DNA of 64,000 nt from Elusimicrobia bacterium HGW-Elusimicrobia-1 (GCA_002841695.1 PHAN01000002.1:154807-218806), one strand, 5' to 3'. Shown: positions 1-64,000, counted from the stretch's first letter. Made by a program: numbers and translations. Notes: generated by a model not told the origin, from the letters alone.

Positions 1-3000
1 GGTTCGGCATCGGGATTCTACGGCGTTCATTCTCCCGACGGTTCGCTGGCCTGCGCCGTGGGCGAAGGCGGAAGGATTTTCGTAAGCACCGATTCCGGCA
101 CCGGATGGACTCAAAAGGCATCGGGCGTAGCCGAGCGCATAAACTCGGTTTACTTCGCCGATGTCTCCACGGGCTTCGCGGCGACGGCCTCAGGCAAGGT
201 TCTTAAATCCGACGACGCCGGCGAGACATGGTCGAATCTCGGCACAATGACCGGCGCGCCCGCGCTTTACTCCGTGTTTTTCGTGAGTCCGTCGACGGGT
301 TTTGTCGCCGGAGCGGGGGGTAAATTATTCAGAACGCTCAACGGCGGATCGGCGTGGAGCGACATATCCCCGGGCGACACCGGCGATTTCAGAAAAATAT
401 TTTTCTACGACGAAAGCGCGGGTTTCATTGCGACATCCGGCGGCAACGTTTTAAGAACTACCGACGGCGGCGATTCGTGGACATTGGCGGCGGCGACCGA
501 CCAGGCGCTTTACGGCATATCCTTCGTGAGTCCATCAAACGGAATTGCCGTGGGCGACAAGGACACCATAGTCCGTTCCGCCGACGGAGGAGCCACTTGG
601 GTGCTTGTGAGTTCGGCCGCCGCGGGACGTCTCAACGGCGTGTCGTACTTCCCGGGCACGGCGATAGCGGTGGCGGCGGGCACATCGGGCAGACAGTTTC
701 GCACCACCAACAACGGACTCGCGTGGTCTCAGATCAGAATGGCCGGCGCGTCGTCGGAAATGCGCTGGAACGGAATGGTTTCCACCTTCGTTCCCGTCGC
801 GCAGCGGTTAGTCCAAAGAAAAAATAACCAGGCGGTCGCCCGCCTCGGCCTCTGGAACGCGTACGGATCGAACTCTTCGGCCAACCGTGTCACCGTCACG
901 CGAACCGGCTCGGCCGCCGGAACCGCCGTCACGTCGGTAAAAGTATATCGCGACAGAAACGGGAACAGGGCGTTCGACGCCGCGGACGAGCCCTATCTCG
1001 GCGAGGCGGTTTTTGTGGGCGATTCCGCGCAGGTTAACTTCGCCAATCAGACGATTTCGGCGACAACGTCGTATTTCTTCATCACTTATTCCCTTGCGCA
1101 GGACGCGCCCATAGGCGCAACACTGGGGGCGCAATTTAATTTCGGCTGTGTCGGCTCCGTCGGCAATCCGTCGTTTTCCAGAAATAATCTGCCTTACGAC
1201 ATCGCGCCGAGAGACATAATACCGAGTTCAAACACCATTTTTATGACGATACACTCAACTACGCCGGCGCAAGTGGAGCAGGGCGCAAGAAACGTCAGAA
1301 TATCGTCGTTCTCGATGATAGCCGACATCGGCGAGTCGCCGTTTACCCGTCTCAGGGTGGACATCTCGACGAACAGCGTGAACCTTGCCCCGTCCGACAT
1401 AGAAAAGCTTAACCTTTACAGAGCCGACAACTGGGACGACATCGGAGTTACGCGGCTTGTGTCCACCGCGGCTTTCAACTCTCTTGGCGTGGCGGCGCTC
1501 AATATCGCGCTTGCGAATAATCCGACCGAGCCGGGGCTTTTCGCCGACATCGACGCTTTTACGACGGCTCAATATTTCCTGACCGCCGACATATCGCCAA
1601 ACTCGAAATATTCTTCCGACACTCAGGATGTAAGGTTCGCGGTGACGACGAGATTTACCACCAACTACTTTACCCTCGACGCCGAAGGAGCCAACGGCAT
1701 ATTGCCGGCGGGGAAACTGTTCTTCTCGGGCGCAGTAAAAATAAATGTCGCTTCCGACAAACTTACCGTAAACCCCGTGATTGAAGCCATCCCCATACTC
1801 AGACAGTCCGACACGAAGGTATTTATGCCTTTGAACCTCTCGCTCAACGACAATAACGCCGTGTGGACGAAGATACGCATAGACAGGTCCACGGGATCCA
1901 CCGCGGTCGATGCGGACGTTGAGAGAGTTACCCTTTACCGCGACGTCAACGGAGACGGCGAGCTTAATGAATCCGTCGACGCGGTTGTCGGCAGCGCAAG
2001 GTTTTCCGGAGGCATCGCCGATATTGTTTTTGCCGTTCCCGAGACGCTCAATACAATACTGCCGGCCCACACCACATATTTCGTCGCCTGCGCAATTTCC
2101 AAGCGCGCCACCGTCGGAGCCACACTGGCTCTGAGGATGGCTTCCACATCTTATATAACGCTGGGCGGCGTTGACCAGGTGATGCCCACCAACTTCCCTA
2201 TACAGTCGGCGGAAGCCACAATACAGGACTTCCCCGACGAGGTTACCGCCTCCGTGCGCTCGCGCGCGCCCAGAGACGCGACCGTGGCCGAAACTAACGT
2301 CCTTATGCTTTCGGCCGAACTGCGGGCATTCTGCGACGCCACGCTCGACAGGGTGGTGGTGGCGCTCGAAGGAACCGCCGAGCCATCAAACGTAGTCGCG
2401 GCCAAGATTTTTTACGACGACGACGGCGACACGCTTTTCTCCGCGTCCGGCGACACGCTTCTGGGAGCGGGGACATTTGACAGTAACGGCATCGCCTCGA
2501 TAGCGCTCGCCAGTCCGCTTACGATTTATGACGCGTCGAAGATGATTTTTGTTGTCTACGATTTTGAACCCAACTCCACACCCGATCGCACCGTGGGCGC
2601 GGGGCTGGATTCTTCCGGCCTTCAGTATAACCTGCCTAACTCGGGACAGAATTTCGGATACATAAGGTCCACGTTTATGGGACTTCTCGACAGGCGCACT
2701 CCGTCGGTGCCTTCCGCCAAATTTGTCATAGACGAACCCGGCGGCATAGAACTTGAGCCGGGTAAAATAACTTACTTCATCAACAGGAAAGCGTCTTTGA
2801 AATTCTCCTGGACGTCAATCGCCGAAAACGGCGTCAGGGACCTCGGCTACGCCGCCGCGTCATTCGATATGACAACGAGCACCGACACGCCCGACGTTAC
2901 CGCATGGCGAGTATCCTCCGACGATAATATCGACTTCGACCGTCTGAACCTTAAACACAATACGACATATTATGTCTGGTGCAAAGCCACCAGCGCCGAC

Positions 3001-3696
3001 GATTTTGTGCGCGTCAACACCTTTGAAATGAAAGTCGACCTGACCGCCCCGCCGGATCCCGAAAAACCCCAGACAACCGCTCAGGACGAAACTTCCCCTG
3101 CGGCGCCCGCCGCCGCGCCGCGTCGCGCGTCCGCGTCGGGATACTGGGTTTCGTGGGAACCCGTGAGAGACATCGAGTCGGGCATACTGTACTACGAAAT
3201 CTCCGAAAAGGTCGGCACGGATATGTGGGTGGCGCTGGGCACGGCCACGGCCGTGGAATATTTCGTGGCGTCCTCGTCGCCGTCGCAGTTTTACTATTAC
3301 CGCATCCGCGCGAAAAATTACGCCGGCACATGGAGCGCCTATTCGCTTCCGTCGTCTGTGGCGTACATATCGCTTCCGGACGAAACGCTCGATATGCTCT
3401 CCACATATCCCAATCCTTTCGATTCGCGCCTGGCCTCCTGCAAAATAGTTTACATACTCAAAGGCCCGTCCGCCGTGGATATGAGAATATACGACCTGCT
3501 GGGCAATCTGGTGCGCAAGTGGGACTACACCGCCGGTTCCGAAGGCGGAGCGGCCGGCTTTAATGAAATCAGATGGGACGGCGCCGATTCTTCGGGTTAT
3601 AAAGTGGCGATGGGAATGTATATTCTTTCAGTGGACGTCACGCCTGTCGACGGAGAAAAGAAAAATAAACGCTGGAAAATCGGTGTGATACATTAG
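1..3696 (+). CDS. Large secreted YCF48-repeat protein with FN3 and FlgD-like C-terminal domain (5' partial)
   Basis: The frame is open from base 1, so the gene begins upstream; the GTG at 58 is only an internal codon. The N-terminal ~250 residues are about five YCF48/BNR-type beta-propeller repeats (motifs such as TTDGGDSWT, STDSGTGW, RSADGGATW). The middle holds several repeated beta modules that each carry an acidic loop resembling a calcium-binding DxNxDG motif (DRNGNRAFD, DVNGDGELN, DDDGDTLFS). A fibronectin-III-like domain lies at about nt 3110-3380. The last ~95 residues form an FlgD-Ig/sorting-like domain (YPNPFD, then MRIYDLLGN, WDGADSSG, GMYILSVDV). This architecture is that of a secreted or cell-surface protein. 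It ends 50 bp before the PorV-like gene. Function is unknown; adhesion or surface display is inference. Confidence 0.85.
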   Translation, partial: GSASGFYGVHSPDGSLACAVGEGGRIFVSTDSGTGWTQKASGVAERINSVYFADVSTGFAATASGKVLKSDDAGETWSNLGTMTGAPALYSVFFVSPSTGFVAGAGGKLFRTLNGGSAWSDISPGDTGDFRKIFFYDESAGFIATSGGNVLRTTDGGDSWTLAAATDQALYGISFVSPSNGIAVGDKDTIVRSADGGATWVLVSSAAAGRLNGVSYFPGTAIAVAAGTSGRQFRTTNNGLAWSQIRMAGASSEMRWNGMVSTFVPVAQRLVQRKNNQAVARLGLWNAYGSNSSANRVTVTRTGSAAGTAVTSVKVYRDRNGNRAFDAADEPYLGEAVFVGDSAQVNFANQTISATTSYFFITYSLAQDAPIGATLGAQFNFGCVGSVGNPSFSRNNLPYDIAPRDIIPSSNTIFMTIHSTTPAQVEQGARNVRISSFSMIADIGESPFTRLRVDISTNSVNLAPSDIEKLNLYRADNWDDIGVTRLVSTAAFNSLGVAALNIALANNPTEPGLFADIDAFTTAQYFLTADISPNSKYSSDTQDVRFAVTTRFTTNYFTLDAEGANGILPAGKLFFSGAVKINVASDKLTVNPVIEAIPILRQSDTKVFMPLNLSLNDNNAVWTKIRIDRSTGSTAVDADVERVTLYRDVNGDGELNESVDAVVGSARFSGGIADIVFAVPETLNTILPAHTTYFVACAISKRATVGATLALRMASTSYITLGGVDQVMPTNFPIQSAEATIQDFPDEVTASVRSRAPRDATVAETNVLMLSAELRAFCDATLDRVVVALEGTAEPSNVVAAKIFYDDDGDTLFSASGDTLLGAGTFDSNGIASIALASPLTIYDASKMIFVVYDFEPNSTPDRTVGAGLDSSGLQYNLPNSGQNFGYIRSTFMGLLDRRTPSVPSAKFVIDEPGGIELEPGKITYFINRKASLKFSWTSIAENGVRDLGYAAASFDMTTSTDTPDVTAWRVSSDDNIDFDRLNLKHNTTYYVWCKATSADDFVRVNTFEMKVDLTAPPDPEKPQTTAQDETSPAAPAAAPRRASASGYWVSWEPVRDIESGILYYEISEKVGTDMWVALGTATAVEYFVASSSPSQFYYYRIRAKNYAGTWSAYSLPSSVAYISLPDETLDMLSTYPNPFDSRLASCKIVYILKGPSAVDMRIYDLLGNLVRKWDYTAGSEGGAAGFNEIRWDGADSSGYKVAMGMYILSVDVTPVDGEKKNKRWKIGVIH

Positions 3697-3698
3697 GG

Positions 3699-3864
3699 CA
3701 GTGGTTAGTGGATAGTGATTAGTGGTTAGAATAAAGAGTTTTTTTATGAATAAGTCATATATTCACACTAAGACAATAGGAACGGCGCTGTCTCGGCCTT
3801 TGATACGCTGCGCCCTTGCCATTTTTATTTTTACTATCCACTACCCACTAACCACTAATCACTG
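3699..3864. repeat. Inverted pair of period-7 repeat arrays enclosing the start of the PorV-like gene
   Basis: Arm 1 (3699-3729) is a run of GTGGTTA/GTGGATA/GTGATTA heptamers. Arm 2 (3834-3864) is the reverse-complement type (CTATCCA/CTACCCA/CTAACCA). By hand, 26 of 31 positions pair. The 104-nt loop contains the ATG at 3746. Arm 2 is translated as part of the signal peptide of the downstream gene. Similar arrays occur at 7125-7226 and 11537-11621. Confidence 0.85.
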
Positions 3865-5404
3865 TCTTTACGCCGCCGGCAGGTCCGGCGCGTTCATGTC
3901 GTGGGGCGCCGGAGCAAGACATCTTGCGCTCGGCAGCGCCGGAACGGCCGTGGGCGACGCCGACGCTTTCTCGCCATACTATAACTCCGCTTCGCTTGGC
4001 TTCATTGAAAAAAAAGAAATCGGCACGCTTCAGGCCGTACTTTGGGAAGAAACCGCTTACAGCTACTTATCTTATGTGCATCCCATGCTCGACCGCGGCG
4101 CTATCGGTTTCGACGTCATACGACTTTATTCCGGCGGCGCCGTAAAGACCGACGAGAACAACCGCGTGACGGGTGATTTTGCCGGCCAGCAGATTGCCGT
4201 GGGCGTAGGATACGGCAAGGCCGTCACCGAAAAACTTTCCGTGGGATTGCGCGGCCGTGTTCACAATAACACTCTGGACACCGTTTCGGCGTCGGGCATT
4301 GCGATGGACGTGGGCGCCGCGTACCGATTGACGCCGCTGGCCGACGTGGGATTGAGTTTCGCCAACGTTATATCGGTGATTGCGGGCGACACTTCGGATA
4401 CTATGCCGGTAGTGGCGAAAATCGGCGGCGGCTACAGAGTTTTCGGCGAGCGGTTGCGGCTGGCCATGGACTACGGCGCTACGCTGGGCGATGGCTCGTC
4501 CGTCGGATCGTATGCGGTCGGTATAGAGAGCCGTTTGAATAAATATTTTGCGCTGCGCCTTGGCAAGAATCGCCAGGAGATGACCGGCGGATTCGGCTTG
4601 GGCTTCGGCGGTTTCAATCTGGATTACGCCATGGCCACTCATTATCTGGGACTCTCGCACCGCGCGTCGTTCAACTTCCGATTCGGACGTTCGATGGCGG
4701 AACTCCGTGAACTGGCGCGCAAGGCCTCCGCCGCCGCCAAATTGATAGAGAGCTCGGAGACGACATCCGTCGCGCCCGAGGACGAACAGCGCATTATGGC
4801 CTTCCAGGAAAATTATCAGAGCGCCATCAATATGTACAAGAGAGGGTTGTTTACCATAGCTCTGGACCGCTTCAAAAACGCCGGCAACATAGACCCCACG
4901 GATCCCGACGTTCCTCTTTACGTCGAGCGCCTGAACCTGATAACCCCGATTGTCCCTCAGAATATGTCTACGGATAAAGTCAGCGAACTTATGCGCCGCG
5001 GCATAGTGTATTTTGTGGAAGGCCACGGGCAATCGTCGGTAAAAACGCTGGCCTACGCCCTCTCTCTGGAACCCGATAATTTCACAATGATGAGATTGCT
5101 CGGCCGCGTCGAGGAAAAAACCGGATACCGCGTGGACCGCTCGCAGCCAGCGTCGGGACTTACGCTCGTCGATAAAATGCAATACGAGGGTTTGATAGCG
5201 TTCAAGAAAAAAGATTACGCCGAGACGATAAAACTCTGCGAAGAGATACTTTTACTTGAGCCCGACAACGCCCTGGCGCTTAAACGAATGGGCTCGGCCT
5301 TTTACGCTCTGGGCGAAAAAGACAAAGCCAAAAAGATGTGGGAGCGCTCCAATGAACTCGTTTACGACAAGAATCTCGACGATCTTATAAAGAAAATCAA
5401 ATGA
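3746..5404 (+). CDS. PorV/PorQ-like outer-membrane beta-barrel with C-terminal TPR repeats
   Basis: A long N-terminal signal peptide (hydrophobic CALAIFIF, small residues near AAG at about 45) precedes a barrel domain that opens with the family-typical pattern SGAFMSWGAGARHLALGSAG and AFSPYYNSASLG. Alternating aromatic/glycine strands continue to about residue 310, ending HRASFNFRFGRS. The C-terminal ~230 residues are helical TPR-like repeats (YKRGLFTIALDRFKNAG; AFKKKDYAETIKLCEEILL). The ATG at 3746 is preferred over the in-frame GTG at 3722, which lies inside the heptamer repeat. Residues near FTIHYPLTTNH are encoded by the second arm of that repeat. The gene sits between a secreted protein with an FlgD-like tail and a motor cassette. 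Relation to type 9 secretion PorV or to UPF0164 barrels is family-level; the job here is unproven. Confidence 0.8.
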   Translation: MNKSYIHTKTIGTALSRPLIRCALAIFIFTIHYPLTTNHCLYAAGRSGAFMSWGAGARHLALGSAGTAVGDADAFSPYYNSASLGFIEKKEIGTLQAVLWEETAYSYLSYVHPMLDRGAIGFDVIRLYSGGAVKTDENNRVTGDFAGQQIAVGVGYGKAVTEKLSVGLRGRVHNNTLDTVSASGIAMDVGAAYRLTPLADVGLSFANVISVIAGDTSDTMPVVAKIGGGYRVFGERLRLAMDYGATLGDGSSVGSYAVGIESRLNKYFALRLGKNRQEMTGGFGLGFGGFNLDYAMATHYLGLSHRASFNFRFGRSMAELRELARKASAAAKLIESSETTSVAPEDEQRIMAFQENYQSAINMYKRGLFTIALDRFKNAGNIDPTDPDVPLYVERLNLITPIVPQNMSTDKVSELMRRGIVYFVEGHGQSSVKTLAYALSLEPDNFTMMRLLGRVEEKTGYRVDRSQPASGLTLVDKMQYEGLIAFKKKDYAETIKLCEEILLLEPDNALALKRMGSAFYALGEKDKAKKMWERSNELVYDKNLDDLIKKIK

Positions 5405-5430
5405 TAGTCAGACCGATATTTAATTTATTT

Positions 5431-5629
5431 TTGTCATTGTAAGTACAGTGTCGGTGCGCGGGGTGACTTCCGCGGAGCAATCTGACTTCGCAGTGTCACC
5501 CTGAGCGAAGCGAAGGGTCTCGTAACTTGTAGCAAGATTCTTCGTCCCGCCAAAAACCGGCGGAACTCAGAATGACAAAAGCGAGTGTGTCGCTCGCAAT
5601 GACAGGCGAGGGCGTTCCTCGTAATGACG
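5431..5629. repeat. Dispersed palindromic intergenic repeat (GTCATTG...CAATGAC type)
   Basis: The 244-bp gap between the barrel gene and the FliG-like gene is almost filled by this element. It starts TTGTCATTG, contains GAGCGAAGCGAAGGGTCTCG, CCGCCAAAAACCGGCGG, CAGAATGACAAAAG and GTCGCTCGCAATGAC, and ends GTAATGAC. These are nested small palindromes of the type scattered between genes in many genomes. A related but shorter element lies at 27238-27363. It contains no credible gene; a minus-strand frame here is an artefact of the repeat. Confidence 0.7.
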
Positions 5630-5648
5630 TTTTCATGGAGAGACAATA

Positions 5649-7118
5649 ATGAATAAAACCGCCGGAGCGCTTCGATTATTTATAGCCGCCATATTCTCAT
5701 TATTGTCGGCGGCGTCTGCTTTTGCCGCGACGTCTCTTATGGAAGAGAAACTGCTCTTCGAGAAGGCGATTCAGGACCGCGCCGAGAAAATCGTCGAAAA
5801 AATAACCGGCTCCAAGGAAATGGTGGTGCTCACCACCGTCGAACTTGCCTACGAGGAGTCCAAGAAGGATGGCGAGCGCGACGCTTTCGCAGGCGCCCGC
5901 CGCGCCGAAGAGGACTATCTGCCCGGCATCACTTATTCTTACGTCCCTTTCGACACTTACAGCATGGGTCAGCAAAATGTCGTCATAAAACGGATAACGG
6001 TTCTTATTACGCTTCCTTTGGAAACCCAGGAACTGCTCTCAGAGCGCGTCCGCAAGGAAACAAACGAATTGCTGGGACTTAATCCGCTGCGCGGCGATAC
6101 CGTGCAGGTAACAAAGATCGCATTCAGCCGCGAGACAAAAAAACTTCGCGAATATCTGGAAGATTATTCGCGGCATCTTTACTGGTTTTTCCTTATGGGA
6201 CTTCTCACGCTGTTTCTGTTCGGCCCCGTGAGAAGTTTTTTTAAAACAGTCGTAAAAGCTATGGAGTTAAAGATCGAGGCGGACACCAGGATAAGAGGCG
6301 GCGCGGAACTTACCGGCGCGGGTATGGGCGGCGGGGGCAATCCGTTCGGCGGCGGTTCTATGGAACTCGTCCTCGACAGAAAACGTCCGCAACTCAAGGA
6401 AGGAGAGCAAAACCCGATGAAGCGTTTCGGATTCATTAACGACGCAAATCTCAAAAATCTCATCTACCTGATCAAAAAAGAGCCGGCGGAATCTATCGCC
6501 GTGGTAATAAGTTATCTGCCGCAGCATATGGCCTCGCTGATATTGACGGAACTTGCGCCGGCGACGCAGGCCAAGGTGGCCATGAATCTTGCCACCGTCA
6601 AAATTCTCAACCCCGCCGACGTGGATTCGATAGAAAAAGACATAAAGACAAAAATAGATTACCTCCTCGGCGGAGAAGAAAACTTTATGCAGATTCTCGA
6701 TTCCGTCAACCGCGAAACGCAGGAGAACATACTAAAGACACTCGAAACCGAGAATCCCACCCTGGCCGTAAAACTCAAGAGCCAGTTGTTCTTCTTCGAG
6801 GATTTGATACTTCTGGACAAGACGTCGCTGCTTAAGGTCATAAGAGAATCTCAGCGCAGACAAATATCCCTGGCTCTGGCTCTGAAAAACTCGCCCGAAG
6901 AAATCAAGACCAGGGTAATGGACGCTCTTACCGAAGGCGCCCGCGCAATGCTGGCCGAGCAGATAGACCTGCTCGGAGAGGTCTCGGACAAACGCATTCA
7001 GGAAGAGCGCAAGATGATAGAGGCCGCCGTCAAGGATTTGGAGAAAAACGGCGACATAGTTATAGACCGCGCCAAAAAAGAACAGGGCGACGGCTATGAT
7101 ATAGTGACGAGAAAATAA
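5649..7118 (+). CDS. Membrane-anchored FliF/FliG-type fusion, putative rotor protein
   Basis: 489 aa. Residues 1-26 form a signal peptide or first membrane helix. Residues 27-175 are predicted periplasmic and resemble the last FliF/YscJ periplasmic domain (FEKAIQDRAEKIVEKITGS, then alternating hydrophobic strands). A membrane helix spans 178-198. A Gly-rich linker (GAGMGGGGNPFGGG) leads to FliG middle and C-terminal domains: LKNLIYLIKKEPAESIAVVI and LAPATQAKVAMNLA, then the FliG_C torque region near residue 380 (FFFEDLILLDKTSLLKVIRE) and a C-terminal helix ending GDIVIDR. FliG normally is a soluble ~335-aa protein bound to FliF. Here the ring membrane anchor and the switch protein look fused. 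RBS GGAGAG is at 5637. motA and two motB genes follow, supporting a motor role. Ring formation is inference. Confidence 0.85.
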   Translation: MNKTAGALRLFIAAIFSLLSAASAFAATSLMEEKLLFEKAIQDRAEKIVEKITGSKEMVVLTTVELAYEESKKDGERDAFAGARRAEEDYLPGITYSYVPFDTYSMGQQNVVIKRITVLITLPLETQELLSERVRKETNELLGLNPLRGDTVQVTKIAFSRETKKLREYLEDYSRHLYWFFLMGLLTLFLFGPVRSFFKTVVKAMELKIEADTRIRGGAELTGAGMGGGGNPFGGGSMELVLDRKRPQLKEGEQNPMKRFGFINDANLKNLIYLIKKEPAESIAVVISYLPQHMASLILTELAPATQAKVAMNLATVKILNPADVDSIEKDIKTKIDYLLGGEENFMQILDSVNRETQENILKTLETENPTLAVKLKSQLFFFEDLILLDKTSLLKVIRESQRRQISLALALKNSPEEIKTRVMDALTEGARAMLAEQIDLLGEVSDKRIQEERKMIEAAVKDLEKNGDIVIDRAKKEQGDGYDIVTRK

Positions 7119-7124
7119 AAAAGA

Positions 7125-7226
7125 AGTGGTTAGTGGATAGTGAATAGTGGATAGTAAAGCCCTTCGTTCGGCTACAGTCGGTTAGCAAAAACGGACTATC
7201 CACTATTCACTATTCACTATCCACTG
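7125..7226. repeat. Inverted period-7 arrays forming a 31-bp hairpin before motA
   Basis: Arm 1 is 7125-7155 (AGTGGTTAGTGGATAGTGAA then TAGTGGATAGT). Arm 2 is 7195-7226. By hand, 29 of 31 positions pair, with 19 uninterrupted pairs next to a 39-nt loop. The hairpin ends 4 nt before the AAGGAG ribosome-binding site of motA. It has no following T-run, so it is not a standard terminator. It fills the only gap inside the motor cassette. Confidence 0.85.
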
Positions 7227-7244
7227 CCCCTAAGGAGACATTAG

Positions 7245-8012
7245 ATGGACATAATGACAGTATCAGGTTTGTTGATAGGCGGCGCGGCGATATATTATAC
7301 GATGTATGTCGGCGGTGTCGTCGGGTTGCTTCTGAACGCTCCGGCGGCCGTGCTGGTGTATGGCGGCACGCTCGGAGCCACACTCGTTACCTACCCTTTT
7401 ATCATATTGAAAAGAGTGCCGAAGGCGATGATGCTCGTATTATTTCCGCCGAAGCGCTATACGCCGCAGTATATGATGAGTATGCTTCTTCGACTCGCCG
7501 AAAAAGCTAAAAAGTCGGGCGTTGATTCTCTTGAGGCCGAGTTCCCGACCCTTAAAGACCCGTTTCTGGAAGACGGCCTGCAAGCCGTGCTTGACGGTCT
7601 CGACCCCACGGTTGTGCGCGAGAACCTTGAAAAAGAAATAGTGTTTCTCCGTCGCAGACACTCCCAGGTAACCGCAGTTTTTAAAAGCATGGGCGCATAC
7701 GCTCCTATATTCGGTCTGCTGGGAACTCTTATTGGCGTCGTACAGGTGCTTCAAAACCTGACCGACCCCACATCAATAGGATCGTCGATGGCCGTCGCCG
7801 TTACCACCACGTTTTACGGCATCTTCGGCACGAACTTCATATTTCTGCCCACGGCCGGAAAACTCGCCGCGCTGACGGAACAGGAAGTGCTGCTCAAGGA
7901 AGTGGCCATCGAGGGCATTCTCTCGATACAGGCGGGCGACATACCGCTCATAGTTTCAAGGAAACTTCACTCGTACCTGGCGTACAAAACCAGAAAAGAG
8001 GCGAAAAAATAA
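7245..8012 (+). CDS. motA: MotA-type flagellar-family stator channel subunit
   Basis: 255 aa, the usual flagellar MotA/PomA length. Membrane segments lie near residues 5-25, 30-52, 150-172 and 183-205. The proton-channel signature is clear: GAYAPIFGLLGTLIGVVQVL, then MAVAVTTTFYGIFGTNFIFL. The cytoplasmic loop motif AEKAKKSGVDSLEAEF places K89 and E97 where E. coli MotA has Arg90 and Glu98, the residues that touch FliG. This argues for a flagellar-type stator rather than TolQ/ExbB. An AAGGAG site is at 7231. It lies directly downstream of the FliF/FliG-like gene and upstream of two motB genes. Confidence 0.93.
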   Translation: MDIMTVSGLLIGGAAIYYTMYVGGVVGLLLNAPAAVLVYGGTLGATLVTYPFIILKRVPKAMMLVLFPPKRYTPQYMMSMLLRLAEKAKKSGVDSLEAEFPTLKDPFLEDGLQAVLDGLDPTVVRENLEKEIVFLRRRHSQVTAVFKSMGAYAPIFGLLGTLIGVVQVLQNLTDPTSIGSSMAVAVTTTFYGIFGTNFIFLPTAGKLAALTEQEVLLKEVAIEGILSIQAGDIPLIVSRKLHSYLAYKTRKEAKK

Positions 8013-8054
8013 AATACGACGGCGCCGCGCACCGGCGCGAATAGAGATAAAAAT

Positions 8055-8705
8055 ATGGCTATTTTCAGGCGTATGAGAGACAGACGCGCCCGTCCGCGCG
8101 AGGACGGCGACGACGGCGGCACAATTTGGCTTACCATTTATTCGGATATGATGACCAACTTGATGCTGTTCTTCCTGATGCTTTTTACAATGTCCCGTCT
8201 GCAAACGGGTTTGCGCGAGGACTTACAAAGCGCGCTCAAAGACCAGTTCAGCGGAAAAAAAACCGAGCAGAAAGTCGAAGAAAAAAAAGACGACCGGCAA
8301 ATGGAGGAATTAAAAAAAATAGCGCTCGTCGAGGAGACGGAGTCCAGAATCAAAATAACGCTGCCCGCGCCCGTCCTGTTCGACATAGGAAAGGCCGATG
8401 TAAAATCCGAAACCGGACAAATACTCTCGGAAATATCAAAACCGCTCAAGGAAAGCAAATATCCCATTACGGTCGAGGGACACACCGACAACATCCCGAT
8501 GTCGGGAGGGAAGTATAAATCCAACTGGCACCTGTCGGCCGCCCGGGCGTTTGCGGTGCTGAATTATCTCACGGAGAAAGAAGGCATCAGTCCCGCGCGT
8601 ATGTCGGCGCTGGGCTATGGCGAGTATCAGCCGGTGGCTTCAAACGATACCGAGGAAGACCGCGCCAAAAACAGAAGAATAGACATAATCCTTGTGAAAA
8701 AATAA
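8055..8705 (+). CDS. motB: MotB stator subunit with intact proton-binding Asp
   Basis: 216 aa. A basic N-terminus precedes one membrane helix that begins YSDMMTNLMLFFLMLF; D31 (codon 8145-8147) aligns with the essential MotB Asp32 that carries protons. A charged linker (about 55-95) and a C-terminal OmpA/MotB peptidoglycan-binding domain follow (TVEGHTDNIP, LSAARAFAVLNYL, ALGYGEYQPVASND, NRRIDIIL). It would pair with MotA to anchor the stator to the cell wall. The gap to motA is 42 bp and the gap to the second motB is 28 bp, so all three are probably one transcript. Confidence 0.93.
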   Translation: MAIFRRMRDRRARPREDGDDGGTIWLTIYSDMMTNLMLFFLMLFTMSRLQTGLREDLQSALKDQFSGKKTEQKVEEKKDDRQMEELKKIALVEETESRIKITLPAPVLFDIGKADVKSETGQILSEISKPLKESKYPITVEGHTDNIPMSGGKYKSNWHLSAARAFAVLNYLTEKEGISPARMSALGYGEYQPVASNDTEEDRAKNRRIDIILVKK

Positions 8706-8733
8706 AATGCCGCCGCGTCTTTAAGGAATAATT

Positions 8734-9477
8734 ATGAAACCCGAAGATATACTCAAACAACGTCTTGCCGAACGCGATGCCAGACAGGCCGAGGTCGCCG
8801 AATCGTCGGGCCGGAAGCGCGCTCATCGCGCCGATGAAGACGATATCAACCCTGAGTCGCTATGGCTGATTCCCTACGGAAATATGATGACGGTGCTGAT
8901 GGTTCTTTTCCTGATTTTGTATTCGTTCACATATAACCAGAACTCATCGAGTTACGAACAGGTGCTTACGCAACTTCAGAGCGAATTCACCAAACTCGAC
9001 AAAAAAGCTCAGGAAAAATTCGAAGCCAAGCAAAAAGAAAGCCAGGCCGCCGCCGAGATATCGAATTATCTTTCCGAAAAAGGCCTGGACAAACTGGCGA
9101 ATGTGGACGTAAACGCCCAGCGCATCAGAATACAGCTGGCTACTCCCGTGTTGTTTGATTCCGGCGACGCCGAACTGAAACTGGAAGCGGCGTCCGTAAT
9201 GGATGAAATAGCCGAAATGCTGCGTAAAGTGCCCAACAAGGTCATAGTCGAGGGGCACACCGACAATATTCCCATAAGCACTCCGAAATATGCCAACAAC
9301 TGGGAGCTTTCCGTCGATCGCGCCATAAACGTGATAAACTATATGAACAAACTCGGAGTTCCGTCCGAAAGATTCGCCGCGGCCGGTTACGGCGAGTTTC
9401 AGCCGGTGGGAACCAACGATACCCTCGAAGGCCGCTCGAAAAACCGCCGCATCGAGTTCATAATAGTAAGGACATAA
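8734..9477 (+). CDS. Second MotB-like protein with the key Asp replaced by Asn
   Basis: 247 aa, the same layout as the upstream MotB: N-terminal charged tail, one membrane helix, and an OmpA-type domain (VEGHTDNIPISTPKYANN, VDRAINVINYM, AAGYGEFQPVGTND, KNRRIEFII). The helix begins IPYGNMMTVLMVLFLILYSF: the residue in the Asp32 position is N50 (codon AAT at 8881-8883). A MotB with Asn there is not expected to conduct protons in known stators. The C-terminal domain looks fully functional, so this is not an obviously decaying gene. It may form a mixed stator with the intact MotB, or a static anchor. Confidence 0.9.
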   Translation: MKPEDILKQRLAERDARQAEVAESSGRKRAHRADEDDINPESLWLIPYGNMMTVLMVLFLILYSFTYNQNSSSYEQVLTQLQSEFTKLDKKAQEKFEAKQKESQAAAEISNYLSEKGLDKLANVDVNAQRIRIQLATPVLFDSGDAELKLEAASVMDEIAEMLRKVPNKVIVEGHTDNIPISTPKYANNWELSVDRAINVINYMNKLGVPSERFAAAGYGEFQPVGTNDTLEGRSKNRRIEFIIVRT

Positions 9478-9496
9478 GTCGACAGATCCCGCCTAT

Positions 9497-10423
9497 ATGC
9501 AGTCGCTCCGAAAGCCGCTTTCCGCATACGTAATAGCCCCCGCGTGGCTTATAAAGTCCCGACGGGAGCATCTGCTTGCCGAGCGCAATCTCCGTCGGCT
9601 GGGATTCAACATTTTGAATCCCGCTTTCCGCCCCGCACACATGCTGTGCGCGGGGTCCGCCGCCAAGGCCGCTGAAATCAGGCGCGCCTTCCTTGACCCG
9701 CGCGCGGATGTCGTTATGGCTTTACGCGGCGGTTACGGCTCTATGAAAATATTGCCGTATCTGGACTTCTCCGTCATCAAAAAATCTCCGAAAATACTGG
9801 CCGGTTTCAGCGACCTCTCGGCGCTTCTGAATCCTATTTACGAAAAAACCGGCGTAATCGGTCTGCATTCTCCGATGTTATGGAACTTCACGTCCTTGCG
9901 ACCGCTTGCGACCCGCTCTTTTATCAACGCTCTCGACGGATTTCCGAATAAAAATCTTTTGGACGGGGCCGTCTCGCGGACTTTTGCGGCGGGCCGCTCG
10001 ACCGGTGTGCTGAAGGGGGGCAATCTCGTCACGCTCACCGCGCTCATAGGCACCCCGTGGGAGACGGACACGCGCGGAGCCGTGGTTTTCCTTGAGGACG
10101 TCGACGAGAAAATGCACGAAATAGACAGATGTCTCGCCCATTGGGCGCTGGCGGGCAAATTTCAAGGCATTCGCGGGCTGGCGCTGGGTGATTTCAGGGG
10201 CGTGGATACTCGCGCGGTATTCGATGTTATACGCTCTCTTGTCAATGTGAAATGCCCCGTTATATATTGTCCCGACGTCGGTCACGTCCCGCGCAAAATC
10301 ACGTTTCCCGTCGGGGCGCGGGTAGCCCTCAACGCTCCGCGTATATCCGGCACGGCCGCGCTCGAAGTGCTTTCGCTGGACGGCTATCCCGCCGTTGGCG
10401 GGCAATCCGCAAAAAACCAATGA
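9497..10423 (+). CDS. ldcA: LD-carboxypeptidase (peptidase S66, LdcA/MccF family)
   Basis: 308 aa. The nucleophile motif is LAGFSDLSALLN with Ser105. GGNLVTLTALIGTPWE and FLEDVDEKMHEID carry the conserved acidic part of the Ser-Glu-His triad, and the His is likely in DVGHVPRKITFPVG. RGGYGSMKILPYLDF is also typical. The enzyme removes the terminal D-Ala from murein tetrapeptides during cytoplasmic cell-wall recycling. MccF-like immunity hydrolases share the fold, but the cell-wall gene context favours LdcA. Its stop overlaps the spmA start (ATGA at 10420). Confidence 0.88.
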   Translation: MQSLRKPLSAYVIAPAWLIKSRREHLLAERNLRRLGFNILNPAFRPAHMLCAGSAAKAAEIRRAFLDPRADVVMALRGGYGSMKILPYLDFSVIKKSPKILAGFSDLSALLNPIYEKTGVIGLHSPMLWNFTSLRPLATRSFINALDGFPNKNLLDGAVSRTFAAGRSTGVLKGGNLVTLTALIGTPWETDTRGAVVFLEDVDEKMHEIDRCLAHWALAGKFQGIRGLALGDFRGVDTRAVFDVIRSLVNVKCPVIYCPDVGHVPRKITFPVGARVALNAPRISGTAALEVLSLDGYPAVGGQSAKNQ

Positions 10424-10998
10424 ACATATTATTCGTCGTAATAATATCCGTGAGCGCTCTGGCCGCCGTAGTCACCGGACGTCTGGGCGCTTTCACTCAG
10501 GGAGTTTTCGAGGGCGCCAAGTCGGCCGTCGAGGTATCGCTTTATCTTTTGGGCATAGTGTCCCTGTGGATGGGGATAACCAAGATACTCGAAGACGCCG
10601 GCCTGGTGGCAAAAATAGCCCGCTTTATGCGTCCCGCCGTCAGAATACTTTTCAGAAATATCCCGCCCGAACATCCGTCCCTGGCCTCCATTACCATGAA
10701 CTTCCTGGCTAATCTCTTCGGCCTCGGCAACGCGGCCACGCCTCTGGGCATAAAAGCCATGCGCGATTTGAGGTCTCTTGAACCCGACTCCGACGACATA
10801 ACGTTCGAGATGATGCTTTTTATAGTCATAAATACGGCCAGTATTCAGCTTATCCCGTTTACCGTCGTGGGTCTTTTGGCGCAATACGGCTCGTCTAATC
10901 CGTCGGCGATAATTCTGCCCACTATAACGGCCACCTTGATATCCGCGGTAACGGCCGTGCTCATACTTTTTGCCTTCAGGAAGTTTTCCAAGAAATGA
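10420..10998 (+). CDS. spmA: SpmA-like nucleoside-recognition (Gate) domain membrane protein
   Basis: 192 aa. The start is the ATGA overlap with ldcA; a longer in-frame extension begins inside ldcA and is rejected. There are about four hydrophobic segments, with the family motif NFLANLFGLGNAATPLGIKA and LFIVINTASIQLIPFTVVG. SpmA and SpmB are needed for spore-core dehydration in Bacillus and Clostridium, but homologues are widespread in non-sporulating bacteria, where the substrate is unknown. It overlaps spmB by 4 nt. Linkage to an LD-carboxypeptidase parallels the dacF-spmA-spmB operon of Bacillus, hinting at a cell-wall role. Confidence 0.88.
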   Translation: MNILFVVIISVSALAAVVTGRLGAFTQGVFEGAKSAVEVSLYLLGIVSLWMGITKILEDAGLVAKIARFMRPAVRILFRNIPPEHPSLASITMNFLANLFGLGNAATPLGIKAMRDLRSLEPDSDDITFEMMLFIVINTASIQLIPFTVVGLLAQYGSSNPSAIILPTITATLISAVTAVLILFAFRKFSKK

Positions 10999-11528
10999 TA
11001 AAAACTTTTGAATATCTCTCGACGGCCGTCATACCCGCGTTTCTTCTTTTCGCCGTAATTTTCGGCGCGGCGCGGAAAGTCAGGGTCTACGACTCTTTCG
11101 TCGCCGGAGCCAGGGACGGACTTGGACTGATAGCCAAAATATTTCCTTATATTCTGGCGGTTCTTGTGGCAGTAAGGACTTTTCAGGCGTCGGGCGCGTT
11201 CGAGATATTGCAGAAAGCGTTCTCAAAAACCCTCGGCGCGCTCTCGATTCCGGCCGAGGCATTGGGCGTGGCTCTGGTAAAGCCCTTGTCGGGTTCGGCT
11301 TCGCTTGCCGTTTTTGCCGACGTACTTAAAAATACCGGAGCCGATTCGCTGCCGTCTCTTATGTCGGCGGTAATAATGGGAAGCGCCGAGACGACCTTTT
11401 ATGTGCTGGCCGTATATCTGGGGGCGGTAGGAATTAAAAAAACCAAATATCTGGTGCCGGTGTGCGTTATGTCCGACGCAATAGGAATAGTCGTGGCGAT
11501 AATCACGGCGAAACTTTTTTTCAAATAG
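10995..11528 (+). CDS. spmB: SpmB-like nucleoside-recognition domain membrane protein
   Basis: 177 aa, starting in an ATGA overlap with spmA. Hydrophobic segments alternate with the Gate-domain signature VKPLSGSASLAVFADVL and VIMGSAETTFYVLAVY, and it ends with a hydrophobic helix (GIVVAIITAKLFF). It is presumed to form a complex with SpmA in the inner membrane. Transport of a nucleoside or wall-related molecule is only suggested by the fold. The gene ends 8 bp before a hairpin repeat followed by six T residues, which could terminate the ldcA-spmA-spmB unit. Confidence 0.88.
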   Translation: MIKTFEYLSTAVIPAFLLFAVIFGAARKVRVYDSFVAGARDGLGLIAKIFPYILAVLVAVRTFQASGAFEILQKAFSKTLGALSIPAEALGVALVKPLSGSASLAVFADVLKNTGADSLPSLMSAVIMGSAETTFYVLAVYLGAVGIKKTKYLVPVCVMSDAIGIVVAIITAKLFFK

Positions 11529-11536
11529 CATAATGC

Positions 11537-11626
11537 AGTGGTTAGTGACGAGTGGATAGTGGCGAGTAAAAATGAGCACTGCTACTAACAACTTGCCACT
11601 GGTCGCTATCCACTACCCACTTTTTT
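11537..11626. repeat. Inverted period-7 arrays with T-run after spmB; possible terminator
   Basis: Arm 1 is 11537-11567 (GTGGTTA/GTGACGA/GTGGATA/GTGGCGA). Arm 2 is 11591-11621 (GCCACTGGTCGCTATCCACT core). About 22 of 31 positions pair, fewer than in the other two copies. Arm 2 runs into TTTTTT at 11621-11626, so this copy could act as a rho-independent-like terminator. It ends 3 bp before the next start codon. Confidence 0.7.
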
Positions 11627-11629
11627 GAC

Positions 11630-12346
11630 ATGTGCCGCGTTTTGGGAATAAAAAACTACTCTAAGAATATCCACCTGCCGCTGGTCGGCGAGTTTTTGCG
11701 CCTTGCGGTTTGCGGCCGCGTGCCCGAAAATTCCAAACCCGGCCACACCGACGGCTGGGGCTTTGCCGGCTATGACGCCGCGGGCGCTCCGTCGGTAGTT
11801 AAAAGCGGGGGGTCGGCCATAGACGAAAGAAACAGGATTCTCGACGAGATTAAAAAAATCGACGCCTCGCCGGTTCTCATCGTCCACCTGCGGAAATCCG
11901 CCTGGGACGACACGACATACGCCCGCCACGCCCATCCCTTTACGTTCGACAAATATATTTTCGCCCACAACGGCACCGTCGAAGATTACAAAAATCTTGC
12001 GGGCGAAATACCGTCCGATATCCGTCCGGCCGACGATTCTTGCGATACCGAGGTATTGTTCAGGTATCTTGCGGGGCGCGTAATGAGCGGACATTTGCCG
12101 TCGGTTTATAATAATTTGCGCGCGGCTTTCGCGGACGTCGCCGTAAATCGCGCGCACACGTCCCTGACGTCGCTTTTTTCCGACGGCAAAGACATCTACG
12201 CTTTCCGCGAATATACCAAGCGGCCGGATTATTACACCATCCACGCCGCGTCTGTCGGATATTCGGCGGTGGTTTCTTCCGAACCTCTGCCCGGAATCAA
12301 AACAAACTGGCGGCCTATGGAAGCCGGCGAACTTCTCCGTCTCTGA
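11630..12346 (+). CDS. Class II glutamine amidotransferase (YafJ/GATase_4-like)
   Basis: 238 aa. The start MCRVLGI exposes Cys2 as the N-terminal nucleophile after Met removal, as in Ntn-type class II glutaminases. HTDGWGFAGYD, IVHLRKSAW, HAHPFTFDKYIFAHNGTVEDY and DSCDTEVLFRYL are the family motifs for glutamine binding. There is no fused synthase domain, so the acceptor is unknown; this matches YafJ-type standalone proteins. No partner gene is evident nearby. Confidence 0.85.
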   Translation: MCRVLGIKNYSKNIHLPLVGEFLRLAVCGRVPENSKPGHTDGWGFAGYDAAGAPSVVKSGGSAIDERNRILDEIKKIDASPVLIVHLRKSAWDDTTYARHAHPFTFDKYIFAHNGTVEDYKNLAGEIPSDIRPADDSCDTEVLFRYLAGRVMSGHLPSVYNNLRAAFADVAVNRAHTSLTSLFSDGKDIYAFREYTKRPDYYTIHAASVGYSAVVSSEPLPGIKTNWRPMEAGELLRL

Positions 12347-12403
12347 TACCCTCGAAAAATAGTATACTCTTACCGCCTGAACCTGTCGCGACGCGGGAAA
12401 ACA

Positions 12404-13489
12404 ATGAAATACTTCATAAAAACTTTCGGATGCCAGATGAACGCGGCCGATTCGGATTTTGTGGCCGACGCGCTTGAAAGGCGCGGCTATGAACGGAACG
12501 ATGCGCCGGAAAACTCCGATTTTATCGTCGTAAACACCTGCACCGTCCGACAACACGCCGAAGACCGCGCGCTGTCGTATCTCGGGACGCTCAGAAAAAT
12601 CAAAACGCGCAATCCCGCGGCGAGAATATTTCTTATAGGTTGCGCGGCGACGCGTCTCGGAAAAGAAATTAAGCGAAGATTTCCTCACGTTGACGGCATC
12701 GTACCGGCTCCCCGGATAGAAAGTTTCGACGCGGAGTTCGGCGGTGAAAGCGTTTCGTCCGCGCGCGTCGGACAGCGGGGAAAAATCTCCGCCTCCCCGA
12801 ACGGCCAGCGCGCGCGCGAATTCGTTACCATATCGCGCGGCTGCTCCAATTTCTGCTCCTATTGCATTGTCCCTTACGTTCGCGGCCCGCATATATCCCG
12901 CCCGCAGCGGGAAATAATCTCCGACGTGGAAGATGTCGTAAAAAGCGGCCCGGGGCGGATAACTCTTCTGGGACAGAACGTAAATTCTTATTCTTCGGAA
13001 GGAATGAGCTTTGCCCGCCTGCTTAAAACCGTTTCCGCCGCCGAAGGCGTCGAAAGCGTGGGGTTTCTCACAAGTCATCCCAGGGATATGAGCGATGAAA
13101 TAATAATCGCCGCCGCCGGCGAGCCGAAAGTCAGAAAGCATTTTCACTTGCCCGCTCAGTCGGGATCCGACAGGATACTTTCTCTGATGAATCGCGGATA
13201 CACGCGCGCGCGGTACCTTAAAGTGATTGAAAGCGTCCGCAGGAATTGTCCGTCGGCCGAGATCACCACGGACATAATTGTCGGCTATCCGTCGGAAAAA
13301 CCGGAGGAATTCGAAGATACCCTTTCGCTTATCCGCGAAGTTCGCTTCGACGGCTTTTTCGCGTTCAAATATTCTCCGCGCGAGGGTACGGCCTCCGCCG
13401 TTATGGCCGACGATGTGCCGGTACATGAAAAGGAACGCCGACTGGCGCTCGCGCTCGAACTTTGCCCGTCGAAGGCGGCCCGCGCGTGA
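12404..13489 (+). CDS. miaB: MiaB-type tRNA methylthiotransferase lacking the TRAM domain
   Basis: 361 aa. The N-terminal MTTase domain has KTFGCQMNAADSD (C10), NTCTVRQHAED (C46) and IGCAA (C80) for the auxiliary 4Fe-4S cluster. The radical-SAM domain has SRGCSNFCSYCIVPYVRG (C147, C151, C154) and LLGQNVNSY. Sequence details match MiaB (ms2i6A37 formation) rather than MtaB or RimO. The protein stops at KERRLALALELCPSKAARA, just where MiaB (usually ~440 aa) continues into the ~65-aa TRAM RNA-binding domain. No TRAM-like sequence is visible in other frames downstream, so the domain seems absent rather than frameshifted. The GTGA stop overlaps the next gene. Confidence 0.88.
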   Translation: MKYFIKTFGCQMNAADSDFVADALERRGYERNDAPENSDFIVVNTCTVRQHAEDRALSYLGTLRKIKTRNPAARIFLIGCAATRLGKEIKRRFPHVDGIVPAPRIESFDAEFGGESVSSARVGQRGKISASPNGQRAREFVTISRGCSNFCSYCIVPYVRGPHISRPQREIISDVEDVVKSGPGRITLLGQNVNSYSSEGMSFARLLKTVSAAEGVESVGFLTSHPRDMSDEIIIAAAGEPKVRKHFHLPAQSGSDRILSLMNRGYTRARYLKVIESVRRNCPSAEITTDIIVGYPSEKPEEFEDTLSLIREVRFDGFFAFKYSPREGTASAVMADDVPVHEKERRLALALELCPSKAARA

Positions 13490-14070
13490 AAAATTTGCGT
13501 GTCCTTCTTGCGGCTTCGGCCGCCGCGGGCAAGAGAAAACTTCTCCGCCACAAATTCATTATCGCATTATTGGTTCCGGCCGCGCTCTTGGCCATAAACG
13601 CGCCCGGAATTATCAAATCGCTGGTTTATTACGATGTGATCAGGGAACACGCCGTCAGGCGCGACATAGACCCGCTTCTGGTCGTATCCATAATCTACGC
13701 GGAATCGAGTTTCATGCCCGCCGCCGAGTCGCACAAAGGCGCAGTGGGACTTATGCAGATTATTCCCTCGACTTTTGCCGAATTGAGAAAAGAACTCGGC
13801 ATGAAGAACGACGTAAGCGTCCTGAAAGATCCGCGTGTCAACATTAAGGTGGGCGTTTATTATCTTGCCAAGCTCCGTCGGGAGAGATGGGTAGAGAGCG
13901 ACATCGAGCTTCTGGCGGCCTACAATGCCGGTCGCGGGAAAGCCCTTTCGTGGAAAAGGGATTCGGGCGGCAGGTTGACGGCCGAAAAAATACCTTACAA
14001 GGAAACGCGCGACTATGTCGCCAAAGTCACGCGCACTCACAGATGGCTGAAAAAAATATCGGGAAAATAA
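13486..14070 (+). CDS. Membrane-anchored lytic transglycosylase (SLT domain)
   Basis: 194 aa from the GTG at 13486, chosen because it makes a GTGA overlap with miaB; an upstream TTG at 13462 is possible. An N-terminal membrane anchor (about 24-40) precedes an SLT domain with the catalytic Glu73 in IIYAESSF, then GAVGLMQIIPSTF, NIKVGVYYLAKL and LLAAYNAG. It resembles E. coli EmtA or the Slt70 C-domain and cleaves murein glycan strands with 1,6-anhydro products. It is followed, with overlap, by mutS. Confidence 0.9.
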   Translation: MKNLRVLLAASAAAGKRKLLRHKFIIALLVPAALLAINAPGIIKSLVYYDVIREHAVRRDIDPLLVVSIIYAESSFMPAAESHKGAVGLMQIIPSTFAELRKELGMKNDVSVLKDPRVNIKVGVYYLAKLRRERWVESDIELLAAYNAGRGKALSWKRDSGGRLTAEKIPYKETRDYVAKVTRTHRWLKKISGK

Positions 14071-16712
14071 AATCCGGCGGGACTTCGGGACACGGGGATA
14101 TAACGCCCCTGATGAGCCAGTATGCCGCCATAAAATCCGCGCATCCGGATTACATAGTATTTTTCCGTCTCGGCGATTTCTATGAAATGTTCGGCGACGA
14201 CGCCGTAGAGGCGTCGCCTATTCTGGGTGTACTGCTGACTAAAAGACAGCAAACGCCTATGTGCGGCGTGCCTCACCACTCCTCGGCAAACTATATAAAA
14301 ACGCTTTTGGCGGCGGGCAAGAAAATCGCCTTATGCGAGCAGGCCGAAGCGTCCGACGGCCCAAAAAAACTGTTGAACCGACGGGTCGTCCGCCTGATAA
14401 CGCCCGGAACGGTGTGGGAGGAAAACCTTCTCGACGCCCGACGGTCCAACTACGTGATGGCCGTCGCCGCCGGTCCCGACGGTCTTGCCGGCATCGCCGC
14501 GGCGGACATCAGCGCCTCCGACGCTTACATCGCCGAAATTCCTGTGTCCGAACTCGCGGGGGAAATAGCGGCGCTCTCGCCGGGGGAAATCATAGTCCAG
14601 GAGTCGCGCTTCGCCGACTTCAAAAAAATCTTAACAGGCGCCGCGCTCCTTACGGCCGAACCCGACTGGTTTTTCGACGAAAACAGGGCGCTTGCCAAAA
14701 TGACCGAGACCGCCGGCGTAGCCACGTGGAAGTCCATCGACCCGGGAACGCACGCCGCCGCCCGCTCGGCGATGGGCGGGCTGCTCTCGTATCTGGAGCG
14801 CATACGTTTTCCCGATTCGGGCAAGGTAGTGTCGTCGGCGGTTTTCAGATCGCCCTCGGACGTCCTCCGGCTGGATTCGTCGGCCATAAAAACGCTTGAA
14901 ATCGTGTCAAATATGCGCGACGGTTCCGTCGAGGGCACGCTGCTTGAAGTGCTCGACGATACCGCTACGCCCGCCGGCGCGCGACTGCTTAAAAAGACGC
15001 TTCTGGCGCCGCTCACCGACCCATCGGCCATATCCCGCCGTCACGAATGCGTGGGATTCCTCGTCGAAGATTCTTTTCTGCGCCGCATCCTCCGCGAGGA
15101 ACTCGCCGGCGTGGGCGACGTCGAAAGAATCCTGACGCGTCTGAGCGCGGCCTCCGCCTCGCCGCGCGAAATCCATCATCTTTCCGCGTCGCTAAAAAAA
15201 GCCGCGCGGATAAAAAAAGCTTTCGACGGCGATTCGTCGCCGTCCATGGCGCCGCCTCCTCCTCTTTTGGCGGAAACGCTTTCGCGGATAACGTCGCTTG
15301 AAGACGTGACTTCACGCATTGACGCGGCGATAGACCCCGACGGCGGCGCCGACGGGTTCATCAGGGCGGGTTTCGACTCCGAACTCGACGGACTCGGCGG
15401 AATAGCTGCCGGCGCGCGCGACTGCATACTCGAACTCGAACGAAGCGAAAAAAGCCGTACGGGAATTAATTCTCTGAAGATAGGTTATAACTCCGTCAGC
15501 GGATATTTCATAGAAGTCACCAAAGTCCATTCCGTTTCGGTTCCTTCGGATTACACCCGCAGACAAACTCTGGCCCACGCCGAACGATACTCGGTTCCCG
15601 CGCTCGTGGACATAGAGCAAAAAATACTTCACGCCGCGGAGCGCGCCGAAGCGCGCCGGAAACTGCTGCTCGACGGCATAAGAGATCTCATCCTGGCGCG
15701 AAAAAAGGAAATATCCGCCTTGAGCTCCGCCGTCGCCCTCATAGATGTTTTGTGCTCCTTCGCACAGACGGCCGCGTCCGGACTCTGGACGCGCCCGTCG
15801 ATGAACTCTATGGACGCCATCGACATTAAGAACCTCAGGCATCCCGCGGTGGAGCATCGGCTTCACGCCGGAAAGTTTGTCCCGAACGACGTACTCCTCG
15901 ACGGAAATCAAAATCAGATAATTCTTTTGACCGGCCCCAATATGGCGGGCAAGTCCACTTATCTCAGGCAGACGGCCATCGCCGTTGTTCTGGCGCAGGC
16001 GGGTTCGTTCGTGCCCGCTACCTGCGCCGTGATGGGCGTGGTCGACAGGATATTCACCCGCATAGGTTCCGCCGACAATCTGGCGGGCGGGGAATCCACA
16101 TTTATGGTCGAGATGACCGAGACCGCGTCCATCCTGCGCGGCATGACTCCGCGTTCTCTGATTATTCTCGACGAGGTCGGCAGGGGCACGTCCACTTTCG
16201 ACGGAATATCGATAGCGTGGGCCATAGTCGAATATCTGCACGAGCGCGCCCAGTCGCCCGACGGCGAGCCGCTGGGCGGACCCAAGGTGCTGTTCGCGAC
16301 GCATTATTTCGAGCTTACGGAATTGTCGGAAAAGCTGCCTCGCGTAAAAAATCTCAGTGTAAGCGTAAGCGAATGGAAAAACGAAGTCGTGTTCCTGCAT
16401 AAAATCGAGCCCGGCGCGGCGGACCGTTCCTACGGAATCCATGTGGCAAAACTCGCGGGAATGCCGTCGGACATAATAGATTCGAGCCGCAGAATCCTCG
16501 CCGATTTACAGACCAATTCACACGGCCTGCTCAAGAAAAAAACCGCCGAGGGATCGTCTGCGTCCCAGATGGATTTTGAGGATTTTCTGATATTTGATAA
16601 ACTTCGGAATATCGACGTGGAAAGCATCACACCCGTCGAGGCGCTTAATCTTCTGGCGGATATCGCCGGAGCTTCGGTCGCAAAGGCCAAAAAAACGGAG
16701 AAACCACAATGA
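14043..16712 (+). CDS. mutS: DNA mismatch repair protein MutS
   Basis: 889 aa from the ATG at 14043, which overlaps the preceding gene by 28 nt; the longer in-frame ORF start is rejected because it runs far into that gene. The mismatch-reading motif FRLGDFYEMFG holds F46 and E48. Connector, lever and clamp regions follow. The ATPase P-loop TGPNMAGKSTYLRQ is near residue 631, with GESTFMVEMTET, LIILDEVGRGTSTFDG (Walker B) and FATHYFELTEL. It recognises mismatches and recruits MutL, encoded 414 bp further on. Confidence 0.97.
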   Translation: MAEKNIGKIKSGGTSGHGDITPLMSQYAAIKSAHPDYIVFFRLGDFYEMFGDDAVEASPILGVLLTKRQQTPMCGVPHHSSANYIKTLLAAGKKIALCEQAEASDGPKKLLNRRVVRLITPGTVWEENLLDARRSNYVMAVAAGPDGLAGIAAADISASDAYIAEIPVSELAGEIAALSPGEIIVQESRFADFKKILTGAALLTAEPDWFFDENRALAKMTETAGVATWKSIDPGTHAAARSAMGGLLSYLERIRFPDSGKVVSSAVFRSPSDVLRLDSSAIKTLEIVSNMRDGSVEGTLLEVLDDTATPAGARLLKKTLLAPLTDPSAISRRHECVGFLVEDSFLRRILREELAGVGDVERILTRLSAASASPREIHHLSASLKKAARIKKAFDGDSSPSMAPPPPLLAETLSRITSLEDVTSRIDAAIDPDGGADGFIRAGFDSELDGLGGIAAGARDCILELERSEKSRTGINSLKIGYNSVSGYFIEVTKVHSVSVPSDYTRRQTLAHAERYSVPALVDIEQKILHAAERAEARRKLLLDGIRDLILARKKEISALSSAVALIDVLCSFAQTAASGLWTRPSMNSMDAIDIKNLRHPAVEHRLHAGKFVPNDVLLDGNQNQIILLTGPNMAGKSTYLRQTAIAVVLAQAGSFVPATCAVMGVVDRIFTRIGSADNLAGGESTFMVEMTETASILRGMTPRSLIILDEVGRGTSTFDGISIAWAIVEYLHERAQSPDGEPLGGPKVLFATHYFELTELSEKLPRVKNLSVSVSEWKNEVVFLHKIEPGAADRSYGIHVAKLAGMPSDIIDSSRRILADLQTNSHGLLKKKTAEGSSASQMDFEDFLIFDKLRNIDVESITPVEALNLLADIAGASVAKAKKTEKPQ

Positions 16713-17140
16713 AAGACGACCGCCGCGGGCACATCAGATTCCCGGTCGCTCACGACTTGGACAACGTAATATCGATGGACGTAAAAACCGGCGCAGGCAT
16801 TGTCCACGACGAGGCCGTCATATCCGATCTCTCCGCCGGCGGTCTGGCGCTGCTTACGCCCGCGGATTTCAAAACCGGCAAACAATTCGAGATGGCACTG
16901 CAACTGCCGTCACTTAAAACCCGAACCATAAAATGCCGCTGCGTGCGTGTCGAAAAAAAACCGGACATCAACAGGGTCGGAATCGCTTTCATTGATATAA
17001 AGTCGGAAGACAGAAATCACATAAGCGCCATCGCGCGCGACTATAACGATTGCGAAACAAAGCTCGCGCTGGGCGTAACCGACGTGTGCTTCAAAAGATG
17101 TCACTACTATAATCTCTGCGGCAAGAATGTCAAAATCTGA
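16709..17140 (+). CDS. PilZ-domain protein with C-terminal four-Cys tail
   Basis: 143 aa, starting in an ATGA overlap with mutS and overlapping mutL by 14 nt. The two c-di-GMP contacts of PilZ are present: RRGHIR (R6-x3-R10) and DLSAGGL (D40-x-S-x-x-G). A short beta-barrel follows (IKCRCVRVEKK, RVGIAFIDI). After the domain there is a cysteine-bearing tail, CETKLALGVTDVCFKRCHYY then NLCG, i.e. C-x12-C-x3-C-x5-C, which could bind metal or a cluster. A PilZ gene embedded between mutS and mutL is unusual; whether it has to do with repair or is only co-transcribed is unknown. Confidence 0.85.
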   Translation: MKDDRRGHIRFPVAHDLDNVISMDVKTGAGIVHDEAVISDLSAGGLALLTPADFKTGKQFEMALQLPSLKTRTIKCRCVRVEKKPDINRVGIAFIDIKSEDRNHISAIARDYNDCETKLALGVTDVCFKRCHYYNLCGKNVKI

Positions 17141-18848
17141 AGTTCCTTCCACGCGACGGTCCATCCGCCTTCTGGACAAAAACACAGTCGAAAGAATCTC
17201 CGCCGGAGAGGTGGTGGAGCGCCCCGCTTCCGTCGTCAAAGAACTCATCGAGAATTCGCTGGACGCCGGAGCGCAAAATATTTCGGTCGAGATAGAGGGC
17301 GCGGGGCGTAAACTCATAAGAGTGGTCGACGACGGAAGGGGAATACCCGCCGCCGAACTGCCCAAAGTTTTTCTTCGCCACGCGACAAGCAAGATAACGT
17401 CTTACGACGATCTCTTCCGTCTCGACACCATGGGCTTCAGAGGCGAGGCGATGGCTGCGATTTCTTCCGTGGCCGAAGTCAAAGTCGAATCCGCCGGGGC
17501 GCTTCCGGATGGAGTAAGAAGCCGCGGCGCGGCAATATCGGCGGCGTATTCAAAAATATCGGGCGTATCGCCGTCTCCGGTATCGGCGGGCGCGGCCGTT
17601 GAAGTCGCCGGACTTTTCGCCAACACTCCGGCCCGGCTCAAGTTCCTTAAATCCGACGTCACCGAAAAAAACGCCTGCGTGGCCGCGGCGCTTTCTCTGG
17701 CGATGGCCAACCACGGGACCGCGTTTCGGCTTTCCGTCGACGGAAAAAGCGCTTTCCGGCTCGAAGCGGCAAAGTCCGACGGGGAAAGATTGGCCGCCGC
17801 TCTCAAAAAAGACATTTTCGGCCGCGCTGTATTTTTTGAAGCGCGCGGCGGAGACGTCGCCGTGCGCGGATGGATATCCCCCATAGACGCTTTTGTGCCC
17901 GCGCGTTCGATGCAATGGGTCTTTGCCAATCGCAGGCCGGTATCATCGAAAACCGTCTCGTCGGCCGTATACGAGGCGCTCAGGGAATTTCTGCCGCGCG
18001 GGCGGCATCCGGTCTTCGCGGTTTTCGTCGATGTGCCGCCTTCCGCCATAGACGTCAACGTAAGCCCCACGAAACGCGAGATAAAATTTGCCGACGATAC
18101 GTCGGTGTTCAAGGCCATCAGAAGCGCGGTCGGCGGCGCTCTTGCATCGTCCGGGCCGGTAAGTTATGGTTTTGCTTCGCGGCGCACGCCCGCTATGACG
18201 GATGCGCGAGGGATGTCATACGACGCGTCGGAAACTTCCGCGACGACGGAGAGCGAATCCGCCGCTTTCTTTGCCTCGGAACTGGCGTCTTCGCGCGTAA
18301 AGTTTATAGCCGACGTTTTCGGATACTGTCTTATCGCCGCCGACGGCGACGGACTTTATCTTATAGATTCGCACGCGGCTTCTGAAAGAGTTCTTTACGA
18401 AAAATACCGTTCGCGCAAAACCGCCTCGGCATCGCAGTTGCTGCTGGCGCCGATGGTAGTGGACATACCCGCTTCCGTCTACGCGGATGTTGTGACGAAT
18501 ATCGACAAACTCGACGACCTGGGATGGAAGATAGAACCTTTCGGCGAGTCCTCGCTGAAATGTTCGGGCGTTCCCGCGGCGCTCGGCGACATCGACGCCC
18601 GCTCGGTGCTGATGGCTGTTTTCGAGCCGTCGCGCGAAAGCGGCTCGACTTCGCTTACGGAAGAAGATATAATCAAAAGGTCCTGCCACGCAGCCGTACG
18701 CGGGAGGGATCGGCTGGGATTCGTCGAATACCAACGGCTCCTAAACGATCTTTTCGCGTCCGAGAATTATCAAACCTGCCCGCACGGCAGGCCGACACTC
18801 GTAAAAATCTCCTCGTCGGAACTGGCCTCGAAGTTCCGGCGAACCTAA
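17127..18848 (+). CDS. mutL: DNA mismatch repair protein MutL (endonuclease type)
   Basis: 573 aa. The GHKL ATPase domain shows ISAGEVVERPASVVKELIEN, SLDAGA, DDGRGI, HATSKI and FRGEAMAAIS, and NVSPTKREI closes the N-terminal half. The C-terminal domain contains the metal-binding endonuclease motif in the variant form DSHAASERVLYE (D414), where the usual Gln is Ser, plus SCHAAVRGRDRL and CPHGRP (C551), so nicking activity is likely retained. MutL links MutS recognition to strand removal. The start overlaps the PilZ gene by 14 nt. A tRNA follows. Confidence 0.96.
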   Translation: MSKSEVPSTRRSIRLLDKNTVERISAGEVVERPASVVKELIENSLDAGAQNISVEIEGAGRKLIRVVDDGRGIPAAELPKVFLRHATSKITSYDDLFRLDTMGFRGEAMAAISSVAEVKVESAGALPDGVRSRGAAISAAYSKISGVSPSPVSAGAAVEVAGLFANTPARLKFLKSDVTEKNACVAAALSLAMANHGTAFRLSVDGKSAFRLEAAKSDGERLAAALKKDIFGRAVFFEARGGDVAVRGWISPIDAFVPARSMQWVFANRRPVSSKTVSSAVYEALREFLPRGRHPVFAVFVDVPPSAIDVNVSPTKREIKFADDTSVFKAIRSAVGGALASSGPVSYGFASRRTPAMTDARGMSYDASETSATTESESAAFFASELASSRVKFIADVFGYCLIAADGDGLYLIDSHAASERVLYEKYRSRKTASASQLLLAPMVVDIPASVYADVVTNIDKLDDLGWKIEPFGESSLKCSGVPAALGDIDARSVLMAVFEPSRESGSTSLTEEDIIKRSCHAAVRGRDRLGFVEYQRLLNDLFASENYQTCPHGRPTLVKISSSELASKFRRT

Positions 18849-18865
18849 TATTAGTTTCGCATAAT

Positions 18866-18937
18866 GCGCCCGTAGTGAAACGGATATCACGGAAGCCTCC
18901 GAAGCTTCTAGTTCGGGTTCGAATCCCGACGGGCGCG
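18866..18937 (+). tRNA. tRNA-Arg (anticodon CCG)
   Basis: The cloverleaf folds fully by hand: acceptor GCGCCCG (18866-18872) with CGGGCGC (18930-18936); D-arm GTGA/TCAC; anticodon stem GAAGC/GCTTC with loop CTCCGAA (anticodon CCG at 18899-18901, reading CGG); T-arm TCGGG-TTCGAAT-CCCGA. The discriminator is G at 18937. The 3' CCA is not encoded. It sits between mutL and miaA. Confidence 0.95.
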
Positions 18938-18964
18938 CTCCTGCCTCGGGGGATATGTCCGATA

Positions 18965-19870
18965 ATGCCGAAATACATAGTCATAACAGGTCCGACCGGC
19001 TCCGGCAAAACCGCCGTAGCCGACGCGATTTGCGAGGCGGCCGTCGGCGAAATAATATCCGCCGATTCGCGGCAGGTCTACAAAGGCCTTGACGTGGGAA
19101 CAAACCTGTCGCCCACGCGCGCGCCGCAGCATCTGGTGTCTTTTCTGTCGCCGGGAAAAGCGTACTCGGCGGCGGAGTTCTTTGAGGCGGCTCGGGCGGC
19201 CGAACGCGACATAGCCGTCCGGGGGAAACTTCCGGTGATTGCCGGAGGCACGGGGCTTTACATTAAAACGCTTTTCGACGGCGGCCTCGACGCTATGCCC
19301 TCCGCCGACCACGCGCTGAGAGCGCGCCTGAGCGGACTCTCGACGGCGGGAATATACGAAAAACTCAAATCCGTCGACCCCGCATCGGCCGACAAAAACA
19401 TCGGCAATCCGCAGCGGCTTCTGCGGGCGCTTGAAGTGTTCGAGCTTACCGGCGTTCCTATGTCCTTGCGGCGCGATCCCGCCCGTCGGGACTCCCGCCG
19501 CGCGCGCTACTACTGCGCCGGGCTTTCCGTGGAACGCAATATCCTTCGCGCCGGGCTGGCGGCGCGGGCGCGCCGCATGGTCTCGGGCGGACTGATCGAC
19601 GAAACCCGTCGCGTTCTCGGCGAAGGCCATCCGCGTTCCTGTCCGGCTTTCACCGGTATAGGATATCGCGCCGTCTTCGATTTCATCGACGGCAAAATCG
19701 ATTCCGAAACGCTCATCGAACGGATTGCCGTCGACACAATTAAATATGCCAAGCGCCAGACCACATGGTTCCGCACGCAAACGCCTCCCGATAAATGGTA
19801 CGACGCGTCTCAACCGGCGGCGGTTACGGCTTCGCAGATTCTGTCCGACGCCGCAAAGAACGGCGGATAA
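18965..19870 (+). CDS. miaA: tRNA dimethylallyltransferase MiaA
   Basis: 301 aa from the ATG at 18965; the much longer in-frame extension runs through the tRNA and is rejected. The P-loop is GPTGSGKT (9-16), followed by SADSRQVYKGLDVGT, IAGGTGLYIKTLFDG, GNPQRLLRALEVFELTG and the C-terminal TIKYAKRQTTWFR. MiaA adds the isopentenyl group to A37 of tRNAs reading UNN codons, the substrate for MiaB encoded at 12404. The adjacent tRNA-Arg(CCG) has G36, not A36, so it is not an expected MiaA substrate. A dispersed repeat follows the gene. Confidence 0.96.
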   Translation: MPKYIVITGPTGSGKTAVADAICEAAVGEIISADSRQVYKGLDVGTNLSPTRAPQHLVSFLSPGKAYSAAEFFEAARAAERDIAVRGKLPVIAGGTGLYIKTLFDGGLDAMPSADHALRARLSGLSTAGIYEKLKSVDPASADKNIGNPQRLLRALEVFELTGVPMSLRRDPARRDSRRARYYCAGLSVERNILRAGLAARARRMVSGGLIDETRRVLGEGHPRSCPAFTGIGYRAVFDFIDGKIDSETLIERIAVDTIKYAKRQTTWFRTQTPPDKWYDASQPAAVTASQILSDAAKNGG

Positions 19871-19902
19871 CGTAAAACACTGAAACCAAATTGAATAGAT
19901 TT

Positions 19903-20102
19903 TGTCATTCCCGTCCCGCTTGTCATTCCGTGCTTGACACGGAATCCAGCGGGATAAACTCCAGCGGGAATCCAGACGTCGTTCCCGCGAACGCGGGAAT
20001 CCAGAATTTAAGGTTATAGTAGATTCCCGATAAAAACATTCGGGAATGACATTTTGGGCAGATTCCCGATAAAAACATTCGTGGTAGGCATTCTGGAATG
20101 AA
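19903..20102. repeat. Dispersed palindromic repeat, copy A (~200 bp)
   Basis: Begins TGTCATTCCCGTCCCGC and contains GTGCTTGACACGGAATCCAG, AACGCGGGAATCCAGAATTT and two blocks of ATTCCCGATAAAAACATTCG. Its reverse complement matches 28248-28419 almost base for base, except for an extra ~30-bp block (CGTCGTTCCCGCGAACGCGG) present only here. Many nested palindromes suggest a folded RNA or a mobile MITE/REP-like unit. It fills the gap between miaA and hflX; a minus-strand frame in it is an artefact. Confidence 0.9.
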
Positions 20103-20141
20103 CGAATGTTTAAAAATAGTTTTCTTCAATGGTTTAAACTA

Positions 20142-21401
20142 ATGGAAAAAGCGATACTTTTCGGAGTAAAGACCGCCTCGGAAAGCGGACAATCTTTCGC
20201 AAACTCTATGGAAGAGCTCAAGCGTCTGTCCGCCACCGCGGGGGCCGTGGCGGCCGACGTGAAGACGCAGTCGAGAGAACGTCCCGACCCGGCTTATTTC
20301 GCCGGCAAAGGCCGCATGGATGAAATAAAGAAACTCGCCGCGCGGCTCGGCGCATCCGCAGTGATATTCGACAATATTCTGAAGCCCGCCCAGCAAAAAA
20401 ATCTGGAGGAGTTGCTGGGGCTTAAGGTCATCGACCGCGCGCGTCTCATACTCGATATTTTCGCCCGCCGCGCCCGCTCCGCGGAGGGAAAACTTCAGGT
20501 AGAACTCGCCCAGATGAATTATTTTCTTCCCAGGATAACGGAGCGATTCGGCACTTTTGAACAGCAAACGGGCGGAATCGGCACAAGAGGCCCGGGCGAA
20601 AAAAAACTTGAAGTGGATCGCCGCCGCATAATGGAGAGAATCGCAAAACTTAAAAAAGAAATCGGGGAACTATCGTCCAGAAGAACGACCATGCGTAAAT
20701 CGCGCCTGCGCGGCGGAACTCCCACGGTGGCCATAGCCGGTTACACCAACGCGGGCAAGTCCACTTTGCTCAACCGCCTTGCCCCGTCCAAAAAAGTTTA
20801 CGCCGACGACAAACTCTTCGCCACGCTCGATCCCGTCTCGCGCGCCGGACGGCTTCCGGGCGGACGCGCGGCGATATTTACCGATACAGTCGGCTTTATC
20901 CAGAATCTCCCGCACGAACTCATAGACGCTTTCAAATCCACGCTGGAAGAAATAAAGCACGCGCGCGTGGTCATTCATCTCATTGACGCGTCGTCGGAAT
21001 ATTGGCGCAGACAGCGGGAAGTGGCCGCCGAGACCATAGCGTCGCTGAATCCCGAAGCGCGCATAATGGAGGTCTATAACAAGATAGACGCGCTTCCGCG
21101 CCCGGACGCGCGCGCGTTCAGGGGAGATGGCCGTATACTTATATCGGCCAAGACCGGAGACGGCGTGGATGAATTACTCTCGGAAGTCGAAAAAATCGTA
21201 GAGCCGAAGATGATACAGGCGGTCTTTTTTCTGCCGTACTCGGAGCATAAACGCTTGACCGGAATATACGATTTGAGTATAATTACCCGCAAGCGGTATA
21301 CCGACGACGGCGTCGAACTGTCGCTGGAATCTACCGAAGAAAATTTATCGCGGATAAAGAACATCGAAGGTGTCCGTTCCGTCCGCAGGGCATTGAAATA
21401 A
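20142..21401 (+). CDS. hflX: GTPase HflX
   Basis: 419 aa from the ATG at 20142; the earlier in-frame ATG at 20106 lies at the edge of the repeat element and would add an unconserved dozen residues. The HflX N-terminal domain has FAGKGRMDEIKKLA and DRARLILDIFARRARSAEGK; the helical linker has GTRGPGEKKLEVDRR; the G domain has GYTNAGKSTLLNRL (from G200), DTVGFIQNLPHELIDAFKST and NKID. HflX splits stalled or heat-damaged 70S ribosomes. It ends one base before pgsA. Confidence 0.96.
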   Translation: MEKAILFGVKTASESGQSFANSMEELKRLSATAGAVAADVKTQSRERPDPAYFAGKGRMDEIKKLAARLGASAVIFDNILKPAQQKNLEELLGLKVIDRARLILDIFARRARSAEGKLQVELAQMNYFLPRITERFGTFEQQTGGIGTRGPGEKKLEVDRRRIMERIAKLKKEIGELSSRRTTMRKSRLRGGTPTVAIAGYTNAGKSTLLNRLAPSKKVYADDKLFATLDPVSRAGRLPGGRAAIFTDTVGFIQNLPHELIDAFKSTLEEIKHARVVIHLIDASSEYWRRQREVAAETIASLNPEARIMEVYNKIDALPRPDARAFRGDGRILISAKTGDGVDELLSEVEKIVEPKMIQAVFFLPYSEHKRLTGIYDLSIITRKRYTDDGVELSLESTEENLSRIKNIEGVRSVRRALK

Positions 21402-21402
21402 A

Positions 21403-21933
21403 ATGACGCTCGCAAACAAAATTACTATACTCAGGATAATACTCATACCGCTTTTTATCATAGCGTTGCTTCAAAAATGGAACTGGGCGGTTCTCTTGTA
21501 TATTCCCATAATGCTCAGTGATTGCGCCGACGGACTCATAGCCCGCGTGCGCAAAGAACAGACCCAACTCGGCGCTTTTCTCGACCCTATGGCCGACCGG
21601 CTGCTGCTGATATTTACGTTTCTTACGCTAAGTTATCGCGGTATGTCCCCCAGATGGTTTTTGGTTCTGGTGCTCAGCAGGGATTTTCTGGTTGTGATAG
21701 GATGGTTCCTGTTTTTTTTCATAACGAACAAAAAAGACGTATCGCCGCGCGTCAGCGGAAAGATTGCCGTCGTAATGCAGATGTTCCTTGTGCTTTTCGT
21801 GCTGGCCTCGCCCCACGGCGCGGCAATGGCCGGAACCTCGCATTTTGTCGGTTACTTCCTTTACGCGGCGGCGGCTGCGACTGCTTGGTCGATTTTGGAC
21901 TATGCATTTCACGGAATAAAAAAGTTTTCATAA
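21403..21933 (+). CDS. pgsA: CDP-diacylglycerol--glycerol-3-phosphate 3-phosphatidyltransferase
   Basis: 176 aa with about four to five membrane helices. The CDP-alcohol phosphotransferase motif is complete: D40-x2-D43-G-x2-A-R-x8-G57-x3-D61-x3-D65 (DCADGLIARV, then GAFLDPMADR). The N-terminus ANKITILRIILIPLF is typical of PgsA. It makes phosphatidylglycerol phosphate, the first committed step to phosphatidylglycerol and cardiolipin. It forms a lipid group with plsY and gpsA downstream, separated by der. Confidence 0.92.
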   Translation: MTLANKITILRIILIPLFIIALLQKWNWAVLLYIPIMLSDCADGLIARVRKEQTQLGAFLDPMADRLLLIFTFLTLSYRGMSPRWFLVLVLSRDFLVVIGWFLFFFITNKKDVSPRVSGKIAVVMQMFLVLFVLASPHGAAMAGTSHFVGYFLYAAAAATAWSILDYAFHGIKKFS

Positions 21934-21976
21934 ACCCTATACCCTATACCCTAGACCCTAACCCATAGACCCTAAA
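21932..21976. repeat. Direct period-7 array (CCCTATA/CCCTAGA type) before der
   Basis: Six imperfect heptamers, AACCCTA-TACCCTA-TACCCTA-GACCCTA-ACCCATA-GACCCTA, directly abut the der start codon and overlap the pgsA stop. The 7-base period is the same as in the GTGGTTA arrays elsewhere, but there is no inverted partner and the unit differs. No other ribosome-binding site for der is obvious. Confidence 0.8.
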
Positions 21977-21977
21977 T

Positions 21978-23303
21978 ATGCTTGAACGTGTGGTAATAGC
22001 CGGCCGCCCGAACGTCGGGAAATCGGCCCTTTTCAATCGAATCACTTCGACGCGCCGCGCGCTTGTCTCGGACGTGTCCGGCACCACCATCGACTACATA
22101 GAGACCCAAGTCGATTGGGAAGGAAAAAGATTTATTCTGGCCGACACCGGCGGATGGGAACCCTCGCCGCCCGACATCGTCCATAAAAAAATGCGCGATA
22201 TCGCCGACCGCCTCGCCGCAACCGCGGCCGCCGTCATATTCGTGGTCGACGCCAAAACCGGTATCACGCCCGACGACGAGGCCTTCGCCGCGCGCTTGCG
22301 CCGCCTCGGCCGCAAGGTTCTCCTGACCGTCAACAAGGCCGACACGAGCGAACGCGCGGACACTGCGTCGGAATTCTGGCGTCTGGGACTTGGCGAGCCG
22401 ATTCCCGTAAGCGCCGCGACGGGACGAAACATCGACGGACTTTTAGACGCCGCCGCGGAATTTCTGGCCCCCTGCGAAATCTCGGAATCTTCCGCCCGCG
22501 TTCCCAAAGTGATAATTCTGGGACGTCCAAATGCGGGCAAATCCACGCTTCTGAACCGTCTGGCCGGTATGGAACGTTCGGTGACCGACCCGCGCCCGGG
22601 CACCACGCGCGAGAGCGTGGACATAGCGCTCGACATCGACGGGCGCAGAATAATTTTCACCGACACGCCGGGAATCGCGCGCAAGAGAAAGTTTTCCGGC
22701 GTTCTCGACTATCTTTCTTTCGTGAGCATGAACAAGTTCGTCGAAAAATCCGACGTGGCCGTTTTGCTGGCCGACGCTCTTGAGGGCATTACCAAAGCCG
22801 ACGAGGCGCTTGCCGGACTTGTTGCCGAGTCGCACAAAGCGTGCGTGGTGGTGTTCAATAAATGGGACGCCGCCGACAATCGCGAGGATCTTTTCAAGCG
22901 GCTGACTTCGGAGTTCGAGAGTAAATACACATTTTTGGCGTACGCGCGTTTTACGTCGATATCGGCCGTGACCGGAATGAGAGTCCCGAATCTCATAGCG
23001 GAAATACTGGCCGCTTACGAGGCGTACAACTGCGTTATAGACAAGCGCGCCGTCGAGGACATAATAAAAGAGGCGATACGCAAAAGACCCGCGCTGCGCG
23101 AGGGAGAGAAACTTTCCTATAAAGGCATAGAGTCGGTCACCGCCTCTCCTCCGACGGTGGTAATATCGGTGAATAATCCGGCCACGGCGAATTTTTCCTA
23201 TCGCAGATACCTTGCCAACCGTATCAGAGAGGTCTACCCTCTTAAAGGCGCGCCGCTGCGCATAGTGCTCAAACGCGCTGTCCACAAACAATCCAAAAAA
23301 TAA
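21978..23303 (+). CDS. der: Ribosome-assembly GTPase Der (EngA)
   Basis: 441 aa with two tandem G domains, the hallmark of Der. The first has GRPNVGKSALFNRI, DTGGWE and NKAD. The second has GRPNAGKSTLLNRL, DTPGIARKRK and NKWD. A C-terminal KH-like domain follows (YRRYLANRIREVYPLKGAPL). It acts in 50S subunit maturation. The start lies right after a heptamer repeat array. Confidence 0.97.
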   Translation: MLERVVIAGRPNVGKSALFNRITSTRRALVSDVSGTTIDYIETQVDWEGKRFILADTGGWEPSPPDIVHKKMRDIADRLAATAAAVIFVVDAKTGITPDDEAFAARLRRLGRKVLLTVNKADTSERADTASEFWRLGLGEPIPVSAATGRNIDGLLDAAAEFLAPCEISESSARVPKVIILGRPNAGKSTLLNRLAGMERSVTDPRPGTTRESVDIALDIDGRRIIFTDTPGIARKRKFSGVLDYLSFVSMNKFVEKSDVAVLLADALEGITKADEALAGLVAESHKACVVVFNKWDAADNREDLFKRLTSEFESKYTFLAYARFTSISAVTGMRVPNLIAEILAAYEAYNCVIDKRAVEDIIKEAIRKRPALREGEKLSYKGIESVTASPPTVVISVNNPATANFSYRRYLANRIREVYPLKGAPLRIVLKRAVHKQSKK

Positions 23304-23316
23304 ACGGAGCAAAATT

Positions 23317-23919
23317 ATGACGCCATACATCCTTGCCGCCCTGCTGGGATATTTCGCCGGCGCGGCGCCGTTCGCGTGGCTTTTGGCGAAAATATTCGCC
23401 GGCGTCGACCTGCGCGAAGTCGGCTCGCGCAACCCGGGCGCCACCAACGCATATCGCTCGGTGGGAAAAACTCTCGGCGCGGCGGCTCTTGCGCTGGACG
23501 CCTCAAAGGGCGCGGCGGCGGTGCTGGCGGCTTCCGCATTATTCGGCAACTATGCCGCCGATCCCGACCTGGCCGCCGCAATCGCGGGCATTTTCTGCGT
23601 GGTCGGACATACCTACACGGTTTTTCTTGGATTTAAGGGCGGAAAAGGCGTTGCGACCGCTCTGGGAGTTTTCGCCGCGCTGGCTCCCGCGGCCATAGCG
23701 GCGGGTTTCGTCGTGTTCGCGCTCGTCTACGGACTTACCAAATACGTTTCGGCGGGTTCTGTCGCGGCCGCCGCGGCGGTTCCTCCGACGGCTCTTGCGG
23801 CCGGTTATCCGCCGTCGACGGTGGCAGCCGCCTCGGTGGCCGCGCTTGTGATTATAATAAGACATCGCTCCAACATAATAAGAATCGCAAACAAGCAGGA
23901 GAGGAAAACGCCTCTATGA
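23317..23919 (+). CDS. plsY: Acyl-phosphate:glycerol-3-phosphate acyltransferase PlsY
   Basis: 200 aa, with five or so membrane helices. Family motifs: GSRNPGATNAYRSVGK, LDASKGA and GFKGGKGVATALG, which bind glycerol-3-phosphate and acyl phosphate. It makes lysophosphatidic acid in the inner membrane. RBS GGAG is at 23306. The ATGA overlap with gpsA, whose product makes glycerol-3-phosphate, couples supply and use of the substrate. Confidence 0.95.
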   Translation: MTPYILAALLGYFAGAAPFAWLLAKIFAGVDLREVGSRNPGATNAYRSVGKTLGAAALALDASKGAAAVLAASALFGNYAADPDLAAAIAGIFCVVGHTYTVFLGFKGGKGVATALGVFAALAPAAIAAGFVVFALVYGLTKYVSAGSVAAAAAVPPTALAAGYPPSTVAAASVAALVIIIRHRSNIIRIANKQERKTPL

Positions 23920-24968
23920 AAAAAACTCGCAAAATCTCCGCCGAATATTCCGCGTCTCCGTCGGCCGTCGGGAATATAGCGGTGCTGGGCGGCGGAACTT
24001 GGGGTTCCACGCTGGCGGCTATGCTTGCGGGCAAAAAATACAAAGTTTCTCTCTGGGAGTTCGATAAATCCGCGGCGCGGCGTCTTGCTGTCGGGCGTTC
24101 TCTTAAAAATCTGCCGGGTTTCAGATTGCCTTCTTCGGTCCGCGTGACGTCGCGCCTCGATGAAGTATTTCCCGCGGACATAATGGTCGCGGCGCTTCCG
24201 TCGTTCGCTTTCAAGAGCACGCTTGAGTCAGTTCGCGGAATTTTAAACGATATGAAAAGCTCTCGCCGTCCGGGAGTAATAATCGCCACCAAGGGCTTCG
24301 CGGGACGGGACGCCTCGCCGCTGTCCGTCGCAGCCAGACGCGTATTGCCGTCGGCCGACGTGGCCGTGCTCACCGGCCCGTCGCACGCCGAAGAGGTCTC
24401 GCGGCGATTTCCGGCGGCGGTCGTAGCGGCTTCGGCGTCGAAATCCTTCGCCGAAAAAACTCAAAAAATATTCTCGACGGAGAACTTCAGGGTTTACGTC
24501 AACACCGACATTTGCGGCTGCGAAACCGCCGGAGCGCTTAAAAACATCTACGCCATAGCCGCCGGTATAACGGACGGACTTCGTCTGGGCGACAACGCAA
24601 AGGCGGCTCTGGTGACGCGCTCATTAAGCGAAATGTCGCGCGCCGGATGCGCGTTGGGCGGCAAGCGCGAAACTTTCGCGGGATTGGCCGGAGCCGGAGA
24701 CCTTATCGTTACTTGTTATTCAAGCCACTCGCGCAACAGACGTTTGGGGGAAATGATAGGCGCGGGCCTAACGCTTCAACAAGCGCTCAAATCCATGACG
24801 ATGGTGGCCGAAGGCGTTTACGCCGCCCGCGCCGTCGAAAAACTCAAAAGCAAATTCGGCATCGACACTCCCATAGCCGACGAAGTCCGCGCGATACTTT
24901 TCCGCGGCAAATCTCCCCGAAAGGCCGTCGCCGATCTTATGACGCGCCCGCTTAAAAACGAATTGTGA
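23916..24968 (+). CDS. gpsA: Glycerol-3-phosphate dehydrogenase [NAD(P)+]
   Basis: 350 aa. The Rossmann motif VLGGGTWGSTLA starts near residue 24, after an extra ~18-residue N-terminal tail; the ATGA overlap with plsY supports this start. Other motifs: TGPSHAEEV, the catalytic Lys in GALKNIYAIAAGITDGLRLG, NAKAALVTRSLSEM, and GLAGAGDLIVTCYSSHSRNR. It reduces dihydroxyacetone phosphate to glycerol-3-phosphate for PlsY. Confidence 0.96.
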   Translation: MKKTRKISAEYSASPSAVGNIAVLGGGTWGSTLAAMLAGKKYKVSLWEFDKSAARRLAVGRSLKNLPGFRLPSSVRVTSRLDEVFPADIMVAALPSFAFKSTLESVRGILNDMKSSRRPGVIIATKGFAGRDASPLSVAARRVLPSADVAVLTGPSHAEEVSRRFPAAVVAASASKSFAEKTQKIFSTENFRVYVNTDICGCETAGALKNIYAIAAGITDGLRLGDNAKAALVTRSLSEMSRAGCALGGKRETFAGLAGAGDLIVTCYSSHSRNRRLGEMIGAGLTLQQALKSMTMVAEGVYAARAVEKLKSKFGIDTPIADEVRAILFRGKSPRKAVADLMTRPLKNEL

Positions 24969-25882
24969 CCGCTGCGCGAAAACATCTTGCCGCCGGATTC
25001 GTCGCGGCGCAACTCTCGAAACACGCAATAACAATCAAATCGCGTTCTATATTGCCATACGGCGAACAGTTTCTCATCGCCCGCGGCGCGGAGCGCGCGG
25101 TCATCAACGTTTATTCGGGCAAAAAGGGGACGAAAATCGTTCCGCAGGGCGCCTCCGCCGCATTAAAAAAAACAATAGGCGAAATATTCTGCGGATATGT
25201 CTCCTCGACCGCGGTTCCCGCGGTCGTGATATCGCCGAAAAAACCCTACATCGGCTCTGACGAATCCGGCAAGGGCGACTACTTCGGCCCTCTGGCCGTG
25301 GCCGCTTTTTTATCGGACGCGGCGACGGACAAGTCGCTTTCGGCCTCGGGCGTGCGTGACTCTAAAAAACTTACCGACGAGGCCGCGCTGAGAATAGCCG
25401 CCGCCATAAAGTCGGATTTTGCCGCCCGTTGCGCGGTCGTGGTTCTTGAGCCGGTCGAATATAATGCCGCCTACGCGAAAGAACTCTCCCGAGGAGGAAA
25501 CCTCAACACTCTTCTGGCGCGCCTGCACGCCGATGTCATAAGACGTCTGGCCCCGACGTCCGCCGGACGCCGCCCCGACGTCATAGTCGACGCCTTCGCG
25601 AAATCCGGCGCGGCGCGCGATATGATATCGGCAGTATCGGCGGTGCCGCCGCAAAATATTCGCATGTTGGAACGCGCCGAAAGATATCCGGCCGTGGCGG
25701 CCGCATCCGTCCTGGCCCGCGCCGCGTATCTGGAAGGACTTTCGCGCCTCGCCAAGACGCGCGGAGTTTATCTTCCCAAGGGCGCCGGACGCGAAGTTTC
25801 CGCCGCCCGCAGAAAAATTTTGGAAACTTCCGGCCAAACCGTCCTCGGTCTCGTAGCCAAGACGTCTTTTAAGATTTCCTGA
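24965..25882 (+). CDS. rnhC: Ribonuclease HIII with N-terminal TBP-like domain
   Basis: 305 aa from a GTG that overlaps the gpsA stop (GTGA). The N-terminal ~85 residues resemble the DUF3378/TBP-like substrate-binding domain specific to RNase HIII. The nuclease domain begins GSDESGKGDYFGPL with D99 and E100, where RNase HII would have only DE within another pattern; RDSKKLTD and VDAFAKSG supply further acidic residues. It cleaves RNA in RNA/DNA hybrids. HIII is commoner in Firmicutes and some deep branches than in Proteobacteria. Confidence 0.92.
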   Translation: MTAARKHLAAGFVAAQLSKHAITIKSRSILPYGEQFLIARGAERAVINVYSGKKGTKIVPQGASAALKKTIGEIFCGYVSSTAVPAVVISPKKPYIGSDESGKGDYFGPLAVAAFLSDAATDKSLSASGVRDSKKLTDEAALRIAAAIKSDFAARCAVVVLEPVEYNAAYAKELSRGGNLNTLLARLHADVIRRLAPTSAGRRPDVIVDAFAKSGAARDMISAVSAVPPQNIRMLERAERYPAVAAASVLARAAYLEGLSRLAKTRGVYLPKGAGREVSAARRKILETSGQTVLGLVAKTSFKIS

Positions 25883-25896
25883 AATATTTTCGCCCT

Positions 25897-25930
25897 CCGT
25901 TACAATTCCGTTACAATCCACTGCTACAAT
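25897..25930 (+). promoter_or_regulatory. CCGTTACAAT direct repeats, candidate response-regulator site and promoter
   Basis: The decamer CCGTTACAAT occurs exactly at 25897-25906 and 25908-25917, an 11-bp period, and a degenerate third copy CTGCTACAAT is at 25921-25930. Direct repeats one helical turn apart are the usual binding layout for OmpR/PhoB-family regulators, and the gene downstream encodes one. TACAAT at 25925-25930 could be the -10 hexamer; no good -35 is seen. Confidence 0.45.
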
Positions 25931-25960
25931 AAGTTCACAGTCGCCCCCACGGCCGTAACG

Positions 25961-25984
25961 CGACGCATCATGCCCGATGCGTCG
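25961..25984 (+). other. Leader hairpin upstream of the response-regulator gene
   Basis: CGACGCATC (25961-25969) pairs perfectly with GATGCGTCG (25976-25984) around a 6-nt loop. It lies in the ~100-nt untranslated leader of the regulator gene. There is no following T-run, so it is not a simple terminator. It matches no riboswitch I recognise. Confidence 0.5.
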
Positions 25985-26034
25985 TCCGGCCCGTATCTGA
26001 CCGCCGTTTAGCGCGGATTAAACAGAGGCGACTT

Positions 26035-26856
26035 TTGAGTATCAAAAAAAATAAAATTCTGGCAGGCATCACGTTTTATCTTCCGCCCGACGATCTCTCC
26101 AAGCGTTCCATTTTCGCCGCATCCCGCCGCCGCGGCTACGACGCAACCGTAAAAAAAATTCTTATATTCGAGGAAGATGAAGAATTGTCGTCGATGGTGG
26201 AACAGGCGTTCTGTGTGTCGGGAGGATTCAAAGTAATGATCTACGGTGTTTCCGCCCGACCCCTTGAAAAAATAAGGCGATTCAATCCCGACGCCGTCAT
26301 TCTCGACCTGAATATTTCACCGGTATCGGGATGGGACGTGATAAAAATGATCAGGCATGACCGCGTGTATTGCGAACTGCCCGTAGTTCTGGTAAGCGGA
26401 CACTATAAATCGGCGGCCGACATTTCATCGGGATACGAGGATTTCTGCGCCGACGGCTACGTCGTAAAACCGTTTTCGCCGGCCGTAATGGTTTCGCTCG
26501 TCAAATCCATACTCCGCAGAGCGTCGAAGGCCCCCGCGCCGCCGACGGGTTCGCACTTTCGATTCAACGGTTTGCTCATAAACCAGGGCCGCCACGAAAT
26601 ATCATCGGGCCGCATCAAGGTAAATCTTACGCCGATGGAATTCGCATTGTTCGTTCATCTGTCGAAAAACGCCGGACGAATCTGCTCGCGCGCCGAACTT
26701 ATATCGGTAGTGGATACCCGCGCCGGCGAAACTACTTGCACCCGCGCCATAGACAGGCATATCGCCTCTATCAGAAGAAAAATAAGCGGAGCCAATGTCC
26801 GCATAAGGTCGGTGTACGGGGGCGGCTACATCATGGAAGAATCCGCTCATCGTTAG
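26035..26856 (+). CDS. OmpR/PhoB-family response regulator (orphan)
   Basis: 273 aa. The REC domain starts at about residue 40 (KKILIFEEDEE) with phosphoacceptor D91 (AVILDLNISPVSGWD) and Lys in YVVKPFSP. The DNA-binding winged helix is at the C-terminus (VNLTPMEFALFVHLSKNAGR, RAIDRHIASIRRKI, RSVYGGGYIM). An extra ~38 N-terminal residues precede REC; the only available in-frame start is the TTG at 26035 with AGAGGCG upstream, so the start is uncertain. No histidine kinase is next to it. The upstream 11-bp repeats suggest autoregulation. Confidence 0.85.
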   Translation: MSIKKNKILAGITFYLPPDDLSKRSIFAASRRRGYDATVKKILIFEEDEELSSMVEQAFCVSGGFKVMIYGVSARPLEKIRRFNPDAVILDLNISPVSGWDVIKMIRHDRVYCELPVVLVSGHYKSAADISSGYEDFCADGYVVKPFSPAVMVSLVKSILRRASKAPAPPTGSHFRFNGLLINQGRHEISSGRIKVNLTPMEFALFVHLSKNAGRICSRAELISVVDTRAGETTCTRAIDRHIASIRRKISGANVRIRSVYGGGYIMEESAHR

Positions 26857-26876
26857 AAACAGCCGCACATAGTTTT

Positions 26877-26927
26877 AAAGGCGGAGCGCCGGCAACAACC
26901 CCGCTGGTCGGCGCCCGCCTTTTTTTT
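26877..26927 (+). terminator. Rho-independent terminator after the response regulator
   Basis: AAAGGCGGAGCGCCG pairs with CGGCGCCCGCCTTT around a ~20-nt loop and is followed by eight T residues (26920-26927). The GC-rich stem plus T-tract is a classic intrinsic terminator, 20 bp after the stop codon. Confidence 0.85.
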
Positions 26928-27373
26928 GTCAAAATGGCATTGACGGATATATTCGACGGACGCAAACCCAAAAGACCGCTTACTTCGACACCACCCCCGC
27001 AATTCTGTAGCGGGCGGCACGCCGTAGTTTGGCGGGACTATGCGCCTAAATTGCGGAATTGCCATTCGTCATGTTTGCGGGATAGCAATCCCGCCGCTAC
27101 AAAGCGAAAATCCCCCTCCGTCCCCCTTTAAAAAAGGGGGATATAGGGGGATTTGGTTTTTGACGCCGCCATTACACAAAGGACAGTCGAAGAATAAAGC
27201 AAAAATCCGCTGAATTTTATATAATCTGCTTTCCGAATTGTCATTGCGCGTATCAAATCATCTAAAATGTAACCCTGCCCAAATCATGTAGGGGCGAAAA
27301 ATCTTTCGCCCCTACAAACGGAACATTATAGGATTTAACGACGAGATTGCCTCGCAATGACAAAACATAAAAT
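26928..27373. repeat. Gene-free stretch packed with dispersed palindromes
   Basis: No credible gene is seen. Contents: GCGGGATAGCAATCCCGC near 27078; AAATCCCCCTCCGTCCCCCT pairing with AGGGGGATATAGGGGGATTT (27108-27153); TGTAGGGGCGAAAAA pairing with TCTTTCGCCCCTACA (27287-27316); and TTGTCATTGCG (27238-27248) paired with CGCAATGACAA (27353-27363). TATAAT at 27220-27225 could be a -10 box for trpC, without a clear -35. The stretch looks like repeated insertion of small palindromic elements. Confidence 0.75.
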
Positions 27374-28192
27374 ATGCCTCTTATGACTTCATTTTTGAAT
27401 ACAATAGTCAACACTCAGCGCGAACGCATTGAGCGCTCAAAAAGCCGCGTAAGCCCCGTCGGGATGGAAGCTGCCGCGTATTCGGCCGCGTTAAAACCGC
27501 CTCTTGATTTTGCCGCTTCATTGAAAAAAACGGGAACCCGCGTAATCGCCGAAATCAAAAAATCCAGCCCGTCCGCCGGCTCAATACGTCCGCTTTGCGA
27601 CACTAAGCAGATCGCCGCGCAATACGCCGTCGCGGGAGCGGCCGCCATATCCGTGGTAACCGAAGAAAAGTATTTCGGCGGGGACATCTATAATCTCATC
27701 GACGCCCGCGAGGGCGCTCCATCGACGCCTCTGCTCAGGAAGGATTTTATCGTCGATATTTATCAGATTTTTGAAGCGCGGCACTTCGGCGCCGACGCGG
27801 TTCTGCTCATCAAAAAAATTCTTTCCGACGATGAATTCCGGCGTTTGGCCGAAACGGCGAGGTCGCTTAAAATGTCCGTTCTTGCCGAAACACACGACGA
27901 AAAAGAGCTCGACGCGGTTCTGTCTTCCGGCGTCGACTGCGCCGTAGGAGTCAACAGCAGGAATCTCGACACTTTTGAAATCGACGCTGCCGCCACCGAA
28001 AAACTCTTAAAGAAAATACCCTCGACGGTTACGGCCGTGGCCGAAAGCGCTATAAAATCAGCCGAAGATATCATCCGGCTAAAATCCGCGCGGGGCGGCG
28101 GTCAGATGGCATTTTTAATAGGTTCGGCTCTTATGAAACATCCGGAGCCGGGGCGCAAGTTGTCGGAGATAATATCGGCGGCGGGCGTATAG
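27374..28192 (+). CDS. trpC: Indole-3-glycerol phosphate synthase
   Basis: 272 aa TIM barrel. VIAEIKKSSPSAGSIRP, VVTEEKYFGGDIYNL, LLRKDFIVDIYQIFEAR, GADAVLLIKKIL, VGVNSRNLDTFEID and AVAESAIKSAEDI are all IGPS motifs, including the catalytic Lys/Glu residues. It closes the indole ring in tryptophan synthesis. The start could be the ATG at 27374 or 27383. trpF follows after a repeat element. trpE, trpG and trpD are not in the window. Confidence 0.95.
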   Translation: MPLMTSFLNTIVNTQRERIERSKSRVSPVGMEAAAYSAALKPPLDFAASLKKTGTRVIAEIKKSSPSAGSIRPLCDTKQIAAQYAVAGAAAISVVTEEKYFGGDIYNLIDAREGAPSTPLLRKDFIVDIYQIFEARHFGADAVLLIKKILSDDEFRRLAETARSLKMSVLAETHDEKELDAVLSSGVDCAVGVNSRNLDTFEIDAAATEKLLKKIPSTVTAVAESAIKSAEDIIRLKSARGGGQMAFLIGSALMKHPEPGRKLSEIISAAGV

Positions 28193-28247
28193 GAAAAATA
28201 AGGAAACGTAATATGAGATTGTTGAAAAATCTATTTTTTGACCATTT

Positions 28248-28419
28248 TGTCATTCCCGAATGCCTACCACGAATGTTTTTAGCGGGAATCTACCCAAAAT
28301 GTCATTCCCGAATGTTTTTATCGGGAATCTACTATAACCTTAAATTCTGGATTCCCGCTGGAGTTTATCCCGCTGGATTCCGTGTCAAGCACGGAATGAC
28401 AAGCGGGACGGGAATGACA
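28248..28419. repeat. Dispersed palindromic repeat, copy B (~172 bp), inverted relative to copy A
   Basis: Begins TGTCATTCCCGAATGCCTAC and ends GCGGGACGGGAATGACA. The reverse complement matches the element at 19903-20102 nearly throughout (shared AATTTAAGGTTATAGTAGAT, GTGCTTGACACGGAATCCAG in complement), minus one ~30-bp block. It interrupts the trpC-trpF gap. A plus-strand frame of 69 aa across it is an artefact of the repeat. Confidence 0.9.
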
Positions 28420-28446
28420 TAACAAGGATTTTTCAACGGTCTCAAT

Positions 28447-29100
28447 ATGCTGAAAGTAAAAATATGCGGCATCACAAATCTCGACGACGCTAAAATGGCG
28501 GCCTCAATGGGCTACGATTATGTCGGCATGGTGTTTCACGAGCCGAGCCCCCGCAATGTTTCGGCGGCCACCGCAAAAAAAATAGCCGACGCCGTGCGCG
28601 GCATAGTTTCCGCCGTCGGAGTATTTGTCGACGCTCCGCCGGAGAATGTGCTTAAAATCTCGAAAAAATGCGGCCTGGCGGCTGTTCAACTGCACGGAAA
28701 CGAATCCGTCGAATACTGCGCCGCGCTGAAAGAATCGCTCGCGGCCGCCTTAACCGGCGCGGCCGTCATCAAGGCCTTCGCCGCGGCCGACGGATCCGTA
28801 ATCGAGAGGTTAAAAGAGTATATGTCCGTCGCGGATTACATATTGCTCGACGCTCCGCCGTCGGGAGATTTTCCCGGCGGAACGGGGGAAACCTTTGATT
28901 GGGCAATAGCGGCGGAGGCGGTAAAAACCGGCGCTAAAATATTTCTGGCCGGAGGTCTTAATCCGACGAACCTGGCCGAGGCCGTGGAAAAATCGGGTCA
29001 TCCTTACGCAGTCGACGTCTCAAGCGGCCTGGAGCGTCTGCCCAGAAGAAAGGACTACGATAAAATGATGTCCTTCATAAGAACGGCCAAAAAACTCTGA
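28447..29100 (+). CDS. trpF: Phosphoribosylanthranilate isomerase
   Basis: 217 aa TIM barrel. The N-terminal [19 protein letters not shown] has the catalytic Cys; other motifs are [41 protein letters not shown] with the catalytic Asp, [15 protein letters not shown] and AVDVSSGLE. It converts PRA to CdRP, the substrate of TrpC. It lies 8 bp ahead of trpB. Confidence 0.95.
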
Positions 29101-29108
29101 TCGACTTT

Positions 29109-30317
29109 ATGGTTAAACGCAGACAAAAACACGATTATAAAATTTTCCCGTCCGACGGTTTCTGGGGGGATTTCGGCGGCAGGTTCGCGCCCGAAACGCT
29201 CATCGCGCCCCTTGATGAAATCACAAAAGGTTTCAAAATCCTTTCCCGCGACGGCAAATTCCGCGCGCGCCTGGCAGACCTGCTGAAAAACTTCGCGGGA
29301 CGACCCACGCCGCTCTACTGCGCGTCCAATCTTACCCGACGGTGGAACCGCGCGCGTCTTTATCTTAAAAGAGAAGATTTGCTGCACACCGGCTCGCACA
29401 AAATAAACAATACCGTCGCTCAGACGCTTCTGGCTCTCACCCTCGGAAAAAGAAGAATCATCGCCGAGACGGGAGCCGGACAACACGGCGTGGCCACGGC
29501 AACCGCCGCCGCGCTTTTCGGCCTGGAATGCGAAGTATATATGGGTTCCAAGGACGTGGCCAGGCAGGCGCCCAACGTGGAACGCATGCGTCTTTTGGGG
29601 GCAAAAGTCGTTCCCGTCAACTCCGGTTCGATGACTTTGAAGGACGCCATTAACGAAGCCATGCGCGACTGGACGGCGCGTCCCGCCGATACTTTTTATG
29701 CGATAGGTTCCGTCGTGGGGCCGCATCCCTATCCGTCGATGGTTGCGTATTTTCAGTCGGTGATAGGAACGGAAGCGCGAAAACAAATCCTCAAAGCCGA
29801 AGGCAAACTCCCGAGCCATCTTGTGGCCTGCGTCGGCGGCGGATCAAACGCCATAGGTCTTTTCCGGTCTTTCTACCGCGACACCGGCGTGGCTTTTATC
29901 GGCGTGGAGGCGGCCGGTCGGGGACTTTCATCGGGAATGCACGCGGCCACACTTTCAAAAGGTTCGCCCGGGATTCTGCACGGCGCGCGTTCCTATGTGC
30001 TGCAGAATAAATCAGGTCAGATATCCCAAACACACTCCGTTTCGGCGGGGCTGGACTATCCGGGCGTAGGACCGGAACATTCTTTCTACAAGGACACGGG
30101 ACGGGCCCGCTACGCGGCCGTCGACGACAGACGGGCTTTGGCGGGTTTTCATCTGCTGTCGCGCGCGGAGGGAATAATCCCGGCGCTGGAGCCGTCGCAC
30201 GCGCTGGGTTATCTCGACGAACTTATGCCGCGCACCAAAAAAGGCGACTCGGTAATTTTGTGTCTGTCGGGTCGCGGCGACAAGGATTTGGACATAGTGG
30301 CCGGAATTGAAAAATGA
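29109..30317 (+). CDS. trpB: Tryptophan synthase beta chain
   Basis: 402 aa, normal length. PLP-lysine K98 is in [44 protein letters not shown] (phosphate-binding loop), [13 protein letters not shown] and [14 protein letters not shown] follow. It condenses indole with serine. The start at 29109 is an ATG with no strong RBS; ~20 residues precede the conserved [10 protein letters not shown]. It overlaps trpA by ATGA. Confidence 0.97.
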
Positions 30318-31096
30318 TTAAAAAATCTTCCGAGAAAAAACTTGCGATTTACATCACGGCCGGACTGCCGACTGTATCCGCGTCCGTTGAGATTGCCCGC
30401 GCCGCAATATCCGCCGGAGCCGATATAATCGAACTGGGCGTTCCGTTTTCCGACCCAACCGCCGACGGAAAAACCATTCAGCGCGCGTCGCAAAAGGCGC
30501 TTGAGAGGGGAATCGACCTTTCAAAAACATTCTCGATTGCGCGCAAACTTAAAAATGCCGGAGCGGACGTTTATCTGATGAGTTATCTTAATCCTCTGAC
30601 GGCTTACGGCGCAAAACGGCTCGATACCGACACGATAAGCGCGGATGTGTCCGGATTCATCATACCCGACCTCACGCCGGATTCCGCCGCATCTATGAGA
30701 CGCAAGGGTCTGCCGCTGCCCGAAAAAATCGTGTATCTTGCGGCTCCCAATACGCCCGCCGCCCGTCTCAAAAAAATCGCCGCCTCGTCAAGCGGCTTCG
30801 TCTATGCCGTATCGCTTTTCGGAGTGACCGGCGCCCGACGGGAGACAGCTCCGCGTCCGCCGGCAAAGTTTCTTGAAAAACTTCGCGCGCTGTCCGCCGG
30901 CAAACCTGTGCTGGCGGGCTTCGGGGTTTCTTCGCCCGCCCGCGCGGCGGCCCTTGCGGAATTCGCGGACGGAGTGATTATAGGTTCCGCCGTAATGGAG
31001 ATTATTGAAAATACTCCCGCGCGGCGCGCGCCGGAGGCCGTGGGCGATTTTGTCGCCGCCTGCAAAAAAGCCATCAAAAAAAAGAGGTCACGCTAA
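30314..31096 (+). CDS. trpA: Tryptophan synthase alpha chain
   Basis: 260 aa TIM barrel. Catalytic residues sit in [18 protein letters not shown] (Glu and Asp); also [48 protein letters not shown] and [12 protein letters not shown]. It releases indole from indole-glycerol phosphate and channels it to TrpB. It starts in an ATGA overlap with trpB and shares one base (TAATG) with accD. Confidence 0.96.
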
Positions 31097-31893
31097 TGCC
31101 GCGCACAGAAGAAAAAAACAAGCCGGAAAGCATAAATCTCTGGAAAAAGTGCCGCTTTTGCGACGAAATAATTTACGAGAAAGAACTCACCGAAAATTTC
31201 CGTGTCTGCCCGAAATGCGGAGGATATTTCCGCCTGAACTCCCGTCAGAGAATAGCCATGCTCGCGGAGGAAAATAGTTTCAAGGAAACGATTACCGGGC
31301 ACCGGAGCGCCGATCCTCTGAAGTTCCCCGGCTACGCCGAAAAGCTCTCTAAACTGCCCGCGGGCGATGCCGTGCTGGCGGGGACGGCGCTTGTGGGAAA
31401 AAACGAAGTCGTTATAGCCGCCATGGATTTTGAAGTTATGGGCGGAAGCATGGGCTCGGCCGTCGGCGAGGCGGTTACAGTGGCGGCTGAAGCGGCCGCA
31501 AAGTCGGCAAAACCGCTGATAGTTGTATCGTCGTCCGGCGGAGCGCGAATGCAGGAGGGCATAATTTCGCTGATGCAAATGGCCAAAACTTCGGCGGCGA
31601 TATCCAAACTCGACGAAGCGGGCGTGCCTTTCATATCCGTGCTGACGGATCCCACCACCGGCGGCGTGAGCGCATCTTACGCCATGCTGGGCGACGTAAA
31701 CATCGCCGAGCGCGGCGCGCTGATTTGTTTCGCGGGACCGCGCGTTATAGAGGAAACCATTAAGCAAAAATTGCCCGACGATTTTCAGAAAGCGGAATTT
31801 CTCGAAGAACACGGGATGGTCGATATCGTCTGCGAAAGGAAAAATCTTAAAAGCACCGTCTCAAAAATCCTTGACATTCTGGGCGCGGCCTGA
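31096..31893 (+). CDS. accD: Acetyl-CoA carboxylase carboxyltransferase subunit beta
   Basis: 265 aa. The N-terminal zinc ribbon has C19, C22, C38 and C41 (CRFC, then CPKC). The crotonase-fold body has MDFEVMGGSMGSAVGEA, SSSGGARMQEGIISLMQMAK and PTTGGVSASYAMLGD, with GARMQEG as the oxyanion and substrate region. It pairs with AccA (not in the window) to make malonyl-CoA. accD followed by folC is a common bacterial order. Confidence 0.95.
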   Translation: MPRTEEKNKPESINLWKKCRFCDEIIYEKELTENFRVCPKCGGYFRLNSRQRIAMLAEENSFKETITGHRSADPLKFPGYAEKLSKLPAGDAVLAGTALVGKNEVVIAAMDFEVMGGSMGSAVGEAVTVAAEAAAKSAKPLIVVSSSGGARMQEGIISLMQMAKTSAAISKLDEAGVPFISVLTDPTTGGVSASYAMLGDVNIAERGALICFAGPRVIEETIKQKLPDDFQKAEFLEEHGMVDIVCERKNLKSTVSKILDILGAA

Positions 31894-31899
31894 AATCCG

Positions 31900-33240
31900 A
31901 TGGCCCGCCGCGTTGTAGCAGCATACGGACGGAATCGTGCGCGGAAGGCGCCGGCGAACCTGTTTGACAACTGGGCGCAACGGGAATACACGCTCATCAA
32001 GCCGGGGCTCGAAAGAATTCGGAGTTTTATAAATCTCGCGGGGTTGAACCCGCGGGCGTTTAAGATAATCCACATAGCCGGCACCAACGGCAAAGGAAGC
32101 GCGGCGGCTTATCTTGACTCGATACTGCGCGCCGCCGGCGTAAAGACCGGACTTTATACATCCCCGCATCTTATCCGCGCGGAAGAAAGAATAGTTTTCG
32201 ACGGTAAACCCGTCGGGCGCGGTCGGCTTTTTGAACTCTACGGACGTTTCCGCGCGAGCATAGAGAAATCCGGCCTGACATTTTTTGAGACGATGACCGC
32301 GCTGGCCGCGGCGCACTTTGCGGATTGCGGCGCGCAGGCGGCGGTTATGGAGGTAGGCGTCGGCGGCGCCTACGACGCCACCAACGTTTTCGGCGACAAA
32401 GCCGTGACGGTCATAACCGGAGTTTCCGTAGATCACGTGGATTTATTCGGACCGCGCACGGAAGCAATGATAGCCGAGGATTTGGGCATAATAAAACGCG
32501 GCGTACCGCTTGTCGTCGGACGTCTTAATCCGCGCCTTGCGGCAATGGCTTTTGCGGCGGCCCGTCGCGCCGGCTGTCCGATTTATGCGGAAGGACGGGA
32601 TTTTAAGCCGTCCGCCGTCTCGACGGACTGGCGCCGGATGCGGCAGGCGTTCGATTACCGTCAGAAAGCGTCGGTGATTCCGCGGCTGGAAATAGGTCTG
32701 ATGGGGTCTTATCAGATCGGCAACGCCGCGGTGGCCGTCAAGGCGGCTCTTGAAACTTCCCGCGTTTTTCGCGGAGTGGACGAAGCCGCCGTAAGAAAAG
32801 GACTCTCTCTCGCCCGATGGCCCGGCCGCTTCGACGTCAGAAAATTCGGCGGCAACACGATTATCGTCGACGGAGCGCATAACGAAGACGCCATGCGGCG
32901 TTTCACGGCGGATTATCTTAAATCCCCGTTCGCCTCAAAAAAAAGCGTGTTCGTTTTCGGGGCGCTTCGCGGCAAAAACCATCGCGCGATGGCCGGATCG
33001 ATAGCCCGCGCCGCGGATTCCGTGGCCGTCCGCGCGCTCGACGGCCCCAGAGCTCTCGGCGCCGACGAGATATCGGCCGTTTTCAAAAAAATATTAAAAA
33101 CTCCGGCGCGGATAATCTCCGGCCCCGGCGGACTTAAACAATTTTTGCGCAAGAAAACGCCGGCGAACATAGTCATCGCCGGATCTTTGCGGCTCGCGGG
33201 CGAAGCGCTCGCCATAATCGTGGGAAACCGGAGGACGTAA
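31900..33240 (+). CDS. folC: Folylpolyglutamate synthase / dihydrofolate synthase
   Basis: 446 aa Mur-ligase family. P-loop GTNGKGS (61-67), YTSPHLIRAEERI, FFETMTALAAAHFAD, EVGVGGAYDATNV, VSVDHVDLFG and IVDGAHNEDAM are diagnostic. It adds glutamate residues to folates. The start after a 6-bp gap is an ATG without a strong RBS and leaves ~20 extra N-terminal residues before FDNWAQREYTL. Confidence 0.94.
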   Translation: MARRVVAAYGRNRARKAPANLFDNWAQREYTLIKPGLERIRSFINLAGLNPRAFKIIHIAGTNGKGSAAAYLDSILRAAGVKTGLYTSPHLIRAEERIVFDGKPVGRGRLFELYGRFRASIEKSGLTFFETMTALAAAHFADCGAQAAVMEVGVGGAYDATNVFGDKAVTVITGVSVDHVDLFGPRTEAMIAEDLGIIKRGVPLVVGRLNPRLAAMAFAAARRAGCPIYAEGRDFKPSAVSTDWRRMRQAFDYRQKASVIPRLEIGLMGSYQIGNAAVAVKAALETSRVFRGVDEAAVRKGLSLARWPGRFDVRKFGGNTIIVDGAHNEDAMRRFTADYLKSPFASKKSVFVFGALRGKNHRAMAGSIARAADSVAVRALDGPRALGADEISAVFKKILKTPARIISGPGGLKQFLRKKTPANIVIAGSLRLAGEALAIIVGNRRT

Positions 33241-33241
33241 A

Positions 33242-34552
33242 ATGAACATCGTCGAGAAAATCAAAAGCGGAAAGGCGAAGGTGGCCGTAATCGGTCTTGG
33301 TTACGTGGGGCTGCCTCTGGTCAGAGAATTTTTGTCCGCGGGATTCAACGTGACGGGTTTGGACATTGACGTTGAAAAAATTCGTATGCTTAAAGCGGGC
33401 AAAAGCTACATAAAGCATTTTGATTCGTCGATCGTAAAAAAATGGAGGGCGCTCGGACGCTTCCATCCCACGGTCGATTTTGCCGCGCTCAAAGCCGCCG
33501 ACGCGATAGTAATATGCGTTCCCACTCCGCTTGGCGCTCATCACGAGCCCGATCTCTCGTATGTTCTCGATACAACGACGGCCGTGGCAAAATATCTCAA
33601 ACGCGGCCAGCTTGTAGTGCTTGAATCAACCACATATCCCGGCACCACCGACGAGGATATGAGATCGATTCTTGAAAAAACCGGTCTTAAAGCCGGCAAA
33701 GATTTTCATCTGGCTTTCTCGCCGGAGCGGGAAGATCCCAATAATAAAAATTTCACGACACGGACGATTCCCAAAGTAGTGGGCGGATACACCGCCGCCT
33801 GCCTGAAAGCCGCCAAGGCGCTCTACGACAGCATTGTGGAGACGACCGTGCCTGTTTCGTCGACGAAAGCCGCCGAAGCGGCCAAACTGCTCGAAAATAT
33901 CTATCGCGCGGTGAATATCGCGCTCGTTAACGAGCTTAAGATGCTCTTCGACAAAATGGACGTCGACGTTTGGGAAGTCATAAAAGCGGCGGCCACAAAG
34001 CCGTTCGGATTTCAGGCGTTCTATCCGGGGCCGGGGCTGGGCGGACATTGCATCCCCATAGATCCGTTTTATCTGACATGGAAGGCGCGCGAATACGGTT
34101 TCGCCACCCGCTTTATCGAACTGGCCGGGGAAATAAACACGAAGATGCCGGATTACGTCGTCGGAAAAACAATAGAGGCGCTGAACGCTCAAGGCAAATC
34201 AATCGCCGGAGCCAAAATACTCATTTTGGGCCTTGCGTATAAAAAAGACATAGACGACGTGCGCGAATCTCCGTCGTTCAAAGTGATGGAACTCCTGGAA
34301 GAAAAGAAAGCCCGCGTGGATTACAACGATCCCTACGCTCCAAAAACCCCCAGGATGAGAAAGTATTCGTTCGTGAAAAAATCCGTCAAACTGAGCGCGG
34401 CCGCTCTTGGGCGCTACGACTGCGTGATTGTGCTGACCGACCACACGGTTTACGACGGGGACTTCATCGCGAGGCATTCGCGGCTCGTCGTGGATTCCAG
34501 AAATCTCGTCAAAAACCGCAAACGCTGGGGTTCCAAGGTGGTGCAGGCTTGA
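33242..34552 (+). CDS. wbpA: UDP-N-acetylglucosamine 6-dehydrogenase-type nucleotide sugar dehydrogenase
   Basis: 436 aa. Rossmann motif VAVIGLGYVGLPLVREF; VICVPTPLGAHHEPDLSYV; ESTTYPGTTDE; AFSPEREDPNN; the catalytic Cys270 in GGHCIPIDPFYL; and a C-terminal LGLAYKKDIDDVRESP. These features match WbpA/TviB-type enzymes that oxidise UDP-HexNAc to the uronic acid, distinct from the Ugd encoded at 42555. It opens the polysaccharide locus and overlaps the next gene by TTGA. Confidence 0.88.
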   Translation: MNIVEKIKSGKAKVAVIGLGYVGLPLVREFLSAGFNVTGLDIDVEKIRMLKAGKSYIKHFDSSIVKKWRALGRFHPTVDFAALKAADAIVICVPTPLGAHHEPDLSYVLDTTTAVAKYLKRGQLVVLESTTYPGTTDEDMRSILEKTGLKAGKDFHLAFSPEREDPNNKNFTTRTIPKVVGGYTAACLKAAKALYDSIVETTVPVSSTKAAEAAKLLENIYRAVNIALVNELKMLFDKMDVDVWEVIKAAATKPFGFQAFYPGPGLGGHCIPIDPFYLTWKAREYGFATRFIELAGEINTKMPDYVVGKTIEALNAQGKSIAGAKILILGLAYKKDIDDVRESPSFKVMELLEEKKARVDYNDPYAPKTPRMRKYSFVKKSVKLSAAALGRYDCVIVLTDHTVYDGDFIARHSRLVVDSRNLVKNRKRWGSKVVQA

Positions 34553-35454
34553 AAACCCTCGGCATAGATGTGGGCGGAACGCGCATCAAATCCGGATTGC
34601 TCGGCGCCGGCGGCAAAATCATCCGTCTGCCTTCGGTGGATTTTAACGCGGACCCCGCCGCAATATTCAGAGCCGTCAAAAATTCCGCAGGCATGACTTC
34701 CGCTTACGCGCGCGTCGGCGTAGCCGTTGCGGGGGACATTGACACCGCGCTGGGAATCGTCCGATTCAGCCCTAACCTCGGATGGAAAAACGTACACATA
34801 GGAACCATAGCCCGCAAAATACTGGGGAAACCGGTTGTCGTCGAGAACGACGCCAACGCCGCGGCCATGGGGGCATGGATGCTCGACGGCGCTAAGCGCT
34901 ATTCCGACATTGTTTGCGTCACTATGGGCACGGGCGTGGGCGGAGGAATAATCGCGGGGGGCAAACTTCTGCGCGGCGCGACGGGTTCCGCCGGAGAAAT
35001 CGGCCACATGACCTATAAACCCGACGGCGTAAAATGCTCCTGCGGCAACAGCGGATGCTTCGAGCGATATCTGGGCCGCGACGCGATAGTCGCAAGATTC
35101 CTGGAGATTTCCCGACGACGGAAATCCGGTTCCGCAAAGAACGTCACGCCCATGACGGTAGCGGCGCTTGCGGCCGAAGGCGACCGCGCCGCGCTTGAAA
35201 CCTGGCGGCGGACGGGCGAAATACTCGGCGTGCTTCTGGCCGACATAGTCGACGCGCTGAATCCGTCGGCCGTAATAATAGCCGGAGCCGTTTCGCGCGC
35301 GGCTGATTTTTTTCTTCCTGCGGCCGTCGCCGAGATGAGAAAAAGGGCGTTTAAACATCCCGCGCGAAGCGTTCGGATAATGGTCACCGGCCACGACGAT
35401 ATTCTGGGCGCCGCAGGCGCGGCGCTTATCGCCTCCGCTCCTTCCAAAAAATGA
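34549..35454 (+). CDS. ROK-family sugar kinase (glucokinase-like)
   Basis: 301 aa from a TTG start that overlaps the upstream stop. ATP-binding GIDVGGTRIKSG (D7-T11), VENDANAAAMGAW, MGTGVGGGIIAGG, EIGHM and the ROK zinc motif CSCGNSGCFE are all present. Substrate could be glucose, ManNAc or GlcNAc; in a locus with neuB/neuC a HexNAc kinase role is possible but not shown. It overlaps lptD by ATGA. Confidence 0.87.
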   Translation: MKTLGIDVGGTRIKSGLLGAGGKIIRLPSVDFNADPAAIFRAVKNSAGMTSAYARVGVAVAGDIDTALGIVRFSPNLGWKNVHIGTIARKILGKPVVVENDANAAAMGAWMLDGAKRYSDIVCVTMGTGVGGGIIAGGKLLRGATGSAGEIGHMTYKPDGVKCSCGNSGCFERYLGRDAIVARFLEISRRRKSGSAKNVTPMTVAALAAEGDRAALETWRRTGEILGVLLADIVDALNPSAVIIAGAVSRAADFFLPAAVAEMRKRAFKHPARSVRIMVTGHDDILGAAGAALIASAPSKK

Positions 35455-37475
35455 AATTTTCTGTCTTTCGCCCATCATCGGCAACAAAAATAATTCTACC
35501 GGCGGCATTTATTCTTCTTTCGGCGGCGCGCTGTTTGGCGGCGCCGTCAGCCGACGTAAAAAAATCTTCCGCCGCGCGGGCCGTCGCTGCCGCGGCCGAA
35601 AGCAATCATCCCGTAGAAATATCGGCCGATATCGTAGAGTACGACACCGAGGGGCATATCGCCCGGGCGAGCGGCAACGTCGTGATAATGCAAGGCGGCA
35701 CAAAGCTGGAATCCGACGAGGCCGAGGTATTCATAGACAGAAATCTGATATACGCCGGCGGAAACGCCAAACTCACCCGTGAAGGCGCGGCGATTTTTTT
35801 CTCCACGGGAAGTTTCGGCTCTTCCGACGAAACAGGTTTGATGTCCGACGCCAGAGGATTCGCGGGGTCGTGGACATTTACCGCCCGCCGGCTCAAACGC
35901 AGCGGCTTAAAATTGTATGGCTCCGGCGCGACTTACACCAATTGCACCCTGACTAAGCCGCACTACCGCATCCACTCGACGCGCCTTACCATAGTCCCGC
36001 GACGTTTCGTGAGCACGACCAACGCTTTCTTTTTCGTCGGCTCCGTGCCTGTTTTCTGGCTGCCGTACTGGTGGCATTCTCTGGGCGACGGCCCTCTGAA
36101 CGTGGCCGTTGAACCCGGATACAACAACAAGGACGGATTCGACGCCAAAACGCGCACATCTTACAATTACAGCGATCATGCCCGGACGGTGTTTTTGGCG
36201 GATTATTACGGTAAACGCGGCAACGGTTTCGGCGTTGATTCCGCCCACTCCTTCTCCAAAAAACACAAGTCGGCCGTGTACGCTTACAAAATAAGGGAAG
36301 AAACCACGGGTGTCGACAGGTGGTCGGCGCAGGCGTATATGTGGCAGAGTATATCCGAAGATTGGTCGGCGCGCTCCGAAATAAAATACTCCAGCGACGA
36401 GTCGTTCAACGAATCGTATTTCACCGAGGCGTGGAATCCCGTGCAGCGGGAGGTCAACTCGAACCTGTTTTTCGCCCGTCAGTCGACGGTGTCGTACCTG
36501 AATATCGGAGTGCAAAGAAGACAGGTGTACGATCCCGAAACGGTGAGCTATCTTAACGCCCGCACCGAAGCGCCGTCCGTCACGTACACACGCTACAGAA
36601 TGGAACGGATTTTAGGTTTCTACCCGCAGTATACTTTGGGCTATCAGAAACTTTCCATCGGGCACGAGGCGCCGTATTTGTCGATATTGTCGGCGAACGC
36701 TTCCGCCGCATCGCAAAAAAAAATCGGCAATTCCATGGTGCTGTCGCCGGTCTTCGGAATCAACGAGGCGTACACCGAACAGTCGTCGAACACTTACATT
36801 CTTTCCGGCAGTTATTACGCCGGTTCGGGTATGCGCTGGTATTGGCTGCGCGCGGCTTTTCTGGACTTGAACTACGGTTATACCCAAAGATTCCTGCCGG
36901 ACACGTTTATCGTCGACAAAGATGGCATCGGGCGAAATGACTTCACTACCGCGCTTTATACTTTCCCCGTGTCCGGTTTGTTCTGGAAAATATCGGGCGG
37001 GTTTGATTTTTTAAGAGAAACCCCCAAGCAGCTTTCAAACGAAATAAATATCTCCGGCGGCAAGCATTCGTTTTTTCTCAACGTAAATCACGATTGGGCC
37101 ACAAAAGAGTACCGGAACGCTCTGGCCGTCTGGTCGTACGGAGAAACCGCGTCCATGAATATCTATCACAATGCCACATCCACGAATACTTTTGGCATCG
37201 GCGCGGAATTGAGCGTACCAATAGGCAAAAGTATCGCGGTTACATTACAATTGATAGGCAATCTGGAGGATGAAAAGTTTATGCCTCTTTCCCGCCAGAT
37301 TAAGCTCAATTACGACCTTCACTGCTGGAACTTGTGGCTGCTGTACCGCCGGCGGGAATCCCTGCTGCGCGACCCTGTCGACGAATTTTTCTTTAAGCTC
37401 TCCATGAAAATGGGGGAGATTTCCGCCGTCCGGCGGCTTGAGATAGAAAAGGAAGTTTACCCCTGGCGCAAGTAG
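35451..37475 (+). CDS. lptD: LptD-like LPS-assembly outer-membrane protein
   Basis: 674 aa. A signal peptide (1-30, ending RCLAAPS) precedes an OstA/LptA-like jellyroll (SADIVEYDTEGHIARASGNV, LIYAGGNAKLTREG, YTNCTLTKPHYRIHSTRLTI) and the LptD barrel (FVGSVPVFWLPYW, then many aromatic strands to the C-terminus). LptD with LptE inserts LPS in the outer leaflet. Only the cysteine in TNCTL and one near HCWNL are seen, so the two-disulfide pattern of E. coli is missing. Its presence supports a diderm, LPS-making cell. Confidence 0.88.
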   Translation: MKFSVFRPSSATKIILPAAFILLSAARCLAAPSADVKKSSAARAVAAAAESNHPVEISADIVEYDTEGHIARASGNVVIMQGGTKLESDEAEVFIDRNLIYAGGNAKLTREGAAIFFSTGSFGSSDETGLMSDARGFAGSWTFTARRLKRSGLKLYGSGATYTNCTLTKPHYRIHSTRLTIVPRRFVSTTNAFFFVGSVPVFWLPYWWHSLGDGPLNVAVEPGYNNKDGFDAKTRTSYNYSDHARTVFLADYYGKRGNGFGVDSAHSFSKKHKSAVYAYKIREETTGVDRWSAQAYMWQSISEDWSARSEIKYSSDESFNESYFTEAWNPVQREVNSNLFFARQSTVSYLNIGVQRRQVYDPETVSYLNARTEAPSVTYTRYRMERILGFYPQYTLGYQKLSIGHEAPYLSILSANASAASQKKIGNSMVLSPVFGINEAYTEQSSNTYILSGSYYAGSGMRWYWLRAAFLDLNYGYTQRFLPDTFIVDKDGIGRNDFTTALYTFPVSGLFWKISGGFDFLRETPKQLSNEINISGGKHSFFLNVNHDWATKEYRNALAVWSYGETASMNIYHNATSTNTFGIGAELSVPIGKSIAVTLQLIGNLEDEKFMPLSRQIKLNYDLHCWNLWLLYRRRESLLRDPVDEFFFKLSMKMGEISAVRRLEIEKEVYPWRK

Positions 37476-37515
37476 CGTCCGCCTCAAAAACAGTCGCCCC
37501 GGGCGGCGTGGTTTT

Positions 37516-37544
37516 TTGGTTTCATCTTTCAAAAAATGTAGAAT
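37516..37544 (+). promoter_or_regulatory. Candidate sigma-70-type promoter before the GDP-mannose dehydratase-like gene
   Basis: TTGGTT at 37516-37521 and TAGAAT at 37539-37544 are 17 bp apart in the 128-bp gap after lptD, the first clear gap since 33240. It could start transcription of the sugar genes that follow. Hexamers match the consensus only 4 and 5 of 6. Confidence 0.3.
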
Positions 37545-37603
37545 TTGCGGTCCGCGCGTCGACGACAAAATGACCGCGCAGAACATACGTCAGGGAGAAA
37601 TTT

Positions 37604-38557
37604 ATGAAAGCGCTTATCACGGGCATTACCGGTTTCGTCGGAAGTCACATGGCCGACTATCTTCTTTCCAGAAAAGATTGCGAGGTCTTCGGGGTCGCCA
37701 GATGGCGTTCCAGCGACGTAAATATCAAGCACGTAAAAGATAAACTCAAAATTATCGAATGCGACCTGAGGGATATGACGTCGGTGGAAAAGGCCGTCGA
37801 GACGGTCAGGCCGGATTTAATATTTCATCTGGCGGCGCAGTCATTCGTGCCCACGTCGTGGCACGCTCCGCAGGAAACCATAACAACCAATATCATATCG
37901 CAGCTGAATATTTTTGAGGCCCTCAGAAAACTGCGGATCGACGCCCGCGTACAGATAGCTTGCTCGTCGGAAGAATATGGAATGGTGTATCCGGACGAGA
38001 CGCCTATCAAAGAAACGAACCCTCTGAGACCGCTGTCTCCCTACGGCGTTTCCAAGGTGGCTCAGGATATGCTCGGATACCAGTATAACCGCTCCTACGG
38101 CACAAAGGTCGTGCGCACGAGAGGTTTTAACCACACCGGCCCGCGCCGCGGAGACGTTTTTGTGGAAAGCAACTTCGCCAAACAGATTGCTCTCATCGAA
38201 AAAGGCAGCCAGGAACCCGTGGTTTTCGTAGGCAATCTCGACGCGCGGCGCGACTATACCGACGCCCGCGACATGGTGCGCGGATATTTCGCGGCGCTTG
38301 AAAAATGCGAATTCGGAGAAGTGTACAATATATGTTCCGGCAATGACTGGAAAATAAAAAAAGTTCTGGACACGCTTTTATCGATGAGCAAGGTCAAAGT
38401 CGAAGTCAGGCCCGACGCCGCCAGGATGAGACCGTCGGATGTGGAAATTCTCGTCGGAGACAACACAAAGTTCAGGAAAGCGACCGGCTGGCAGCCGCAG
38501 ATACCGTTCGAGAAAACCCTCGAGGATATTTTAAACTACTGGAGAGCCAATATTTGA
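37604..38557 (+). CDS. gmd: GDP-mannose 4,6-dehydratase / GDP-6-deoxy-hexulose reductase-like SDR
   Basis: 317 aa extended SDR. NAD site TGITGFVGSHMADYL; AAQSFVPTSWHAPQETITTN (typical of GMD/RMD); catalytic CSSEEYG and YGVSK; GFNHTGPRRGDVFVES; RRDYTDARDMVRGY. It lies between GMD (usually ~345-370 aa) and RMD in length, so either GDP-mannose dehydration or reduction of the product is possible. The fcl gene at 45709 would use GMD product to make GDP-fucose. It overlaps rmlA by TTGA. Confidence 0.8.
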   Translation: MKALITGITGFVGSHMADYLLSRKDCEVFGVARWRSSDVNIKHVKDKLKIIECDLRDMTSVEKAVETVRPDLIFHLAAQSFVPTSWHAPQETITTNIISQLNIFEALRKLRIDARVQIACSSEEYGMVYPDETPIKETNPLRPLSPYGVSKVAQDMLGYQYNRSYGTKVVRTRGFNHTGPRRGDVFVESNFAKQIALIEKGSQEPVVFVGNLDARRDYTDARDMVRGYFAALEKCEFGEVYNICSGNDWKIKKVLDTLLSMSKVKVEVRPDAARMRPSDVEILVGDNTKFRKATGWQPQIPFEKTLEDILNYWRANI

Positions 38558-39615
38558 AAGCGCTTATACTTTCGGGCGGCAAAGGCACGCGCCTGCGCCC
38601 TATCACCCATACTTCGGCTAAGCAACTGGTCCCCGTGGCCAACAAGCCGATTCTTTTCTACGGTATCGAGGCCATAGTCGACTGCGGAATCACCGACATA
38701 GGAATCATTGTGGGGGAAACCCGCGCCGAGATAGAAGCCGCCGTGGGCGACGGCTCCAAATGGGGCGCCCGCGTCACGTATATTCCGCAGGAGGCGCCGC
38801 TGGGTCTTGCTCACGCCGTGAAAATCGCCGAGGACTTTATCGGCGGCGAGCCGTTCGTCATGTATCTGGGCGACAATCTCATCAAGGACGGAATAAAACC
38901 GCTGGTTTCCGAATTTGCCGTCTTGAAACCCGCCGCGCAAATACTGCTGGCGCATGTGCCCAACCCCATGCAGTTCGGCGTGGCCGAACTTAAAAACAAC
39001 CGTGTCGTCCGTCTGGAAGAAAAGCCCGCCGAACCCAAGAGCGATCTGGCTCTCGTGGGTGTCTACATGTTTAACTCCGCCATATTCGACGCCGTAAAAG
39101 CCATACGGCCTTCCGGGCGCGGAGAGCTGGAAATAACCGACGCGATACAACATCTGATAGATACCGGCGCGGAGGTAAAGCCGCACGTTATCAACGGATG
39201 GTGGAAAGATACGGGAAAGCTTGAGGATATGCTCGAGGCCAACCGCATAATTCTTTCCACCAAGAAAAAATCCCTGCGCGGCTCGGTCGATTCGTCGTCG
39301 ACAATAGAAGGACAGGTCGAAATCGCCGAAGGCGCGACCGTTAAAAACAGCACCATTCGCGGTCCCGCCATCATAGGCGAAAACACTTCGGTCATTAATT
39401 CCTACGTAGGGCCTTACACGTCGATATACTACAACGTCACCGTCGAGAATTCCGAAATAGAACACTCCATAATTCTTGAGAATTCCCGCATAATCGACGT
39501 AAAACGCCTTGAGGATTCTCTCATCGGGCAGAACGTGGAAATATCGCGCACGCGCAAAAAACCCGCCGCATACAGGATTATGGTCGGCGATTCGTCGAGG
39601 GTGGAGATTATATGA
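38554..39615 (+). CDS. rfbA: Glucose-1-phosphate thymidylyltransferase, long form
   Basis: 353 aa from a TTG start. Nucleotidyltransferase signature LSGGKGTRLRPITHTSAKQL (G8-P16 core), GIEAIVDCGI, MYLGDNL and GGWWKDTG-like NGWWKDTGKLEDML. The C-terminal ~110 residues form a left-handed beta-helix (STIEGQVEIAEGATVKNSTI), as in the long RmlA form of archaea and actinobacteria. It makes dTDP-glucose, the substrate of RmlB encoded at 40627. It ends in an ATGA overlap with an 11-codon mini-ORF. Confidence 0.9.
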   Translation: MKALILSGGKGTRLRPITHTSAKQLVPVANKPILFYGIEAIVDCGITDIGIIVGETRAEIEAAVGDGSKWGARVTYIPQEAPLGLAHAVKIAEDFIGGEPFVMYLGDNLIKDGIKPLVSEFAVLKPAAQILLAHVPNPMQFGVAELKNNRVVRLEEKPAEPKSDLALVGVYMFNSAIFDAVKAIRPSGRGELEITDAIQHLIDTGAEVKPHVINGWWKDTGKLEDMLEANRIILSTKKKSLRGSVDSSSTIEGQVEIAEGATVKNSTIRGPAIIGENTSVINSYVGPYTSIYYNVTVENSEIEHSIILENSRIIDVKRLEDSLIGQNVEISRTRKKPAAYRIMVGDSSRVEII

Positions 39616-39647
39616 GTCCCCGCAAAAAAGGGTTGGCAGGGCTGTGA
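39612..39647 (+). other. 11-codon mini-ORF bridging rfbA and the next gene
   Basis: ATG at 39612 overlaps the rfbA stop (ATGA); the frame reads MSPRKKGLAGL and ends at TGA 39645-39647, which overlaps the GTG start at 39644 (GTGA). Perfect 4-base overlaps on both sides suggest it could relay ribosomes between the two genes. Expression is not shown. Confidence 0.4.
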
Positions 39648-40630
39648 AAAAAATATTTCTCGTAACCGGCGGCGCCGGCTTCATCGGATCGAATATCGTC
39701 GAAGAACTGCTGAGGCGCGGACAAAGCGTGCGCGTGCTGGACAACTTCTGCACCGGAAACAAAGAAAATCTGGCTTTCGCCCTTGACGGCGGTTCAAAAA
39801 TGCGCGGACAGCTTGAAGTCGTAGAAGGCGACATACGGGACAGAAAAGATCTATCGAAAGCCCTTAAAGGCGCGCACACGGTTCTTCATCAGGCCGCGCT
39901 GCGCTCGGTGCCACGTTCCGTCGACGATCCTTTCTCCACGAACGACGTCAACGTGGCCGGCACGCTGGAACTGCTGGCGGCCGCCCGCGCGGCGGGCGCC
40001 AGCCGGGTGGTGTACGCTTCGTCGTCGTCGGTCTACGGCGATTCGCGCGTCTTCCCGCAAAAAGAGACGCAAACGCCGTCGCCGCTTTCTCCTTATGCCG
40101 TAAGCAAACTTGCGGCGGAAAATTATTGCAGAATATTCGCAAAAACTTTCGGCCTGGAAACCGTCAGTTTGAGATACTTCAACGTTTTCGGGCCCCGACA
40201 GAATCCCGAGTCCAAGTACGCGGCCGTTGTCCCCAAGTTCATAGAAAGCGCCGCGAGGGGAATTCCTCTTGAGGTGCACGGCGACGGCAAGCAGTCGAGG
40301 GATTTCAGTTACGTCTCTAATGTGGTGGCCGCCAACCTTGCCGCCGCTGCCGCGCCTTCCTCGGTCGCCCGAAGCGGACCGGTATTCAACGTTGCCTGCG
40401 GCGAAACGCACTCTTTGTCCGAAATGATAAAGATTCTGGAAAAAATATTCGGCCGGCGCCTCGCCGTCCTACGCGCGCCGACCCGCGCCGGCGACGTAAG
40501 GAAAACTCGGGCGGACATAAGCGCCGCAAAAGAACATCTGGGATACTCCCCGTCGGTGAGCTTTGAAAGCGGTATCGCAATGACTGTAAAATGGTATCTG
40601 GCGTCCCGCGAAAGGAGAATATCTAAATGA
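39644..40630 (+). CDS. UDP-HexNAc 4-epimerase (WbpP-like SDR)
   Basis: 328 aa from the GTG at 39644; a longer in-frame reading inside rfbA is rejected. [44 protein letters not shown] (characteristic of WbpP/WbgU-type UDP-GlcNAc/GalNAc 4-epimerases), SSSSVYGDS, YAVSK, RYFNVFGPRQNP and GDGKQSRDFSYV. It probably interconverts UDP-GlcNAc(A) and UDP-GalNAc(A), fitting with the WbpA-like dehydrogenase. ATGA overlap with rfbB. Confidence 0.87.
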   Translation: MKKIFLVTGGAGFIGSNIVEELLRRGQSVRVLDNFCTGNKENLAFALDGGSKMRGQLEVVEGDIRDRKDLSKALKGAHTVLHQAALRSVPRSVDDPFSTNDVNVAGTLELLAAARAAGASRVVYASSSSVYGDSRVFPQKETQTPSPLSPYAVSKLAAENYCRIFAKTFGLETVSLRYFNVFGPRQNPESKYAAVVPKFIESAARGIPLEVHGDGKQSRDFSYVSNVVAANLAAAAAPSSVARSGPVFNVACGETHSLSEMIKILEKIFGRRLAVLRAPTRAGDVRKTRADISAAKEHLGYSPSVSFESGIAMTVKWYLASRERRISK

Positions 40631-41640
40631 AACTGATAGTCACCGGCGGCGCCGGATTTATCGGTTCTAATTTCATAAGGATGCTTTTGAAGTCGGGGCG
40701 CGATTATAAAATTCTCAACTTCGACAAACTCACTTACGCGGGCAACCCCGACAATCTGCGCGACGTCGAACGCGCCCGCGGCTACGACTTTATAAAAGCC
40801 GACATCTGCGAGAGTTCCCGCGTCCGACGGACGGTGTCGAAATTCAAACCCGACGCGATAATAAATTTCGCCGCCGAGACCCACGTGGACCGTTCCATAA
40901 TGGGCGCCGGAGATTTTGTCAAGACCGATGTTTTCGGAACTTACACTCTGCTTGAAGCCGCGAAGGAATTCGCCGTGGGACGTTATATTCAGATATCGAC
41001 CGACGAGGTTTACGGCTCTATCGACCGGGGTTCATTCAGGGAGACCTCCGCCATTAGTCCCAACAGTCCTTACGCCGCATCCAAGGCCGCGGGCGATATG
41101 CTCTGCCGTTCGTATTTCGTGACATACGGCCTCAACGTAATAATAACCCGCTCGTCGAATAATTACGGGCCGTACCAGTATCCCGAAAAAGTCATACCGC
41201 TTTTCATAACGAACGCGCTGGAAGACGCTCCGTTGCCGCTTTACGGCGACGGGAAAAACGTGCGCGACTGGATATACGTGGAGGACAACTGCCGCGCCAT
41301 AGGGATAGTCCTGCGCAAAGGACGCGCCGGCGAGGTTTACAACATAGGCGGCGGCTCGGAAGTCGAAAACATAAAATTGGCCTCGAACATTCTTAAAATT
41401 CTCGGCAAGCCGGAGACGCTCGTTAAAAGAGTCGGCGACCGTCCGGGTCACGACCGCCGATATTCGCTGAACGCCTCTAAGACGGGGAAACTCGGATTCC
41501 GTCCGTCGACGGATTTTGCCGAGGGCCTTAAAAAAACCGTCGACTGGTACCGGAGCAACACGGCGTGGTGGAAAAAACTCAAGAACGCGGACTTCAAATC
41601 TTACTGCCGCAAGCAGTACGGAAAACTTTCTGACAAATGA
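40627..41640 (+). CDS. rfbB: dTDP-glucose 4,6-dehydratase
   Basis: 337 aa. [75 protein letters not shown] and TRSSNNYGPYQYPEKVIPL are the RmlB signature. It makes dTDP-4-keto-6-deoxyglucose for rhamnose and other deoxysugars. Overlapped on both sides by 4 bases with its neighbours. Confidence 0.95.
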   Translation: MKLIVTGGAGFIGSNFIRMLLKSGRDYKILNFDKLTYAGNPDNLRDVERARGYDFIKADICESSRVRRTVSKFKPDAIINFAAETHVDRSIMGAGDFVKTDVFGTYTLLEAAKEFAVGRYIQISTDEVYGSIDRGSFRETSAISPNSPYAASKAAGDMLCRSYFVTYGLNVIITRSSNNYGPYQYPEKVIPLFITNALEDAPLPLYGDGKNVRDWIYVEDNCRAIGIVLRKGRAGEVYNIGGGSEVENIKLASNILKILGKPETLVKRVGDRPGHDRRYSLNASKTGKLGFRPSTDFAEGLKKTVDWYRSNTAWWKKLKNADFKSYCRKQYGKLSDK

Positions 41641-42536
41641 AAATACTCATTACGGGAGTGTCCGGACTGCTGGGTTCCGAAATATATTCCCGCATAAGCC
41701 GCAAGGATAACGCCGACGTTTTCGGCCTGAGCCGAAAACGTCCCGAAACAATGGATCCGGCTTTCCACATAGCCGCCGACATCGGCGATTTTCCGACGGT
41801 ATATTCCAAAATCACCGCCATCAACCCCGACGTCGTTGTGCACGCGGCCGCAATGACCGGCGTTGACGATTGTCAGCGCAATCCTGATGCGGCCTACAGA
41901 ATCAACGCCCTCGGCGCCAGAAATGTCGCCGAAGCGGCGCGGAGGTTCGACGCATATCTGATATCGATATCGACGGACTATGTTTTCGGCGCGCGTCCGC
42001 CCGAAAATCCCGACGGCTACGATGAAATGGAGCCGCCCGCGCCCGTGAACGTTTACGGCAAGTCCAAGCTTTGGGGCGAATATCTGACGCGAACGACGGG
42101 GGCCATGCACTGCGTCGTAAGGACTTCGTGGGTTTTCGGATCGCGGCGCGCAAATTATGTTTCTGCCGCCGCGGACGCCGGGCGGGAGGTTTTCGCGGCG
42201 TCGGATATGAGCGCCTGTCCCACTTACACTGTCGACCTGGCCGAGGCCATTCGCCTGCTTGTAGACAGCGCGGAATACGGCGCGGCGCGCACGGGCGTAT
42301 ACCATTTGACCAATCAGGGCGCCGCTTCAAGATATGAAGTCGCGCTTTTCGTCGCCAAAACTCTCGGACTTCCGGTTAAGCGCGTCAAGAAAATATCCGT
42401 GGCGGCGCTGGGACTTCCGGCGGCCAGACCCGCGTGCTCTTCTTTGAAAAGCCGCCTGTGGCCAGCCGAAGGATTCAAGCCGCTAAGGCCGTGGCGCGAG
42501 GCCGTGGCCGATTATCTCTCATCGAATATTACTTAA
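41637..42536 (+). CDS. rfbD: dTDP-4-dehydrorhamnose reductase-like protein
   Basis: 299 aa. ITGVSGLLGSEIY; HAAAMTGVDDCQRNPDAAYRINALG (RmlD pattern AAYTxVDxCExxxxxAxxxN); ISTDYVFGA; VNVYGKSKLWGE with catalytic YxxxK; RTSWVFGS; and YHLTNQGAASRYE. It completes dTDP-L-rhamnose synthesis. Classic rfbC is not adjacent; a short RmlC-like cupin is encoded at 53831. Confidence 0.9.
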   Translation: MKILITGVSGLLGSEIYSRISRKDNADVFGLSRKRPETMDPAFHIAADIGDFPTVYSKITAINPDVVVHAAAMTGVDDCQRNPDAAYRINALGARNVAEAARRFDAYLISISTDYVFGARPPENPDGYDEMEPPAPVNVYGKSKLWGEYLTRTTGAMHCVVRTSWVFGSRRANYVSAAADAGREVFAASDMSACPTYTVDLAEAIRLLVDSAEYGAARTGVYHLTNQGAASRYEVALFVAKTLGLPVKRVKKISVAALGLPAARPACSSLKSRLWPAEGFKPLRPWREAVADYLSSNIT

Positions 42537-42554
42537 AAACGGGAGTGTAACACC

Positions 42555-43847
42555 TTGAAAAAAATATGCGTGATAGGAACCGGATATGTGGGGCTTGTTA
42601 CCGGAGCGTGCATGTCCGAACTCGGACACAGCGTAATCTGCGTCGACAACGACGCCGCGAAAATCCGCGGGCTTAAAAAATTCATAATGCCCATATACGA
42701 GCCGGGCCTAAAAGAACTCGTGGCGGCAAACGTCAGGCGCAAACGCCTGACATTTACCACGGATACCGCCGCCGCCGTCAAAAAATCCGAGGTGATATTC
42801 ATAGCGGTGGGCACGCCACCCAGGGAAGACGGCTCCGCCGATTTGTCTTTCGTCGAAAAAGTGGCCGGAGACGTTGCGCGAGCGATGACTTCGTATAAAC
42901 TCATCGTCGATAAATCCACCGTTCCCGTGGAAACGGGAGACCGCGTGGAAGAGACAGTCCGGCGGAATCTCAAAAAAAACATACCCTTCGACGTTGCGTC
43001 CAATCCCGAATTTTTGAGAGAGGGCTCGGCGGTAAAGGACACTTTCAAGACGGACAGAATTGTCGTGGGAGTCAGGTCCGCGCGGGCCGAAAAAATACTC
43101 AGGGAAGTTTACGCGCCCATAAAAGCTCCGATGCTGGTTACCGACATAAAAAGCGCGGAAATCATCAAGCATGCGTCCAATTCGTTTCTGGCCGCGAAAA
43201 TATCTTTTATCAACGGCGTGGCCAACGTCTGCGAGCGCGTCGGAGCCGACATTAAGCAGGTTGCCGAGGGGATGGGGCTTGACAGACGAATCGGCAAGTC
43301 GTTCCTGAACGCGGGTATCGGCTTCGGAGGATTCTGTTTTCCCAAGGACGTCGAGGCGTTTATGTGGATATCGGGAAAACTCGGCTACGATTTCCCGATG
43401 CTTAAAGCCATAAAGACAATAAACGAGACGCAGAAAGCGCTTTTCGTCAAAAAAATCGAGGAGGCGCTCTGGATTATCAAAGACAAGACCATCGGAGTGC
43501 TGGGGCTCTCATTCAAGCCGAACACCGACGATATGAGGTTCGCCCCGTCGATAGACATAATAAAAACACTTCAAGCCGAAGGCGCCAAAATCAAGGCCTA
43601 CGATCCCGTGTCGATGCCGAAAGCCCGCGGAATTTTAAAGAATGTGAAGTATTGTAAAAATCTTTACGAGACGGCCCGCGGCAGCGACTGTCTGGTAATA
43701 CTGACGGAGTGGGACGATTTCGCGGCGATGGACTTGTCTCGCATAAAGAAACTGCTCAAACACCCCATAATTCTCGACGGGCGCAATATGTTCGAGCCCG
43801 CCAAAATGAAAAAACTCGGCTTCGTTTACACCGGAGTGGGAAGATAA
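42555..43847 (+). CDS. ugd: UDP-glucose 6-dehydrogenase
   Basis: 430 aa from a TTG at 42555, with GGGAG at 42541. ICVIGTGYVGLVTGACMSELG, VGTPPREDGSADLSFV, DKSTVPVETGD, SNPEFLREGSAVKDTF, catalytic Cys261 in GFGGFCFPKDVEAF, and LGLSFKPNTDDMRFAPS. It makes UDP-glucuronate, the substrate for the Uxs encoded at 44007. Confidence 0.95.
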   Translation: MKKICVIGTGYVGLVTGACMSELGHSVICVDNDAAKIRGLKKFIMPIYEPGLKELVAANVRRKRLTFTTDTAAAVKKSEVIFIAVGTPPREDGSADLSFVEKVAGDVARAMTSYKLIVDKSTVPVETGDRVEETVRRNLKKNIPFDVASNPEFLREGSAVKDTFKTDRIVVGVRSARAEKILREVYAPIKAPMLVTDIKSAEIIKHASNSFLAAKISFINGVANVCERVGADIKQVAEGMGLDRRIGKSFLNAGIGFGGFCFPKDVEAFMWISGKLGYDFPMLKAIKTINETQKALFVKKIEEALWIIKDKTIGVLGLSFKPNTDDMRFAPSIDIIKTLQAEGAKIKAYDPVSMPKARGILKNVKYCKNLYETARGSDCLVILTEWDDFAAMDLSRIKKLLKHPIILDGRNMFEPAKMKKLGFVYTGVGR

Positions 43848-43907
43848 AAAGCGGATGCGGCGGCCGACGGATGGAGTGCATTCATAAGCGTTCTGCGCCG
43901 AATATGA

Positions 43908-43913
43908 TATAAT
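43908..43913 (+). promoter_or_regulatory. TATAAT box, candidate -10 before uxs
   Basis: A perfect TATAAT lies in the 159-bp gap between ugd and the decarboxylase gene, ~94 bp before the ATG at 44007. No -35 hexamer at 16-18 bp is convincing. The rest of the gap shows no gene or repeat. Confidence 0.3.
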
Positions 43914-44006
43914 ATCTGTTCGGTTTTACCGTCTGATTCCGCGATTTTGCGCACGGGCGCGCAAAAAACGCTTTGTGAGCTCTCAAAGACCGGATTTAAT
44001 TATCAA

Positions 44007-44996
44007 ATGAATACCAAGAAACGCTCCATCGGGGTATCTCCTCCGTCGAACAAGGGCAGTATGCGAGTCCTTATAACCGGCGGCGCCGGTTTTATAGGCA
44101 GCCACCTGTGCGACTATTTTATATCGAAGAAACACTCCGTAATCGCGCTTGACAACCTCATCACCGGATCCCTTAGAAACATAGAACATCTATTCGGCCA
44201 TCCGCAGTTTAACTTCGTAAAACACGACGTAACAAACTATATTCACGTGGGCGGAAAAATAGACGCGGTTCTTCACTTCGCCTCGCCGGCAAGCCCGATA
44301 GATTATCTTAAATATCCGATACCGACTCTGAAAGTGGGGGCGCTGGGAACGCACAAAGCGCTGGGCTTGGCAAAAGAAAAAAACGCCATGTTCATGCTGG
44401 CGTCCACATCCGAAGTTTACGGCGACCCTCTTGAGTCGCCTCAGAAAGAATCCTACTGGGGAAACGTCAATCCCATCGGCCCGAGGGGAGTTTACGACGA
44501 GGCCAAACGTTTCGCGGAAGCTATGACTATGGCCTACCGCCGCTATCACGGGCTGGATACAAGGATAGTGCGGATATTCAACACTTACGGGCCGCGTATG
44601 CGCCTGGCCGACGGCAGAGTGGTTCCGAACTTCATTTATCAGGCGCTTCACAACAAACCTCTTACGGTATACGGGAACGGAAAGCAAACCAGAAGTTTTT
44701 GCTATGTTTCAGATCTGGTCGCGGGCATCTACGGACTTCTGCTGTCCGGAATACACGAACCCCTCAATCTGGGGAATCCCGAAGAAAGAACCATAAATGA
44801 TTTCGCGAAACTGATTTTAAAGCTTACCGGATCCGGCAGCAAAATAGTACGCCGGCCGCTTCCGGTCGACGATCCCAAGGTCAGGTGTCCGGATATATCA
44901 AGGGCAAAAAAGAATCTTGGCTGGAAACCCGAGGTCGATTTGCCGGTCGGCATCAAAAAAACGATTAACTTTTTGGATATGCACAGGGAGGCATAA
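44007..44996 (+). CDS. uxs: UDP-glucuronate decarboxylase (UDP-xylose synthase)
   Basis: 329 aa from the ATG at 44007; the ATG at 44061, just before [18 protein letters not shown], is an alternative. [62 protein letters not shown] with catalytic Tyr/Lys, [10 protein letters not shown] and [14 protein letters not shown] are strongly Uxs-specific. It makes UDP-xylose from the product of Ugd. Confidence 0.92.
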
Positions 44997-44999
44997 AAT

Positions 45000-46659
<1,660 letters not shown>

Positions 46660-46663
46660 AATC

Positions 46664-47698
46664 ATGAGTTCTTTCGTCATAGGTAAACGCACTGTAGGCG
46701 ATGGTCAAATTCCCCTTGTGATTGCGGAGGTGGGCATTAATCACGAGGGCGATTTATCGAAGGCCATGCAGATGGTGGACGATGCCGCCGTAGCCGGCTG
46801 CGAGTGTATAAAATTTCAGTCCCACATAATCGAAGACGAAATGATCCCCAACAATGTTATCCCGGGGAACGCCTCTGAGTCCATATGGAAAATCATGGAC
46901 AGGTGCAAACTGACGGAGTCCGAAGAGAAAAAACTGAAAAATTATACCGAATCCAAAGGTATGATGTTTCTGTCAACACCCTTTTCCAGGGCAGCGGCTG
47001 ACCGACTTGAAAAAATGGGGGTGACCGCTTACAAGATCGGTTCAGGCGAGTGCAATAATTATCCCTTAATAGAGCATATCGCCGCGTTCGGGAAACCGGT
47101 GATATTAAGTACCGGGATGAACGACATAAATTCCATTCGCATAAGTGTTGACATCCTTCGGAAGCATAAAGTGCCGTATGCGCTCCTGCACTGCACTTCT
47201 ATATATCCGACTCCCTACGAGAAGGTGCGACTCGGCGCTCTGCTCGATCTGAAGAACAATTTTCCGAATGTCCCTGTGGGTTTGAGCGACCATTCCATCG
47301 GGAATTACACCTGTTTTGCCGCGGTGGCGCTGGGGGCGGCCATCCTTGAAAAACATTTTACTTCAAGCGCCGCATGGCCGGGTCCTGATATCCCCATATC
47401 CCTGACTCCTCCCGAGCTATCGGACCTTATCCGCGGCAGTCGCGCGATTTATGCGGCTATGGGCGGCGAAAAAAAGATTTTGAAGGAGGAGCGGCCTACT
47501 ATCGACTTTGCATATGCGTGCGTAGTCGCCATAAGGGATATAAAGCCCGGGGAAGTATTTACTCCGCGGAACATATGGGTCAAGCGCCCCGGAACGGGGG
47601 AGATTAAGGCGCTTCATTTTCAAAATATTCTCGGCAAAAGCGCGACACGCGAGATCGAAAAGAATGCCCAGTTGAAATGGGACGACATAAATGAGTAA
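46664..47698 (+). CDS. neuB: N-acetylneuraminate (nonulosonate) synthase NeuB
   Basis: 344 aa from the ATG at 46664. The NeuB barrel shows IAEVGINHEGDLSKAMQMVD, CECIKFQSH, STPFSRAAADRLEKMG, YKIGSGECNNYPLIEHIA, VILSTGMND, GLSDHSIG and ILEKHFT. A C-terminal SAF (antifreeze-like) domain covers the last ~65 residues (RDIKPGEVFTPRNIWVKRPG). It condenses PEP with ManNAc or a di-NAc hexose. It begins the neuB-neuC-neuA run and the AT-rich part of the locus. Confidence 0.94.
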   Translation: MSSFVIGKRTVGDGQIPLVIAEVGINHEGDLSKAMQMVDDAAVAGCECIKFQSHIIEDEMIPNNVIPGNASESIWKIMDRCKLTESEEKKLKNYTESKGMMFLSTPFSRAAADRLEKMGVTAYKIGSGECNNYPLIEHIAAFGKPVILSTGMNDINSIRISVDILRKHKVPYALLHCTSIYPTPYEKVRLGALLDLKNNFPNVPVGLSDHSIGNYTCFAAVALGAAILEKHFTSSAAWPGPDIPISLTPPELSDLIRGSRAIYAAMGGEKKILKEERPTIDFAYACVVAIRDIKPGEVFTPRNIWVKRPGTGEIKALHFQNILGKSATREIEKNAQLKWDDINE

Positions 47699-48824
47699 AA
47701 AAATATTATTCTTGACCGGAACAAGGGCCGACTTCGGAAAGATAAAACCTCTGGCCAAAGCTCTTGAAAAGCAAAAACAATTCGCGGTTCATATGTTTGT
47801 CACAGGCATGCATATGTTGCCGCGATACGGATATACCGGCGAAGAGGTTCGCAAAAGCGGTTTTAAAAATATTTACTACTTTATAAATCAACGTTTGAAC
47901 GATACGCTGGATACGATACTTTCCAACACAATAATCGGGTTGGGCAATTATCTTACTTTATTGAAGCCGGATATGATCATTGTACACGGCGACAGGGTAG
48001 AAGCGCTGGCCGGAGCAATAACCGGCGCATTGAATAATTTTTTAGTCGCGCACATAGAGGGCGGCGAGGTTTCCGGCACCATAGACGAGTCAATTCGTCA
48101 TTCCGTCTCCAAATTGGCGCATATACATTTTGTATCCAATCAGGTGGCCGGTAAACGTTTATTGCGCATGGGGGAAAATAAAGAAAATATTTTTGTTATA
48201 GGATCTCCGGACGTCGATTTGATGTTATCGCCGGGGCTCCCTTCCATAGACGAAGTAAAAAAATATTACGATATCCCTTTCCGCGATAACTATTCCATCC
48301 TCATATACCACCCGGTTGTCACGAAAATTCACGATATAATGCATAATTTCAAACAAGTTATGCAATCAGTGAGTGAATCCGCTAAAAACTATGTGGTCAT
48401 TTATCCAAATAACGACCCGGGCGGCAATATAATAATAGAAGAATTGGCGTTATACGCCTCTAATCCCCGCATAAAAATATTTCCTTCCATAAGGTTTGAA
48501 TACTTTTTGACGCTCTTGAAAAATTGCGAGTTCATAATAGGCAATTCCAGCGCGGGCATAAGAGAAGCCCCCATATATGGAGTGCCGACGATAAATCTGG
48601 GCACTCGTCAGACCGGAAGATTTAAGCACGATACCATAATCAATATCAACGAATCGAAAACGGATATTCTTAAGGCCATAGGCCAAATTAAGAAGATGAT
48701 AAAGAAGCCGTCATATCACTTCGGAACGGGTAAAAGCACCGACAAATTTCTTGCCACAATGAAAAATGCGAGCATCTGGAAAATCGAATTGCAAAAATAT
48801 TTTATCGACCTGAATAATTACTGA
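47691..48824 (+). CDS. neuC: UDP-N-acetylglucosamine 2-epimerase (hydrolysing), NeuC
   Basis: 377 aa. GTRADFGKIKPLAKAL, VTGMHMLPRYGYT, MIIVHGDRVEALAGAI, AHIEGGEVSGTIDESIRHSVSKLAHIHF (shown in parts: EGGEVSGTIDESIRHS), GSPDVDLML, IYPNNDPGG and IGNSSAGIREAPIYGVPTIN match hydrolysing NeuC/LegG enzymes that yield ManNAc-type sugars. It overlaps neuB by 8 nt. Its base composition is clearly AT-richer than flanking genes (about 37-40% GC in three sampled lines), suggesting transfer. Confidence 0.93.
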   Translation: MSKKILFLTGTRADFGKIKPLAKALEKQKQFAVHMFVTGMHMLPRYGYTGEEVRKSGFKNIYYFINQRLNDTLDTILSNTIIGLGNYLTLLKPDMIIVHGDRVEALAGAITGALNNFLVAHIEGGEVSGTIDESIRHSVSKLAHIHFVSNQVAGKRLLRMGENKENIFVIGSPDVDLMLSPGLPSIDEVKKYYDIPFRDNYSILIYHPVVTKIHDIMHNFKQVMQSVSESAKNYVVIYPNNDPGGNIIIEELALYASNPRIKIFPSIRFEYFLTLLKNCEFIIGNSSAGIREAPIYGVPTINLGTRQTGRFKHDTIININESKTDILKAIGQIKKMIKKPSYHFGTGKSTDKFLATMKNASIWKIELQKYFIDLNNY

Positions 48825-48831
48825 TATCACT

Positions 48832-49536
48832 GTGTATAAAAACCAAAGAATACTGGGTATAATTCCCGCAAGAGGGGGGAGCAAAGGCCTGCCGCGCAAG
48901 AACATACGGGTTATGGGCGGCAAACCGCTTCTGGTCTGGACGATAGAACAAGGGGCGCGAAGCAAATATTTGGATAGAATCATAGTTTCAACGGACGATA
49001 AAAAAATTGCTCGCGTAGCCGCGCGGCACGGCGCCGATGTGCCCTTTATAAGACCGGCGCGCTTATCCACTTCCCGCGCAAAATCCATAGATGTAGTTTT
49101 GCATTTGCTAAACCGGCTTGTGAAACGCGGTGAAAATTACGATGTCCTCGTGCTTCTTCAACCCACCTCGCCTCTTAGAAAAACCGGCGATATAGATAAA
49201 GCTTTGCGGCTTATGGACTTAAAGGGCGCGGATTCCGTGGTATCAGTATGCGAAACCGAACATCACCCTTACTGGCAAAACACTTTACCGCCCGACGGCA
49301 ATATGAAGGGTTTCGTAAGGAAGAAGTATATCAATCGCAATAGGCAGGAATTCCCGAAGTATTACCGCCTGAACGGAGCTTTGTTCGCGGCGCGCGTCGG
49401 CTATATCAGAAAACATAAAAACTTTTTCGGCCCGCGCTGTTATGCGTATATTATGCCCAAAGAAAGATCCGTGGACATAGACACGGCTCTGGATTTTGGA
49501 TTCGCCGAATATCTGATGAAAAGAAAGAAGTTATGA
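48832..49536 (+). CDS. neuA: CMP-N-acetylneuraminate (acylneuraminate) cytidylyltransferase
   Basis: 234 aa from a GTG at 48832. ILGIIPARGGSKGLPRKNIR is the CMP-sialate synthetase P-loop; VSTDDKKIARVAARHGADVP, VLLQPTSPLRKTGDID, RLNGALFAARVGYI and SVDIDTALDFGFAEYL follow. It activates the nonulosonate made by NeuB as a CMP-sugar for a sialyltransferase. ATGA overlap with the next gene. Confidence 0.93.
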   Translation: MYKNQRILGIIPARGGSKGLPRKNIRVMGGKPLLVWTIEQGARSKYLDRIIVSTDDKKIARVAARHGADVPFIRPARLSTSRAKSIDVVLHLLNRLVKRGENYDVLVLLQPTSPLRKTGDIDKALRLMDLKGADSVVSVCETEHHPYWQNTLPPDGNMKGFVRKKYINRNRQEFPKYYRLNGALFAARVGYIRKHKNFFGPRCYAYIMPKERSVDIDTALDFGFAEYLMKRKKL

Positions 49537-50513
49537 AACATATAGTTGTCATAGGCGCCGGACAAATAGGCGGCAGGCATCTGCAAGGTCTGTCAAAATT
49601 GGCAATGCCCGCCGCCATAAGCGTGTTAGACCCCTCCGGGGATTCGCTGCGTATCGCCGCGGAACGGTTCAAAGAAGCGGGCAACGCTCCTCAAATCTCC
49701 GGGGTTTCATTTCACAAAAATCTATCCGGACTTGAAAACGAAATAGATTTGGCCATAATCGCCACAAACGCGGATGTCAGGGCCGAGATTACGAAAGAAC
49801 TGGTAACCTCCAAAAAGGTTAAAAATATAGTTTTTGAAAAAGTTGTTTTCCAGAAACTCTCCGACTTTGCGGAAATCCTCGATATTTTAGAACGGAAGGG
49901 AATTAAAAGCTGGGTGAATTGCCCGCGCAGATATTATCCGTTCTACAGAGATTTTCAAAAAGACCCGGCGGCGGACGGCCCCAAAGTTATCACCGTTGTC
50001 GGAGGGAATTGGGGGCTCGCGTGCAACTCTGTCCATTATATGGATTTGGCCGCTTTCCTGGGCGGAACCGCCGTATGCGAAGTCGACGCGTCGCATCTGG
50101 ATAAGGGCTTTGTCGAGAGCAAGAGAAAGGGGTTCAAAGAAGTCAACGGAACCCTGTTTGTTTCTTTCGCCAACGGAGATAAATTGATATTGTGCTCTCA
50201 GGCGTGGAAGGCATCCCCGCCTGTAATCGGCATTGTGGGCGAAAATGTCCGCTTTATAATAGACGAAAGTGCCGGTGGGGGATATTACGACCGGCGAGGC
50301 GCCGATAGCAGCCAATGGCATCCGGTTCCTTGCAAGCCGCTTCTTCAAAGCGAACTTACCGCCGTTATCGCCCGTGACATATTGAGCGCCGGGCGCTGTC
50401 ATTTGAGCGATTTGAGCGATTCGGCAGCGTTGCACGCGCCGCTTTTGAATGCTCTATCCGAACATATGGAAACCGCCGCCGGCCAAAAAATGGAAAGGTG
50501 TCCTATTACATGA
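49533..50513 (+). CDS. Gfo/Idh/MocA-family oxidoreductase (first of two)
   Basis: 326 aa. N-terminal Rossmann VVIGAGQIGGRHLQGLSKL; IIATNADVRAEITKELV; EKVVFQKLSDFAEI; WVNCPRRYYPFYRDF (where the family EKP Lys would lie one finds EKVVF). The C-terminal half is the usual alpha/beta substrate domain. Placed directly after neuA, it probably modifies a nonulosonate or nucleotide sugar. Substrate unknown. Confidence 0.83.
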   Translation: MKHIVVIGAGQIGGRHLQGLSKLAMPAAISVLDPSGDSLRIAAERFKEAGNAPQISGVSFHKNLSGLENEIDLAIIATNADVRAEITKELVTSKKVKNIVFEKVVFQKLSDFAEILDILERKGIKSWVNCPRRYYPFYRDFQKDPAADGPKVITVVGGNWGLACNSVHYMDLAAFLGGTAVCEVDASHLDKGFVESKRKGFKEVNGTLFVSFANGDKLILCSQAWKASPPVIGIVGENVRFIIDESAGGGYYDRRGADSSQWHPVPCKPLLQSELTAVIARDILSAGRCHLSDLSDSAALHAPLLNALSEHMETAAGQKMERCPIT

Positions 50514-51472
50514 AAACCGACAACTCGAAAATATGGCTTGTCGGCGCAGGCCCGATGGCTGTAGAGTATGCGAAAGTTCTCACCGCCATGAAAACCGGTT
50601 TTACAGTTATAGGCAGATCACAAAAATCGGCCGGTGAGTTTGCCGCCAAAACCGGCATAGAGGCCGTGACGGGAGGCGTCGAACGCTTCGCGTCGGGCGG
50701 CAGAGAAACCATCCCCGCAACGGCGATAGTATGCGTATCCGCCGAGGGTCTTGCATCAGCCGCAAAAACGCTTATTTCCTCCGGCGTAAAAAGAATTCTG
50801 GTTGAGAAACCCGCCGCGCTTAGCCGTGTCGAAGTCCGCGACTTGCTGGATACCGCGTCCCGCCATACGGCCGAAGTGTTCGTGGCGTACAACCGTCGCT
50901 TTTATTCTTCCGTCATGGCGGCTGAAAATATCGTGCGGGAAGACGGCGGCGCGACGTCGTTTCATTTTGAGTTCACCGAGTTAAGCCATATAGTCGAAAA
51001 AGTCGCCAAAGCCGACGAGGTCAAGAAAAAGTGGTTTCTGGCCAATTCCACCCACGTGGTCGATCTGGCATTTTATCTGGGCGGGAAACCGTCGGAGATT
51101 TCCTGTTACACTTCGCAGGAGCTGACTTGGCATCCGTCGGCCGCGGTCTTTGCGGGCGGCGGCGTCAGCGAAACCGGCGCGCTTTTTTCCTATCACGCAG
51201 ATTGGACGTCGCCCGGCAGATGGGGCGTGGAAATTATGACTAAAAACCGTCGGATTATATTAAAACCACTGGAAGAGCTCCACGTCCAGAAAAAAGGGAG
51301 TTTTACCGCGGAAAAAATCGAGATCGCCGACCATCTTGATAAAACTTATAAGCCGGGATTGTTCAAACAGTGCGAAGAATTTATGTCGGGGCCGGTCATC
51401 CGGCTAAAAAACCTGGGCGAACAGGCCGCCGACATGGACATTTACTTTAAAATGTCGAATTATAGAGAATAA
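50510..51472 (+). CDS. Gfo/Idh/MocA-family oxidoreductase (second of two)
   Basis: 320 aa from the ATG at 50510, an ATGA overlap; a GTG 12 bases earlier is an alternative. IWLVGAGPMAVEYAKVLTAM, VCVSAEGLASAAKTLI, LVEKPAALSRVEVRDLL (the EKP motif), VAYNRRFYSSV and STHVVDLAFYLGGKPSEI. It is only distantly like its neighbour, so a simple recent duplication is unlikely. The pair may act as a heteromer or on successive steps. Confidence 0.85.
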   Translation: MKTDNSKIWLVGAGPMAVEYAKVLTAMKTGFTVIGRSQKSAGEFAAKTGIEAVTGGVERFASGGRETIPATAIVCVSAEGLASAAKTLISSGVKRILVEKPAALSRVEVRDLLDTASRHTAEVFVAYNRRFYSSVMAAENIVREDGGATSFHFEFTELSHIVEKVAKADEVKKKWFLANSTHVVDLAFYLGGKPSEISCYTSQELTWHPSAAVFAGGGVSETGALFSYHADWTSPGRWGVEIMTKNRRIILKPLEELHVQKKGSFTAEKIEIADHLDKTYKPGLFKQCEEFMSGPVIRLKNLGEQAADMDIYFKMSNYRE

Positions 51473-51488
51473 ACAACACCCGGAGGAA

Positions 51489-52706
51489 ATGATGAAGAAG
51501 TGCCGCTCCTGCGAAACCCCGATAGAACCGTTTATGTCTTTCGGCAAAATGCCGATAGCCAACGGATTCCTGACCGAAGAACAATTCGCCGCGGAATATT
51601 TTTTCGAGATGAAAGTGGCTTCGTGCCCCAAGTGCGGCCTTTTTCAGCTTACCGAACAGCCCGAAAGAGAAAAAATGTTCAACGAAAACTATGCCTTCTT
51701 CTCCGGAACGTCGAAACTAATGGCCGTTCATTTCAAAGAATTTGCCGACGACATAAAAAAGAAATATCTGGGAAATGACCCTTTCGTCGTCGAGATAGGG
51801 TCTAACGACGGGATAATGCTGAAAAACTTCGCCGAAAGCAAGATAAGACATCTTGGCATAGAACCCTCAGCAAATGTCGCCGACGTCGCCAGAGCAAGCG
51901 GAGTCAATACGGTCTCGGAATTTTTTGACAAGGACCTTGCCGAAAAAATAGTGGCTCAATACGGCCGGGCGAACGCGTTTTTAGGCGCCAACGTGATGTG
52001 CCACATACCCTACATACATTCCGTCGTCGACGGTATAAAAACGCTTCTTGCGCCCGACGGCGTGGTCGCCTTCGAGGATCCTTATCTCGGCGACGTAATA
52101 GAAAAAACCACCTACGACCAGATTTATGACGAGCATGTGTTTCTTTATTCGGTGAATTCGGTCAAATATCTTTTTGAATCGCACGGAATGGAAGTTATAG
52201 ACGCCCTCCCGCAGGAAACCCACGGCGGTTCTATGAGATATGTCATCGCCAACAAGGGAAAGCGTCCGGTTTCAGAAAGAGTCGCCGCTCAACTCGCCAA
52301 AGAAAAACAACTCGGACTTGACAGGCCGGAAACATATTTGAAATTCAAAGAAAACTGCGAAAGATTCAGGAGCGAGCTTGTGCGGCTTCTGGAAAACGTG
52401 AGGTCAAAAGACAAAAGCGTAGTCGGTTATGCCGCCACATCCAAAAGCACAACTATCATCAACTACTGCGGCATTACCGCCGGGCAAATAGAATACATTT
52501 GCGACACCACGCCGATCAAACAGGGGAAATTCAGCCCGGGCGCGCATATACCCGTGAAACCCTATGAAACTTTCAAAGATAAATATCCGGACTACGCGCT
52601 TCTGTTCGGATACAACCACGCAAAGGAAATTATGGCCAAAGAAACCAAATTCAGCGAAGCGGGCGGCAAGTGGATAGTGTACGTTCCGGACGTCAGGGTG
52701 CTCTGA
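51489..52706 (+). CDS. NDP-sugar C-methyltransferase-like protein (zinc-binding, TylC3 type)
   Basis: 405 aa; the ATGs at 51489 or 51492 follow GGAGG at 51482. An N-terminal zinc module has CRSC and CPKC; the SAM domain has [15 protein letters not shown] and [19 protein letters not shown]; the C-terminal domain has YGAATSKST-like [16 protein letters not shown] and [15 protein letters not shown]. This three-part layout is that of SAM enzymes such as TcaB9/TylC3 that put a methyl branch on keto-sugars. It shares one base with the aminotransferase gene. Confidence 0.87.
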
Positions 52707-53800
52707 TGATACTCTGCGCCAACCCACTCGCGCAGTATTTAGTCCGCAAAAAAGAAATAGACGATGCCGTGGCGCGCGTGCTTCAGAGCGGCTACTACAT
52801 CCTGGGACCTGAAACCAAGGCATTTGAGCGGGAATTTGCCGGCTACACAGGAGTCCGGCACGGGATAGGCGCGGGCTCCGGCACCGAGGCGCTCCACCTG
52901 GCGATTGCTTCCTGCGGTGTGGGTACGGGAGACGAAGTTATAACCACGGCGCATACGGCGGTAGCGACGGTGTCCGCAATTGTATCGGCCGGAGCCGTTC
53001 CGGTTTTCGCCGACATAGAGCCGGATTTTTATACCATTGATCCGGCAAAAATAGAAAGTTTGATTACATCCAAAACGAAAGCCATCGTGCCGGTTCACAT
53101 CTACGGCCAGCCGGCGGATATGGACGCTATTATGGCGATTGCCCGCAAGCGCGGGCTGAAAGTTATAGAGGATTGCGCCCAGGCGCACGGCTCAGGGTAT
53201 AAGGACAGGAAAGCCGGTTCATTCGGCGATGCGGCGTGCTTCAGCTTTTACCCCACAAAAAATCTCGGCGCCGCAGGCGACGGCGGGATGGTGCTTACAA
53301 ACGACCCCGCCATCGCCGAAAAAGCCGGATTGATGAGGGAGTACGGTTGGAAAGAAAGATATGTAAGTTTTATGCACGGCTGGAACTCGCGCCTGGACGA
53401 AATACAAGCGGCGGTTCTGAGAGTCAAGCTTAAATATCTCGACGCGGACAATGCCCTGCGCCGGAAGGCGGCCGCCGTATATGACAGGGAGTTGTCATCC
53501 CTGCCGGTTACCCTGCCGCGCGAACGTCCCGGTTCTTATCATGTGTTTCATTTGTACGTAGTGCGTACGCCAAAACGCAATATGCTGATGGAATCCCTGA
53601 AAAAAATCGGCATAATGCCGCTGATTCATTATCCGGTACCCGTGCATCTTCAGCCGGCATATAAACAATCCGCGCCACTGCCCGCGACGGAAACGGCGGC
53701 GGGAGAAATATTGTCTCTTCCCATGTATCCGGAAATAACCGACGCGCAGATAACCGCTGTTTGCGGCGCCGTCAAGAAATTTTTCAACGGCGAATTGTGA
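52706..53800 (+). CDS. DegT/DnrJ/EryC1/StrS sugar aminotransferase
   Basis: 364 aa from the ATG at 52706 (TGATG). [57 protein letters not shown] and the PLP Lys185 in [15 protein letters not shown], then [14 protein letters not shown]. It transfers an amino group to a keto-sugar nucleotide. Together with the C-methyltransferase, the cupin and the SDR that follow it suggests a branched amino-deoxysugar, perhaps dTDP-linked. Confidence 0.93.
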
Positions 53801-53830
53801 GCCGCGATTTGACATAAAGAGAGGTTTTTT

Positions 53831-54289
53831 ATGATAGAAGGCGTAGTGATGAAAGAGCTTGTTACACACACGGATGAGAGAGGATATTTCCGCGAGATAA
53901 TAAGAAAGAGCGACGATTTTTTCAGGGAGGGCTTCGGGCAATTAAGTGTATCCCGCATGAATGCGGGTGTTGTCAAAGCGTGGCACGTTCACAAGAAACA
54001 GATAGATTGGTGGTACGTCGCTTGCGGAACACTGAAAGTCGTACTTTATGATACCAGAAAAGATTCGACCACATATAAACAAATAATGGAAATCTTTATG
54101 GGCGACAACTGGCCGTCGGTTATCGTGAAGATACCGGCCGGAGTGGCCCACGGCTGCAAATGCTTAAATGGCCCGTCGGACCTTTTTTATGTCACTTCCG
54201 GAGTGTATGACACTAAGGAAGAAGGCCGCATATCTTATAACGACAAAGAAATCGGTTACGACTGGTTGAAAGGCCCCGAGATAAAATGA
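53831..54289 (+). CDS. RmlC-like cupin sugar epimerase
   Basis: 152 aa, shorter than classical RmlC (~180). THTDERGYFREIIR, VSRMNAGVVKAWHVHKKQID (active-site His region), WWYVACGTLKVVLYD and VKIPAGVAHGCKCL form a cupin of the dTDP-4-dehydrorhamnose 3,5-epimerase family. RBS AGAGAGG at 53819. It could supply the missing RmlC step or act on the branched sugar made by the upstream enzymes. Confidence 0.8.
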   Translation: MIEGVVMKELVTHTDERGYFREIIRKSDDFFREGFGQLSVSRMNAGVVKAWHVHKKQIDWWYVACGTLKVVLYDTRKDSTTYKQIMEIFMGDNWPSVIVKIPAGVAHGCKCLNGPSDLFYVTSGVYDTKEEGRISYNDKEIGYDWLKGPEIK

Positions 54290-54305
54290 TCTATCGGTCA
54301 AAGCA

Positions 54306-55301
54306 ATGACAGAAATAACGGAATCCTTCAAAAACAAAACTATCTTAATCACCGGCGGACGCGGGTATCTTGCCGACACGTTGGTTGCGCTTTTGCGTGG
54401 CACGGATTGCAAGGTAATCCGTGCGGATATCAAACCACCGGAAGCGGCGACTCCGCGCGCCGGCGAATCACCCGAGATAGAAGAAATTGTGGAGGATATC
54501 GGGGTCTCGGGAATAAGCCCGGAATTATTGCGGCGGGCCGATATCATTTTTCATTTTGCCGCCCAGACCAGCGTTTACAGGGCGGAGGAAGATCCCGCCG
54601 ACGACTGGCGCATAAACGTTATGCCTATGCTTTCGATGCTGGAAACATGCAGAAAAAATCGCCATTGTCCGACGGTGCTGTTTTCCGGCACAGTCACGGT
54701 AACCGGAATGTCGCAATATCTTCCGGTGGATGAAAAACATCCCGATGCGCCCATGACGATTTATGATATACACAAGCTCACCGCGGAAAATTATCTTAAA
54801 CATTACGCCGCATCGGGATTTGTTAAGGGTTGCGTTCTGCGGCTGGCCAATGTTTACGGCCCCGGTAAAAAAAGCAGCAGCGCCGATCGCGGCATACTGA
54901 ACCTGATGGCGCGCAAAGCTCTGGCCGGAGAAGATATAACCCTCTACGGAGACGGAAACTTTACCAGAGATTACATATACGTCAACGACGTCGCGCGGGC
55001 TTTTCTGACGGCGGCATCAAAGATTGATCTTCTAAACGGCAGACATTTCGTTCTTGGAAGCGGCACGGGGCATACTGTATCGGAAGCATTTTCCATGGTG
55101 GCTGAAATGGCGATGGCCAAAAAACCCGGAATTAAATCCACGGTCAAAAGTGTTCCCGCCCCCAAAAACCTATCGCCCATAGAAAACAGAAATTTCGTCG
55201 CCGACCGCTCGGAATTCACCAAACTTACGGGCTGGGCGCCGGAATACGACCTGAAAACCGGCATTAAATCCACAATAGATTCCATATACCCCCGAAATTA
55301 G
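54306..55301 (+). CDS. NAD-dependent epimerase/dehydratase (extended SDR)
   Basis: 331 aa. ILITGGRGYLADTLVALL (NAD motif), IIFHFAAQTSVYRAEEDP, SGTVTVTGMSQYLPVDE, catalytic YDIHK, RLANVYGPG and GDGNFTRDYIYVNDVARAF. The catalytic region differs from the neighbouring epimerases, so the substrate cannot be named; reduction or epimerisation of a keto-sugar nucleotide is likely. Confidence 0.85.
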   Translation: MTEITESFKNKTILITGGRGYLADTLVALLRGTDCKVIRADIKPPEAATPRAGESPEIEEIVEDIGVSGISPELLRRADIIFHFAAQTSVYRAEEDPADDWRINVMPMLSMLETCRKNRHCPTVLFSGTVTVTGMSQYLPVDEKHPDAPMTIYDIHKLTAENYLKHYAASGFVKGCVLRLANVYGPGKKSSSADRGILNLMARKALAGEDITLYGDGNFTRDYIYVNDVARAFLTAASKIDLLNGRHFVLGSGTGHTVSEAFSMVAEMAMAKKPGIKSTVKSVPAPKNLSPIENRNFVADRSEFTKLTGWAPEYDLKTGIKSTIDSIYPRN

Positions 55302-55311
55302 GACGGTTACT

Positions 55312-55932
55312 ATGAACAAACAAGAAGACATAAGAATAAATGTTGGCTGCGGCGGACGGCCCCTCGCCGGTTACGTAAATCTCGATATGGATACCGTGGA
55401 TGAACTCAGACAACGCTATCCGGACAACTCATTTCCCGACGACCTCAAAATTTTTCAGTACGATATATTCAACCTGCCCTATCCTGATGGAACGGTCGCG
55501 GAGATAAGGGCGGATTCTCTCGTGGAACACTTATCTTTTACCGAGGAGCCCCTGTTTTTCGAAGAAGTAAAGAGAGCGCTGCGCCCCGGCGGACTTTTTA
55601 TTTTTTCAACCCCCGACTTCGAGGATACGGTAAAAAAATGGCTGGCCGCAAAAGATGAGTGGAAAGATTTTTTCCGCTCGGATCCGGAAGCCGTGGCCAA
55701 ACAGCACTGGTTCGGGCAGTACTCCTACTCCACCGCAAGCAGATGGGGTTATCTGACGGCAAGCATTTTCGGTTCGCAGAGTTCGACGGGACAAGGTCAT
55801 AAAAATTGCTACACGATACCAAAAATTAAGGCCATTCTCGCCCGCATGGGTTTTGAAGAGGAAGAAATATCAACATACAGATGGAAAGGCGACCGTGAAC
55901 TTATGATACTCGCAAAAGCGAGAAAAAAGTGA
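55312..55932 (+). CDS. SAM-dependent methyltransferase
   Basis: 206 aa class I fold. INVGCGGRPLAGYVNLDMD, FQYDIFNLPYPDGTVAEI, SLVEHLSFTEEPLFFEEVKR and RPGGLFIFSTPDFE fit the Methyltransf_11 type. It may O- or N-methylate a sugar of the polysaccharide. Stop overlaps a GTG of the next gene, though that gene probably starts 18 bases later. Confidence 0.85.
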   Translation: MNKQEDIRINVGCGGRPLAGYVNLDMDTVDELRQRYPDNSFPDDLKIFQYDIFNLPYPDGTVAEIRADSLVEHLSFTEEPLFFEEVKRALRPGGLFIFSTPDFEDTVKKWLAAKDEWKDFFRSDPEAVAKQHWFGQYSYSTASRWGYLTASIFGSQSSTGQGHKNCYTIPKIKAILARMGFEEEEISTYRWKGDRELMILAKARKK

Positions 55933-55946
55933 CTACCCGAGGTACT

Positions 55947-56972
55947 ATGAAAAAAATCGACACCTGCGCCATCGCTTCATCAGGCGGCATAACACTCAAA
56001 AATAAAAAAGTTCTCATAACCGGCGGTCTCGGCTTTATAGGATCGAACCTTGCCCGCCGATGTCTGGAACTCGGAGCGAAAGTTGTCATATACGATTGTC
56101 TGGATCCGCACTCCGGCGGCAACCTTTATAACATAAAAGACATAAGAAACGACACCGAAGTTATTTTGGGCGATATACTTAATTTCGACGAACTTATTAA
56201 AAGCATCGTCGGTCAGGATATTGTATTTAACTGCGCGGCGTCCACTTCGCATCCTTTTTCCATGAAGGAACCCTGGATAGACCTGGATGTCAACTGCCGC
56301 GGCGTGATAAACCTTCTTGAAGCCGCGCGCCGCTTCAACAGGGAAGCCAAGTTTATCCATATCGGAACCAGCACTCAGATAGGCCGGCTCCACTACAATC
56401 CGGCGGACGAAAACCACCCGGAATTCCCGACCGATATATATTCCGCCAACAAGAGTGTCTCCGAAAAATATGTGCTCCTTTACGGCAACGCGTACTCAAT
56501 CCCGGCCACAGTAGTGAGATTCGCCAATATATTCGGTCCGAGGGCAAGCATACACAGCCCTGATTTTACCTTCGTAAATTATTTCATAGGCCTCGCCATG
56601 CAGAATAAGAGTATCACTGTTTATAAACCCGGCAGGCAGCTGAGAAATGTCACCTATGTGGACGACGCCGTTACGGCTCTGATTATGTCGGCGCTTAGCC
56701 GCGAGACCGACGGCAAGGTCTATTTCGCCGTAAGTTCGGAACATTTGAGCGTCGCGGATATCGCCTCGAAAATAACGGAAGTCGTAGGGGGGAAATTGAA
56801 TCTTGTCGACTGGCCGCCCGAAAGAAAAAGCGTGGAAATAGGCGATGCCGTAATAAGCAATAAGAAAATAACCGACACTCTGGGATGGAAACCCGCATAC
56901 AACTTTGTCGACGGTCTGGCGGAGACAAAAAAATACTACGCAAATTGCATCAAAGAGTATATCCCGAGGTAA
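55947..56972 (+). CDS. NAD-dependent epimerase (UDP-glucose 4-epimerase-like SDR)
   Basis: 341 aa from the ATG at 55947, with CGAGG 7 bases upstream; GTG at 55929 (GTGA overlap) is an alternative. VLITGGLGFIGSNLARRCL, YDCLDPHSGGNLYNI, NCAASTSHPFSMKEPWIDLDVN (split: NCAASTSHPFSMKEPW), GTSTQIGRLHYNPADE and YSANKSVSEKY with catalytic Tyr/Lys. These last traits recall CDP-paratose epimerase-type or related SDRs. Substrate unassigned. Confidence 0.85.
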   Translation: MKKIDTCAIASSGGITLKNKKVLITGGLGFIGSNLARRCLELGAKVVIYDCLDPHSGGNLYNIKDIRNDTEVILGDILNFDELIKSIVGQDIVFNCAASTSHPFSMKEPWIDLDVNCRGVINLLEAARRFNREAKFIHIGTSTQIGRLHYNPADENHPEFPTDIYSANKSVSEKYVLLYGNAYSIPATVVRFANIFGPRASIHSPDFTFVNYFIGLAMQNKSITVYKPGRQLRNVTYVDDAVTALIMSALSRETDGKVYFAVSSEHLSVADIASKITEVVGGKLNLVDWPPERKSVEIGDAVISNKKITDTLGWKPAYNFVDGLAETKKYYANCIKEYIPR

Positions 56973-56974
56973 AT

Positions 56975-57910
56975 ATGAAACTACTTGTCACAGGAGCTCT
57001 CGGACACATCGGCTCGCGTCTGATTCGGTCGGCATCGGATAAAGGTATAGAAGAAATCATCATAATCGACAATCTGTCCACGCAGAGATATTGCTCTTTG
57101 TTCGATTTGCCACGGGGCGTAAAGTATAATTTCATCGAAGACGACATACGCTCCCCCGGCATCAACGAGCATTTTAAGGGTGTCGACGTGGTTATCCATC
57201 TGGCCGCCATAACCGACGCGGCATCTTCTCATGACAAAAGAGACGAGGTTTTTTCCGTAAACCTTGAGGGCACAAAAAATGTCGCCGAGGCCTGCGCGCG
57301 CAACGGATGCAAACTGATATTTCCTTCCACCACCAGCGTGTACGGCACGCAGGAAGAAATTGTCGACGAAGAATGCCCGGAAGAAACCCTAAAACCGCAA
57401 AGTCCGTACGCGGAAAGCAAAATAAAAGCCGAAAAACTTCTGTGCGGATTGGGCGAATCTTCCGGACTCGATTTTCTTATTTTCCGCCTGGGGACAATAT
57501 TCGGGGTTTCTCCCGGCATGAGATTTCACACGGCGGTCAATAAATTCTGCTGGCAGGCCAGCGTCGGGCAGAACATAACGGTCTGGAGGACGGCGATGGG
57601 CCAGAAGCGGCCGTATCTGGACATAGCGGATGCGATCGACGCGTTTTATTTTGTCATCAAAAACAATATTTTCGACCGAAGAATTTACAATGCCGTTACC
57701 CTGAATGCTTCCGTAAGGGAAATTACCGGCGCAATAGCGGAGCATATTCCGTCGTTAAAAATAGAACTCGTGGACTGCGCTATAATGAACCAGCTCTCTT
57801 ACAATGTTTCCAATAAGAGATTTACCGGCAAAGGATTTAATTTCCGCGGAGACATAAAAAAAGGCATAGCCGAAACCTTGCGGCTTTTGAGCGCGGTGGC
57901 TTGTAAATGA
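56975..57910 (+). CDS. NAD-dependent epimerase/dehydratase (SDR)
   Basis: 311 aa from the ATG at 56975 with CGAGG upstream; an in-frame extension into the previous gene is rejected. LLVTGALGHIGSRLIRSA, HLAAITDAASSHDKRDEVF, PSTTSVYGTQEEIVDE, SPYAESKIKAEKL and RLGTIFGVSPGMRFHTAVN. It is the third SDR in four genes; the set probably builds one uncommon sugar. It overlaps the next gene by ATGA. Confidence 0.86.
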   Translation: MKLLVTGALGHIGSRLIRSASDKGIEEIIIIDNLSTQRYCSLFDLPRGVKYNFIEDDIRSPGINEHFKGVDVVIHLAAITDAASSHDKRDEVFSVNLEGTKNVAEACARNGCKLIFPSTTSVYGTQEEIVDEECPEETLKPQSPYAESKIKAEKLLCGLGESSGLDFLIFRLGTIFGVSPGMRFHTAVNKFCWQASVGQNITVWRTAMGQKRPYLDIADAIDAFYFVIKNNIFDRRIYNAVTLNASVREITGAIAEHIPSLKIELVDCAIMNQLSYNVSNKRFTGKGFNFRGDIKKGIAETLRLLSAVACK

Positions 57911-58947
57911 GCAGTGCCACCATAGTAACCACGCCGCACTACGGGCACAAACTTCTTAAATCTTTCCTCGCTTACTACGCGTTGTTTGACTTTCCCTGTC
58001 CCATACTGGTGCTGGATTCCTCGGAAACTCCGGCCGACCAAAGCGAAGTATCGGCCATTCTTTCTCACAAAGCGGTCAAGCACATTTCTTATCCGCATGA
58101 TACGAGGTTCGAGGACAAACTCTCCGACGGGCTAATGCACGCGGCCACGCCTTACGCCGCCGTATGTTCCGAGGACGATTTCATAACTCCCGCGGGACTG
58201 ACCGCCGCGATGGCTCATCTCGATAAAAATCCCGACTATGCTCTGGCTCACGGAAGATATGCCGTATATACCGCGTCGGCCGATAGGTCAGGGAAAACCG
58301 ATTTTCACGCCGCTCCCGTGAATTCCGGAACATCCGTGACGGATTCATCGGCGATAGACAGGGTTTGCCGAAACCTGGCCGAATACCGGCTGGCCACTTT
58401 CAGCGCGCTGCACAAAACTGAAGTTCTGCGGAGAATTTGGAACGAAACTCCGAGACATACCGACGATATGAGATTCGGGGAACTTTTGCCTTCGTCGCTT
58501 TCTCTGATATACGGCAAAATGGCTTTTTTGGATACTTTTTACTGCGCCAGAAGAACCGGAGTGAAATCTACCGGGCAGAGCGTGCTCTCTCTGACGGATT
58601 ACATAGAGGACGGAACCTATATTGCAAAATACGACCGGTTTAAAAAATGTCTTTTATCCGCATTGTCCAAAGAATCCCCGGATACGGACATATCGACAGC
58701 AGGCAAGCGAATAGACAATGCCATGGATGAATATTTCCTTGCGCAATTCGGCGCCACGCCCTCCCTGATGAATAAAAACCACGGATTACTCACAGTCGCC
58801 CGTAAAATAAAGCGTTGGATAGCGCGCGGTTTTGCCGTTGTGCCGGCAATATCCGCCTTCGGCACCAAGCTGACCGATACAGATCCGGACTTTCAGGAAC
58901 TTATCCGCATTAAGGAAGCCGTTCTTAACGAATCGTGTCAAAACTAG
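57907..58947 (+). CDS. Glycosyltransferase-like protein (TIGR00180-type)
   Basis: 346 aa. A GT-A-like N-terminal half: TIVTTPHYGHKLLKSFLAYY, ILVLDSSETPADQ, then YAAVCSEDDFITPAGLTAAM, where SEDD would be the metal- and sugar-nucleotide-binding acidic motif. No membrane helix. It resembles the TIGR00180 glycosyltransferase group in pattern. Donor and acceptor unknown. Confidence 0.7.
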   Translation: MSSATIVTTPHYGHKLLKSFLAYYALFDFPCPILVLDSSETPADQSEVSAILSHKAVKHISYPHDTRFEDKLSDGLMHAATPYAAVCSEDDFITPAGLTAAMAHLDKNPDYALAHGRYAVYTASADRSGKTDFHAAPVNSGTSVTDSSAIDRVCRNLAEYRLATFSALHKTEVLRRIWNETPRHTDDMRFGELLPSSLSLIYGKMAFLDTFYCARRTGVKSTGQSVLSLTDYIEDGTYIAKYDRFKKCLLSALSKESPDTDISTAGKRIDNAMDEYFLAQFGATPSLMNKNHGLLTVARKIKRWIARGFAVVPAISAFGTKLTDTDPDFQELIRIKEAVLNESCQN

Positions 58948-60365
58948 TCAAAAATACTTTTATATACACTCTCGGCAACGCCCTGGTTCCGTCGATGGGC
59001 TTTATTTTGCTGCCCCTGTACGCCAAATATCTTACGCCGGCGGATTATGGCATAGTCGCGGCAATGGCGACACTAAGCGGGGTGCTGGCCATTCTATACA
59101 CTCTTTGCGCCGAGCGCGCGGTTTATAGATTATATTATGATTACAAGAGCGAAGCCGACAAAAAAATCTTTCTGGGATCGGTGGCTACATTTACCATAAT
59201 CCTGTCAGTGGCGGCGGCCGCCTTGCTTTTTATTTTCAGTAATGCGGCGGGGTCTCTTTATAAATCCATACCGTTTCATCCCTACTACGCCTATACCATA
59301 ATGACCTGTTTGTTTCTGACGTTTTCTTATATCCCTTTGATAAACCTCAGGGTGACGGAGCGGGCGGGAGAATTCGTGATTCTCTCGTCGGGCCAATTTC
59401 TGCTTACTACGGCCCTCATTGTTTTTTTTGTATGCGTAAAGCGGGAAGGTGCGGCGGGACAGCTTAAAGCCACTTTTCTATCGGCGCTTATAGCCGCGCC
59501 TGTCTATTTGTATATCCTCGGCAAAATAGCGACTCCGGGAATAAACAAGCGTATAATCGGCGAAACTTTGCGCTACAGTATGCCGATGGTTCCTTCTCTT
59601 CTGACGGCATGGGTGCTTAACCTCTCGAGCAGGATTTTTCTGGAACGATACTTCACTCTGGCCGATGTAGGCGTCTTTTCTCTCGCGCATAAAATAGGAA
59701 CTTTGGGACTGGTTATATTCGGCGGATTCAACGCGGCTTACGCCCCGTATTTTTACAAGATGGCCAACGACGCGACCGATATATTGCAGTCCAAAAACAA
59801 ACTGTCGCGCATAAACGACGTATATACGGTACTGGCGCTGGCATCCATTTTTTTTGTCGCTCTTTTCACCAAAGAAGTTATGGAGACATTTATAGATTCG
59901 AGATATTCCTATGCCTACGGCATCGCCAGGGTAGTATTATACGCCTATTATTTTTCGGCGCTTATGAGCTTGGCCGGCCTTTCAATAACGCAATCTAAAA
60001 AGACAAAACAGGATATGTACATATCGCTTATTGTGGCTGTGCTAAACGTAATGCTGAATCTGGCGCTGATACCGCGCTTCGGCATCAACGGCGCGGCGGC
60101 CGCGACTATTTTGACCTTCGTATGCGGATACGCCATAGAATATGAGTACTCTAAGAGATGCTTTTTCGTTCAGACGGGCAGGTTTCGTCTTATGACTTAT
60201 ATTGCGTGCTCCGGCGCCATACTGACCGGCTACCATTTTTATCTGGAACGCTGGCCGTTATTCGCATTTATTTCCAAGTTGGTTCTTGCGGCTGCAACGG
60301 CCTACGGCTTATTGCGCATGGATGAAATACGCAATATCCTGAAACTCAAAAAAATCTCCGCCTGA
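58935..60365 (+). CDS. wzx: Wzx-type polysaccharide flippase (MATE/PST superfamily)
   Basis: 476 aa from a GTG overlapping the previous gene by 13 nt. About 12-14 membrane helices. The start SKLVKNTFIYTLGNALVPSMG and LLPLYAKYLTPADYGIVAAM are typical of O-antigen flippases. It would move undecaprenyl-linked repeat units across the inner membrane; with the Wzz-like protein and the partial ligase/polymerase-like gene at 63465 it points to a Wzx/Wzy-dependent pathway. Confidence 0.92.
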   Translation: MSKLVKNTFIYTLGNALVPSMGFILLPLYAKYLTPADYGIVAAMATLSGVLAILYTLCAERAVYRLYYDYKSEADKKIFLGSVATFTIILSVAAAALLFIFSNAAGSLYKSIPFHPYYAYTIMTCLFLTFSYIPLINLRVTERAGEFVILSSGQFLLTTALIVFFVCVKREGAAGQLKATFLSALIAAPVYLYILGKIATPGINKRIIGETLRYSMPMVPSLLTAWVLNLSSRIFLERYFTLADVGVFSLAHKIGTLGLVIFGGFNAAYAPYFYKMANDATDILQSKNKLSRINDVYTVLALASIFFVALFTKEVMETFIDSRYSYAYGIARVVLYAYYFSALMSLAGLSITQSKKTKQDMYISLIVAVLNVMLNLALIPRFGINGAAAATILTFVCGYAIEYEYSKRCFFVQTGRFRLMTYIACSGAILTGYHFYLERWPLFAFISKLVLAAATAYGLLRMDEIRNILKLKKISA

Positions 60366-60372
60366 CTTCGTT

Positions 60373-61431
60373 ATGGATATATACATTTGCTCGTCTTCTA
60401 TGGCCGTATCCGCCATACTGACCCTGCTCGGTCCCGATCCGGAGCGGGGAAAGTTTAAAATTATCACGACATATCCCGCCGGCAGAATGATTATGGGCAA
60501 ACTCTACGGCGACGAGAATGTGCTGTCGGTTGAAATTCCGGCGCAAAACCGCAATTCCATGAGGCCTGCGCGTGCCATAAATGGAGCGCTGGCAGTTTTA
60601 TCCGTGCGGCTATCCGCCGGAAAGATACTCTCCTCATACAGCGGACACCGTGTGCATTTTTTCTCGGTGGCTTTTGCGCCCGTAGAGTTTTGGATGGTTA
60701 AAAAACTCTCGGCAAACAATAAAGTGATATATCATCAGATAGTCGCCAAACCCGCCGGGTTCAAAAAAACTCTTTCGCTTAAAACTCTCGTTTACAAAGC
60801 CGCCTACCGGATTCTTTACGGTATGGATGTCGAAGTCGGTTACGGCGGCGGCAGATATATAACCTACATGCCGGCGTCTTTCTACGCGTCGACCGTATCG
60901 GAAGAACATTTATGGGACAAGCCCCTCGTCATAAAAGAAAACGCCGCTTTTCTTGACAAATTGGGACTGGACTTAAAAGGCAAAGAGATTTTACTTGCGC
61001 CCCATGATTCGCCCGGCAACGGAATCACCGGCGAAGACGAGTATTTGAAACGGATGGACGAACTTATAAAAGCGCTGTCAAAAAATGGATTGCTTGCCAA
61101 AACAGCCCTTAAACCGCATCCTGTGTGGCGGCGTCTTTACGGGATGGAAAAAGATATAAGTGTGGCCGCGCCGGACTATGTGACATCGGAAATTATAATG
61201 TCGAGTTTTAACTGTGTAATAAGTTATGCCAGCGCCGCGCTTATATGGGCGGCCAAGTCCGGCAAACACGCTATTTCTCTTTTGGATTATATAGACCCGA
61301 TAGACCCCGAATGCAGAGAAATCTATCGTCGCTATCTTGACGGAGAATCGAACGGCAAAATATGCTATCCTAAGAACATAGATGAAATAATTTCGGCCGT
61401 CGGGCTCGGTTGCGACGGGAGAAAATCATGA
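60373..61431 (+). CDS. Putative sialyltransferase-like (GT-B) protein
   Basis: 352 aa. No clear family at sight. Features: N-terminal YICSSSMAVSAILTLLG; LLAPHDSPGNGITGEDEYL (acidic/Gly loop); KTALKPHPVWRRLYG (a KPHP motif); and SSFNCVISYASAALIWAAKSG with serines near the C-terminus. An HP motif plus a downstream Ser-rich loop is the pattern of bacterial sialyltransferases of GT38/GT52/GT80 and polysialyltransferases. With neuA and neuB in the same locus this is the best candidate to use CMP-nonulosonate. This is inference from short motifs only. Confidence 0.5.
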   Translation: MDIYICSSSMAVSAILTLLGPDPERGKFKIITTYPAGRMIMGKLYGDENVLSVEIPAQNRNSMRPARAINGALAVLSVRLSAGKILSSYSGHRVHFFSVAFAPVEFWMVKKLSANNKVIYHQIVAKPAGFKKTLSLKTLVYKAAYRILYGMDVEVGYGGGRYITYMPASFYASTVSEEHLWDKPLVIKENAAFLDKLGLDLKGKEILLAPHDSPGNGITGEDEYLKRMDELIKALSKNGLLAKTALKPHPVWRRLYGMEKDISVAAPDYVTSEIIMSSFNCVISYASAALIWAAKSGKHAISLLDYIDPIDPECREIYRRYLDGESNGKICYPKNIDEIISAVGLGCDGRKS

Positions 61432-61901
61432 TAAAGTCCCTCGCCGGAATAGGCGCAAAGACGTATCGTTTGGTTTCCCGTGTGCTTAGGCGGGCATACT
61501 GGTCTGCCCGGCTCAGGAAGCTTGGCGACGACGCCGTTTTTTACAAGGGCGTGATCATACACGCGCCCGAAAATGTAACCGTGGGGGAAGGCGCGCGCAT
61601 AGGGGATTATGTGGTTGTATGGGGAGGCGGGGGGGTGGACATAGGCAATAACGTGCTTATAGCCGCGCACGCCGTTATTACGTCGCAGAGCCACGATGCC
61701 CGCTCCGACATGCGTGCCACCACCGCAGTAGCCCGCAAAATTTCTCTGGGCGACAACGTATGGATAGGCGCCGGCGCCGTAGTTCTGCCGGGCGTCTCCA
61801 TAGGCGACAATGCCGTTGTGGCGGCCGGCGCCGTCGTAACCAAAGATGTTGCCGCTTCCGATACGGTGGCGGGCGTGCCCGCGAGGTCTATAAAAAAATG
61901 A
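61428..61901 (+). CDS. Hexapeptide-repeat O-acetyltransferase (WbbJ-like)
   Basis: 157 aa from the ATG at 61428 (ATGA overlap). Left-handed beta-helix hexapeptides: VTVGEGARIGDYVVVWGGGG, IGNNVLIAAHAVITSQSHD (catalytic His), ISLGDNVWIGAGAVVLPGVS, IGDNAVVAAGAVVTKD. It probably O-acetylates a sugar of the surface polymer; sialic acids are often O-acetylated, but the target is unknown. Confidence 0.88.
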   Translation: MIKSLAGIGAKTYRLVSRVLRRAYWSARLRKLGDDAVFYKGVIIHAPENVTVGEGARIGDYVVVWGGGGVDIGNNVLIAAHAVITSQSHDARSDMRATTAVARKISLGDNVWIGAGAVVLPGVSIGDNAVVAAGAVVTKDVAASDTVAGVPARSIKK

Positions 61902-62617
61902 TGTTGATAAAAGATATCTTGCGCTTTTTAAGAAATATTGCGCTAAAAACTCTCTGCCGGATACGCCATCGCGGGGTGTATATGGGTTGGGGCGTGCGCG
62001 TATCTTCCGCTACACGCTTCGAGGACCATTCGTACATTAATCACGGGTGCGATATCACGGATTCTTTCATCGGGCGTGGAACTTTTATCGCTCCGCGTTC
62101 AAGAATAAGCGGAGCCAAGGTGGGAAGATTCTGCTCAATAGGCCAAAATGTGCGCACTTGCGTAGGCAGGCACCCTTCGGAAAAATGGGTAAGCACCCAC
62201 CCCGCATTTTTTTCCGATAAGAAACAGGCCGGTTTTACTTTCACACCGGCGAGCATGTTTGACGAGCATCTGTATGTAGATGATAAAAAACTATTCGTGG
62301 TCGAAATAGGCAATGACGTATGGATCGGAGACGATGTCATTATCTTCGACGGAATAACCATAGGCGACGGCGCGATAGTGGGAGCGGGGGCCGTGGTGAC
62401 CAAAAACATTGAACCTTACGCCATAGTCGCGGGAGTGCCCGCCAAAAAGTTAAGAGACAGATACGATAACCCCGCGGACGCGGAATTTCTGCGCGCCTTC
62501 AGATGGTGGGACAAAGATACGGCATGGCTGAAATCCAATAGGGATTATTTCAAAGACATAAAACTTTTTACCGACAAATTCCGCAGCGTTGAAACCGATA
62601 ATCGCCATAATATATGA
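61898..62617 (+). CDS. CatB-related O-acetyltransferase
   Basis: 239 aa from the ATG at 61898 (ATGA overlap); the longer frame inside the previous gene is rejected. Beta-helix with an xenobiotic-acetyltransferase-type insertion: GRFCSIGQNVRTCVGRHPSE, STHPAFFSDKKQAG, IGNDVWIGDDVIIFDGITIG, IGDGAIVGAGAVVTKNIEPY. HP in GRHPSE holds the likely catalytic His. It is a second, distinct acetyltransferase for polysaccharide decoration. Confidence 0.88.
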   Translation: MMLIKDILRFLRNIALKTLCRIRHRGVYMGWGVRVSSATRFEDHSYINHGCDITDSFIGRGTFIAPRSRISGAKVGRFCSIGQNVRTCVGRHPSEKWVSTHPAFFSDKKQAGFTFTPASMFDEHLYVDDKKLFVVEIGNDVWIGDDVIIFDGITIGDGAIVGAGAVVTKNIEPYAIVAGVPAKKLRDRYDNPADAEFLRAFRWWDKDTAWLKSNRDYFKDIKLFTDKFRSVETDNRHNI

Positions 62618-63468
62618 TAACAGTATTTTCCATACCAAAAGCTTTTGCCGGCGACGCGGCGACGGCGCAGTCGAATGCCATTGAAAGCTGGAAGCGCGCC
62701 GCTAAAAGCGGGGAAATAATAATCTTCGGCGACGACCCCGGCGCGGCCGATATCTGTCGAAAGCTCGATGTCAGGCATGAGCCGCGGATAGCCGTCAGCG
62801 AAGCAGGGACTCCGCTTGTATCCGCGGCTTTTGACACAGCCCAAAAAATCGCGCGGGGCGATATACTCGTTTACATCAATGCCGACATAGTTCTGATGCC
62901 GGACTTTGAAGCCGCCGTAAATAAAATAAATCTGAAATCATTTCTGGCGGTTGGCAGAAGAACCGATATGAGCATACCGCGCCCGCTGGATTTTTCCGAC
63001 TCGGCATGGGCGCAAAAACTGATGTCCGACGCCCGCCTGAAAGGCCGGTTGCACGGATATTCGGGAATCGACTATTTTATTTTCAGACGCGATTTTCGTC
63101 ACGGGATGCCTCCGTTCGCGGTAGGCCGCCCGGGCTGGGACAACTGGCTTTTGTACAGGGCAAAGGAAACGGGCGTGCCCATAGTCGACGCTTCGGCGGC
63201 GATTTTAGCAGTCCATCAGGATCACGACTTGAAACATACCGGCTTAAATCCGTCAAAACGCGACGTATGGCCCGAAAGCAGAAAGAATTTTGAACTCGCC
63301 GGCCTTGCAAATATGATGTCAATACGCAACGCCGATTTGCTTTTATCGGCCGACGGTATCGCACGCAGAGGGCTGACAGGGAGAATATTTATGAGTATGC
63401 TGGAATCCCGCCCGGGCAGGGCGATACTGGCGGCAAGAAGAAAAATCTCTATGGTAATCAACCGATGA
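62614..63468 (+). CDS. GT-A-type glycosyltransferase-like protein
   Basis: 284 aa, ATGA overlap at the start. FSIPKAFAGDAATAQSNAIE, EIIIFGDDPGAADICRKL, VSAAFDTAQKIARGDILVYI with NADIVLMPDFEAAV (DXD-like NADIV), and GYSGIDYFIFRRDF. The layout is that of a compact GT2-like transferase, though it lacks a standard DXD. It might act on an uncommon sugar nucleotide. Confidence 0.65.
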   Translation: MITVFSIPKAFAGDAATAQSNAIESWKRAAKSGEIIIFGDDPGAADICRKLDVRHEPRIAVSEAGTPLVSAAFDTAQKIARGDILVYINADIVLMPDFEAAVNKINLKSFLAVGRRTDMSIPRPLDFSDSAWAQKLMSDARLKGRLHGYSGIDYFIFRRDFRHGMPPFAVGRPGWDNWLLYRAKETGVPIVDASAAILAVHQDHDLKHTGLNPSKRDVWPESRKNFELAGLANMMSIRNADLLLSADGIARRGLTGRIFMSMLESRPGRAILAARRKISMVINR

Positions 63469-64000
63469 AAATAGACCTGAAAAAAACAGATATTTCCGTT
63501 ATAGTGCTTGGCCTGCTCATTCTGGCAGTATGCCTGTCACCGCGGTTCCCGCTGCCTTTTTATATACCTTCCCGCACCATCGACATTCGCGCGGAAGATA
63601 TCATGCTTTTGGCGTTGTTGTTTTTTTGGGGCAGAAAAATTCTGCGCCCTCATGCCCATATATATCTCACTCCGATATATAAGCCGTTTTTTCTTTATAT
63701 TGCCGTCGCTGCGTCCACCACCGGAATCGCGCTTTTTTTAAACCCCGAAGCGGGACACATATTAAGAACTTTTCTATACTTCGGCAAGGAACTGCAGTTT
63801 TTTGTACTTTTTTTCCTTGCCGCCAACATTGTAAACAGCGATGAGCATCTTGAAATTTTGCTTAAGTTCTTCGTCGGCGGAGTTTTTATAAATACCCTGT
63901 GGCTGTGGATACAAATACTGACGCGCAAATACGGGCCTCTTTTTATCGTAACAATTCCGGAAGGGGCGTACCATCATCCCAGAAGATTTTCGTTGTACGG
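63465..64000 (+). CDS. O-antigen ligase/polymerase-like membrane protein (3' partial)
   Basis: The frame opens at ATG 63465 (ATGA overlap) and stays open to the window end, giving 178 codons without a stop. It begins MKIDLKKTDISVIVLGLLIL and alternates hydrophobic helices: 10-27, 45-58 (EDIMLLALLFFWG), 72-88, 105-122 (GKELQFFVLFFLAANIV) and 135-152. This is the N-terminal topology of WaaL/Wzy-type proteins. The conserved Wzy_C region would lie outside the window, so the family call rests on topology and context. Confidence 0.65.
   Translation, partial: MKIDLKKTDISVIVLGLLILAVCLSPRFPLPFYIPSRTIDIRAEDIMLLALLFFWGRKILRPHAHIYLTPIYKPFFLYIAVAASTTGIALFLNPEAGHILRTFLYFGKELQFFVLFFLAANIVNSDEHLEILLKFFVGGVFINTLWLWIQILTRKYGPLFIVTIPEGAYHHPRRFSLY

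Follow-up and report, generated by a model that had tools for sequence, protein, structure and literature searches.

The window, i.e., the whole analysed stretch of 64,000 nucleotides, belongs to a genome that is 96.9% complete and is placed by its near relatives in the class Endomicrobiia of the phylum Elusimicrobiota. Four genes on the + strand form a compact cassette, namely, a rotor-type fusion protein (5649 to 7118; 489 residues), MotA (7245 to 8012; 255 residues), MotB-1 (8055 to 8705; 216 residues), and MotB-2 (8734 to 9477; 247 residues), which are separated by gaps of 126, 42, and 28 bases; the coordinates given for them in the original prediction are exact. The fusion consists of a signal peptide or N-terminal hydrophobic segment (5649 to 5732; residues 10 to 28 by hydropathy), a FliF RBM3-like periplasmic domain with a FliF-like RGD...F end (5754 to 6125; residues 36 to 159), a single transmembrane helix (6186 to 6242; residues 180 to 198), a FliG middle domain (6420 to 6659; residues 258 to 337), and a FliG C-terminal domain (6738 to 7064; residues 364 to 472). 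This arrangement in a single protein, which had been proposed beforehand, is supported by Pfam, profile searches, AlphaFold, and Foldseek. The fusion contains neither RBM1 and RBM2 of FliF (YscJ_FliF) nor FliG_N; RBM3 alone represents FliF in it.

The FliG half is recognized by Pfam (FliG_C, E = 1.2e-22; FliG_M, E = 1.1e-10) and matches the FliG structure 1lkv in the PDB (4.7e-28). Pfam alone made no call for the FliF-like part of the window fusion, but a profile built from 19 relatives matched FliF chains in the PDB (9yh6, E = 1.6e-5; 6scn, E = 0.001), and the YscJ_FliF_C cut-off is passed by the paralogue in the same genome (24.0 versus 23.8 bits, over the full profile) and by one relative (L105). 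In the AlphaFold model, this part takes a helix-strand-strand-helix-strand fold whose pLDDT values mostly exceed 90 and which is interrupted by a disordered insert between the strands (residues 73 to 108), and Foldseek returned FliF S-rings for it (probability 1.00) and FliG for the remainder. On these four lines of sequence and model evidence, the domain between the signal segment and the transmembrane helix is an S-ring domain (RBM3) of FliF. The idea of a FliF/FliG fusion would have been refuted by a predicted structure without FliG_C or a FliF-like fold, and both are present in the model.

When mapped on E. coli FliG, the charged residues K264 and D288 correspond to K413 and E437 in the window fusion. 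The torque helix is at approximately residues 429 to 441 and not near residue 380, where it was first located. Across the fusion family, K/R and E/D/Q dominate at these two positions. In the window fusion, R281 is replaced by G, D289 by Q, and R297 by S, and the equivalents of R281 and R297 are gone from most fusions; these changes weigh against the motor reading favoured below. The FliM-binding EHPQ motif reads EPAE, consistent with the absence of FliM described below.

The stator protein MotA (MotA_ExbB, 5e-25) has the length of PomA/MotA, and across its full length its nearest relatives are flagellar MotA and PomA. It retains both motor prolines as well as K89 and E97 at the FliG-contact positions, as had been noted from the sequence. 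The two predicted MotB proteins are both confirmed by MotB_plug and OmpA domains (Pfam), the latter being the OmpA-type peptidoglycan anchor; however, they differ at the ion-binding site, which the original prediction did not distinguish. MotB-1 has the ion-binding residue Asp31 (YSDMMT), whereas MotB-2 has Asn50 at the equivalent position (YGNMMT). In 34 adjacent MotB pairs from the phylum, the ion-binding Asp is present in the first protein in 32 cases and in the second in 21, and every pair has it in at least one member. This pattern could be explained by a MotB heterodimer with a single functional site, although this is an inference.

The window genome contains no FlhA, FliM/FliN (FliMN_C), or normal FliF (YscJ_FliF) above the family cut-offs, which, for these families, extends the earlier observation that no flagellar genes lie within the 64 kb to the genome as a whole; a flagellar regulon elsewhere in the genome, which would have spoken against a nonflagellar motor, is therefore not found by these families. 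Control sequences were detected in the FlhA search. In the survey sample of 199 Elusimicrobiota genomes, which consists of metagenome-assembled data from a single phylum, FlhA, FliMN_C, and YscJ_FliF exceed the cut-offs in only one genome (G032), which carries a standard flagellar cluster with separate FliF and FliG. Since FlhA is absent, export of rod, hook, and filament proteins is implausible.

Fusion homologues were found in 61 of the 199 genomes, and 59 remain after exclusion of the ordinary FliG of G032 and a weak fragment in G010. These 59 genomes have 1 to 6 matches each and span 38 to 39 genera of the sample. All of them have flagellar-type MotA (E ≤ 1e-20), versus 4 of the 140 others, i.e., the truly flagellated G032 and three further genomes (G037, G066, and G123), although shared ancestry means that these co-occurrence counts are not independent. 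The survey of gene order thus bears out the fusion/MotA/MotB arrangement as a conserved, phylum-wide unit. The fusion system is not found in the sampled genomes of one family (f2), which, from their small size and their relationships, are presumed to be host-associated Endomicrobiaceae. A search of contigs for the fusion reached close relatives only. One match in a 3.8-kb contig of a "Thermodesulfovibrio sp." bin probably reflects misbinning, as the SKYB metagenome is shared with Endomicrobia matches.

The unit exceeds positions 5649 to 9477. Directly upstream of the fusion on the + strand lies a gene for a 560-residue protein (3722 to 5404) with a PorV-like 14-strand outer-membrane barrel and a C-terminal TPR domain (Pfam). 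Its profile matches PorV (6h3i, E = 5e-26), and its AlphaFold model (pLDDT = 85.6) has 14 strands and a TPR tail, with PorV of the type IX secretion system (T9SS) (8gl6_F and 6h3i_F) as the best Foldseek matches. This gene is preceded by one for a giant secreted protein of 2280 residues, whose C-terminal part occupies positions 1 to 3696 on the + strand, and whose full open reading frame (L063:11661-18503) begins 3147 bases before the first position of the window. It contains DUF2341, fn3, YCF48-like BNR repeats, and a C-terminal FlgD_ig domain, and the proteins in the same position in relatives end in Por_Secre_tail, the T9SS sorting tail, or in CHU_C.

Neighbourhoods were compared over 121 regions with 109 fusion or FliG open reading frames, of which 86 (including the ordinary FliG of G032) are flanked on either side by 4 kb of sequence or more. 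Within 7 kb of these 86 loci, MotA was found at 62, MotB at 56, a PorV-like barrel at 59, a long coiled-coil protein at 32, and another protein of at least 1300 residues at 28. Approximately 30% of the fusion loci lack a neighbouring PorV-like gene, as do all those of the FUS-c17-c18-MotA-MotB type. The window genome has 32 PorV-family matches, the best two of which are the full-length barrel-TPR proteins directly upstream of both of its fusion genes; no further PorV-like gene was found in other parts of the window or at loci without the fusion, but those stretches are short. With so large a family of PorV-like barrels in the genome, the neighbourhood is suggestive only.

The same neighbours would also suit a motor that has no role in movement and merely supplies energy to a T9SS-like secretion system in place of GldLM/PorLM. 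A PorV-like carrier and T9SS-tailed substrates adjoin the rotor, a SprA_N-like protein of 1701 residues is encoded elsewhere in the window genome (40 bits against a cut-off of 27, reached only after stretches of one frame were joined), and GldM exceeds its cut-off in none of the 199 genomes, with one weaker match below it (G171), although that search had no positive control. However, SprA-like proteins occur in many Elusimicrobiota without the fusion, including genomes that are 92 to 100% complete (G014, G029, and G062), so secretion there needs no rotor, and a role in T9SS alone becomes less likely. The several rotor paralogues per genome are also more easily explained by multiple machines than by a single engine for secretion. 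We therefore regard this explanation as unlikely, although it is the most serious of the alternatives.

The second fusion cassette of the window genome (G000:C11, locus L062) comprises a PorV-TPR protein, a 618-residue fusion in which TPRs follow FliG_C, and a pair of coiled-coil proteins (1546 and 1047 residues) that lack a signal peptide and membrane helix and in which Pfam found nothing. The second MotA-MotB pair of the genome is on a separate contig (locus L096); in other genomes (L074, L075, and L078), the TPR-tailed fusion type, the coiled coil, and MotAB are at one locus, which ties the parts into one system. This cassette probably works on the principle proposed below for the window cassette, with giant coiled coils in the cytoplasm that would dock to the TPR-bearing rotor. 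The fusion tree has several clades that match the gene orders, and in the most widespread clade (n = 40, support 0.98), TPRs after FliG_C are followed by coiled-coil proteins of up to approximately 1850 residues. With two ordinary FliG sequences as the only outgroups, the tree cannot tell whether the fusion descends from the flagellum or predates it.

The prevalence of this clade, in which the coiled-coil proteins have no signal peptide or membrane helix (as checked for one pair), raises the question of whether the machine faces inward, with a rotor that turns or organizes giant cytoplasmic coiled-coil filaments of a cytoskeletal, cell-shape, or positioning system, and with outer-membrane neighbours that are incidental. 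We consider this less probable still than a secretion engine, since the window cassette and most other clades have neither coiled coils nor the TPR tail, and the coiled-coil cassettes mostly have PorV-TPR directly upstream as well.

In comparison with a genome of the same genus, the dN/dS ratios are 0.07 for the window fusion, 0.10 for the second fusion, 0.06 for the PorV-TPR protein of the second cassette, and 0.17 for its coiled coil; because dS is high, these values are approximate. They indicate that the cassette genes are under purifying selection and are maintained. A nonfunctional remnant of a lost flagellum is consequently very improbable: a flagellar cluster persists in one Elusimicrobiota genome, and remnants are common in other lineages (PMC12199754), but decay is contradicted by the ratio of approximately 0.07 between two species, by conservation across the genera named above, always with MotA and with up to six copies per genome, and by a new fused architecture with specific new partners. 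A Zorya/Tol/Exb-type anti-phage or envelope system in which MotAB turns no rotor is equally remote, as ZorB models match the MotBs (E values down to 8e-26) only through general MotB/OmpA similarity, MotA is of the flagellar type and linked to a FliG_C torque domain, and a Zorya identity is rejected because no ZorA model matches the window MotA and no ZorC/D/E-type effector genes were seen beside the cassette.

The cassette shares with the bacterial flagellar motor a homologous S-ring domain, FliG torque domains, full-length MotA, MotB with plug and OmpA parts, and membrane topology. It differs in that FliF and FliG are one natural, trimmed protein, in that its genome lacks the switch along with the export component FlhA, and in that the cassettes are several and paralogous, with outer-membrane and coiled-coil partners. 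On the features tested, the cassette thus fails to qualify as a flagellum, although its mode of action is very likely that of a flagellar motor. In engineered Salmonella FliF-FliG fusions (PMC6079021) and the chain in PDB 8z4d, MS-ring and C-ring parts are likewise joined in one chain; however, those are laboratory constructs of complete proteins, whereas the Elusimicrobiota fusion is natural and flagellum free. We found no published description of natural FliF-FliG fusions or of Elusimicrobiota rotors in the open-licence literature.

Two gliding systems also offer parallels. In Bacteroidota, outer-membrane carriers and their adhesins are dragged along by a periplasmic track, which ion motors set in motion (PMC12635249). 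By analogy, the cassette could achieve this with different parts. The gliding/T9SS machinery (GldLM motor, GldJKN track, SprF/PorV carriers, and SprB adhesin) has in common with it an ion-driven inner-membrane motor, a carrier of the PorV family, and giant surface proteins whose tails are T9SS-like, whereas the motor and ring of the cassette are flagellar homologues and not GldLM/GldJKN. The Agl-Glt system of Myxococcus (AglRQS and the coiled coil AglZ) resembles it in having one MotA-like and two MotB-like proteins and, as in the second cassette, a coiled-coil cytoplasmic partner; AglRQS is not known to have a FliF/FliG rotor (PMC9389320). AglRQS belongs to the TolQ/ExbB-like group according to a stator survey that makes no mention of Elusimicrobiota (PMC12505986).

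Taken together, we favour, with reasonable but far from complete confidence, an ion-driven rotary motor of flagellar parts that operates outside any flagellum and delivers torque to outer-membrane carriers or surface proteins. The parts of this proposal differ in strength. The assignment of a rotor plus a stator is well supported, and sequence and predicted structure strongly support a rotor subunit with FliF RBM3 as its periplasmic half and FliG as its cytoplasmic half, beside MotA and peptidoglycan-anchored MotB. Outer-membrane coupling and a gliding-like use, inferred from gene order, stand at about even chances, and physical contact between the rotor and PorV-TPR is pure inference.

By inference from the flagellar mechanism, and without direct evidence, many copies of the fusion would assemble into a ring. 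Ion flow would turn the MotA pentamer, which would push FliG_C (K413/E437 against K89/E97 of MotA) and so turn the ring, probably in one direction only because there is no FliM/FliN switch. The periplasmic face of the ring might then pass torque or lateral motion through the periplasmic TPR domain to the PorV-like barrel and from there to the giant T9SS-type surface proteins, which would result in gliding-like movement or surface transport. No observation directly demonstrates that the cassette rotates, forms rings, or confers motility. The original idea of a stripped-down ion-driven rotor in nonflagellar use is supported, with the driven load unproven; among the uses suggested for it (gliding, secretion, or another envelope machine), the neighbours point to the outer membrane and surface, but none is demonstrated.

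According to the literature, no Elusimicrobiota possess flagellar machinery and the isolates are nonmotile (PMC11257099), and the clade is described as lacking flagellar genes (PMC7031533). The nonmotility of the cultured members counts against a motility reading. A rotor protein without a filament has been reported in 11% of nonmotile species, in a study that suggests another, still unidentified function for it (PMC12199754).

With its conservation and phylum-wide occurrence, the fusion family offers a concrete candidate for such use of rotor proteins without a flagellum. Tentatively, and a little short of even odds, the cassettes may represent a further kind of ion-driven machine for surface motility or transport. 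In such a machine, a flagellar rotor and stator that are used throughout the phylum with neither propeller nor export apparatus would power outer-membrane carriers and giant surface proteins, as a counterpart to the systems of Bacteroidota and Myxococcus, and in some species the stators would be asymmetric, with a competent MotB beside one that lacks the Asp. As a very small natural rotor, which consists of an S-ring domain and FliG M/C without FliM/FliN, the fusion is relevant to the question of which motor parts torque requires and to the evolution of flagella and gliding motors, and it leads to the prediction that uncultured members of the phylum may be capable of movement or of transporting material along their surface.

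The ion-binding Asp is almost always retained in the first MotB of the 34 MotB pairs and is missing from the second MotB in 13 of them (codon 8881-8883 in the window), where it is replaced by Asn in 11 pairs and by Ala and Ser in 1 pair each. An extra cassette type has the order fusion, two uncharacterised genes (approximately 280 to 400 aa), MotA, and MotB (loci L103:8211-14107, L104:7467-13155, L106, and L205), and the PorV-like gene is missing from it. The usual fusion length of 480 to 680 aa is far below the frames of 1244 aa (L175:4917-8651), 1187 aa (L183:7804-11367), and 946 aa (L112:10035-12875), for each of which the start site or extra domains are unresolved. Giant cytoplasmic coiled-coil proteins of up to approximately 1850 aa, for which there is no Pfam family, adjoin TPR-tailed rotor fusions (L062:11647-19446, in the second cassette of the window genome, and relatives).

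MotAB pairs of the fusion-cassette kind are located at G037:C14, G066:C124, and G123:C27 (L107 to L109) in genomes in which no fusion was found, possibly because the assemblies are incomplete. A close relative of the fusion is carried by JANXBR010000109.1 (L087), in a bin named Thermodesulfovibrio sp.; this contig was probably assigned to the bin in error and belongs to Endomicrobia of the same metagenome. Flagellar machinery is reported to be absent from the whole phylum Elusimicrobiota (PMC11257099). At odds with this report, a flagellar gene cluster was noted in a single genome (G032:C2:104000-141900; L110 and L111), with FlhA, FlhB, FliR, FliP, FliM/N, FliL, a FliI-type ATPase, separate FliF and FliG, and MotAB, and mis-binning is not excluded.

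The window genome also encodes an SprA_N-like protein of approximately 1700 aa (G000:C15:5819-6730; L116 and L117), which reached the SprA_N cut-off only when stretches of one frame were joined; similar proteins are present in approximately 35 of the 199 Elusimicrobiota genomes. Judging from their resemblance to SprA_N, these proteins may constitute a divergent T9SS-like translocon of Elusimicrobiota.
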